Origin: Candidatus Bathyanammoxibius amoris
Lineage (GTDB): Bacteria > Planctomycetota > Brocadiia > Brocadiales > Bathyanammoxibiaceae
Assembly (NCBI GenBank): GCA_024451685.1
Contig: JAMXCW010000017.1
Location: forward strand, 1 to 43,516
Direction of reading: 5' to 3'
Length of the DNA stretch: 43,516 bases
In this document: positions 1 to 43,516 of the stretch, one piece after another
Layout of the letters: each line of letters starts with the position of its first letter
Position numbering within the stretch: position 1 is the first letter of the stretch
The notes under the pieces: generated by a model
Database searches by the model: none
What the model saw: the letters and a program-made list of their open reading frames with translations, nothing else
Told to the model about the DNA's origin: nothing
Translations under genes and position numbers: made by a program

Positions 1-624
1 CACACGAAATCACTCCACATCGCCAACGGGCTCGACGAGAAACGGCTCCTGAAGCAGATACGGGAGATTGACAGACTAAATGAGAAGCTTAGGGGGTTCA
101 AGCTGCTTAAGTCGTCTGAGTGCGACATACTCGGTGACGGGACTATGGACATGCCGGACGAGGTGCTGGAGAAGCTGGACATCGTGCTTGCCGCCGTTCA
201 CACCGGGTTCCGCCAGCCCAGGGAGCAGATAACCGAAAGAATACTTGCCGCCGTCCGCAACCCCTACGTGAACATAATCGTACACCCCACCGGGCGGCTC
301 ATAAGCGCACGCGAGGGGTATGACGTGGACATGGACAGGCTGATGGAGGCATGCGCCGAGACAGGCACGGCCCTTGAGATTAACAGCCACTTCGAACGCC
401 TCGACCTTAACGACATAAACGCCAGAAAAGCCAAGCAGATGGGCGTCCGTGTGGCCGTCAATACGGACATGCATTACATCGACCAGTTATGGCTGATGGA
501 GCTTGGGGTCGGCGTCGCCCGCCGGGGGTGGCTGGAGCCCAAAGACGCGATAAACACCTACCCGCTCGAAAAACTCCTCACCTTCTGCGGGGCGAAGCGG
601 AAAAAGATGACCGCGGGACGGTAA
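1..624 (+). CDS. polX: DNA polymerase X family protein, C-terminal PHP domain (5' partial)
   Basis: The frame is open from the first base, so only the C-terminal part of the gene is in the window. It reads HTKSLHIANGLDEKRLLKQI, the usual start of the PHP (polymerase and histidinol phosphatase) domain of bacterial PolX proteins. Further metal-site motifs follow: HTGFRQ, HPTGR and NTDMHYIDQL. In this family the PHP domain carries a metal-dependent 3'-5' exonuclease attached to a gap-filling polymerase involved in base excision repair. The visible part is about 207 residues and ends normally at TAA (622-624). It converges on rmuC with only 35 bases between the stops. The missing N-terminal polymerase and helix-hairpin-helix parts are inferred. 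A stand-alone PHP hydrolase cannot be strictly excluded, but the SLHIANGLDE motif argues for PolX. Confidence 0.88.
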   Translation, partial: HTKSLHIANGLDEKRLLKQIREIDRLNEKLRGFKLLKSSECDILGDGTMDMPDEVLEKLDIVLAAVHTGFRQPREQITERILAAVRNPYVNIIVHPTGRLISAREGYDVDMDRLMEACAETGTALEINSHFERLDLNDINARKAKQMGVRVAVNTDMHYIDQLWLMELGVGVARRGWLEPKDAINTYPLEKLLTFCGAKRKKMTAGR

Positions 625-659
625 TCGATCATAAATCTGTTAGATGGGGTGCTTAACCG

Positions 660-1763
660 CTATAACATTTCCCGCTGCGCCTCTTGCGGGGCAGGGGGGG
701 ATTCTATTTTTTTGGCGGGCATTGACTTGCTCTCGCCCAGCGGCTCAAGGTGTTCAAGGCGGGCGCCGAATTTGTCAAGATCCTTGCCCGCATCCTCATA
801 CTTCTGGAGACTGTTACGGAGGTGCTTGCCCAGCGTCTCAAAGTCGCCGCCAAACCTGCCAAAATCTCCCCTGAGCGCCTGGAGATGTTCCAGGACCTCC
901 TCAACCCTCTCCTCCAGCCGCATGCCTCTCAGGCCCAGCAGTATGGTCTGCAAATACAAGTAAAAGGTGTTGGGCGAGACGGGGATGACTTTTTTCCGCA
1001 TGGCGTAGCCGGAGATGCTGCCCCCCGCGGACTCGTCCTTCACAATAGTCTCGTAGTAGACGTTCTCGGCGGGTATATACATGAGCGCGAAGTCAAACGT
1101 CCTCTCGGCGGGGCGGATGTATTTCTCGGCTATGGTGTCGATGTGCTTCTTTACGTTGTTTAAAAATTCTTTCCGCGCGCGTTTCTTTATGTCCGCGTCG
1201 TCCGCCTCGATGCAGCGTTTAAAATTTTCAAGCGGGAACTTCGCGTCTATCGGCACAAGCCTCTCGCCGAGCATGATAACGGCGTCCACACGGTCGCCGC
1301 TCTTGAACTGGTACTGAAACTCGTAGCGGTCCTGAGGTATAATCTGTGTGAGCATGTCAGTTAGCAGGAATTCACCGAACCCGCCCCTCAGTTTCGGCGG
1401 CCGCAGGATATCCTGAAGACTTGCGATGTCTTTACTGATTTCAACCACACGGTTTGTGGTCTGGTGGAGCTGCCCCAGCTTGTTCTGCACGTCGCCCACC
1501 ACTTTAGCGGCGTTATCGAGCCGCGAGCCGAGGGCCTCGTGCGAGCGCATTAAGAGTTCCTGGTGCGAGTGGAGGCGCTCCCCCACCTGTTCCGTTAGCT
1601 GGCCGAGGCTCTGGCGGGTCTCGTTCCTCATGTCGTTCAGCTGCTGCTGCAGCATCAGGGCCTCTTCGCCCTTGCCGCGCCTCATGAAGGCGACCGCAAT
1701 CCAGACGCATATCCCCACAAGGAGCACCAGCAGGAAAAGAATCGCGAGGTTCATGAGTTCCAT
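660..1763 (-). CDS. rmuC: DNA recombination protein RmuC
   Basis: This 367-residue protein begins with a hydrophobic membrane anchor (about residues 5-28, LAILFLLVLLVGICVWIAVA). A long coiled-coil stretch follows to about residue 110, then the RmuC domain with its typical segments LRPPKLRGGFGEFLLTDML, DAVIMLGERLVPIDAKFPLE and VIPVSPNTFYLYLQTILLGL. The family has a restriction-endonuclease-like fold and in E. coli limits inversions at short inverted repeats; its biochemical activity is still poorly defined. The length is slightly short for the family (often 400-500 aa), mainly because the C-terminal coiled coil is brief. The gene stands alone between the convergent polX and the divergent mfd, so it is probably monocistronic. 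The start is the ATG at 1763. Confidence 0.93.
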   Translation of the reverse strand: MELMNLAILFLLVLLVGICVWIAVAFMRRGKGEEALMLQQQLNDMRNETRQSLGQLTEQVGERLHSHQELLMRSHEALGSRLDNAAKVVGDVQNKLGQLHQTTNRVVEISKDIASLQDILRPPKLRGGFGEFLLTDMLTQIIPQDRYEFQYQFKSGDRVDAVIMLGERLVPIDAKFPLENFKRCIEADDADIKKRARKEFLNNVKKHIDTIAEKYIRPAERTFDFALMYIPAENVYYETIVKDESAGGSISGYAMRKKVIPVSPNTFYLYLQTILLGLRGMRLEERVEEVLEHLQALRGDFGRFGGDFETLGKHLRNSLQKYEDAGKDLDKFGARLEHLEPLGESKSMPAKKIESPPAPQEAQREML

Positions 1764-1933
1764 AGTAAGCCTTCGTCCCTTTTATGTATAGTGTTCTTTC
1801 TTCTTTTTATAAACCTCGACCCGGAGACGGTTGTCATTCTAAGGTCATCACATATTGTCTGTTAACCACCTTCCCGTACAATATCTGACATATTAACCGA
1901 TTTGAACTTCTCACTCAATGGTTTTTCACTGAC

Positions 1934-2122
1934 GTTGTCTACCGCAGGCGTTCAAATAATTATGGTAGACAACGACCTTTACGGTCGTTGAAGCAGAGTA
2001 AACTCTGCCGCTACAAGAACTATATTTGTCGCGTCGGGCCTCCGTACCCGGCGTCTTTCTTTTTATGTCCGATATCTCCATCAGACGTTATTTTTTTCCT
2101 CGTCCGATGCGGACATCGGACG
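1934..2122. repeat. Cluster of perfect inverted repeats (REP-like)
   Basis: Four perfect palindromic units sit within 190 bases. GTTGTCTACC (1934-1943) pairs with GGTAGACAAC (1964-1973). AACGACC (1971-1977) pairs with GGTCGTT (1983-1989). GCAGAGT (1993-1999) pairs with ACTCTGC (2002-2008). CGTCCGATG (2101-2109) pairs with CATCGGACG (2114-2122). The third and fourth arms are each followed by a CGCTACA heptamer (2008-2014 and 2120-2126), as if they were diverged copies of one repeat unit. No T-run follows, so simple terminators are unlikely. Confidence 0.6.
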
Positions 2123-2160
2123 CTACAGATTCCCTCGCGTGTTACCCCTCCCAAATCCCC

Positions 2161-2190
2161 TTGACACCGTTGCGCGGGGTGGATTAAAAT
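2161..2190 (+). promoter_or_regulatory. Sigma70-type promoter for mfd
   Basis: A consensus -35 box TTGACA (2161-2166) lies 18 bases before a -10-like TAAAAT (2185-2190). Transcription would start near 2197, leaving a short leader before mfd. Confidence 0.5.
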
Positions 2191-2223
2191 CCAGTTGTCT
2201 CCCCATACACATAAGATGTAAAC

Positions 2224-5200
2224 ATGGAAGTATTTATGAAGGCTCTGTCTAAATTAATCCGAGGCGGCAAAAAATTCCGGTCTCTGCTTGAGGACCTGAA
2301 ATCCGGCGGTGAGGTGTATGCAGGCGGGCTGTGGGGCTCGTCGGCGGCGTACCTGGTGAGCGCGCTGGCTATTGATATTGATGAAAATAAAGCGGCTCCC
2401 TCCAAAATATTCGTTATCACCGCCAATGTGGAAGAGGCCGAGGAGTTCTGCGAAGACCTTAACCTGTTCCGCCCCGGCACGGCCTCGGTCTTTCAGCCCT
2501 GGGAACGTTTCTCTACCGATAAGTGGAGGCCGTCGGTACAGCTCCCCGCCGAACACCTGCAGATACTTCACCCGCTCCTTTTCAGCGGGGAGAAAGCGAA
2601 AAATTCTCCCGGGTCCCATGCCACCGCTATAGTCTGCTCCATACAGGCACTGTTGCAGGGACTTCCCCGGCCCGGTACGTTGATAAAGAACACCTGGAAG
2701 CTATCGGTCGGTGACGCGATAGACCGGCAGAAGGTACTGGGCTGGCTTTCTGAGAGGGGTTTTAACAAGGTCTCGCGTGTGGGGGCCCCCGGCGAGTACG
2801 GGTTTCGCGGAGGGATTATGGACGTCTTTCCCGCGTCCTCCGACCTGCCCGTCCGCATAGAATTCTTCGGCGACACGGTGGAGTCGCTGCGCCTCTTTGA
2901 CCCCGGCACGCAGGTGTCCGTCAGGGAGATGAGTGACGCCAACATACTCGCCCTCAGAGAGGAGACGTCTCTTGCCGAAGAAGAGGGGTCTCTGTTCGAT
3001 TACCTCCCCCGCGACACATGGGTTATGTTGAAAGAGCCGGCACAGATTGAGGACCGCGCCCTGAAAACCGTTCAGACCCAGCCGCGGACCCTCGACTACG
3101 GCGCGATAAAAGACAGGTGGCAGGGGTATACCACCCTGTCGCTCTCATTCCTGCCGTTTGCGGATGAAAAAGCGGCGCACAACTTTGAGGTGGAGTCTGT
3201 AGAGCGTTTTGGTACGTCGGCGGCAGGTAGTGATAACGGCGTTCAAGATTCCGGGAAGAGAGATTCTCACGATTCAAACCTGTCCGCGAGTCTCGCCGCG
3301 CTCGGCGAGTTGGACAGGGTTATGTCACAGGCCCCGCGGGGCAAAAAAGTGCGCACGGTCGTCTTTTGCGCCAACGAGGCGGAGAAAAAGCGGCTCCAAG
3401 AGCTTTTGGCCGGTACGAAGACGGGTCTCGAGCTGGCCACGGGCAGACTCAACAGGGGGTTCTTCGCAAGAGACGCCGGGCTCGTACTCTTATCCAACCA
3501 TGAGATATTCCATCGCTACAGGGTCCGCCGCAGGCCGGGGAAGGCCGTGCCCGCAAGGCCCATCGAGAGCCTTTACGAGCTTGAGCGCGGCGACTGTGTT
3601 GTCCACGTCGCCCACGGTATCGCCCTGTTTCATGGTGTTGAGATGCTGGAGCACGAGGGGCAGAGCCGCGAGCATCTTGTGCTGGAGTTTGACGGCGGGA
3701 CCAGGCTCTACGTCGACGGCTCGAAGATGGAACTGGTTCAAAAATATATCGGTCCCAGAGAGCACCACCCTCCGCTGAGCAGGCTGGGGGGTCAGGGTTG
3801 GACGCGCAGGCTCAAAGATGTGGAACGGGCGGTTACCGACCTGGCCTGCGAGTTGCTTGACGTGCAGGCCATGCGCCGGGCAAAACCGGGGATAAAATAT
3901 CCCGCCGACATGGAGTGGCAGAAGGAGTTTGAGGGCGAGTTCCCCTACGAAGAGACCGAAGACCAGCTAAAGGTAAACGAAGAGATAAAGGCGGACATGG
4001 AGTCGCGCAGGCCGATGGACCGGCTGGTGTGCGGAGACGTGGGTTACGGGAAGACGGAGCTGGCGATACGGGCCGCGTTCAAAGCGGTCATGCACGGCAA
4101 ACAGGTGGCCGTACTCGTCCCCACCACCATACTCGCCCAGCAACACTACAGGACGTTTTCCGAGAGGATGGCGGATTACCCCATAAGGGTAGAAGTCCTC
4201 AGCCGTTTCAAGACCCGTTCGGAGCAGAAGGCCACACTGGAGTCGTTGACGCAGGGCGCGGTTGACGTTGTGATAGGGACCCACCGGCTCATACAGAAAG
4301 ACGTCAGGTTCAGGGACCTGGGGCTTGTCGTGATTGACGAAGAGCAGCGCTTCGGGGTTGGGCATAAAGAAAGGCTTAAGAAGCTCCGTCAGACGGTGGA
4401 CGTACTTACGCTGACAGCCACGCCCATACCGAGGACCCTCCACATGTCGCTGCTTGGGCTGCGGGACATTTCGTCCCTGAGCACGCCGCCGCAGGAAAGA
4501 CAGGCCGTAAAGACCAGGCTGATGCACTACTCCCCCCAGAAGATACGCCAGGCGATCCTCTTTGAACTCAACCGTGAAGGACAAGTATACTTCGTTCATA
4601 ACCGGGTTTACAACATAGAGAACGTGGCCAGCGAGCTTTCGAAGATAGTGCCTGAGGCGACGATTGCCGTCGCGCACGGACAGATGTCCGAAAAAACCCT
4701 TGAGGAAAGAATGGTAGCGTTTATTGACAAGAGGTTTGATGTTTTGCTATGTACCACTATAATAGAGTCCGGCATGGACATCCCAAACGTCAATACTATC
4801 TTTATAAACGATGCGGACATGTTCGGCCTGGCGGACCTCCATCAGCTCCGGGGCAGGGTCGGCCGTTACAAACACACGGCCTACGCCTATCTGCTGTTAC
4901 CTGCGAAGAGGCCCGTCACCCCTGAGGGGGAAAAGCGGCTGAAGGTCATTGAGGAGTTTTCCGAACTTGGCGCGGGTTTTAAGATAGCACACAGGGACCT
5001 GGAGATACGCGGCGCCGGCAACGTCCTCGGGGCCCAGCAGCACGGGCACATACAGGCCGTGGGTTACGAGATGTTCTGCCGGCTCTTGAAGTCGGCGGTA
5101 AGACGTATGAAGAACGAGCCCTCTCCGCCGCCGGGCAGGGACGTTTTAATAAACCTGAACCTCGACTCGTACCTGCCACAAGAATACATGCCCGAGGAAG

Positions 5201-5562
5201 ACCAAAAACTCGAGGCATACAGGAAACTCTCCCGTTGCGGTTCTGTCGAGGAGATATCGAATTTTGAGACGGAGCTCCGGGACAGGTTCGGACCGCTGCC
5301 CGCGGAGGCAAAGAACCTGCTTATTGAAAAGGAATTACGGCTTGCGGCACAGGCGTACAGTGTCCGTTCCATTGTCAGAACCAACGGGAGGCTGGTGATG
5401 AAGGTGGATGACCTCCGGAAAGCGGAGGCCGGTCTTTACGGTGTGCGCCATCGGCTCCGGGTTATCGACGAGAAAACGGTGTGCCTGGAACTTCCCGGGA
5501 GCGACGCATCGCCGGAGGGCGCGGTGCATTTTCTAAGAAAGGTCTTCAAGCTCAAGGCGTAG
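2224..5562 (+). CDS. mfd: Transcription-repair coupling factor Mfd
   Basis: Mfd is an ATP-dependent translocase that removes RNA polymerase stalled at DNA lesions and recruits UvrA. At 1112 residues it has the normal full length. The order of domains is right: an N-terminal UvrB-like region (GFRGGIMDVFPASSDLPVRI), a CarD-like RNA-polymerase-interaction domain (ELERGDCVVHVAHGIALFHG), RecG-like helicase lobes and a C-terminal TRCF domain. Walker A is GDVGYGKT (residues 604-611) and the Walker B box is DEEQ (705-708). A SAT-like box (TLTATPIPRTL) and arginine-finger region (HQLRGRVGRY) are intact. The first ATG at 2224 has no ribosome binding site. The ATG at 2236 has GGAAG five bases upstream and may be the true start, four residues shorter. 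The next gene follows after 24 bases. Confidence 0.97.
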   Translation: MEVFMKALSKLIRGGKKFRSLLEDLKSGGEVYAGGLWGSSAAYLVSALAIDIDENKAAPSKIFVITANVEEAEEFCEDLNLFRPGTASVFQPWERFSTDKWRPSVQLPAEHLQILHPLLFSGEKAKNSPGSHATAIVCSIQALLQGLPRPGTLIKNTWKLSVGDAIDRQKVLGWLSERGFNKVSRVGAPGEYGFRGGIMDVFPASSDLPVRIEFFGDTVESLRLFDPGTQVSVREMSDANILALREETSLAEEEGSLFDYLPRDTWVMLKEPAQIEDRALKTVQTQPRTLDYGAIKDRWQGYTTLSLSFLPFADEKAAHNFEVESVERFGTSAAGSDNGVQDSGKRDSHDSNLSASLAALGELDRVMSQAPRGKKVRTVVFCANEAEKKRLQELLAGTKTGLELATGRLNRGFFARDAGLVLLSNHEIFHRYRVRRRPGKAVPARPIESLYELERGDCVVHVAHGIALFHGVEMLEHEGQSREHLVLEFDGGTRLYVDGSKMELVQKYIGPREHHPPLSRLGGQGWTRRLKDVERAVTDLACELLDVQAMRRAKPGIKYPADMEWQKEFEGEFPYEETEDQLKVNEEIKADMESRRPMDRLVCGDVGYGKTELAIRAAFKAVMHGKQVAVLVPTTILAQQHYRTFSERMADYPIRVEVLSRFKTRSEQKATLESLTQGAVDVVIGTHRLIQKDVRFRDLGLVVIDEEQRFGVGHKERLKKLRQTVDVLTLTATPIPRTLHMSLLGLRDISSLSTPPQERQAVKTRLMHYSPQKIRQAILFELNREGQVYFVHNRVYNIENVASELSKIVPEATIAVAHGQMSEKTLEERMVAFIDKRFDVLLCTTIIESGMDIPNVNTIFINDADMFGLADLHQLRGRVGRYKHTAYAYLLLPAKRPVTPEGEKRLKVIEEFSELGAGFKIAHRDLEIRGAGNVLGAQQHGHIQAVGYEMFCRLLKSAVRRMKNEPSPPPGRDVLINLNLDSYLPQEYMPEEDQKLEAYRKLSRCGSVEEISNFETELRDRFGPLPAEAKNLLIEKELRLAAQAYSVRSIVRTNGRLVMKVDDLRKAEAGLYGVRHRLRVIDEKTVCLELPGSDASPEGAVHFLRKVFKLKA

Positions 5563-5586
5563 CGTTTTAAGAGGAGGACTATCTCT

Positions 5587-6591
5587 TTGAAACTATTCTA
5601 TCATATTCGACACGCGGCATCCGTCGTGTTTATTGCGGCTACGGTGTTCTTCACGCAGGGCACGCTCGAGGCGGAGAGGCGGTACGTGGGTACAATCGTG
5701 GCGGTGGTTAATGACGAGATAATCACCAAGGAGGACGTTCAAAGACGTGCGGCTCGGGCAGCGGCCGGCATTATGAATAAATATAAGGGGCGTGAATTGC
5801 AAAGGAAATACGCGGAGATACTTCAAGGTGTCCTCGATGAGCTCATAGACAGGCAATTGCTGGTACAAAAGGCGCACAGCATCATAGACAAAAACCCTTA
5901 CGTGCAGGAAGAGATTGAGAAGGAACTGGATAAATTTATTAAGGACGCGGTGGCAGAGGTAGGCTCGATAAGCGAGTTCTACAAGATTGCCGTAAAAGAG
6001 GGAATCAACCCTACTGAAAAGAAGGTACAGTTCAGGGACGACCTGATGGTTGAAAAGCTGCTGAACTCATACGTATTTAACAAGATAAGCATTTCCCCGA
6101 GAGACATCAGGGAGTACTACCGGGAGCACCGGGACGAGTTTGTGGTAGAACGGTCGGTAAGGGTGGCGCAGATAGTCCTTAAGTTCAGGTCTTATTCTTC
6201 CAAGGAAGAGACCTGGAAGACGGCGGAAGAGATAAGGGACAGGGCCTTAAAGGGAGAGGATTTTAAGACGCTGGTAGAGGAATTCTCCGAGGGGCCCAGG
6301 GCCGCCCAGGGCGGTGTCTGGGAATTCGATGAGGTGCTGCAGATGAGAGGAAAGTTGAAAAGAACCGCCCTCGTGCTGGAGAAAGCCGAGATAAGCGAGA
6401 TCGTGCGCACCGGCAGGGGCCTCCACATCCTCATGGCAGAGGAGGTCAGGGAAGTCAAGGAGCCGGACTTCCAGAAGTTGCAGGCGGATATAAAAAACAG
6501 GCTGTTCAAACAGAAGGCCTTAAAGAGAAAGCGAGAGTACTTAGCAGAGCTTAAAGAGAATGCCGTGATAAGGGTCGTCCAATCGAGATAA
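5587..6591 (+). CDS. Exported peptidyl-prolyl isomerase, SurA/PpiC type
   Basis: This 334-residue protein has a signal-peptide-like N-terminus (hydrophobic HAASVVFIAATVFFTQG followed by a polar stretch). A SurA-like N-terminal chaperone region follows (VVAVVNDEIITKEDVQRRAA, then ELIDRQLLVQKA). One parvulin domain lies at about residues 190-300 (VRVAQIVLKF, EEFSEGPRAAQGGVWEF, GRGLHILMAEEV). It probably acts in the periplasm as a foldase for outer-membrane proteins. E. coli SurA has two parvulin domains; this one has a single active-looking domain, as is common outside Proteobacteria. The start codon is TTG at 5587, supported by a strong GAGGAGG (5571-5577) nine bases upstream. It lies 24 bases after mfd and is probably co-transcribed with it. 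Confidence 0.9.
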   Translation: MKLFYHIRHAASVVFIAATVFFTQGTLEAERRYVGTIVAVVNDEIITKEDVQRRAARAAAGIMNKYKGRELQRKYAEILQGVLDELIDRQLLVQKAHSIIDKNPYVQEEIEKELDKFIKDAVAEVGSISEFYKIAVKEGINPTEKKVQFRDDLMVEKLLNSYVFNKISISPRDIREYYREHRDEFVVERSVRVAQIVLKFRSYSSKEETWKTAEEIRDRALKGEDFKTLVEEFSEGPRAAQGGVWEFDEVLQMRGKLKRTALVLEKAEISEIVRTGRGLHILMAEEVREVKEPDFQKLQADIKNRLFKQKALKRKREYLAELKENAVIRVVQSR

Positions 6592-6615
6592 TATTTCACA
6601 CGAGGGATATACACT

Positions 6616-7245
6616 ATGGCTATAATTGCTGATATTGACATCGAAGAAGGTTTTGAGAACCGGGGACAGATATGTAAGATGGTTGAGGAGGTCATCTGGG
6701 AACTGGGTATAAACGATAAACTGGCGAGTGTGTTAATTACAACGCCCCCTTCCGGTTCTTCCACAGACATGAACTATTTCCACCCGAAGAATAAGCACCT
6801 GGATCTCGAGATAGTGGATTCCCTGCGTAACCTGGAGGGCCGGGTCAGGCACGAACTCATGCACGTAGCAGACCAACTGGATAAAAAGTTCAAATACAAA
6901 GAAGCCCGTGTACCGAAAGAGGGCACCGCCGAGCACAGACGTTATAAGTATCTGTGGAACATATACATAGACAGCCGTCTCTCGAGGAATGGAAACCCCG
7001 CCTATGAGACCTGCGACGGCCGGAAAGAGGAGATGGGAGAGTGTTACCCTGAGCTGAGTGCCGCCTTCAGGGAAAAGGCCTTTGATTATCTCTGGGAACT
7101 GGAGCCACTTAACCAGAAACAGATTACAGATATGAGCTGCGACCTCTTTTCAGCGTCAAAGGAGTTGGAGTCTCTCTCCCGCTCACACGGGGAGAAACTG
7201 CGTAAATTCAAGAACCGGGAAGAGCTGGAAAACTACGGAAAGTAG
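6616..7245 (+). CDS. Zincin-like protein with HELMH motif, function unknown
   Basis: This 209-residue soluble protein has no signal peptide. It carries a HExxH zinc-binding motif, HELMH (His79, Glu80, His83), followed by Asp86 and, about 35 residues further on, WNIYIDSRLSRNG, whose Asp could supply a further ligand. HELMHVAD resembles the active-site helix of small metalloprotease-like families, so it may be a metal-dependent protease or peptidase-like protein. I do not recognise a named family. GAGGG (6602-6606) lies nine bases before the ATG. The gene starts 24 bases after the PpiC-type foldase and may be the third gene of the mfd transcript. Its C-terminal third is charged and helical. Confidence 0.75.
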   Translation: MAIIADIDIEEGFENRGQICKMVEEVIWELGINDKLASVLITTPPSGSSTDMNYFHPKNKHLDLEIVDSLRNLEGRVRHELMHVADQLDKKFKYKEARVPKEGTAEHRRYKYLWNIYIDSRLSRNGNPAYETCDGRKEEMGECYPELSAAFREKAFDYLWELEPLNQKQITDMSCDLFSASKELESLSRSHGEKLRKFKNREELENYGK

Positions 7246-7489
7246 GTTGCCTTTAAGGCCGCGGGAAGGGGTTCTTTCCGGAGAAAATAATCAAGGATTT
7301 TTGACAACTGCTTCAGATTCCCGCCCCGCCCGTCTATATGGAATCGGTGGAAGAGAGAGGGGCAAACGACATAAGATTGACTGTGAGAGCCCTCAATAAA
7401 GGCCGTCCCAAAAAACCCTTATGTCATTCTGTTTTGAGAGTTCGCTGGCTCATCGTTTGAAAAGACACGGGTACATACGAGGAGAATGA

Positions 7490-8095
7490 ATGACGACGGA
7501 GAACGACGAACTGCTCATAAAGGTCCGGCGGTATCAGGCCTCAATGTTGAAGGACGCCTACCGCGACCTGATGGAAGATGAGGGTCACAAAAAACTTGTC
7601 ACCTTTCTTCTGGACACCGTTTACGCGCCCGAGGACATATACGCGACCGCCGAGACCTTCGGGGTGATGTACGATTATTCCATAAAAAGACTCAAGGATG
7701 AGCCGGCAGCGATGTTCTCAAAGTTGATGGAACTAAACCGCCTCACCGATGAGATTGACCGGTCTCTGGCGCAGAAGATTGGCGGGGCGTCAGAGATAAC
7801 CGGTGCCGCTTACGGGGACGCGCTGCGTGCGTGCGATAACCGCAAAGACCGCGAGCGCCACGTCGGGCTCCTTGTCGAATGCGTTACCTCCCTCCACCAA
7901 CTTACCCGCCACCCTCTTAACGCCTTCATGTTCAAGGGCATAAAACTGCTCCTGCCGTATCTGGGCCGTCCAAAGGCCATAAAGGTCGTTGAAGAAGGCT
8001 ACAACACCCTCCTCGGAATAGAAGACATCTCGCGGTTCGGAGAGGTTGTAAGGAAACGGGAGCTTGAGAGGCTGGCAGGGGCATACGGAGATTAG
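7490..8095 (+). CDS. Hypothetical protein resembling the FFLEELY-motif family
   Basis: This 201-residue, all-helical, soluble protein contains YRDLMEDEGHKKLVTFLLD followed by TVYAPEDI. From memory this matches the layout of the uncharacterised FFLEELY-motif family, where a tyrosine-rich helix leads into F-F-L-E-E-L-Y-G-P-x-D. Downstream, LNRLTDEIDRSLAQ and DRERHVGLLVECVTSLHQL also fit that family's helices. No function is established for it. The start ATG at 7490 is supported by GAGGAG (7479-7484) five bases upstream. It follows a 244-base gap in which no promoter is convincing. The family name is a recollection of pattern, not a search result. Confidence 0.7.
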   Translation: MTTENDELLIKVRRYQASMLKDAYRDLMEDEGHKKLVTFLLDTVYAPEDIYATAETFGVMYDYSIKRLKDEPAAMFSKLMELNRLTDEIDRSLAQKIGGASEITGAAYGDALRACDNRKDRERHVGLLVECVTSLHQLTRHPLNAFMFKGIKLLLPYLGRPKAIKVVEEGYNTLLGIEDISRFGEVVRKRELERLAGAYGD

Positions 8096-8134
8096 CGGCT
8101 TCATTCGTTTAAGGCCACCTGCGGGGATATACAT

Positions 8135-8162
8135 CCGTCCACACAAAATGTGACGGCTTTTC
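8135..8162 (+). terminator. Possible intrinsic terminator after the FFLEELY-like gene
   Basis: CCGTcCACA (8135-8143, one bulged C) can pair with TGTGACGG (8149-8156), followed by CTTTTC. It lies 40 bases downstream of the stop codon at 8095. The short stem and short T-run make it weak. Confidence 0.35.
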
Positions 8163-8191
8163 AACCTGAAGAGGACATGGTGTGGGGACTA

Positions 8192-8485
8192 CTATCGTGC
8201 GGCCGGGCCTGAGTCTTTCTCCGGCTCCTTTGGCCTTTTTACCCTGGCCCGAACACATATTATCAGGTTGGCCAGGGCAAACGCGCCCCAAACGCCCTCC
8301 AGGGTGGCAAATACCCAGTTCCTTAACTGAAACGCATACCAGGCAAGCACAAACCCGCCGATAAAATTCATTATCTGGTAGTGTATTACGTGCCGCCCCC
8401 TCCCCCAAAAGTTTCCCATTATGAAGGCGGCAAGCAGCAGGGTAAGACCCAAAATACCCATGGACATCTCAAAGGGGGTTCCCAT
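8192..8485 (-). CDS. Small membrane protein, CBU_0592-like
   Basis: This 97-residue protein has about three transmembrane helices: ILGLTLLLAAFIMG, IMNFIGGFVLAWYAFQLRNW and FATLEGVWGAFALANLIICV. A charged cytoplasmic tail, RARVKRPKEPEKDSGPAAR, ends the protein. The pattern Y-Q-x-x-N-x-x-G, then a tryptophan-containing turn and E-x-V/G-W-x-x-F-A-L, resembles the small CBU_0592-type integral membrane family of unknown function. It stands alone on the minus strand between a convergent plus-strand gene and tyrS. The start ATG at 8485 has AAGG almost touching it, so translation may be weak or start at an internal ATG (MSMGIL). Confidence 0.72.
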   Translation of the reverse strand: MGTPFEMSMGILGLTLLLAAFIMGNFWGRGRHVIHYQIMNFIGGFVLAWYAFQLRNWVFATLEGVWGAFALANLIICVRARVKRPKEPEKDSGPAAR

Positions 8486-8514
8486 CCTTACAAGGCTACC
8501 TTTCGCAGGAGAAT

Positions 8515-8543
8515 GTAGGGGCGATTCATAAATTGCCCCTGTA
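8515..8543. repeat. GTAGGGGC-type hairpin repeat
   Basis: TGTAGGGGC (8514-8522) is followed by GATTCATAAATT and GCCCCTGTA (8535-8543). The arms pair with one mismatch and an inner GATT/AATT extension. The same GTAGGGGC arm recurs between ispG and dxr. It lies just downstream of tyrS (minus strand). Confidence 0.55.
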
Positions 8544-8562
8544 ATCGTCTCTAAACGACCTG

Positions 8563-9783
8563 CTAATCTTCCACACCGATCCGGGCGAAGCGGCGTTTGC
8601 CCACCTTTATGACCATGCCGGGGGTTATGTCTACCTCCGCATTTGTATCTCTACAGGTCTTGTTGTCGATGGTAACCCCGCCCTGGGCCACCAGCCGCCT
8701 TGCCTCGCCGTTGGTCTTTGCAAAGTCTCCGGCAACCAGAAGCTTCACAATCCACATCTTGCCGTTCTTGAGTTCTTTCTCCGGGAGCACGACTTCAGGC
8801 ATATCCTCGGGCAGCTCGTGTTCCTTAAACACCCGGTCGAACTCCTTCGAGGCCCGTTCAGCCGCCTTCCTGTCCCAGTACCTGGCGACTATCTCCTTGC
8901 CAAGTTCGGCCTTGGCCTCTCTCGGATGGACGTCGTGGTGGAGCAGGTCATCTATCCGGTTTTCGTCCAGGTCCGTAGCCAGTATGAAATACTTCTTCAT
9001 AAGGTCGTCCCTTACGGACATCGCCTTTCCGAACATCTGGGTGGGTTCTTCGGTTATACCTATGTAATTCCCCAGGCTCTTACTCATTTTTTTATGCCCG
9101 TCCGTGCCCTCAAGGAGCGGCATGGTCACGGTTACCTGCGGTTCAAATCCCCAGTCCCTCTGCAGGTCTCTGCCCACAAGGAGGTTAAAGAGCTGGTCGG
9201 TGCCTCCCAGCTCCACGTCGCTTTTTACCATTATGGAGTCGTAGCCCTGCATGAGGGGATAGAGGAGTTCGTGCAGGCTGATGGGTACTCCGGAGGAGTA
9301 GCGCTGGGTGAAGTCGTCGCGCTCCATCATCCTGGCCACCGTAATCTTAGAGGCGAGGTTGAGTATCTCTAAGAACGGCATCTTTTCAAACCACTTGCTG
9401 TTGTACACTACCTCTGCCTTGTCCGTGTCAAGTATCTTGGCGGCCTGTTCCAGATAGGTTTTGGCGTTGGCCATAACCTCTTCTCTTGACAGTATCGGCC
9501 TTGTCTTATTGGCCCCCGAGGGGTCACCTACCATGGCTGTGTAATCACCGATAATAAATATGGCCGTGTGGCCTAACTTCTGAAATGCCGCGAGCTTGTG
9601 GATGGGGATGGCGTTGCCTATATGGATATCGGGCGCCGTGGGGTCAAGACCAAGTTTGACCCTGAGCGGTCTCTTTTCTTTCCGGGACCCGCGCAATTTC
9701 TCAAGCAGCTCTTCTTCCCGCACTATGTCAACGACGCCCCTCCGGATTATCTCAAGCTGCTCTTCTGCGGGTCTGAATGCCAT
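8563..9783 (-). CDS. tyrS: Tyrosyl-tRNA synthetase
   Basis: Class I aminoacyl-tRNA synthetase that charges tRNA-Tyr with tyrosine. It has 406 residues, the usual length. The HIGH motif is HIGN (residues 54-57), in [20 protein letters not shown]. The second signature is KMSKS, in [18 protein letters not shown]-terminal S4 RNA-binding domain follows ([20 protein letters not shown]). KMSKS rather than KFGKT places it with the TyrZ-type branch rather than the E. coli TyrS branch. The ATG overlaps the stop of the upstream CPBP gene by one base (TAATG), so translation is probably coupled. There is therefore no room for a T-box leader directly upstream. Confidence 0.97.
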
Positions 9784-10544
9784 TAAAACAACCCCTCTGA
9801 CTGTTTAATCCAGAGAAGGGCGCACAGGGACACGGAGTTGTGCAGTATGTGTACCGCTACGGGCGCCGCAAGCGTTCCCGTCTTTTCGTACAGGTACCCC
9901 AGAAGCAGGCCCAGGATGAATATCTGGATAAATATATAGAGATTAAAATGTACCAGGGCAAAGAGGAATGAGGTGAGGAGGATGGCCTTTACACCACCCA
10001 GTGCGTCCCTTAAGGCAGGCTGTAGAAAACCCCTGAAGAGCAGTTCTTCCGTCACGGGACCAACCAGTATCCCAAAGGCGAGGATGGCGGCCACACCGAA
10101 ATAGGACCTCTCCTCCAGAAAGCGTTGTACAACCGCCTGGTGTTCAGGTGTAATCCCCGCATTTTTTGTCATAAGCTCCACCAGAAAACCTGACGCGAGA
10201 ATAACCGGCAGTACGACCGCGTACCTCAGGAGGCCCCAGGTCAGGTTTTTCCTCCAGTCCAGCAGGCTGACTCCCAGGGCTGCCAACGGTTGGGCCCGGC
10301 GAACCCTTACTATGTATAAGAGGTAGAGGCATGAGAGGGTATTGGTTATTAAGACAAGCGTCAACATCACCATGTTCTCGCCAAAGACCGCGCTGGGGTC
10401 CTGACCGAACAACTTGTGAAACCCGAACAGCAATATCGCAGAGCCCAGGCTCATCATCAGGAAATAAAACGCAAAGACCTTTATGGCATCCCCCACGTCC
10501 CAGGGGCAGACCCTGTCTCTACTCATTATGTCAGGTGTGCTCAT
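9783..10544 (-). CDS. CPBP-family intramembrane metalloprotease
   Basis: The protein has about six to eight membrane segments and the three motifs of the CPBP (Abi/Rce1-like) glutamic-type protease family: EELLFRG (motif 1), [11 protein letters not shown] (motif 2) and [15 protein letters not shown] (motif 3). Members cleave within or near the membrane; the substrate cannot be predicted. The frame stays open up to 10658, but the extra N-terminus has no recognisable character. I chose the ATG at 10544 ([12 protein letters not shown]) because GAGGGTGAG lies about six bases upstream, giving 253 residues. The stop overlaps the tyrS start (TAATG), so the two form an operon. Alternative starts are 10628 or 10658. 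Confidence 0.88.
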
Positions 10545-10870
10545 ATATGACTCACCCTCACGTCTTTGGCAGGTTTTTTTAAGAAAGGTCTCCCTGCTGA
10601 ACGCCTCAAAACGTATGGTTAATTGATTCATTCTATCGGTCTTAGCGCGAAAAATCAACGCCTTTGGCCGTTACCGTGTATTCAAATAACTGCGTGCGGG
10701 GCGATGCGTATCTTTAACCGTTTGCACGGAATGAGGTCTTACGGCATGCCCGACCCGGAAGAGGTCCACCCCACCGTGTGTTTATTGGCGCATTTTTCAA
10801 CTTGACGGGTATCCAAAATTCAGTAAATATATAAATCTCTGAAAACAGTCGTCTTAATGGAGAGATTGAG
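10545..10870. other. Intergenic region between CPBP protease and ACT protein genes
   Basis: The region separates two divergent genes. The left part is the open but unlikely N-terminal extension of the CPBP frame (to 10658). Bases 10660-10800 show no credible gene or structure. The right end carries a possible promoter for the ACT gene. Confidence 0.6.
10802..10829 (+). promoter_or_regulatory. Possible promoter for the ACT-domain gene
   Basis: TTGACG (10802-10807) is followed after 16 bases by TAAATA (10824-10829) in a very AT-rich stretch. Transcription would begin near 10838, just before the inferred start of the ACT coding region. Confidence 0.35.
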
Positions 10871-11281
10871 ATAAACATTACATTTGACAAGCAACTCTCG
10901 GTAGTACTGGAAAACCTTCCGGGCACGATGGCGGGCGTGTGCGCTTCACTGGTGGACGCGGGGGTCAACGTCCTCGCCCTTGTCATAGCCGATATGTGTG
11001 ACACCGGAGAGCTACGTATAATAGTGGACAACTGGCAGAGGGCCAAAGCCGTGCTCGAGGAGGACGGCTACGACGTGCTGGTATCAGAGGTATTAGTCGC
11101 CGAGATGACGAGCATGCCGGGGGCCATGGCGGAGATCGCCCAAAAGCTGGCAAAGGGTAACGTGAACATAGAGTACGCGTACTACGGCATCATAGAAGAC
11201 GAAGAAACCAAAAAGGGCAAGATTAAGGGGGTTATCAAGGTCTCCGACTCCGCGAAGGCGCTTGACATCCTGGGTGAATAG
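10871..11281 (+). CDS. ACT-domain protein (two ACT units), non-canonical start
   Basis: Tandem ACT domains, small ligand-binding modules that usually sense amino acids. The first runs KQLSVVLENLPGTMAGVCAS; the second EMTSMPGAMAEIAQKLAKGN then VNIEYAYYGI. The first ATG in frame (10928) lies inside ACT domain 1, after the LENLPGT turn, and would remove its first beta strand. The frame is open back to a TAA at 10832 with no ATG, GTG or TTG between. Candidate starts are ATA 10871 (six bases after GGAGAG, 10859-10864) and ATT 10877 or 10865. I set 10871 from spacing and family N-termini; this is inference. The ATG at 10857 is in another frame and stops at once. The 117-residue form from 10928 is the conventional alternative. 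Confidence 0.75.
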   Translation: MNITFDKQLSVVLENLPGTMAGVCASLVDAGVNVLALVIADMCDTGELRIIVDNWQRAKAVLEEDGYDVLVSEVLVAEMTSMPGAMAEIAQKLAKGNVNIEYAYYGIIEDEETKKGKIKGVIKVSDSAKALDILGE

Positions 11282-11296
11282 TATTGGAGGTCTCTT

Positions 11297-12442
11297 TTGC
11301 ACATACGTAAACTCCTTTATGCGCTCCTGCTCATCCCCTTTTTCACCACAACCGTCCTGGCGCGTGAGTGTGAACTGGAATGGAGCACGCCGAAAAAGGT
11401 AGTGTTTGACGGCAGAAACTATCTCGTCTGGACCTACGAGATAAAGAACAACACGGACAAGGTAATATCCGTCCCCGTGGCCGTCTTCCTCGCTACTGAC
11501 ACCGGCGGCAGATATCACGACCGCTACCATCCTGAACTCAGACCCCTGGAGGAGGGAGGAGAGGCTTACGAGAACGCCGATACTATGGCAGGCAACTTCC
11601 AGCCCCGCCAGACAAAAAAGGCCGTCGCGTACTTTGAAAACGTGGATGAGAACGCAAGGGTGCTGCACATTTACGTTACGGGCCTGTCACACTTCTTCTT
11701 CTGGAGATGGAGACTCGTTAATTACTCTTACCGCATAACCTACAGACGGTCGGGGGAAACGTGGAAACTGGTTGAACACGGCTTCTCAAAAGACGCCACC
11801 CACAAGGACTACGAAAGCGACAAAGACATCTACCCGATGGGCGGGCCCGTCACACGTTCCGCCTACCTGCCCGATTTGCGCTTTTACCTCAAGGCCCCGA
11901 AGGCCCCGGAGGGTGCCAGGCTCAACAAGATGGTGGAAGACTTTATCGACGTGTACGACGCCGTCTTCAACGCCGGCAAAACAAAAAACCCGAAAAAGGC
12001 CATCGCACTCTGGGAGGCAATCACAGACCGGCGCGACTATAAGGAGCTCGACCTTAAGTCTCCCGAAAGGGTATACACGTGGGAAGAGGCGTGGGAGAAG
12101 AACAAAAAGCTAATCGACCAGACACATGCCCATATGACACGGGAACCCTACGAAGAACCTGCCCGGGCACTATGGAAGACCTCGAAGATAGACGGGTTCA
12201 GGAAAATGAAGAACGGCGTTGTCGAGGTCTACGTCCGGTACGCGATGTTTTATAAGAAGAAGTACCGCTATGGGCTGGCCATAATTAGAATCAAAAACAC
12301 GGCGCCTTACAGGCTCATACCAAAGTGGAACCAGTACCCCTACAAATCAAGGTGGAAGATATCCGACTACCGCTGGAAGCACATATCCAAGCCGGAATAT
12401 AACAGAAAAGTTTTCGCCGGATACCCGAAGGTGAGATGGTAG
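11297..12442 (+). CDS. Secreted hypothetical protein
   Basis: A 381-residue protein with a clear signal peptide (KLLYALLLIPFFTTTVLA, cleavage probably after VLA before RECELEW). The N-terminal half (residues 23-150) looks like a beta-sandwich (LVWTYEIKNNTDKVISVPVA, then AVAYFENVDENARVLHIYV). The C-terminal half is rich in aromatic and basic residues (YAMFYKKKYRYGLAIIRIK) and ends in a basic tail. I do not recognise a family or catalytic motif. It starts with TTG at 11297, supported by GGAGG (11286-11290) six bases upstream, and lies 15 bases after the ACT gene, so the two are probably co-transcribed. Confidence 0.82.
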   Translation: MHIRKLLYALLLIPFFTTTVLARECELEWSTPKKVVFDGRNYLVWTYEIKNNTDKVISVPVAVFLATDTGGRYHDRYHPELRPLEEGGEAYENADTMAGNFQPRQTKKAVAYFENVDENARVLHIYVTGLSHFFFWRWRLVNYSYRITYRRSGETWKLVEHGFSKDATHKDYESDKDIYPMGGPVTRSAYLPDLRFYLKAPKAPEGARLNKMVEDFIDVYDAVFNAGKTKNPKKAIALWEAITDRRDYKELDLKSPERVYTWEEAWEKNKKLIDQTHAHMTREPYEEPARALWKTSKIDGFRKMKNGVVEVYVRYAMFYKKKYRYGLAIIRIKNTAPYRLIPKWNQYPYKSRWKISDYRWKHISKPEYNRKVFAGYPKVRW

Positions 12443-12525
12443 GGATAATTTATTGGGGGCGCGGTATTGCGGTATTAGTAACACACCGCGGCTTACCTTG
12501 AGAAGATCGTAAGGTCTGTCCCTGC

Positions 12526-12627
12526 AAAACACTGTCATTCTGAGGGAGTGAAACGATCGAAGAATCTAGATTCTTCGCTGCCCCTTCGCTACGCTCAGGG
12601 CTTCGGCTCAGAATGACACCGTGTTTT
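12526..12627. mobile_element. MITE-like palindromic repeat (102 bp)
   Basis: The terminal inverted repeats are AAAACAC plus TGTCATTCTGAG (12526-12544) and CTCAGAATGACA, then cc, then GTGTTTT (12607-12627). All 19 base pairs match apart from the two-base bulge. A perfect 20-base palindrome lies in the middle (12558-12577, centred on AATCTAGATT). An inner stem CCCT...AGGG is also present. There is no coding capacity. The TGTCATTCTGAG arm resembles repeat families scattered in many environmental bacterial genomes. I see no clear target-site duplication. Confidence 0.7.
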
Positions 12628-12662
12628 AGGTAGCTTTTGTAGAAGTCCTAAGTACACAACCT

Positions 12663-14054
12663 ATGGTATATCCAAAAAAGAAAGTCGTGGTAATCGGACT
12701 CGACGGCGCGCCGCCGGAACTCATCTTCGACAGGTGGCTTGACGAACTTCCCACACTCAAGCGGCTCACGTCAAACGGCATATACGGCCGGCTGGAGAGT
12801 ACCATCCCTTCCATCACGTGCCCGGCCTGGGCCTCTATGGTTACGGGCAGGAACCCGGGGCGGCTCGGCATCTACGGCTTCAGAAACCGCGTCCGGTACG
12901 ATTACGGCGATATGTCATTCGTAGACTCCTCCTGGGTAAAAGAACAAAACGTATGGGACGTCCTGGCACGATGCGGGATGCGGTCCATACTCCTGGGCAT
13001 CCCTCCCACATACCCGCCCAGGCCCGTAAACGGCCTGCTCGTCAGCTGCCTCCTGGCAGGTGACACCTCCGGCGCGTACACCTTCCCGGACGGGTTCAAA
13101 AAAGAGGTGGAAGATATTTCCGGCGGATACATCCTGGACGTCAAAGACTTCCGGACGGGCGAAAAGGGGGCCGTTCTCAATTCTATCTACCGGATGACGG
13201 GAAGACGCTTCAGACTTGCCCGAACCCTCTTGGGGAAAAAGGACTGGGACTTTTTCATGCTGGTGGAGATGGGGACGGACAGGGTGCAGCACGCCTTCTG
13301 GAGGTTTTTTGACCGTGAACATCCCAGATACTGCCCAGACACCGAATTCTCAGACGCCATCCTCGACTACTACAGATACCTCGACCGGGAGATAAGCGGG
13401 ATACTGGACGTCGTGGGAGACGACGTGACCTTTCTGGTGGTCTCAGACCACGGGGCGAAGAGGTTTGAGGGCGGTATCTGTGTAAACGAGTGGCTGATAG
13501 CAAACGGCTACCTCCGGTTGAAGGAGTATCCGGCCAGACCCACGCCCTTCCGTGAGTTGAAGGTCGACTGGCGGCATACGACCGCCTGGGCGGAGAGCGG
13601 CTTCTACGGCCGGGTGTTCTTAAACGTCCGGGGACGCGAGCCGCTTGGCGTCGTGCCTGCCCACGACTATCACCGCACGAGAAACGAACTGGCCCGCGGC
13701 CTTGAGTCGATAACAGGTCCTCACGGCAACAAGCTGGACACAACCGCCTTCCGGCCCCAGGAAATTTATCCTGAGGTGCGCGGCATAGCCCCCGACCTGC
13801 TCGTATACTTTGACGACCAGCGCTGGAGGTCTATCGGGAGCGCCGGCCACCGCAGCTTCTGGACCGCGGAAAACGACAACGGCTCCGACGACGCCAACCA
13901 CTCGCAGCACGGCATATTCATTATGCGCGACCCCATAATAAAAAACCATTCCGGCGCAAGGGACGGACTGAACATCAAAGACGTCGCCCCCACCATACTC
14001 GCGCAGATGGGCGTATCCGCGCCGGCCGGGATGGAAGGAAGACAAATCAACTAA
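12663..14054 (+). CDS. Alkaline phosphatase superfamily phosphodiesterase/nucleotide pyrophosphatase-like protein
   Basis: This 463-residue protein has the fold signature of type I phosphodiesterases and nucleotide pyrophosphatases. Near the N-terminus is the metal-binding GLDGAPPELIFD. The nucleophile region is TIPSITCPAWASMVTGRNPG, with Thr in SITCPAW the likely nucleophile. TDRVQHAFWRFF, LVVSDHGAKRFEGG and a C-terminal HSQHGIFIM supply further metal ligands. No signal peptide is visible, so it is probably cytoplasmic. Members act on varied phosphate or phosphonate diesters; the substrate is not readable here. The next gene, cysC, follows after about 100 bases. A link to sulfonucleotide (APS/PAPS) metabolism is possible but only contextual. 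No clear ribosome binding site precedes the ATG. Confidence 0.88.
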   Translation: MVYPKKKVVVIGLDGAPPELIFDRWLDELPTLKRLTSNGIYGRLESTIPSITCPAWASMVTGRNPGRLGIYGFRNRVRYDYGDMSFVDSSWVKEQNVWDVLARCGMRSILLGIPPTYPPRPVNGLLVSCLLAGDTSGAYTFPDGFKKEVEDISGGYILDVKDFRTGEKGAVLNSIYRMTGRRFRLARTLLGKKDWDFFMLVEMGTDRVQHAFWRFFDREHPRYCPDTEFSDAILDYYRYLDREISGILDVVGDDVTFLVVSDHGAKRFEGGICVNEWLIANGYLRLKEYPARPTPFRELKVDWRHTTAWAESGFYGRVFLNVRGREPLGVVPAHDYHRTRNELARGLESITGPHGNKLDTTAFRPQEIYPEVRGIAPDLLVYFDDQRWRSIGSAGHRSFWTAENDNGSDDANHSQHGIFIMRDPIIKNHSGARDGLNIKDVAPTILAQMGVSAPAGMEGRQIN

Positions 14055-14158
14055 AACGGGGTTGGAAAATTTTTGTCCATCCTGGTAAAATAGATGTTTT
14101 GCCTGAGTCGTAATCATTGATCCGTTGAGTAGTACGCAGAGAGGAGGGAAGAAAAAGA

Positions 14159-14689
14159 GTGGCAAAGGGAGCTACAGTATGGTTTACGGGGCTGCCAAGC
14201 TCCGGGAAATCCACCGTCGCCCATAACGTGGAAAAACTTTTGCGGGAAAAAGGGCACAAGGTGGAGGTCTTTGACGGTGACGTAATCCGCAAGAATCTTT
14301 GCTCTGACCTCGGTTTTTCCAGGGAGGACAGGGACACCAACATAAAACGCATCGCCTTCGTGTGCAAGCTGATGACGCGTAACGACGTGGTGGCCATCGC
14401 CGCCGCTATTTCACCTTACAGGGAGACGCGCGACTACGCCCGCAGCGAGGTCGGCAAGGACTTTATCGAGGTCTACGTCAGGGCGCCGCTGTCGGTCTGC
14501 AAGGACCGCGACGTAAAGGGCCTGTACAAGAAGGCCCTGGCCGGAGAGATAAAGGGCTTTACCGGCATTGACGACCCCTACGAGGAACCGCTCGACCCGG
14601 AACTCATCCTGCACACGGACAAGGAGTCCGTGGACGAATCCGTACAGCGGGTAATGGGTGAGCTGGAGAAACGCGGTTATCTTTCGTAG
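14159..14689 (+). CDS. cysC: Adenylylsulfate (APS) kinase
   Basis: The enzyme phosphorylates adenosine 5'-phosphosulfate to PAPS, the sulfate donor for sulfotransferases. It has 176 residues, typical for a stand-alone kinase. The P-loop is GLPSSGKST (residues 11-19). Family motifs follow: DGDVIRKNLCSDLGFSREDR, DYARSEVG, FIEVYVRAPLSVCKDRDVKG and GIDDPYEEPLDPEL. The start is GTG at 14159 with GAGGAGGG at 14141-14148. No ATP sulfurylase or PAPS reductase gene is adjacent, so PAPS may feed sulfation rather than assimilation. That is inference from the context. Confidence 0.95.
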   Translation: MAKGATVWFTGLPSSGKSTVAHNVEKLLREKGHKVEVFDGDVIRKNLCSDLGFSREDRDTNIKRIAFVCKLMTRNDVVAIAAAISPYRETRDYARSEVGKDFIEVYVRAPLSVCKDRDVKGLYKKALAGEIKGFTGIDDPYEEPLDPELILHTDKESVDESVQRVMGELEKRGYLS

Positions 14690-14731
14690 GCGCAGGAATC
14701 CACCCGCGGTGATTAACCCCGGATAAAAAGC

Positions 14732-15856
14732 TCACGGGAGGTGTTTTAGCAGCCGGTCTATCTCTTTGTGGGTGTTGTAGAAATGGGGCGATACACGGAT
14801 GGCGCCGTTCCTGATGCTTACGATGATTTCCTGCTCTGCCAGGTAATTACGTACAGGTTCTATGTTATGCCGTTCCGAACCAAATGAAACGATGCCGGAC
14901 CTGTCATTGCTCTTGCGGGAACTGAAGACCCTGTAGCCCTTCTCTTTGAGCCCGCACACCAGGTGGTCTGTGAGTTCAAGTATCCACGCCTCTATCTCCT
15001 TTATCCCCACCTCAAGTATGAGTTCCAGCGAACCCATGAGGCCGTAAAGGCCCAGCGTATTCGGCGAGCCGCACTCAAACCTCGACGCGTCCGGGCGCAG
15101 GGTGAAATCATAGTCGAGATAATCCTCTTTATTGACAACGCTTGCCCAGCCGACCTCACGCACCATAAGTTTTTCCATCAACCCTTCCCGGGCATAAAAC
15201 ACTCCCACACCCTCGGGGGACAGGAGCCACTTGTGCCCGTCCACCGACATAAAGTCTATGCCCGCCTTTTCAACGTCCAAGGCCAGGGCGCCAAGCCCCT
15301 GTATGGCGTCCACCACAAACACAACGTCCTTATCCCTGCACAGCCTGCCGATACGCCTGAGGTTGTTCCTGAAGCCGCTTGAAAATTCCACGAAACTTAT
15401 CGAAACGACTTTTGTCCTCGAATCAACCGCCTTCTTGATATCCCCGAAAGGGATACGGCCCTTCTTGTCCTCTTTCACTAATTTTATCTGCACTCCCCTG
15501 TCTCTGAGGTTCATCCATGGATACACGTTGGCGGGAAATTCCACGTTCGTTATAACCACGTTATCACCTATGGCCCAGCTAAGACCGTTCGCGACAAAGG
15601 AGATGCCCTCGCTGGTGTTCTTCGTAAAGGCGATTTCAGCCGGGTCGGCGTTTATGAGCCTCGCCGCCAGGACGCGCGTCTTCGTTATGTCCTCCGCCCA
15701 CCTGTCTTCATTGATGCCCCCGTGTCTTGCCATCTCCTCCACAAGGGCCTTCATGTAGGACGCGCCGCGGAGGGAAAGCGGGCCTATACAGGCGTTATCA
15801 AGGTAGGTGTATTTTTTCGTTACGGGAAACTCTTTGCGGATTTGTTTGATGTTCAT
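14732..15856 (-). CDS. Class V aminotransferase-fold PLP enzyme (not a typical cysteine desulfurase)
   Basis: This 374-residue, fold-type I PLP-dependent enzyme has EIAFTKNTSEGISFVANGLS, VVDAIQGLGALALDVEKAGI and the PLP-lysine motif SVDGHKWLLSPEGVGVFYAR. It resembles the CsdA/SufS/isopenicillin-epimerase branch. The C-terminal loop reads NGAIRVSPHFYNTHKEIDRL, with no cysteine where SufS has its catalytic Cys, so sulfur transfer from cysteine is unlikely. The reaction could be an aminotransferase, epimerase or lyase. It is the last gene of a tight three-gene minus-strand operon, 16 bases after the AIR-synthase-like gene. Confidence 0.88.
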   Translation of the reverse strand: MNIKQIRKEFPVTKKYTYLDNACIGPLSLRGASYMKALVEEMARHGGINEDRWAEDITKTRVLAARLINADPAEIAFTKNTSEGISFVANGLSWAIGDNVVITNVEFPANVYPWMNLRDRGVQIKLVKEDKKGRIPFGDIKKAVDSRTKVVSISFVEFSSGFRNNLRRIGRLCRDKDVVFVVDAIQGLGALALDVEKAGIDFMSVDGHKWLLSPEGVGVFYAREGLMEKLMVREVGWASVVNKEDYLDYDFTLRPDASRFECGSPNTLGLYGLMGSLELILEVGIKEIEAWILELTDHLVCGLKEKGYRVFSSRKSNDRSGIVSFGSERHNIEPVRNYLAEQEIIVSIRNGAIRVSPHFYNTHKEIDRLLKHLP

Positions 15857-15872
15857 GGCCGTATACCTACAT

Positions 15873-16931
15873 TCAGCGGGGCAGCGGGTTCATCCCTTCC
15901 TTCTCAAACAGTCTTGCAATCTCGTCCACCTCAAAGGCGGGGAATTCCTTTGCCGTGCCGTCCTCTACTATCTTCAGCCCTTCGTCTTTCCCGGTGAGCG
16001 AGCCGATAACGCCGGCCTTGACGCCCTCCTTCCTCAGGGCATCGAGTACGGCTTCCGTATCTTCAGGTGCCTGTATGATAAGAAGCGCGCCGGAGGATAT
16101 CATGCCCATGGGGTCAAGTCCGTAATGCGCGCACACCGCCCCAGTCTCAGGATAGCAATGCACGCTGGATTTATTGATAGTGGCGCCAAGTCCGGCTATG
16201 CCCGCCATCTCTATGACCCCGGTCGCCAGCCCGCCCTCCGTGAGGTCGTGCATGGCGTGCACCCTGCCGGTAGCTGCGGCGGCAGTGGCCTCTCTCACTA
16301 TACTAATCCCCGGATTATTGAGAAATTTTTTAGCGCGTTCAACAAACTCCTTGCCGTAACCGCCGGTTAAATCTTTTTCCCGCTCCCGGGCCAGTAGAGC
16401 CGTGCCCTCTATGGCGATGCCCTTTGTCAGTATAATATCATCGCCGGCCCTGATGTCCGTCTTTCTTACCAGCTTGTCTTTCTCCACCTCGCCCAGCATC
16501 TGGCCGACCACCACGGGCCGCTCAAGTCCCGCGGTTATCTCGGTATGCCCGCCGCAGACGGTTACCCCTAAGTCTTTCGCGGCCCGGAAGATATCGTCAA
16601 ATATCGCCCTGACCATCTCCTCGCTTGATTTCCCCTCCGGCAGGAATACCGTCGCCAGAAACCACCGGGGCACCGCACCCAGAGTGGCGATGTCGTTGGC
16701 GTTTATGTTTACCGCGTACCAGCCTATCTGTTCGGCGGCAAACGTGATAGGGTCGGTCTTTGCCACCAGATAGGTATTTGGGCTCCCAACGTCAAGCACG
16801 GCGGCGTCCTCGCCCACCCTGGGCCCTATAATAACCCTGGAGTCGCCGGCGCCTGCGCTTTTTTGGGCCAAAAGCTCTCCAAGGAGTTTTGAGGGAAGTT
16901 TCCCTACAGGAAGGTTTTTTTGTCGCCCCAT
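15873..16931 (-). CDS. AIR synthase-related protein (HypE/SelD/ThiL superfamily)
   Basis: This 352-residue protein carries the two-domain AIR-synthase fold. The N-terminal ATP-binding part has RVGEDAAVLDVG, VAKTDPITFAAEQIGW and NANDIATLGAVPRWFLATVF. The C-terminal part has VHAMHDLTEGGLATGVIEMA and DPMGMISSGALLII. It resembles stand-alone HypE-like AIR synthase proteins. The C-terminal PRIC-type tail of HypE is absent (the protein ends EKEGMNPLPR), as is the SelD catalytic Cys/Sec motif. It is thus probably an ATP-dependent kinase or ligase-like enzyme of unknown substrate. No other hydrogenase maturation genes are nearby. It lies 10 bases after the NapH-like gene. Confidence 0.86.
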   Translation of the reverse strand: MGRQKNLPVGKLPSKLLGELLAQKSAGAGDSRVIIGPRVGEDAAVLDVGSPNTYLVAKTDPITFAAEQIGWYAVNINANDIATLGAVPRWFLATVFLPEGKSSEEMVRAIFDDIFRAAKDLGVTVCGGHTEITAGLERPVVVGQMLGEVEKDKLVRKTDIRAGDDIILTKGIAIEGTALLAREREKDLTGGYGKEFVERAKKFLNNPGISIVREATAAAATGRVHAMHDLTEGGLATGVIEMAGIAGLGATINKSSVHCYPETGAVCAHYGLDPMGMISSGALLIIQAPEDTEAVLDALRKEGVKAGVIGSLTGKDEGLKIVEDGTAKEFPAFEVDEIARLFEKEGMNPLPR

Positions 16932-16941
16932 AAAGACCCTC

Positions 16942-18069
16942 TTAAAATTTGGGAGCGGATGCCGGATCCTCTACGATAAATTTCCCCCGCTTATGTTCAT
17001 ACTTCGGGTCGTTCAGCTCGGCAACGCGCGCGATATATTCCTCAGTGGTCACGCTTGTCTTCCAGTGGCCTTTATACTTGGCGTACGAGGTCATGCCGAC
17101 AAAGAAACCGATTATGACGAAGGCATATACCCAGTAGCGCACGTCCCACTTCCTGCCGGCCACTTTCATCTCAAGCGCACCCGGCACGGGGCAGACCTTG
17201 ATGCAGTCATAGCAGTGCCAGCACTCCGGCGACGTCACCACGTCGGTACGCATCACGTCCAGGAGCACCGGGCATGCCGTGCTGCAGGCGCCGCAGTCTA
17301 TACACGTATCGTTCCTGACCACCCTGACGCTCAGCGGGTTATTGTACCACAACAGGGCCAGAAAGGCGCCGTAAGGACACAGGTAACGGCACCAAAAATT
17401 CCTGGTCAGAAATGACAGCCCCACCAGCACGCCCAGCGCAATTAAGGTAGGTCTGTCTATCTCCATAAAGAACTTCATCATCTGTACGTCCGCCACCCGG
17501 ATGTAGGGCACGTGCTGGTAGAACGTGTCCGCCAGGAAGCTGGAGTCCAGTTTTATGATTATCTGATAGATGAAGAAAAAGAGTATCAGATACTTAAAGC
17601 TCCTTAGGGACCAATCCAGTACGGTGGGCAGTCTAAAGTTCCTGCCGAGTACTTTGTCGCCAGCCCTCCACAGCCACTCAGAGACGGTCCCGACAGGGCA
17701 CATCCAGCTGCAGAACCCCCTCCCGAATAAGAAGGCCGAAAGGAGTATGGTGGAGAGTATGACAAAACCCGCCGGGTGGATGGGGTCGACGTGACCCGTC
17801 ACCATGAAGTATTTTATGCCCATAAGTGCCCCTATGGGCAGGAAGGCCTCCACACCGGGCGGCCGTTCCACAAATTCGGCGGTACCGCCCGACTCGCAGT
17901 ACTCGACGAACAGATAAAACTTATAGCTGATCATAAGTACCAGGAGGAAAAAGGCAATCTGTATAATCCACCTGGCCCTCTGGGAGTTTACTTCCCAGTG
18001 CCAAATATCCAATAATTTTTTTACCAAATGCCGCTCTCTCAACGATTTCAGAAAAGGTTTTCCGGGCAA
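16942..18069 (-). CDS. NapH/NosR-like membrane protein with 4Fe-4S clusters
   Basis: A polytopic membrane protein of 375 residues. Five to six helices are visible (IIQIAFFLLVLMISYKFYLF, FVILSTILLSAFLFG, YLILFFFIYQIIIKL, TLIALGVLVGLSF, VYAFVIIGFFVGMTSY). Two conserved CxxxCP motifs, CSWMCPVG and CRYLCPYG, are typical of the NapH/NosR family. Two ferredoxin-type 4Fe-4S motifs follow (CIDCGACSTACP and CWHCYDCIKVCP). Such proteins pass electrons from the quinol pool to periplasmic reductases. The partner oxidoreductase is not in the window. It heads a three-gene operon. The upstream promoter lies so close that the ATG at 18069 would be at the transcription start; a TTG at residue 15 with GAGAGAG upstream is an alternative. 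Confidence 0.9.
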   Translation of the reverse strand: MPGKPFLKSLRERHLVKKLLDIWHWEVNSQRARWIIQIAFFLLVLMISYKFYLFVEYCESGGTAEFVERPPGVEAFLPIGALMGIKYFMVTGHVDPIHPAGFVILSTILLSAFLFGRGFCSWMCPVGTVSEWLWRAGDKVLGRNFRLPTVLDWSLRSFKYLILFFFIYQIIIKLDSSFLADTFYQHVPYIRVADVQMMKFFMEIDRPTLIALGVLVGLSFLTRNFWCRYLCPYGAFLALLWYNNPLSVRVVRNDTCIDCGACSTACPVLLDVMRTDVVTSPECWHCYDCIKVCPVPGALEMKVAGRKWDVRYWVYAFVIIGFFVGMTSYAKYKGHWKTSVTTEEYIARVAELNDPKYEHKRGKFIVEDPASAPKF

Positions 18070-18075
18070 AACTTA

Positions 18076-18105
18076 AGTATAAGGTAAACTTCCAATGTGC
18101 GTCAA
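18076..18105 (-). promoter_or_regulatory. Promoter of the NapH-like operon
   Basis: On the minus strand, TTGACG (18105-18100) is followed after 18 bases by TATACT (18081-18076). The predicted transcription start is near 18069, the same place as the start codon. Confidence 0.45.
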
Positions 18106-18150
18106 GTATATAGCCAGACGTAGAATAGAGGCTCGCAGGTCATTTTTAAT

Positions 18151-18179
18151 TTGACCGATGTTCCGGGACGGGCTATAAT
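18151..18179 (+). promoter_or_regulatory. Sigma70-type promoter for ispG
   Basis: TTGACC (18151-18156), 17 bases, then a perfect TATAAT (18174-18179). Transcription would start near 18186, about 35 bases before the ispG ATG. It is divergent from the NapH-like operon promoter, with about 45 bases between the two -35 boxes. Confidence 0.7.
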
Positions 18180-18220
18180 GCCCACTTAATCCACTTATTC
18201 ATAACTATTTGTAAACACAA

Positions 18221-19300
18221 ATGATAGAACGAAGAAGGTCACGGGCCGTACGCGTGGGCGGCGTGCAGATAGGGGGTGATGCCCCCGTGTCGCTGCAGTC
18301 AATGACCAAGACCCACACAACGGACATAAAGGCCACCGTAGAGCAGATAAAGGAACTGGAAGAACTTGGTTGCGAGATAATACGGGCGGCCGCGCCTACC
18401 AGGGAGGCCGCAAGATGTCTGGGGGAGATTAAGAGGCAGGTACGTATCCCGCTGGTGGCCGATATACACTTCAGCCACAGGATGGCCCTTGACGCCATAG
18501 AACAGGGCGTTGATAAGATACGCATCAACCCCGGCAACATGAAGGACCGGAAAAAGGTGGAAGAGGTGGTGCGCGCCGCCAAGAACAAAGGCGTTGCCAT
18601 CAGGATAGGGGTAAACTCCGGCTCAATACGGGCCCGTGGCGAAGAGGACGCCCCCATGGCCGACCTTATGGTCAATGCCGTCCTTAGATACTGCGAGCAC
18701 TTTGAATCCCTCAGTTTCAGGGACATCGTCCTCTCACTAAAGGCCTCGGACGTGCAGACCACCATGGACGCCTACCGGCGTGTGGCAAAAGAGTGCGATT
18801 ACCCCCTCCACCTGGGGATTACGGCGGCAGGCCCCGCCTCGTCTTCAATCATGAAGTCCGCGATAGGAATCGGGGGGCTTCTCTCGGAGGGCATCGGCGA
18901 CACCCTTCGCGTCAGTATCACCGGTCATCCCACGGAGGAGATAAAGGCCGGCAAGTCCATCCTTGAGGCCCTGGGCCTGCGGGAGACCGAGGGCTGGGAG
19001 CTTATCTCATGCCCTATGTGCGGCCGTTGCGAGATCGACCTGGAGACGATCGTGGAAGAGGTGATGTCAAAACTCCCGCCGGGGAAGCGCGGCCTGCAGA
19101 TAGCCATAATGGGCTGCGCCGTAAACGGCCCGGGCGAGGCGCAGGAGTGCGACATCGGCATCGCCGGCGGTCACGGCTTCGGGCTCCTGTTTAAAAGGGG
19201 TGAAATGATACGTAAGATCCCGGAATCGGAGATGGTCACCCAATTGCTGAAAGAACTTGATGAGATGTCCGCCCCCACAAACGGCGGGTCGGGCAAGTGA
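18221..19300 (+). CDS. ispG: 4-hydroxy-3-methylbut-2-enyl diphosphate synthase (GcpE)
   Basis: The enzyme reduces methylerythritol cyclodiphosphate to HMBPP, the penultimate step of the MEP isoprenoid pathway, using a 4Fe-4S cluster. It has 359 residues, like E. coli IspG (372). The cluster ligands are visible: Cys264 and Cys267 in CPMCGRC, Cys299 in CAVNGPGE, and Glu306. They sit at a constant offset of six from the E. coli ligands. N-terminal motifs include SMTKTHTTDIKAT, VADIHFSHRMALDAI and RINPGNM. It is followed by dxr after a 96-base gap filled with two hairpin repeats. A strong promoter lies upstream. Confidence 0.97.
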   Translation: MIERRRSRAVRVGGVQIGGDAPVSLQSMTKTHTTDIKATVEQIKELEELGCEIIRAAAPTREAARCLGEIKRQVRIPLVADIHFSHRMALDAIEQGVDKIRINPGNMKDRKKVEEVVRAAKNKGVAIRIGVNSGSIRARGEEDAPMADLMVNAVLRYCEHFESLSFRDIVLSLKASDVQTTMDAYRRVAKECDYPLHLGITAAGPASSSIMKSAIGIGGLLSEGIGDTLRVSITGHPTEEIKAGKSILEALGLRETEGWELISCPMCGRCEIDLETIVEEVMSKLPPGKRGLQIAIMGCAVNGPGEAQECDIGIAGGHGFGLLFKRGEMIRKIPESEMVTQLLKELDEMSAPTNGGSGK

Positions 19301-19314
19301 TGAGATGATAACTG

Positions 19315-19376
19315 GTAGGGGCATGGCATGCCGCGCCCCTACTCTACTACGTGGGTGCGGCGTGTCGCACCCCTTA
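19315..19376. repeat. Two tandem hairpin repeats between ispG and dxr
   Basis: GTAGGGGC (19315-19322) pairs with GCCCCTAC (19335-19342) around an inner GGCATGCC palindrome. Nine bases after it, GGGTGCG (19353-19359) pairs with CGCACCC (19366-19372). Neither is followed by a T-run. The first shares its arm with the repeat at 8515. Confidence 0.65.
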
Positions 19377-19396
19377 CAAAACTACAGCCTGTCTAA

Positions 19397-20551
19397 ATGA
19401 AAAACATAGCAATACTCGGCTCCACCGGCTCTATCGGTAAAAATGCCCTCAGTGTAATACGTTCCCTGGGGGCGGGGTATTCCGCTGCGGCCCTGACTTC
19501 CAACAGCAGCTGGGAACTGCTTGCTCAACAGGCCGAAGAGTTCCACCCAAAGAGGATTGCGATTGTGGATGGAGAGGGAGGCCGGCGTCTCAGGGAAAAA
19601 CTTTCGGGTAATTCCGTTGAGATACTATCGGGCGAAGGGTCTATAGAAGAGGTCGTTGCGGACGACGGGATAGATTTTGTGCTCTCCGCCATTGTAGGCT
19701 CGGCGGCCCTGCCCGCGACGCTTAAGGCCATTGCGCACAAAAAGGACCTGGCGCTTGCGAACAAGGAGGCCCTGGTAATGGCCGGCAACATAGTCATGAC
19801 ACGGGCGAGGGAGGCGGGCATCTCGCTGATTCCCGTAGACAGCGAGCACTCGGCCATATTCCAGTCCCTCACGGCGGGAAAACGTGACGAGCTGAAGAGG
19901 GTTATCCTCACCGCCTCGGGCGGCGCCTTTCGCGACTACCCGGCTGATAAACTGGACGAGGTCACGCCCGAGCAGGCGCTTGATCATCCGACGTGGCGGA
20001 TGGGGAAGAAAATAACAATCGACTCGGCAACATTGATGAACAAGGCCCTCGAAATTGTAGAGGCCCGGTGGCTCTTTGACCTCAAGCCCGGAGAGATAGA
20101 GGTTGTGATACACCACCAGTCCATAATCCACTCCATGGTGGAGTTCCAGGATGGCTCAGTGATAGCCCAGATGGGGCTGCCGGACATGAAACTGCCTATA
20201 CAATACGCGCTGACCTACCCGGAGAGACGTCCCGCGCCCGCCGACACGGAACCTCTGGACCTGGGGGAACTGGGCACACTGACCTTCGCCAAACCCGACC
20301 TGGACAAATTCCCCGCGCTCAGGCTGGGCTTCCGGGCGGCCAGCGACGGAGGAACCCTCCCCGCCGTAATGAACGCGGCAAACGAGGTGGCCGTCCAGGC
20401 GTTTCTGGAACGAAAGATAATTTTCTCCGGTATAACAAGGATAGTGGAAGAAGTTATGCAAAGACACACAATCAAAAACGAGCCGTCCCTGGAAGACATT
20501 ATGACCGTCGACCACTGGGCGCGGGAAGAGACAAAGAATGCCATTCGCTGA
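19397..20551 (+). CDS. dxr: 1-deoxy-D-xylulose 5-phosphate reductoisomerase
   Basis: Converts DXP to MEP with NADPH, the first committed step of the MEP pathway. It has 384 residues, the expected length. The N-terminal NADPH-binding loop is ILGSTGSIGKNAL. Family motifs are ALANKEALVMAGNI, PVDSEHSAIFQSL (metal and substrate site), ILTASGGAFRDYP, MGKKITIDSATLMNKALEI and HHQSIIHSMVEFQDGS. The last 14 bases overlap rseP, a layout seen in many genomes, so translation is probably coupled. Confidence 0.97.
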   Translation: MKNIAILGSTGSIGKNALSVIRSLGAGYSAAALTSNSSWELLAQQAEEFHPKRIAIVDGEGGRRLREKLSGNSVEILSGEGSIEEVVADDGIDFVLSAIVGSAALPATLKAIAHKKDLALANKEALVMAGNIVMTRAREAGISLIPVDSEHSAIFQSLTAGKRDELKRVILTASGGAFRDYPADKLDEVTPEQALDHPTWRMGKKITIDSATLMNKALEIVEARWLFDLKPGEIEVVIHHQSIIHSMVEFQDGSVIAQMGLPDMKLPIQYALTYPERRPAPADTEPLDLGELGTLTFAKPDLDKFPALRLGFRAASDGGTLPAVMNAANEVAVQAFLERKIIFSGITRIVEEVMQRHTIKNEPSLEDIMTVDHWAREETKNAIR

Positions 20552-22352
20552 GGTTTCAAGCAATATATTACTGGTAATCGTCGGTATAGGCTCCCTGATA
20601 TTCATCCATGAACTGGGCCACTTTCTGGTGGCCAAGAAAATAGGCGTAAGGGTCCACGTATTTTCTCTTGGATTCGGGATGGCGCTTATAAGCCGGACCT
20701 GGGGAGAGACGGAGTACAGGCTTTCCCTTATCCCCCTGGGCGGCTACGTGAAGTTGGGGGGTGAACATCCGAAGGAAGGCGTTCCCCAGGAGAGCTGGGA
20801 TTTTATGTCGAAAGCACCGTGGCAGAGGGCGCTGGTTTTGATCGCCGGCGTGGTAATGAACGCCGCATTCGCCCTTTTGCTGTTTATCGTCGCGTTTCGC
20901 GTCGGCGTGCCGTTCATAACCTCAGAGGTCGGGCTGGTAGCACCGGGTTGGCCGGCCTGGGAGGCCGGGATGGACCCCGGGGACAACATCGTAGAGATCG
21001 CAGGGACCAAAAACCCGGACTTCGAAGACGTCTTCACCGCCGTCGCCCTCGGCGGCGACAGGAGCATTCCCATCAAGGTTGACCGGGCGGGCAAGATACT
21101 AAGTTTCAACGTTTACCCAAAATATGACCCGGTACACGGTCTCCGGCGGATAGGCATAGCCCCGGCCATGACCCAGAAAATAGGGAGGCTCTTCCGTTAC
21201 ACAGACGGCGCTCCGGCCATAGACGCGGGTCTCAAGACAAATGACAAGATTATTGCGATTGACGGAAAAACCATTGAAAGTGGAGAAGAGCTCACGGAAA
21301 TAGAGGCGCAGAGCCCCGGCAAGGAGCTCACGCTGACCGTCCTCAGAAACGGCCAGGAAAAGGAGTTTAAGGTCACCCCCCTTAAGACCATGCGCTGGAT
21401 GATGGGCGTGTCGTGCGCGACGACAAAAGTACAGGCCGTGAGGGCCGGCAGTCTCGCGGCACAGATGGGGCTAAGGAGGGGTGATAAGATACTCACCGTA
21501 AACGGCAAAGAAGTTACGGGCTGGTTCCCCCTCACCGAAATACTCGAGGAATCAAAAGAACGCCAAATCGACCTAACGGTTAAAAGGGCGGGAGAGGTCG
21601 AGGGGCTGCACCTGTCACTTCAGTCACCCGAGGACAACACGCGCCTCCTTACAGGGGTTACTCCCGTGCTGGGGCTGCGGGTCGACATGGTAATGGAGGG
21701 TTTCCCCGCGGCGGAAAAATTAGCCCTGATGCCGGGAGACGAAATCGTTTATTTAGCCGGTAAGACTCCACGGTCATGGGACGACCTGCTGCGTATTGTC
21801 ACCACCAGTGAAGGCAAGGAGATGACCGTCAAGTGGCTCCGGGACGGGAAGACGCTAAGCGGAAAATTCCAGCCCATCAAAGACGAGAAGAGCGCCATCG
21901 GGCGCATGGGACTGCTGCCCAAGGAAAAGACGGTCATAAAAAAATACGACCTCATCGGTGCCTGCAAGATGGGCACATATAAGGCCCAGGTAATGGTCAA
22001 AAGGATTTACCTGACCTTGACGGGCCTCTTTACGAAGAAGGTGTCTTCAGAGACCGTCGGAGGGATAATCCTAATCGCCCAAGCCTCGTATGAATCGGCA
22101 AAGGTGGGGTTTGGGAAACTATTGTACTTCATGGGTATCATCAGCATGCAGCTTGCCATACTGAACCTCCTGCCCATACCGGTGCTGGACGGTGGCCACC
22201 TCCTGTTCCTGGGTATAGAGAAGCTGAAGGGCTCTCCCGTAAGCGAGGGCACGATGGCGGTCGCACAGTATATCGGCCTGGGGCTCATACTCTGCCTGTT
22301 TGTGTTCGCCACCCGCAACGACATCCTGCGCCTGTTCATGATGAACAACTAG
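20538..22352 (+). CDS. rseP: Site-2 intramembrane zinc protease RseP with four PDZ-like units
   Basis: M50-family protease that cleaves transmembrane proteins such as anti-sigma factors. The zinc motif HELGH (His24, Glu25, His28) lies in the first helix and the third ligand in LDGGH (Asp551) near the C-terminal helices. At 604 residues it is about 150 longer than E. coli RseP. The extra length is a longer PDZ array, with four units visible: about residues 130-190 (APGWPAWEAGMDPGDNIVEI), 220-285 (GAPAIDAGLKTNDKIIAIDG), 298-360 (VRAGSLAAQMGLRRGDKILT) and 383-445 (MEGFPAAEKLALMPGDEIVY). No anti-sigma partner is visible in the window. The frame overlaps dxr by 14 bases. Confidence 0.95.
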   Translation: MPFAEVSSNILLVIVGIGSLIFIHELGHFLVAKKIGVRVHVFSLGFGMALISRTWGETEYRLSLIPLGGYVKLGGEHPKEGVPQESWDFMSKAPWQRALVLIAGVVMNAAFALLLFIVAFRVGVPFITSEVGLVAPGWPAWEAGMDPGDNIVEIAGTKNPDFEDVFTAVALGGDRSIPIKVDRAGKILSFNVYPKYDPVHGLRRIGIAPAMTQKIGRLFRYTDGAPAIDAGLKTNDKIIAIDGKTIESGEELTEIEAQSPGKELTLTVLRNGQEKEFKVTPLKTMRWMMGVSCATTKVQAVRAGSLAAQMGLRRGDKILTVNGKEVTGWFPLTEILEESKERQIDLTVKRAGEVEGLHLSLQSPEDNTRLLTGVTPVLGLRVDMVMEGFPAAEKLALMPGDEIVYLAGKTPRSWDDLLRIVTTSEGKEMTVKWLRDGKTLSGKFQPIKDEKSAIGRMGLLPKEKTVIKKYDLIGACKMGTYKAQVMVKRIYLTLTGLFTKKVSSETVGGIILIAQASYESAKVGFGKLLYFMGIISMQLAILNLLPIPVLDGGHLLFLGIEKLKGSPVSEGTMAVAQYIGLGLILCLFVFATRNDILRLFMMNN

Positions 22353-22373
22353 TAGTCTAGTTTTGCGGATGTC

Positions 22374-23036
22374 TCACTTTGCAACTGCCGCCTCGGCCTC
22401 GGCACCTAAACGAGTAAGGGTATCTTCCAGCAATTTCCGGTAACGCTCCATCTCTTCTTCGCCTGCGTCCGGCGGGACCATAATCGGTTCGCCAACGGCG
22501 ATTACCACCTTCGAGAAGGGTTTCGGTATGCGGAACCCGTCCCAGCTCGGAAGCCGCCAGCAGTTGGAAAAGCCCGATGAGACGGGAAGGATGGGCTTCC
22601 CCGTCTTCTTGGCCAGAAAGATTACACCCGGCTGGACGTCTTCTCTGGGCCCTCTGGGGCCGTCCGGCGTTATCGCCAGAAAGCTGCCCTTCCGGGCCTC
22701 TCTTACAAGTTCTACCGTCGCCCTGGCCCCGCCGCGTGTGGTAGAGCCGCGAACCACCCCCAGGCCCAGACCGTTCACCACCCGCGCGATGTATTCCCCG
22801 TCGGTGTGTTCACTTATCAGCACCTTTATGTCCTGCCCCATACCCTTATACGCCATAACTAACATAGTGGAGTGCCAGAAGGCGATAATCACCTTCCCAA
22901 GCGCCCCTTCGCGGAACAGCCTGGGGCTGGTCAGCGGCCTTTCTTCTATCCTGAGCGTCCAGCACAGAAGCATTAAAACGATGGGGCCGATAAAGCCCAC
23001 CACGGCCATGTTTATGTTTCTTACGAAATCTCTCAT
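22374..23036 (-). CDS. DUF374-type lysophospholipid/lipid A acyltransferase
   Basis: A 220-residue acyltransferase-fold protein with one N-terminal membrane segment (MAVVGFIGPIVLMLLCW). Family motifs are IIAFWHSTMLVMAYKGMG (the H of the acyltransferase site), SEHTDGEYIARV, VVRGSTTRGGARA and LAITPDGPRGPREDV. DUF374 proteins are thought to add acyl chains to lipid A or to lysophospholipids at the inner membrane. It converges on rseP with 21 bases between the stops. Confidence 0.9.
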   Translation of the reverse strand: MRDFVRNINMAVVGFIGPIVLMLLCWTLRIEERPLTSPRLFREGALGKVIIAFWHSTMLVMAYKGMGQDIKVLISEHTDGEYIARVVNGLGLGVVRGSTTRGGARATVELVREARKGSFLAITPDGPRGPREDVQPGVIFLAKKTGKPILPVSSGFSNCWRLPSWDGFRIPKPFSKVVIAVGEPIMVPPDAGEEEMERYRKLLEDTLTRLGAEAEAAVAK

Positions 23037-23420
23037 CTCGCACCCACCGCCATCATCATGGATTTAACACCCTCTTGCATACGAAATTCTTTGTAGGGAC
23101 TGCCCTCGTGGCTGTCCGCGAACCCTCAAAACGACATCTGTGCAACGCTTTTCATCGGTCTCAAACGTCCGTCGCTCAAAGTATTTACCATGTCTTTCAC
23201 AACCACACAAGCCATAATTTCGTATTCGCCTTGACTTGCACATTCAAAAGTATAAAATAACTGACACCTTCCATGCCGTGCTCGCTATAAGGTTTATACG
23301 ACAACATAAGATGTACTCAACTCTTGCCCTGTAAAACACCTGACAGGAGTGTTCCCTCTATACTAGCGGAGGTAGATGTGGAATCTGAAGCTGCATATCA
23401 TTTTGACTTAGGGAGACCCT
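23037..23420. other. Intergenic region at the left edge of the AT-rich island
   Basis: The composition changes across this region from GC-rich on the left to AT-rich on the right. A degraded GTAGGGAC-type repeat (23094-23121) lies at the left. A promoter for the 105-aa gene is listed separately. An 11-codon frame, ATG 23376 to TAG 23411, follows GGAGG (23368-23372) at only three bases and is in frame with the next gene. It may be chance or a leader peptide. No other gene is visible. Confidence 0.55.
23231..23258 (+). promoter_or_regulatory. Promoter for the AT-rich island genes
   Basis: TTGACT (23231-23236), 16 bases, TAAAAT (23253-23258). It lies about 160 bases upstream of the first gene of the island. 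Confidence 0.4.
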
Positions 23421-23738
23421 ATGTCGAAGAAGACAAAAATGTATGACAAAATACAAAAATCATTACTTGATTATGTTAAAACACTTAAGTTGCCTGTAGA
23501 AATGGAAAACTTTCATGCAATGGACTATATCAAACAAGATTTAAAAGAGACTATTCCCTTCAAAATGTTTATGGTAGTTCTGTATGATACTATACTAAGC
23601 GAACAAGTGACTGATGATACTCCGTTGATTAACAATGATTTGAGTATTGAAAATAGAGGATATGACAGAGTTATCGGTGTCAACGAAAACGTATTGAAAA
23701 AATACAACCTGACTTTTGACGGTGCGAGACTTAAATAG
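23421..23738 (+). CDS. Hypothetical protein (105 aa) upstream of Mre11/SbcD
   Basis: A small soluble protein with no recognisable domain. The N-terminal half is basic and helical (MSKKTKMYDKIQKSLLDYVK), followed by a hydrophobic strand or helix (FKMFMVVLYDTILSEQV). A mixed C-terminus ends in LTFDGARLK. The codon use is AT-rich like the two genes that follow. GGGAG (23411-23415) lies five bases before the ATG. A 63-base gap separates it from the nuclease gene, so it may be a partner protein of the Mre11-Rad50 pair, which is inference from position only. Confidence 0.6.
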   Translation: MSKKTKMYDKIQKSLLDYVKTLKLPVEMENFHAMDYIKQDLKETIPFKMFMVVLYDTILSEQVTDDTPLINNDLSIENRGYDRVIGVNENVLKKYNLTFDGARLK

Positions 23739-23801
23739 TGTGTAATATTTTGTATACTAGCACTTGTCTTATACGTGTAACATAACTCACGATTACGGCA
23801 T

Positions 23802-24929
23802 ATGAAACTAATTCACTTTTCTGATACACATTTAGGTTTTGCCGATTACACAAAAATAGACCCTGAAATGGGAATTAATCAAAGAGAGGCCGATGTCTAT
23901 CGGGCTTTCTCTCAAGTTACTGAGTATATTGAAAAAAACCCTCCAGATATTATAATACATTCTGGCGACCTTTTTGAAACTCCCAGACCCTCTAATAGAG
24001 CCATCAACTTTGCTTTACGGGAGCTCTTTAAGTTATCTCAGATTGGAATCCCTCTAATCCTAATATCTGGTAACCACTCCGCACCGCGTGTGAAGAGTTC
24101 CAGCTCTATCTTCGAAGCGTTTAGAATCTTCGACAACGTTTACCCGGTATATAGCTCAAAATACGAGGAAATAGTTGTAAAAGATATTGCCTTTCATTGC
24201 ATTCCTCACGTACCTACTGAAGAAGAACTTCATGCCGCTTTTGCGAGCATCAGGCCAAGCTTAAAAGCTAAATACAACGTAATAGTTTCTCACACTGGCG
24301 TAACCGCGGATGTTCAATATAAAATGGGAGAATTCAATGAGTTGATGACCCCCTTTGCAACTCTTGCAGAAAAGAAGAACTTTGACTACATTGCCCTGGG
24401 GCATTATCACAAGTATCACACGCTTACAAAAAATGCTTGTTATTCTGGATCTACAGAGCGTTTCAGCTTCCGCGAAGCAGACGAGAAAAAAGGATTTATC
24501 GAAGCTGATCTTAGCAATGGAAGATTTAAATTTATTCCTATAACCGTTCGAGAGATGGCAATATTTAATCCTATAGATTGCCAAGGTTTGAATGTTAAAG
24601 ACATAGAATCTGAGGTTGAGATTCAAACTAAAGGAAAAACAAAAGACAAAATCGTTCAAATCACGTTTGATAATATTCAACGACACCTATACGTTGAACT
24701 AAACTTTCAGCGGCTGAAAAAAATAACCGCAGACGCACTCTATGCCAAATGGGTAATAAACTGGGCTGCCGAAAAAGGAATGGGTGTAATTCCAACAGCT
24801 ATAGGAACACTACCTGCAGAGTTTGAGAATTTTCTACACCTTCAAAAGTTCAAAGATTTAAACAAAGAAAAGCTTTTAAGAATGGGCCTGTCTTATCTAT
24901 CCAGTGTACAAGAGCAAGAGGAAGCATAA
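23802..24929 (+). CDS. sbcD: Mre11/SbcD-family DNA double-strand-break nuclease
   Basis: Manganese-dependent nuclease subunit that acts with a Rad50/SbcC ATPase on DNA ends and hairpins. It has 375 residues. All phosphodiesterase motifs are present: FSDTHLGF (Asp8, His10), HSGDLFE (Asp56), SGNHS (Asn91, His92), VSHTGV (His164) and ALGHYHKYH (His201, His203). The gene has AT-rich codon use unlike its surroundings. Its TAA directly abuts the ATG of the next gene, so the two are translationally coupled. Archaeal-type Mre11 or bacterial SbcD cannot be separated by eye. Confidence 0.93.
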   Translation: MKLIHFSDTHLGFADYTKIDPEMGINQREADVYRAFSQVTEYIEKNPPDIIIHSGDLFETPRPSNRAINFALRELFKLSQIGIPLILISGNHSAPRVKSSSSIFEAFRIFDNVYPVYSSKYEEIVVKDIAFHCIPHVPTEEELHAAFASIRPSLKAKYNVIVSHTGVTADVQYKMGEFNELMTPFATLAEKKNFDYIALGHYHKYHTLTKNACYSGSTERFSFREADEKKGFIEADLSNGRFKFIPITVREMAIFNPIDCQGLNVKDIESEVEIQTKGKTKDKIVQITFDNIQRHLYVELNFQRLKKITADALYAKWVINWAAEKGMGVIPTAIGTLPAEFENFLHLQKFKDLNKEKLLRMGLSYLSSVQEQEEA

Positions 24930-27341
24930 ATGTTCTTAAGGACCCTCAAACTAAGAAACTACAGGAAATTCAGAAATGAAATGATCGAATTCCCTGAAGG
25001 TGTAATTGGCATTATTGGTCCTAATGGCGTTGGGAAGTCTTCTATTTTAGAAGCTATAGGATGGGCACTCTACGGTAACGTGATGGCGCGAACAGAAAAA
25101 CATGAGGTAAAAAGTCAGAATGCTACCGCGAACGAAGACTGCCGTGTTGAACTTGAGTTTGATATGACTGGACACTGTTATAAGGTTATAAGGGAACTCA
25201 AAGGGGGAAATGCTTTTTCCAACGCTCTGATTTATGCAAATGGAAACTGCGAGCCCGAAGCACAGAGAGATAGTGGTGTGAATGAATACCTTAAGAACCT
25301 TCTTGGGATGGACTATGTGACCTTCTTAAGGACAATCTATGCCAAGCAAAAAGACCTCGCTGCTCTTTCTCTGTTGCGCCCAGAAGAGAGGAAAAAAGTC
25401 ATACGGCGGATGCTCAACATTGACCGTATTGACATTGCAATTACCCAGATAAGATCCGACAAAAGACAGAAAGAGGATTACATAAAAGGTATCGAAATAA
25501 GTCTTGAAGATGTTGAAGAGTTTAAAGCAAGGCGGAAGAAAATATTGAGTGAACAGGTGGAAATAAAAAAGAGTATCTCTGAACTGAATGCGACAGTTAG
25601 CTTGCTTTTAGAGGAAAGGGTAAAAATAAAGAAAGAAAAGAGTATTCAAGATCAAAAATATAAAACCTTCAATGAACTTGGCAAGCAAAAAGCACTGCTT
25701 CATGAAAAACAATCATCTTTGAAGAAACAACTTGAAGAATGCTTCAATGACAAAAAGGAACTAGAACAAAAGAACAAAGAGTTGAAGAACCTTAAGCCTA
25801 AAGAGCAAGAGTACACCAAAATAAAAGCCGAAAATAAAAAACAAGAAGAGCTGCGCCTTAAATATCAGGCCAAAGTGGAGCTAAAGGAAAATGTTTCTGA
25901 AAAGAGAGAAGACATAAAAGATAGGGAGAAAAAATTAAGTGCAATAATGGAGAAGCTGAAGGCCTTTGAAAATGTGGATAAGGAATTTAATAAAATAGAG
26001 AAAGACATGCGCTCCAGAGAGCAAAAGAGAAGAATTATTGAAAAAAGAGCTAAAAAAAATCATGGAGAGTCAGAAGTTTTAAAATCAAAAATCGAGGAGC
26101 TTTCCTTAAAGAAAAACGATATTTCCAAGCTTGGCCCAGGTAGCAAATGTCCCACCTGTTTCAGAGAATTGGGGAAGACCCACCCTGATATAATTCGGCA
26201 CATTGAAAGCGAGAAAAAAGCTTATCGCAAGGAACTTGAAGTAATAAATCAGCAAAAATATGGGATCGACAAAAAACACAAAAACATTCTGGGAGAATTA
26301 GATGCGCTCGTGGGGAAAAAGAATAAAATAATCCAAAAGCTGAAGAAAAAATCAGAATTGGACCAATCGCTAAAGGAGCAACGAGATGAGCTGAAAAATG
26401 TTGAGTTAAATCTAAGTAAAAACGAAGAAAAGCTAAAAAAACTAAAGGAAATTAAGTTTGACAAGAAAATTTATGAACAACTAAGTAAGAGCTTTGAGAA
26501 GTTATCGAAGATTATGGAGAACGTTATTGCGTTAAGGAACGAGGTGCAGAGGATTCCCAAATTACTAGAAAAAACAAAATCACTAAAAATAGAAATTACT
26601 AAATCTGATAATGCCCTCAAAGTCAATAATCAAGAGCTTAAGGAATTGGGTTTCGACGGAGAAACGTATAATTATGTTAAAACTAAGTACGAAGAAGTCT
26701 CCGAAAGACTCAAAGGGCAGCAAATGAAACTTCAGGGGAAAAAACATCAAATGGAACTCTCCAAACAGGAGCTTGTAAGTGTCAATAAAGATATTAGGCG
26801 TCAAGAAAAATACAGGAAGGAAATAAAAAAGTCTGAAATCGATCTACAATATCTACAAAGGTTGGAAAGCCTTATAGAAGATTTTCGATTAGAATTGACT
26901 GGTAGAATTCGCCCACTACTTGAGTCCAAGGCTTCCTATCTCTTTAACGAAGTCACGGAGGGCAGATATCCTGCGATGGAACTTGACGAGAACTACGAGG
27001 TATCTATTCTTGACGGCAATCAGGCTTATCGGTTGAAGAGATTTTCAGGGGGAGAAGAGGACCTCGCTAACCTCTGTCTGAGGATCGCGATGTCTCAGGT
27101 CATTGCTGAACGCAGCGGCGGTGCAGAGATAAACTTCATCGCTTTAGACGAAATATTTGGCAGCCAGGACGAGAAGCGAAAGCAGAGCATCCTAAATTCC
27201 ATTAATAGGCTTTCTTCTCAGTTTCGCCAGATATTTCTAATCACTCATATCGAAGACATTAAAGAGATGTTTTATCGGGTCTTAAGAATCGAAGAAAACC
27301 CAGTAACTAAAGAGAGCAGTATTATTATTGACCAGTTATGA
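24930..27341 (+). CDS. sbcC: Rad50/SbcC-family SMC-like ATPase
   Basis: ATPase partner of Mre11/SbcD. It has 803 residues, shorter than E. coli SbcC (1048) and closer to archaeal Rad50. Walker A is GPNGVGKSS (about residues 30-38). A long coiled coil (about 170-640) is interrupted by a zinc hook, Cys407-Pro-Thr-Cys410, in SKCPTCFRELGKTHPD. The ABC signature is FSGGEEDLANLCLRIAMS and the Walker B region is INFIALDEIFGSQDEKRKQS. All catalytic parts are intact, so the complex should be active. AT-rich codon use sets it apart from neighbours. It converges on DUF2851, with 61 bases between the stops. Confidence 0.94.
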   Translation: MFLRTLKLRNYRKFRNEMIEFPEGVIGIIGPNGVGKSSILEAIGWALYGNVMARTEKHEVKSQNATANEDCRVELEFDMTGHCYKVIRELKGGNAFSNALIYANGNCEPEAQRDSGVNEYLKNLLGMDYVTFLRTIYAKQKDLAALSLLRPEERKKVIRRMLNIDRIDIAITQIRSDKRQKEDYIKGIEISLEDVEEFKARRKKILSEQVEIKKSISELNATVSLLLEERVKIKKEKSIQDQKYKTFNELGKQKALLHEKQSSLKKQLEECFNDKKELEQKNKELKNLKPKEQEYTKIKAENKKQEELRLKYQAKVELKENVSEKREDIKDREKKLSAIMEKLKAFENVDKEFNKIEKDMRSREQKRRIIEKRAKKNHGESEVLKSKIEELSLKKNDISKLGPGSKCPTCFRELGKTHPDIIRHIESEKKAYRKELEVINQQKYGIDKKHKNILGELDALVGKKNKIIQKLKKKSELDQSLKEQRDELKNVELNLSKNEEKLKKLKEIKFDKKIYEQLSKSFEKLSKIMENVIALRNEVQRIPKLLEKTKSLKIEITKSDNALKVNNQELKELGFDGETYNYVKTKYEEVSERLKGQQMKLQGKKHQMELSKQELVSVNKDIRRQEKYRKEIKKSEIDLQYLQRLESLIEDFRLELTGRIRPLLESKASYLFNEVTEGRYPAMELDENYEVSILDGNQAYRLKRFSGGEEDLANLCLRIAMSQVIAERSGGAEINFIALDEIFGSQDEKRKQSILNSINRLSSQFRQIFLITHIEDIKEMFYRVLRIEENPVTKESSIIIDQL

Positions 27342-27402
27342 TAGGACAAGCACACACAAAGTAATACGGCCACCTACCGAAACGCATTGTTCAATATATT
27401 CC

Positions 27403-28983
27403 TTAAGCAGTCCCTCCTCTTGCTCTTCCATCCACCGCCATAAAAAACCCGCAGCGGTCGCAGCTTATGTCCTTCCGGTGGCAAAAGTCATGGAATATCT
27501 GATGAAGCCCCTGCTGCCTGCGGGCATTGTTCACTACTTTGGACAACCCCTCCGGCAGTACCCTGTTCGTCATAAACTTGACAACGCTGTCTGTAGAACA
27601 CTTCCGGTGGCGCTTGTATGCCTCGTGCAACAGCGCTTCAAACCCTGAATCTTGATTTTTTCTGGCATACGTTAGAAGAAGCGGGAGGACGGCGTTTATA
27701 AAAATAACTGCCGCTCGCTCCCCCCCTATCAGTTTCGCCGGGGCCTTCAGCCTCTTGCCCCCAGGTGTCAGGTAGTATGACCAGAACTCGTCTTCTAGAC
27801 CCGAAAAATAGGCTTCAATCTCTCTTGCAACCGTTGAGGCGGCGTTCGTCTTCTTACTCCTTGTCTCTTCAAGGATGGTAAGCAGGTCCTTAAAAATTCC
27901 TCCCTCAAGGCTCCCGGCCAACAGGTGGCTCATGGCGGCAATTCGTCTATGGGGCTGGTTTAACGGCCTGACACCTCCCCAGCGCCAGTCGCCATACCGC
28001 ATCGGCTCCTTGTCCCACTTACACCTGATAACTTCATCCCAAAGGTGGGAAACTCTCTCGAGGTATTCTCTTGTCTCCCGGTCATAACCGTCTCCGGCCT
28101 TCCCCTGCCAGCCATATAAAACACCTCCCGCACCCAGGAGCATTGACTGTATCCAAACGTGCTTGTCTGACGGGTCTCGCTGAGTACCGCCTGTACCTGT
28201 CGGTATAAAACTCCTCAGGTCTTCAAGTGGCACTAATGCCGCAAGCTGCGAAAATTGCAACACGTTGCTCTTATACCCCATCGTCCTCATGAGGGCCTCA
28301 TAAAGCACCTGTTCATACGTTTTTTCGTCCAGGTATTCCTCAAACCTTCTCGACTTGGAGAGTATCCGTTCGTCGCCCGCATGGTCCAGTATACGCTCAA
28401 GCGTCTCCGTGTGTATGCCTCCTTTTGCAAGGATGTCGCAGCAAGGGCCCGCAACGTATTTTGCAGTGTCGGGATATTCCGTGAGTCCATCCAGAAGCCC
28501 AGGGACGTCCTCCGGTGGTACAGTTATGTATTTGGACAGCGCCAGCTGCGGCAATTTTTTGTTTGTTACATCACTCACGTAGCCCTGGGAGATGTCGTTC
28601 CACATGACCACGTGAAGGCACACGTTTTTATATCCCTCTTGTTTGTGGTGGCCGTGGCGTTTCCAGTCGGTGGCGTTGATATGGACCTCGACGTCTCCCT
28701 TTATCCTCCCCACACCTTCCAGCAATATCTCGGCATCCAGGTGGTCGGGGCCGCCTTCTACGTTCCATCTCCCCGGTGAGATTACCTCAAGCCGCGCATT
28801 ATCCTCCGTATACAATCTTGACGTGTCAAAATGCCCGCCAAACCACAGACAGCGCACCATCTCCTCGCTTATCCTCCTCGTCGCACCCCCGTAACCCCGG
28901 TCCCGGGGTTCACTGACGCCTGCCTTGCCCCGTACCAGAGTGGCGTAATTGTTGGAGAAACCTTGTGTTGGTTTGTATGCCAT
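27403..28983 (-). CDS. DUF2851 family protein
   Basis: A 526-residue soluble protein with the DUF2851 block at residues 45-125: CLWFGGHFDTSRLYTEDNAR, WNVEGGPDHLDAEILLE, KGDVEVHINATDWKRHGHHK and YKNVCLHVVMWND. Its function is not established. The pattern D80, then E99-x-H101, after a GPD turn and before W-x-x-H-x-H, looks like a nuclease-type metal centre of PD-(D/E)xK shape with His in place of Lys. That reading is inference. Composition is GC-richer than the adjacent Mre11-Rad50 genes, so it may predate them. It lies on the opposite strand and is separate from gyrA by about 110 bases. Confidence 0.9.
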   Translation of the reverse strand: MAYKPTQGFSNNYATLVRGKAGVSEPRDRGYGGATRRISEEMVRCLWFGGHFDTSRLYTEDNARLEVISPGRWNVEGGPDHLDAEILLEGVGRIKGDVEVHINATDWKRHGHHKQEGYKNVCLHVVMWNDISQGYVSDVTNKKLPQLALSKYITVPPEDVPGLLDGLTEYPDTAKYVAGPCCDILAKGGIHTETLERILDHAGDERILSKSRRFEEYLDEKTYEQVLYEALMRTMGYKSNVLQFSQLAALVPLEDLRSFIPTGTGGTQRDPSDKHVWIQSMLLGAGGVLYGWQGKAGDGYDRETREYLERVSHLWDEVIRCKWDKEPMRYGDWRWGGVRPLNQPHRRIAAMSHLLAGSLEGGIFKDLLTILEETRSKKTNAASTVAREIEAYFSGLEDEFWSYYLTPGGKRLKAPAKLIGGERAAVIFINAVLPLLLTYARKNQDSGFEALLHEAYKRHRKCSTDSVVKFMTNRVLPEGLSKVVNNARRQQGLHQIFHDFCHRKDISCDRCGFFMAVDGRARGGTA

Positions 28984-29040
28984 TAGTGTTTCATGCTATT
29001 TGCGGGGGCAGTCCCCTGTGGTTGCCCCAACAAACTAATG
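28981..29040. repeat. Nested inverted repeat at the DUF2851 start
   Basis: CATTAGT (28981-28987, overlapping the start codon on the minus strand) pairs with ACTAATG (29034-29040). Inside, GGGGCA (29005-29010) pairs with TGCCCC (29023-29028). It could hide the DUF2851 start in an RNA fold or end transcription from gyrA. No T-run supports a terminator. Confidence 0.35.
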
Positions 29041-29091
29041 TTAAGGCGCGGGCCTTTTGGCGGGAAAGGGAAGTACTGGACGTTTCGGGGG

Positions 29092-34368
<5,277 letters not shown>

Positions 34369-35472
34369 CTAAGCCTCCGACAACCTTATCGGCATCAGGA
34401 CGTAGAGGTAATCCCTGCCCATCCTTAGTGTCGCCGCCGTGTTCGCATCTTTGAGGCCGATTTTTACCATCCCCTTGCCTATTGCCTTTAGGCCGTCCAG
34501 CAGGAAATCAGGGTTAAGGCCTATCTCCATCTCCTTGCCGCTATAATTCACGCTGATTCCGACCACTCCTTCACCAATGTCCGGCGTCTGGGCTGAGATA
34601 GAGAGGCTGTTCTTCTGCAACTTCATCTTTACGACACACCTCTCTTCCGTGGTAAGGAACGCTGCCCGGCGTACTGCCCCGGCAAGTTCTTCTGCATCCA
34701 CTTCCAGCCTCTCAGCGTCTTCCTTTGGTATGGCCTCCTCATAATTGGGATACTGTCCCTCGATTAACTGGCTGTACACTATTGCATTTTCAGTTTTTGC
34801 TACCATATGTGTCTCTTCCAGCTTGATTTTTACCGGGGTTGTAGTTTGCGCGGCTATCCTTGGAAGCTGCTGTATCCCTTTCGCCGGCACGATACTGTTG
34901 CATGAAACCCCACCCTTGTTAGCAACCTTTTCTTTAACATACGCCATTCTTCTCCCGTCCGTAGCAACCATACTTGCTACGTCTCCCTTTATCCCAAGCA
35001 ACACCCCGGTCATTGTATGTCTCAGACGCTCACTGGCACAGGCAAACACCGTTTTCCGGACCATGTCTTGTATCTTTTCTGGCTCTATCTCAAAGTAATT
35101 CCCCTCAGTAAAGGTGGGAATTGACGGAAACTCCTCTGGGTCGTACCCCAAAAGCTTGAAATTACACCCCTTTCCCGACAGACGACATGTTCTCTCCTTT
35201 ACCTCCAGAGAAACTTCCCCTTCCGTCCACTCTTGGAAAAGCCCTATCAGTCTGCTGCCTGGGAGGACAACCTTACCTGGCTCCAAGATCTTTTCAGGCT
35301 CTATGAGATACCTTATCCCTACCTCCAAGTCTGTGCCCGAAAGCTCCAGTTTATCATTAATTGTCTCCAATTTTACCGCTTGAATAATCGGTTTTGTGGT
35401 TGAACTGCTTATTACATTACTTATTACCTTTAGTCCTTCGTGTAGTTTATTGCTGGAGCAGAGGATTTTCAT
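34369..35472 (-). CDS. dnaN: DNA polymerase III beta subunit (sliding clamp)
   Basis: The clamp that tethers DNA polymerase to its template. It has 367 residues and three homologous domains, as usual. Typical segments are KIDNKL-like LETINDKLELSGTDLEVGIR, VSCNSIVPAKGIQQLPRIAA and LDGLKAIGKGMVKIGL, with the C-terminal YLYVLMPIRLSE. The C-terminal MPIRL motif forms the back of the protein-binding pocket region. It is the first gene after the putative origin and leads the dnaN-DUF721-gyrB-gyrA cluster. Confidence 0.97.
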   Translation of the reverse strand: MKILCSSNKLHEGLKVISNVISSSTTKPIIQAVKLETINDKLELSGTDLEVGIRYLIEPEKILEPGKVVLPGSRLIGLFQEWTEGEVSLEVKERTCRLSGKGCNFKLLGYDPEEFPSIPTFTEGNYFEIEPEKIQDMVRKTVFACASERLRHTMTGVLLGIKGDVASMVATDGRRMAYVKEKVANKGGVSCNSIVPAKGIQQLPRIAAQTTTPVKIKLEETHMVAKTENAIVYSQLIEGQYPNYEEAIPKEDAERLEVDAEELAGAVRRAAFLTTEERCVVKMKLQKNSLSISAQTPDIGEGVVGISVNYSGKEMEIGLNPDFLLDGLKAIGKGMVKIGLKDANTAATLRMGRDYLYVLMPIRLSEA

Positions 35473-35756
35473 TTTACTGGTCTCTTTTGTTAAGGTTATT
35501 TATATTATAATTTCTATATTACTTATTCTTAAGGACTGTAGGTTTGTGGATAAACCACTGTGTTTTTCCACAACACGCTACTGTCACATGACTTGTGGTA
35601 CATCAAGATTGTTGACAAAATGTAAATAAACAGCCATATCTATATACGAAAAACCGCCACAGCCCCTAGAATCTCTCCAGAAGCAGCAAGAGGTCTTCAC
35701 GCGACCGACTAAAAAGGGCAGGGTTATCCACAGGTTATCAACAGAGTGTGAATAGG
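35473..35756. other. oriC: Putative origin of replication (oriC) between dnaA and dnaN
   Basis: Two perfect DnaA boxes are visible: TTATCCACA (35724-35732) and its complement TGTGGATAA (35545-35553). One-mismatch boxes include TTATCAACA (35735-35743) and TTTTCCACA (35564-35572), with a weaker one at 35610-35618 (minus strand). An AT-rich stretch at 35492-35530 (TTATTTATATTATAATTTC and flanks) could be the unwinding element. Its place next to dnaA and dnaN is classical. It is a strong candidate by pattern, but box number is modest and no experiment or GC-skew profile supports it here. Promoters for dnaN must also lie in this gap. Confidence 0.75.
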
Positions 35757-37070
35757 TCATGAGGCTCCCGTATGGAGATCTTTCTCTATCCCATCTAAAA
35801 GTTGTGAAAAGTCTTTATCCACGGATTTCATGGTTTTAACCTTTTCCTCGGCATGAATCACGGTACTGTGGTCGCGACCCCCAATATATCCTCCTATTTC
35901 TTGAAGCGACAGCTGGGTATGTCTCCGGGCCAGAAACATGGCAACCTGTCTGGCCAGAGCGGTAGACCGCTTTCGACTTCTGGACTGAAGCTGCTGGAGA
36001 GAGATATCGAAGGAGGTTGCGACAGAGGCCATTATTTTTTCTATATTGACGGGGCTCAGGCCTTTCTTTGAAAATTCACTACTTATCTGGTGCGCTATCG
36101 CTTCCGGGGAGGCGGAAGGGTCAATGGCCGCGCAACGGGAAAACCTGATAATAGCACCTTCAAGCTCACGCACGTTATCCGTCACTCCTTCGGCAAGTAT
36201 CCTTGCCGCCTCCGGCGGCACGCAGAGGTTCGAGAGAGAGGCCTTTTTCTCTATTATTGCGGTGCGGGTTTCAAAGTCGGGCGGCTCTATCCTTGCCAGC
36301 AGACCCCATTTAAATCTGGAAACCAGGCGCTCCTCAATCTCCGAGATGTCTTCAGGTGAACAGTCGCTTGAGAGGATAATCTGCTTTTGTGAGTTATATA
36401 AGGCGTTGAACGTGTGGAAGAACTCCTCTCTCGAGCGGGGAGAACGGGAGATAAAGTGAACGTCATCGATAACCAGCACATCCAGACCACGGTATGTATT
36501 GCGAAAACTCTCCCAGCGCTCAGTCTTTACGGTGGCGATAAAGTGGTTTACGAAACTTTCGCAGGGAAGATACAATATTCTTGAGCTGGGGTTTTTTTCA
36601 ATGAGCGAGAGGCATATCGCGTGGAGGAGGTGGGTTTTACCCAGACCGACGCCTCCCTGCAGAAAAAGGGGGTTGTAGGCCTTACCGGGAGACTCGGCGA
36701 CCGCGGCTGCGGCGGCATGGGCGAGCCTGTTGGAAGGGCCCACCACGAAATTTTCGAACAGATACTCCCTGTTAAGGTAACTGCTGGACTCTACAGAGGG
36801 GGGAGTCGACAGGTCGCTTTCTATGGTAAATTTTACGTCCCCTAGACCCCCTGACACAGACGACAGAACCTCCTCAATGAGCCCCCTGTAACTCTGAGAA
36901 AGCCACTCCTTGTGATACTGGCTGGGCACCCGGAGCTCTATCATGCTGTTGTCCCCCTCGCGGGCGACTGGTTTAATGTGGGCGAACCAGGTCTGAAACT
37001 GTTGAGGGGTTAGCCGCCCCTTCAGCTCTTCAAGGACCTTTGGCCACACTTCCCGCATCTCTTTGGTCAT
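35757..37070 (-). CDS. dnaA: Chromosomal replication initiator DnaA
   Basis: The initiator binds DnaA boxes and opens the origin. It has 437 residues with all four domains. Domain I starts VWPKVLEELKGRLTPQQFQT. The AAA+ domain has Walker A GGVGLGKT (residues 139-146) and Walker B DVLVIDDVHFIS. The DNA-binding domain IV has GGRDHSTVIHAEEKV. Domain II linker is short (about 20 residues). The ATG at 37070 has AAGG about seven bases upstream. It follows the cysteine desulfurase gene by 19 bases on the same strand, so it appears to be read from an upstream nitrogen-control transcript. Confidence 0.98.
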   Translation of the reverse strand: MTKEMREVWPKVLEELKGRLTPQQFQTWFAHIKPVAREGDNSMIELRVPSQYHKEWLSQSYRGLIEEVLSSVSGGLGDVKFTIESDLSTPPSVESSSYLNREYLFENFVVGPSNRLAHAAAAAVAESPGKAYNPLFLQGGVGLGKTHLLHAICLSLIEKNPSSRILYLPCESFVNHFIATVKTERWESFRNTYRGLDVLVIDDVHFISRSPRSREEFFHTFNALYNSQKQIILSSDCSPEDISEIEERLVSRFKWGLLARIEPPDFETRTAIIEKKASLSNLCVPPEAARILAEGVTDNVRELEGAIIRFSRCAAIDPSASPEAIAHQISSEFSKKGLSPVNIEKIMASVATSFDISLQQLQSRSRKRSTALARQVAMFLARRHTQLSLQEIGGYIGGRDHSTVIHAEEKVKTMKSVDKDFSQLLDGIEKDLHTGAS

Positions 37071-37089
37071 GATATTGCCTTTTTTGATA

Positions 37090-38259
37090 TCAGACAGCTA
37101 CGGAACGAAGTTGATGAACAACCGCTCCGAGCGTCTTAACCGCAAGTTTAACATCGGTTATGGTATTATCCCTTGCCAGGGAAAATCTAATGGAACTTAG
37201 GGTGTCTGAACGAGAGAGGCCCATGGCAAGGAGCACATGAGAGGCCTCCAGCGCCCCGGAGACACAGGGGTTGCCCGCGCCCACACAGACCCCCGCCATG
37301 TCCAGGTTAAGAAGAAGGGCCTCGGCCTCCATACCCTCAAACCCCAGGCACAGGTTCCCTGCAAGACGGAGCGTATCGTTTTTGGGGCCGTTTAGCCTCA
37401 CGTTACACCCGAGAGACAAAATTCCCTCAAGAAGGCGGTCGCGTAAGGACGTAACGTGAGACAGATTGTCCTGCAGGTTATCCGTCGCCAGCTCAAGTGC
37501 CCTGGCCATGCCTGCGCAGGCTGCAAGGTTCATCGTGCCGGGCCTTAAAGCGGACGGTCCGGGTCCACTGTAAGTAGTGGGGGTCATACGGGTGCCGGAG
37601 CGGACATATAGTGCGCCGAGGCCTTTGGGCCCATGAAACTTGTGGGCCGAGAGGCTGAGCAAATCCACTCCCATGTCTGCCGGGTGTACAGGTATCTTTC
37701 CGGCGGCCTGTGCGGCGTCGGTATGGAACGCGATTCCGCGTGACCGCACTATGTCGGCAATATCCCGGACAGGCAGTATGGCGCCCGTTTCTCCCTCAGC
37801 GAGAATAAGCGATATAAGAATTGTTTTGTCATTTATAGCCCGGGCGACGTCTTCAGGATCTATCAAACCTTCCTCGCTGACGGGGAGGCGGGTAACCGTA
37901 AACCCTTGCTCTTCGAGGGCCTCACATGTGCCAAGGACGGACGGATGTTCTATGCGGGAGGTTATGATGTGATTGCCTTGCCGGTTATACGACCGCGCGG
38001 CGCCAAGCAGGGCGATGTTATTGGCCTCCGTGGCACCACTGGTGAAAACGATCTCCTCTTCCCTGACACCGAGGCATCGTGCGATGCGCGCGCGGGATGT
38101 GCTTAACACCCTCCTGGCCTCTCTGCCGGCGGAGTGCATCTGGGTGGCAACTCCCCCGTACTGTTTTTCGCAACGATACATCTCCTCCAGTACCAACGGG
38201 TCAACACGGGTAGTGGCGGCGTTATCTAAATAGACCCTGTTCGTGCAGTTCGTCTTCAT
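37090..38259 (-). CDS. Cysteine desulfurase, NifS/IscS type
   Basis: PLP enzyme that takes sulfur from cysteine for Fe-S clusters or thiolated tRNA. It has 389 residues. The N-terminus VYLDNAATTRVDPLV and EIVFTSGATEANNIALLGAA are family signatures. The PLP lysine is in SLSAHKFHGPKGLGALYVR, and the catalytic Cys is in GAGNPCVSGALEASHVLLAMG. The region around the Cys has Asn-Pro-Cys-Val instead of the usual Ser-Ala-Cys-Thr. The ATG overlaps the glnD stop by four bases (ATGA). It lies 19 bases before dnaA. No IscU, NifU or MnmA neighbour is present. Confidence 0.93.
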   Translation of the reverse strand: MKTNCTNRVYLDNAATTRVDPLVLEEMYRCEKQYGGVATQMHSAGREARRVLSTSRARIARCLGVREEEIVFTSGATEANNIALLGAARSYNRQGNHIITSRIEHPSVLGTCEALEEQGFTVTRLPVSEEGLIDPEDVARAINDKTILISLILAEGETGAILPVRDIADIVRSRGIAFHTDAAQAAGKIPVHPADMGVDLLSLSAHKFHGPKGLGALYVRSGTRMTPTTYSGPGPSALRPGTMNLAACAGMARALELATDNLQDNLSHVTSLRDRLLEGILSLGCNVRLNGPKNDTLRLAGNLCLGFEGMEAEALLLNLDMAGVCVGAGNPCVSGALEASHVLLAMGLSRSDTLSSIRFSLARDNTITDVKLAVKTLGAVVHQLRSVAV

Positions 38260-40943
38260 CGCGGCTTTGCTTCCGTACAGGCCTTAACGAGGGCGCCTTT
38301 TATCTGTGCCAGTCTTTCCTCTTCGAGAACCTTGGTCCGGCGGTCCTTCTCTGTAACGTAAAAGACGTCAATGGCCTGATCCTGTTTGGTTGTAATCTTG
38401 GCAAAGTGTATGTCCAGGCCACAGTCCGCGAGGCACAGGCTGATGGTGTAAAGTAGTCCCTCCCTGTCGGGACTTACCGTATCTATGATGGTATACTGCG
38501 GGCTTGATTTGTTGTCTATATACACCCTGGGGGGCGGTTTCTCGCCGGAGGTACGTTTCCCGGGGATGACGCGCCTCGTACGCGAGCGCAACATCTCGGC
38601 AATAGATTTTTTGCCGGCAAAGACCGCTAAAAAATCCTCGCAGACCTCGCGGCGGAGCTTGTCGGTAACGAGCAGGTCCTCGACGGGCACGACGCGGAAA
38701 CGGTCCAGGATGATGCCGTCCCTGCGGGTGTAGGCCCGAGCACTTATAATGTTAAACCCTCTGGCCGCAAAGACCCCTGATATCTGGGAGAACCTGGCAG
38801 GCCGGTCCTCAGTAGAAAGCCACACCTCGATGAAATTGTCTGCCCGGGAGAAGTTCAGTGTGACGGGGACCTTGTCTTTTTTGAGTTTCTGTATCAGCTC
38901 CAGGTGGATGACCGCCTCTTTCGGCGTTACCTCCAGGATATATCTCGGTGGGACCATGTCGTAGTGCTTCAGGGCCTCTTTTTCCATACCCCTCGCGCGC
39001 GCAAGCTCCAGGAACTCTTCCTTGAACGCCTTCTGGCTTTTTACCGCGCTTCTGTCCGCTCCTTCAGAGAGGATTATGGCGGTCTTCTGGTACAGTTCCC
39101 ACAAAAGGGAGTCATGCCAGGCAAACCAGTATCCGCTTGATTTGATGTCGGCATATGTGAGCAGGTACAGGAGCTTGAGGTTTGTAAGGTCCCCGACCTT
39201 TTGGGCAAAGGCCACCAGGGTGCCCTCTTCTCCGGGGTCACGGCGTTCGAAGAGATACGCCATCTCCAGGTGGTTCTCTACCAGGAACTCGAGCAGCTTT
39301 GCGTCGCTTTCTTCGAGACAGAGCCTCCTTGCGATAGCAGGGATGATTGCCGCTCCCAGAAGTGCATGGTAAGGCCCCCTCGGTTTACCGATATCGTGAA
39401 ACAGGAGCGCAAGCCTCAGCACGGCCTGCATTTTTGTTTCTTCCAGGAGTCTTCTTTTTTGTACCTTTTCCGGACGGTCTTGCTGCCACAGCCGGTCTAT
39501 TACACCGATTGCCCGCAGGGAATGTTCATCGACCGTGTACCCGTGAAAACAATCGAAATGGACAAAGCCCACAAGGTCGTCAAACTCGGGGATGTATTTA
39601 CCCAGCAACCCGCAATCCCGCATGTGGGACAGGATCTTTGAGACGTTACCGGTACCCTCCAGGATGCCCATAAACAATTTTGCCACCTCCGGGTCGTTCC
39701 GGAAACCGTCGTCTACCAGCCAGAGGTGTTCGTACATGAGCTTCAGGGCCTGCTGGCTCGGTTCCAGGTGATGTCTCTGGGCGGCAAGAAGGAACGCCAT
39801 CATCTTTTTTGCCTTCCAGGGGCCGCTGAGAGCGTCTTCACGGCTGAAATAGAGCTTCTTCCCTATCTGGACCATTTCAGACCCCATAGGCCTCCGTAGC
39901 GGGCCTCTGGGGGCCGCAGGAGCCCGGCAGAGGCCTTCAAGGTGGGCCAGGATAGTATTCAGGTGGAAGTGTATCTTTCCGGCCGCTGTGAAGTAATCCT
40001 TCATCAGCCCCGTCGCGCCCGGCGTTCCGTCCGTCTCCTCATATCCCAGTGCCTGCGCCACCTCTTCCTGGAGCGCGCGTTCCAGCACGTCGTGCCTCTT
40101 CTTTGATATGATGTGGAGCTGTGTGCGTATGCGAAGTATCTGGTCAACGGCCTTCCGGAGTGAGAGCTGTTCCTCTTCCTTTAGCAATGGAAGCTGGCCG
40201 CTGAACCGGGAGGGCAACAGCCGGGACAACCGCAGCATCCAGAAAATCACCTGCGCATCCCTGAGCCCGCCGGGGTCTTCTTTGACGTTAGGTTCAAGGA
40301 GGTAAGGGGACATGCCCCTCGAGTGGTGCCTGTTGCGGGCCTCTTCGATCCTGTTTGATATATAGGAGAACAGGTTGCCGGAGAAGAATTTCAGGAGTAC
40401 ATCGTTTTCAAAGTGTTCAAACAGGGACTTATCTCCGGTGACATATCTGCTCTCTAAGAGGGAGGTGGCGGCAATATGGTCTTTTTCCATCACCCGCAGG
40501 CAGTCTTCCGGATTTCTGCACGTGTGGTGCGCCCCCACGCCGGAGTCCCATAAAAGCTGTAACACCGTACTCATCAGGTGTTCCACGTGGGCAGTGGGCG
40601 TCTGGCCTGAGTGGAAGAGCATAAGGTCTACGTCGGAAAAGGGGTGTAACTCCTGCCTGCCGTAACCGCCGGTGGCTATCCAGACCACCGGCACCTCCTT
40701 CTCGCCGGAGGTCTCTTGTGCGTACCGGTGTGCGGAGACGATGACGGTGTCTATCAGTTCGGCATGTCTCCTGGATATAACCCTTCCCGGCGCGCCTTCA
40801 CGGTGGAGTTCATCGGTAACGGCCTTTTCCTGCCGGACAAAGTCCTTGAGTCCTTTCAGGAACTGTTTCCTTCCGGGCCGCTTCCCCTGCTGGTTGAAAG
40901 AGGGCGCTTTGGGACTTAAGACGGTTGTTTCTTTAAAGGTCAC
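38256..40943 (-). CDS. glnD: Protein-PII uridylyltransferase GlnD
   Basis: Bifunctional enzyme that uridylylates PII when glutamine is low and removes the group when it is high. Domains in order are a nucleotidyltransferase domain (WIATGGYGRQELHPFSDVDL), a linker, an HD phosphohydrolase domain (LALLFHDIGKPRGPYHALLG) and two C-terminal ACT domains (RFSQISGVFAARGFNIISAR, and PDREGLLYTISLCLADCGLD). The frame is open to an ATG at 41024, but that runs 59 bases into glnA and its first 27 residues have no family character. I chose the GTG at 40943, giving 895 residues; neither start has a clear ribosome binding site. It overlaps the desulfurase gene by four bases. Confidence 0.95.
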   Translation of the reverse strand: MTFKETTVLSPKAPSFNQQGKRPGRKQFLKGLKDFVRQEKAVTDELHREGAPGRVISRRHAELIDTVIVSAHRYAQETSGEKEVPVVWIATGGYGRQELHPFSDVDLMLFHSGQTPTAHVEHLMSTVLQLLWDSGVGAHHTCRNPEDCLRVMEKDHIAATSLLESRYVTGDKSLFEHFENDVLLKFFSGNLFSYISNRIEEARNRHHSRGMSPYLLEPNVKEDPGGLRDAQVIFWMLRLSRLLPSRFSGQLPLLKEEEQLSLRKAVDQILRIRTQLHIISKKRHDVLERALQEEVAQALGYEETDGTPGATGLMKDYFTAAGKIHFHLNTILAHLEGLCRAPAAPRGPLRRPMGSEMVQIGKKLYFSREDALSGPWKAKKMMAFLLAAQRHHLEPSQQALKLMYEHLWLVDDGFRNDPEVAKLFMGILEGTGNVSKILSHMRDCGLLGKYIPEFDDLVGFVHFDCFHGYTVDEHSLRAIGVIDRLWQQDRPEKVQKRRLLEETKMQAVLRLALLFHDIGKPRGPYHALLGAAIIPAIARRLCLEESDAKLLEFLVENHLEMAYLFERRDPGEEGTLVAFAQKVGDLTNLKLLYLLTYADIKSSGYWFAWHDSLLWELYQKTAIILSEGADRSAVKSQKAFKEEFLELARARGMEKEALKHYDMVPPRYILEVTPKEAVIHLELIQKLKKDKVPVTLNFSRADNFIEVWLSTEDRPARFSQISGVFAARGFNIISARAYTRRDGIILDRFRVVPVEDLLVTDKLRREVCEDFLAVFAGKKSIAEMLRSRTRRVIPGKRTSGEKPPPRVYIDNKSSPQYTIIDTVSPDREGLLYTISLCLADCGLDIHFAKITTKQDQAIDVFYVTEKDRRTKVLEEERLAQIKGALVKACTEAKPR

Positions 40944-40965
40944 TGTGCAAAATGTGCTGTAGAGT

Positions 40966-42378
40966 TTAGACGTCGTAATATAAAGAAAACTCATACGGGT
41001 GAGGACGGAGCTTGATGGGCTCAAGCTCGTGTGTCCTTTTGTAAGAGACCCATGTCTCTATAACATCCTGGGTGAAAACGTCTCCTTTAAGCAGAAATTC
41101 ATGATTTTCTTCCAGGGCGTCAATGGACCTTGCCAGCGACTCCGGTGTAGCGGGCACCTTTGCCAGTTCCTCCGGCGGCAGGTCGTATATATCCTTGTCC
41201 AGGGGCTTGCCCGGGTCCAGTTTGTTTTGTATGCCGTCGATTACGGCCATTGTTATGGCGGCAAAGGCGAGGTATGCGTTGCAAGAGGGGTCGGGTGTCC
41301 TGAACTCTATCCTCGTCGCCTTGGGGTTGTGGCTGTACATCGGTATCCTGATTGCCGCGCTCCTGTTTCTGGAAGAGTAGGCCAGGTTTATGGGCGCTTC
41401 ATGCCCCGGGGCCAGTCTCTTGTAGGAGTTCGTGGTCGGGTTGGTGAACGCCAGAAGGGCGCTGGCGTGATGCAGTATCCCGCCGATGGCGTACATGGCC
41501 AGGTCACTGAGGCCGGCGTAACCGTCGCCCGCGAAAAGGGGTTCTCCGCCCTTCCAGAGGGAGACGTGGGTGTGCATGCCCGAACCGTTATCGCCCAGGA
41601 TGGGTTTTGGCATAAAGGTCACCGTCTTGCCGTGCTTTCTGGCGGTATTTTTTACGATGTATTTGAACTGCTGTACCATATCGGCCGCCCTTACCAGCGT
41701 GCTGAACTTAAAGTTAATCTCGGCCTGGCCGCCCGTCGCCACCTCATGGTGTTGGCGTTCCACCGCTATGCCGCACTTTTCCATCGTCAGCATCATCTCT
41801 GAACGAATGTCCTGCAGGGAGTCTGAAGGGGGCAGGGGCTGATACCCCTCCATTAGGCCGATCTTGTAGCCGAGGTTCGGTTCCTCGTTTTCTCCCGTGG
41901 TCCACGGTCCTTCGGAAGATTCGATAAAATAAAACGAGTGGTTCGGCTGGTGGCTGTAGCGTATGCTGTCAAAGATAAAAAATTCCGGCTCCGGGCCGAA
42001 GTAGGCCGTGTCGGCTATGCCGGTGGACTTCAGATACGTCTCCGCCTTACGCGCGATGTTGCGGGGGTCTTTTGAGTAATTCTCTCTGGTGATAGGTTCC
42101 ACGATGTCGCAGGTAAACGCTAACGTGGGAGTCGCCAGAAAGGGGTCCATTACCGCGGAACCCGGGTCGGGCATGGCCAGGAGATCGCTCATATGGATGG
42201 GCTGCCAGGCGCGGAGACTCGAACCGTCGAAACCGAAGCCGTCTTCAAAGACCGCTTCCGAAAGTTCCGCGACCGGGATGGAAAAGTGGTGCCACTTCCC
42301 GAAGATGTCGACAAACCGGAGGTCTACCACACGGGCGCCCTTCTTCTTGCAAAATTCTACTGCTTCTTTCGGCGTCAT
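40966..42378 (-). CDS. glnA: Glutamine synthetase type I
   Basis: Makes glutamine from glutamate and ammonia with ATP. It has 470 residues, the GSI-beta length. Signatures are FGFDGSSLRAWQPIHMSDLL near the N-terminus, the ATP-binding KPILGDNGSGMHTHVSLWKG, and FRTPDPSCNAYLAFAA. Tyr398 in DKDIYDLPPEELAKVPATP is the adenylylation-site tyrosine of the E. coli-type enzyme (Tyr397), so control by an adenylyltransferase (GlnE) is possible; glnE is not in the window. It follows glnB by three bases and precedes glnD, so the three form one nitrogen-control operon. Confidence 0.98.
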   Translation of the reverse strand: MTPKEAVEFCKKKGARVVDLRFVDIFGKWHHFSIPVAELSEAVFEDGFGFDGSSLRAWQPIHMSDLLAMPDPGSAVMDPFLATPTLAFTCDIVEPITRENYSKDPRNIARKAETYLKSTGIADTAYFGPEPEFFIFDSIRYSHQPNHSFYFIESSEGPWTTGENEEPNLGYKIGLMEGYQPLPPSDSLQDIRSEMMLTMEKCGIAVERQHHEVATGGQAEINFKFSTLVRAADMVQQFKYIVKNTARKHGKTVTFMPKPILGDNGSGMHTHVSLWKGGEPLFAGDGYAGLSDLAMYAIGGILHHASALLAFTNPTTNSYKRLAPGHEAPINLAYSSRNRSAAIRIPMYSHNPKATRIEFRTPDPSCNAYLAFAAITMAVIDGIQNKLDPGKPLDKDIYDLPPEELAKVPATPESLARSIDALEENHEFLLKGDVFTQDVIETWVSYKRTHELEPIKLRPHPYEFSLYYDV

Positions 42379-42381
42379 TTT

Positions 42382-42723
42382 TTAGATTGCCTCCGGGCCC
42401 CTTTCGCCCGTCCTTATCCGTATCGCGTCGTGCAGCGGCAGGACAAAGACCTTGCCGTCGCCATCATCTTCTCCCAGTCTGCCCGCGCGGACGATTGCCT
42501 CTACCGTCGGCTCGAGAAAGGACTCGTTTACGGCTATCTCCAGCTTGACTTTTCTCACCGTATCGATAGTGTATTCCTGCCCCCGAAATGTCTCTGTGCG
42601 CTTTGTCTTGCCGCCCAGACCTTCCACGTCGCTAACGGTTAGTCTTACCACTCCGACCCCACAGAGGGCGTCTTTTACTGCCTCAAGTCTGGCGGGTTGA
42701 ATAATGGCCTCTACCATCCACAT
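42382..42723 (-). CDS. glnB: Nitrogen regulatory protein P-II
   Basis: Trimeric signal protein that senses ATP/ADP and 2-oxoglutarate and controls ammonium use. Choosing the ATG at 42723 gives 113 residues beginning MWMVEAIIQPARL, and then numbering matches E. coli GlnB exactly: the T-loop reads TFRGQEY with Tyr51, the uridylylation site. The C-terminal signature GDGKVFVLPLHDAIRIRTGE is intact. The frame stays open to GTG 42744 and ATG 42738, which are possible alternative starts. None has a strong ribosome binding site. glnA starts three bases after its stop; glnD, the enzyme that modifies Tyr51, is next in the same transcript. Confidence 0.95.
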   Translation of the reverse strand: MWMVEAIIQPARLEAVKDALCGVGVVRLTVSDVEGLGGKTKRTETFRGQEYTIDTVRKVKLEIAVNESFLEPTVEAIVRAGRLGEDDGDGKVFVLPLHDAIRIRTGERGPEAI

Positions 42724-42738
42724 AACCAAAGAGTCCAT

Positions 42739-43076
42739 AGGCACTTAGGAAGGCTTGCCCGGTAAAGGAAGTGTGATAAAAAACCCAAGAAACTATTATA
42801 CAATATACAGCCAAAAATACAAGCCGCAGACGAATAAAATATGCAGATAAAAACGGGACAAAATTTCAAAATAACACTGCCTGTTTATGGCAAACCGGGG
42901 CTTAAACTTGGATGGTAGCAGGGTGGCGGCGGAGAAAAAAGAGGCAAGAATATCTGAACTTGATAGATAAACTAATTATAGCGGCAGAGCTTTCCACCTC
43001 AGGCGAATTAATGTCGAGCAAGCTCCAACGCTACACAAGACATGAAAAGGGGTTTGAGTTTGAGTACTTGTGGGAA
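42739..43076. other. Intergenic region upstream of glnB
   Basis: AT-rich, with the probable glnB promoter listed separately. A 62-codon plus-strand frame (42912-43100) is present but I do not accept it as a gene: it overlaps the end of the next gene and has no family character. I saw no sigma54 (GG-N10-GC) site. Confidence 0.5.
42795..42822 (-). promoter_or_regulatory. Possible sigma70-type promoter of the glnB operon
   Basis: On the minus strand, a perfect TATAAT (42800-42795) lies 16 bases after a weak -35, TTGTAT (42822-42817). Confidence 0.4.
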
Positions 43077-43358
43077 TTAGGTCGGTTTTGTTTTAAATAA
43101 GTCGGTCAGCCTGAACAGGACGCGGGATACAAAACCGGTCTTATAGTCATCTTTTATGTGTTGCAGGAATTCTTTGACCCCCTCGTCACCCCAGGTTTGG
43201 CGTATGTACGGAATATGTTGAGGGATGTTAATGATATCGTGGCGCTCTCTGGCCAACCGTTCATTGGTGGGCCCGGGGTCCATCCATTCATGAAGTTCCT
43301 TAAACGTTTTTCCAGTTCTTTCTTTACTTAATTCTAGATGTTTCTTGACGGGGGGCAT
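43077..43358 (-). CDS. Conserved-looking hypothetical protein (93 aa)
   Basis: A small, soluble, charged protein, rich in His, Lys and Asp. It includes KHLELSKERTGKTFKELHEW, ARERHDIINIPQHIPYIRQ and WGDEGVKEFLQHIKDDY. The motif order (Lys-Glu-Arg-Thr-Gly-Lys, Glu-Leu-His, Glu-Arg-His-Asp-Ile, then Tyr-x-Arg-x-x-Trp-Gly) looks like a conserved family rather than a chance frame, but I do not know its name or function. The regularly spaced His and Asp residues could bind metal. It is separate from the tRNA by about 50 bases and reads in the same direction. Confidence 0.65.
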   Translation of the reverse strand: MPPVKKHLELSKERTGKTFKELHEWMDPGPTNERLARERHDIINIPQHIPYIRQTWGDEGVKEFLQHIKDDYKTGFVSRVLFRLTDLFKTKPT

Positions 43359-43407
43359 TTTTTATAAAGGAAATCTATTTTTGTTGCGGGTTAAGTTTGG
43401 GAAAAAG

Positions 43408-43479
43408 AGCCCACGGGGGGATTTGAACCCCCAACCCCGGCATTACGAATGCCGTGCTCTGCCGTTGAGCCACGTGGGC
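43408..43479 (-). tRNA. tRNA-Thr (anticodon CGT)
   Basis: On the minus strand the 72 bases fold as a cloverleaf. The 5' acceptor arm GCCCACG pairs with 3' CGTGGGC; the D arm has GCTC...GAGC. The anticodon stem CGGCA/TGCCG encloses TTCGTAA, giving anticodon CGT (threonine, ACG codon). The T arm is GGGGGTTCAAATCCCCC. The discriminator base reads T and no CCA is encoded. Confidence 0.93.
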
Positions 43480-43516
43480 ATTGAGGAAACGTATATTATT
43501 TTATGACGCTTAACAT

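Follow-up and report, generated by a model that had tools for sequence, protein, structure and literature searches.

The 43,516-nucleotide window analyzed here is contig C17 of the 2.07-Mb draft genome of Candidatus Bathyanammoxibius amoris (G000; 26 contigs, 95% completeness). Its AT-rich segment from 23.1 to 27.4 kb is, judged from the sequence, an insertion between the genes for a DUF2851 and a DUF374 protein. It probably represents a laterally acquired, self-contained Mre11-Rad50 complex of the SbcCD type that is accessory to the host, serving mainly in repair and only incidentally in attack on linear foreign DNA. Enzymes of this type are well known and the complex is an ordinary one; the acquisition route is unusual. 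The features of the insert and its flanks are listed in Table 1.

Table 1. Positions in the window of the insert, its genes and the flanking features
Feature	Coordinates	Strand	Remarks
Flanking host gene, DUF374	22374..23036	-	PF04028, 4e-26; 72% identical in G002
Imperfect direct repeat, left copy (DUF374 start; remnant of DUF2851 tail)	23036..23053	.	15/18 identical
Dispersed host-genome repeat, 34 bp	23090..23123	.	Left edge of foreign-looking DNA
105-aa orphan ORF within AT-rich insert	23421..23738	+	Probably coding
mre11 (sbcD-like) nuclease, 375 aa, complete	23802..24929	+	Phosphoesterase, capping region, C-terminal helices
rad50 (sbcC-like) coiled-coil ATPase, 803 aa	24930..27341	+	Zinc hook CPTC at residue 407
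Flanking host gene, DUF2851	27403..28983	-	PF11013, 3e-55; present in 8/9 family genomes, own included
Imperfect direct repeat, right copy, in 3' end of DUF2851 gene	27424..27441	.	

The insert and its site in related genomes

The GC content of the window falls from ~0.55 to 0.34–0.39 between 23.1 and 27.4 kb. Positions 23124–27402 have 38.0% GC as compared with 54.5% for positions 1–22373 plus 28984 to the end, and the minimum for equal-length stretches of the window outside the insert is 50.3%. The sharp drop, with recovery by about 27.4 kb, that an earlier note on this DNA had described is therefore real, with the start of the AT-rich part corrected to ~23.12 kb because the 34 bp that precede this position are a dispersed host repeat, of which the host genome has eight further copies with a match of 84–94% (query positions 41–74). 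The insert yielded no mobility gene, and the inverted repeats found do not bracket it; a transposon or phage carrier was rejected on these grounds. The imperfect 18-bp direct repeat at its two ends might be a target-site duplication, a reading that is suggestive only because 14 of 2000 random flank pairs equal its 15/18 identity.

Among the eight other genomes of the family, G002 and G005 have nothing between the two flanking genes, the DUF2851 stop and the DUF374 start overlapping as ATGA. The genes are separated by a gap of ~150 bp in G001 and by ~1.1 kb in G004, where the intervening DNA contains a different, 201-aa ORF that has no Pfam match. In the remaining four (G003, G006, G007, and G008), the genes were not found adjoining, and these genomes are hence uninformative on the site. 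The low-GC insert is not shared by the relatives. The 201-aa ORF of G004 (contig C98, L071:829–1431) is AT-looking and has, by eye, a PD-x(n)-ExK-like pattern; because of this pattern, the DUF2851/DUF374 intergenic site may be a repeated recipient of nuclease genes.

Mre11 and Rad50

The earlier note had described a coupled, intact Mre11-Rad50 pair that retains its catalytic motifs, including a CPTC zinc hook, and both points hold: the ORFs of 375 and 803 aa are complete and adjoining, and the motifs are kept, with a variant in motif III of Mre11. Mre11 matches Metallophos (Pfam PF00149, 4e-16) and passes the sbcd subfamily cut-off of TIGR00619 (83.6 vs. 77.65 bits). Its motifs are DTHLG at residue 8, GDLF at 55, GNHS at 90, SHTGV at 163, and GHYH at 200. 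Residues D8, H10, D56, N91, H92, H164, H201, and H203 are invariant in all 22 aligned relatives, and we take these positions (Asp, His, Asp, Asn-His, His, and His-x-His) to be metal-binding. Motif III is GNHS and not the usual GNHD of most SbcDs; it retains the Asn and the His, and the Mre11 subfamily of the window most often has Ser at this position. The AF2 model of Mre11 has a mean pLDDT of 90.5, the last 55 residues being less sure (pLDDT of 51–84 by block), and its best Foldseek match is Mre11 of M. jannaschii in the Rad50 complex (3av0 chain A, E 1.4e-19), with an alignment of 389 columns and a fold that is alike over the full length, the capping and the Rad50-binding C-terminal regions included.

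Rad50 matches PF13476 (AAA_23, 2.3e-21) and PF13558 (SbcC_Walker_B, 8e-7), and its best PDB match is 5f3w Rad50 (1.3e-32). The single chain comprises the Walker A motif GPNGVGKS (residue 30), the CPTC hook (407), the signature SGGE (706), the Walker B motif ALDEIF (738), and the H-loop THIED (772). The first base of rad50 directly follows the mre11 stop; a 4-base overlap between the two genes is found in 12 of the 27 loci with both genes called (L079, L080, L081, L082, L086, L087, L096, L101, L104, L107, L109, and L116). Both proteins score far below the curated species-group equivalogs, and the broad sbcD subfamily cut-off is the sole one passed.

The host genome

A single SbcD and a single Rad50 of this type are present in the host genome. 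Its remaining AAA_23 matches are a 1234-aa ORF of SMC size, two smaller ORFs, and a phage-like fragment where a contig ends. The earlier note had raised the question of a second sbcCD on this chromosome; none was found in the draft genome, where its 26 contigs and 95% completeness mean that the absence is not absolute. Among the nine genomes of the family, the sbcD cut-off is passed by the host genome alone, with one weak match in G006, and the eight others are without an Mre11-Rad50 pair. A PDDEXK_1 match is present in all nine, and neighboring AddB/AddA-like ORFs of ~1,100–1,300 aa (named by reading) are present in seven, including the host, which has them at C5:17968–22346. Because this AddAB-like pair is resident, the acquired Mre11-Rad50 would be accessory, supplementing the resident pathway. 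NurA was found in none of the 10 genomes searched, the draft host genome (where absence is not absolute) included, and in 7 of 14 controls.

At a contig end with phage-like genes (G000:C6:1–1449, L003), the host genome also has a YqaJ/RecB-like 318-aa ORF followed by the N terminus of an SMC-like ATPase, which is truncated where the contig stops (both named by eye).

Phylogeny and origin

In a Rad50 search of 59 genomes of the same order, the host's own included, the others gave just short or weak SMC/SbcC-like matches (next best E 2.6e-6). Besides the host's own copy, the near relatives of Mre11 among 392 genomes of the same phylum are those of G359 (44%) and G343 (33%). From a scan of named genomes, the best 80 of 549 confirmed Mre11 loci were kept, and the top 30 of these, with 28–51% identity, are from archaea (Euryarchaeota, Thermoplasmatota, and Methanophagales) and bacteria (Actinomycetota, a Syntrophobacterales chromosome, Campylobacterota, Saprospiraceae, Bipolaricaulota, Zixibacteria, Gracilibacteria, Gemmatimonadetes, and Chloroflexia).

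In an Mre11 tree of 112 rows, the window falls within a subfamily set of 36 rows (SH-aLRT 96; overlapping loci bring two genes in twice) that crosses domains, with archaea, Campylobacterota, Actinomycetota, Thermodesulfobacteriota, and Saprospiraceae. Twenty-two SbcDs of the host phylum make up most of a separate 23-row set (96), and five more rows of this phylum lie elsewhere. A quick mixture-model tree of 67 rows agrees, with 95–98 for the subfamily and 99 for the host group. An AU test with 44 rows rejected the grouping of the window Mre11 with the host-phylum SbcDs (p = 0.006). Within the subfamily, the 112-row tree groups the window with L081 and G359 (94), an inner grouping that is weak (58 or less) in the mixture-model tree. 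In the Rad50 tree, the window and L081 form a pair (96) that neighbors L057, which is from G359, and L087 (83). This tree is compatible with the Mre11 tree, and therefore the two genes most likely moved together.

On this sequence evidence, the pair is a lateral acquisition from outside the host lineage, as the earlier note had proposed: the trees, the AU test, and the empty sites in relatives all bear this out, and Mre11 is not placed with the host lineage. The alternative is that the pair was inherited vertically within the host phylum, was lost from every relative, and drifted toward AT independently; it could point to G359, a member of the same phylum, as the holder of the nearest Mre11 by identity. 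It would have to accommodate just two close copies besides the host's own in 392 genomes, flanks that overlap in two family members, the outcome of the AU test, and the sharp GC borders, and is highly improbable. A viral origin was also considered and rejected; neither Mre11 alone nor an alignment found a relative in scans of viral contigs. Among the 20 listed of 548 records, the phage relatives of Mre11 are <30% identical.

The 105-aa ORF

The 105-aa ORF has an in-frame codon score of 0.075 per codon as compared with −0.083 or less in the other five frames, and none of 1000 shuffles scored as high; by eye, its ribosome-binding sequence is plausible. The earlier note had called the protein unrecognized, and indeed four libraries (Pfam, NCBIfam, PADLOC, and PHROGs) gave no family match at E ≤ 1. 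No credible homologue was found in collections of 392 and 395 genomes or in phages, plasmids, and viral contigs. Two weak matches, both named by reading of the ORF, were set aside: that to an RND transporter (E 0.0077 per genome, 392 genomes) is at about the chance level, and that to a CheV-like protein (E 5e-4 and 0.0012 per genome, 395 genomes), with 19–20% identity and an internal stop, is likewise attributed to chance. Among the called genes at 45 loci around related or generic mre11, the window included, the one match was the protein itself. Its AF2 model is uninformative (pLDDT 40).

The 9-mer TATACTAGC occurs in the window only at 23359–23367 and 23753–23761, upstream of the 105-aa ORF and of mre11, respectively. 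The expected number of copies is 0.19, and two copies were reached in 2 of 100 shuffles. It is possible that TATACTAGC is a shared promoter or operator of the two genes.

The suggestion of the earlier note that the 105-aa protein could be a dedicated partner found no support. A third subunit or regulator traveling with the pair would fit the location of the ORF in the same insert, 63 bp before mre11 and in the same orientation, its coding signal, and the two occurrences of the 9-mer. However, no similar protein was found around the relatives of mre11 or in the viral contigs, phages, and plasmids searched, the weak genome matches are about what chance gives for that many genomes, and the model has low confidence, so that such a role is improbable. 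Most likely, the ORF is a passenger with no relation to the pair, or at most a regulator specific to this lineage.

Relatives of the pair and their neighborhoods

The compact cross-domain pairs related to that of the window comprise L081, L057, L079, L080, L082, L085–L088, the Campylobacterota copies, and a copy on an Arcobacter plasmid (record CP134857). The neighbors of this subfamily are by Pfam mostly housekeeping genes (peptidase, uracil-DNA glycosylase, aconitase, exchangers, and cytochromes). L088 adjoins paired OLD-TOPRIM and UvrD genes, which PADLOC assigns to Gabija, and L057 adjoins HNH and HTH genes. In a PADLOC scan of 116 neighboring ORFs of 18 relatives and 116 of 22 generic SbcD loci, 109 families matched near the relatives versus 36 near the generic loci; these are families and not members, so that they give no rate, and the 109 are inflated by the many models for Gabija. 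No common effector or sensor partner was found among the neighbors of the relatives.

The plasmid copy, L056 (CP134857, 46017–49494), neighbors a large helicase-like protein that matches the PADLOC candidate PDC-S68, a WD40 gene, and a DEAD-box helicase, and a CARF gene lies a few kb from the pair. L083 and L084, of Methanophagales, are close Mre11 relatives without an adjoining Rad50 match; other genes follow instead, those of L083 encoding 293, 319, and 356 aa. L103, of Gracilibacteria, is a 35% Mre11 match in a region where table 11 gives no long ORFs; the probable reason is that Gracilibacteria read TGA as an amino acid.

Repair and defense

By analogy with the family, the pair most likely acts as an ATP-gated nuclease on DNA ends that are broken, form hairpins, or are blocked by protein. 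As far as the known biochemistry of the family applies, two Rad50 heads would bind ATP and DNA ends, the zinc hook would pair the Rad50 coiled coils, and Mre11, as a manganese phosphoesterase, would cut ends of these kinds. The cut ends would be fed to the resident AddAB-like helicase-nuclease and to recombination. The host would use the complex for repair first, and attack on linear foreign DNA would be incidental.

A module dedicated to defense against phages or plasmids, recognizing linear foreign DNA ends and with repair secondary, would be in keeping with the sporadic, mobile distribution of the relatives, including the Arcobacter plasmid, and with the Gabija-type genes beside L088 and the HNH and HTH genes beside L057. 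E. coli SbcCD is described in PMC12624138 as acting as a phage defense that is countered by TelN, and a review treats Rad50 complexes as sensors of linear DNA ends (PMC10586767). Against this, most of the neighbors tested with Pfam are housekeeping genes, PADLOC matches occur near generic SbcD loci as well, and the relatives have no effector or sensor partner in common; a dedicated defense module is unlikely. A bolder proposal, for which the odds are long, is that the compact subfamily passes between bacteria and archaea as a bare cassette of two genes that is mainly a mobile immunity against DNA ends, and that it came here, into a lineage otherwise reliant on AddAB, with the 105-aa protein as a fast-evolving regulator that keeps the pair off chromosomal ends.

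With repair as the favored main role, the pair would be a core DNA-repair machine carried as portable accessory cargo between domains into a lineage without its own copy, and a natural experiment in what a cell already equipped with AddAB gains from Mre11-Rad50. A bare two-gene cassette that hops between bacteria and archaea is worth following.

Comparison with known systems

No paper on this Mre11-Rad50 subfamily was found by title or abstract in the open-access literature, the scope of the search. The archaeal Mre11-Rad50 complexes of M. jannaschii and P. furiosus rank with the best relatives of solved structure in sequence and, for Mre11, in fold, and they share with the window pair the CPTC hook, the ABC halves, and the full domain order of Mre11. 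They differ in that identity over Mre11 is ~22%, and the window pair scores far below all curated cut-offs of the archaeal equivalogs (187 vs. 700 for PRK03918). The archaeal end-resection set is Mre11-Rad50-HerA-NurA, and NurA was not found in the host genome. Bacterial SbcCD is the same kind of enzyme, and the window Mre11 is above the TIGR00619 subfamily cut-off; in contrast, the window Rad50 has 803 aa and 111 bits as compared with the TIGR00618 cut-off of 478.5, and the window Mre11 lies outside the clade of the host phylum's SbcD.

The Mre11/Rad50 fusions of viruses and plasmids have a sporadic, patchy spread that PMC3175470 attributes to mobile DNA, whereas the window pair consists of two separate ORFs. 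LmuB of Lamassu is, like the window protein, a Rad50-like ATPase (PADLOC LmuB, 75 bits), but LmuA and LmuC were not recognized beside the window Rad50, where Mre11 is found instead. The SMC variants that PMC12153180 describes are hinge-less and are not the subfamily of the window pair. The compact cross-domain pairs, in none of which the 105-aa ORF was found and whose loci range from 24 to 64% GC, resemble the window pair in having an Mre11 of ~370–420 aa, a Rad50 of mostly 700–880 aa, and genes that mostly adjoin or overlap.
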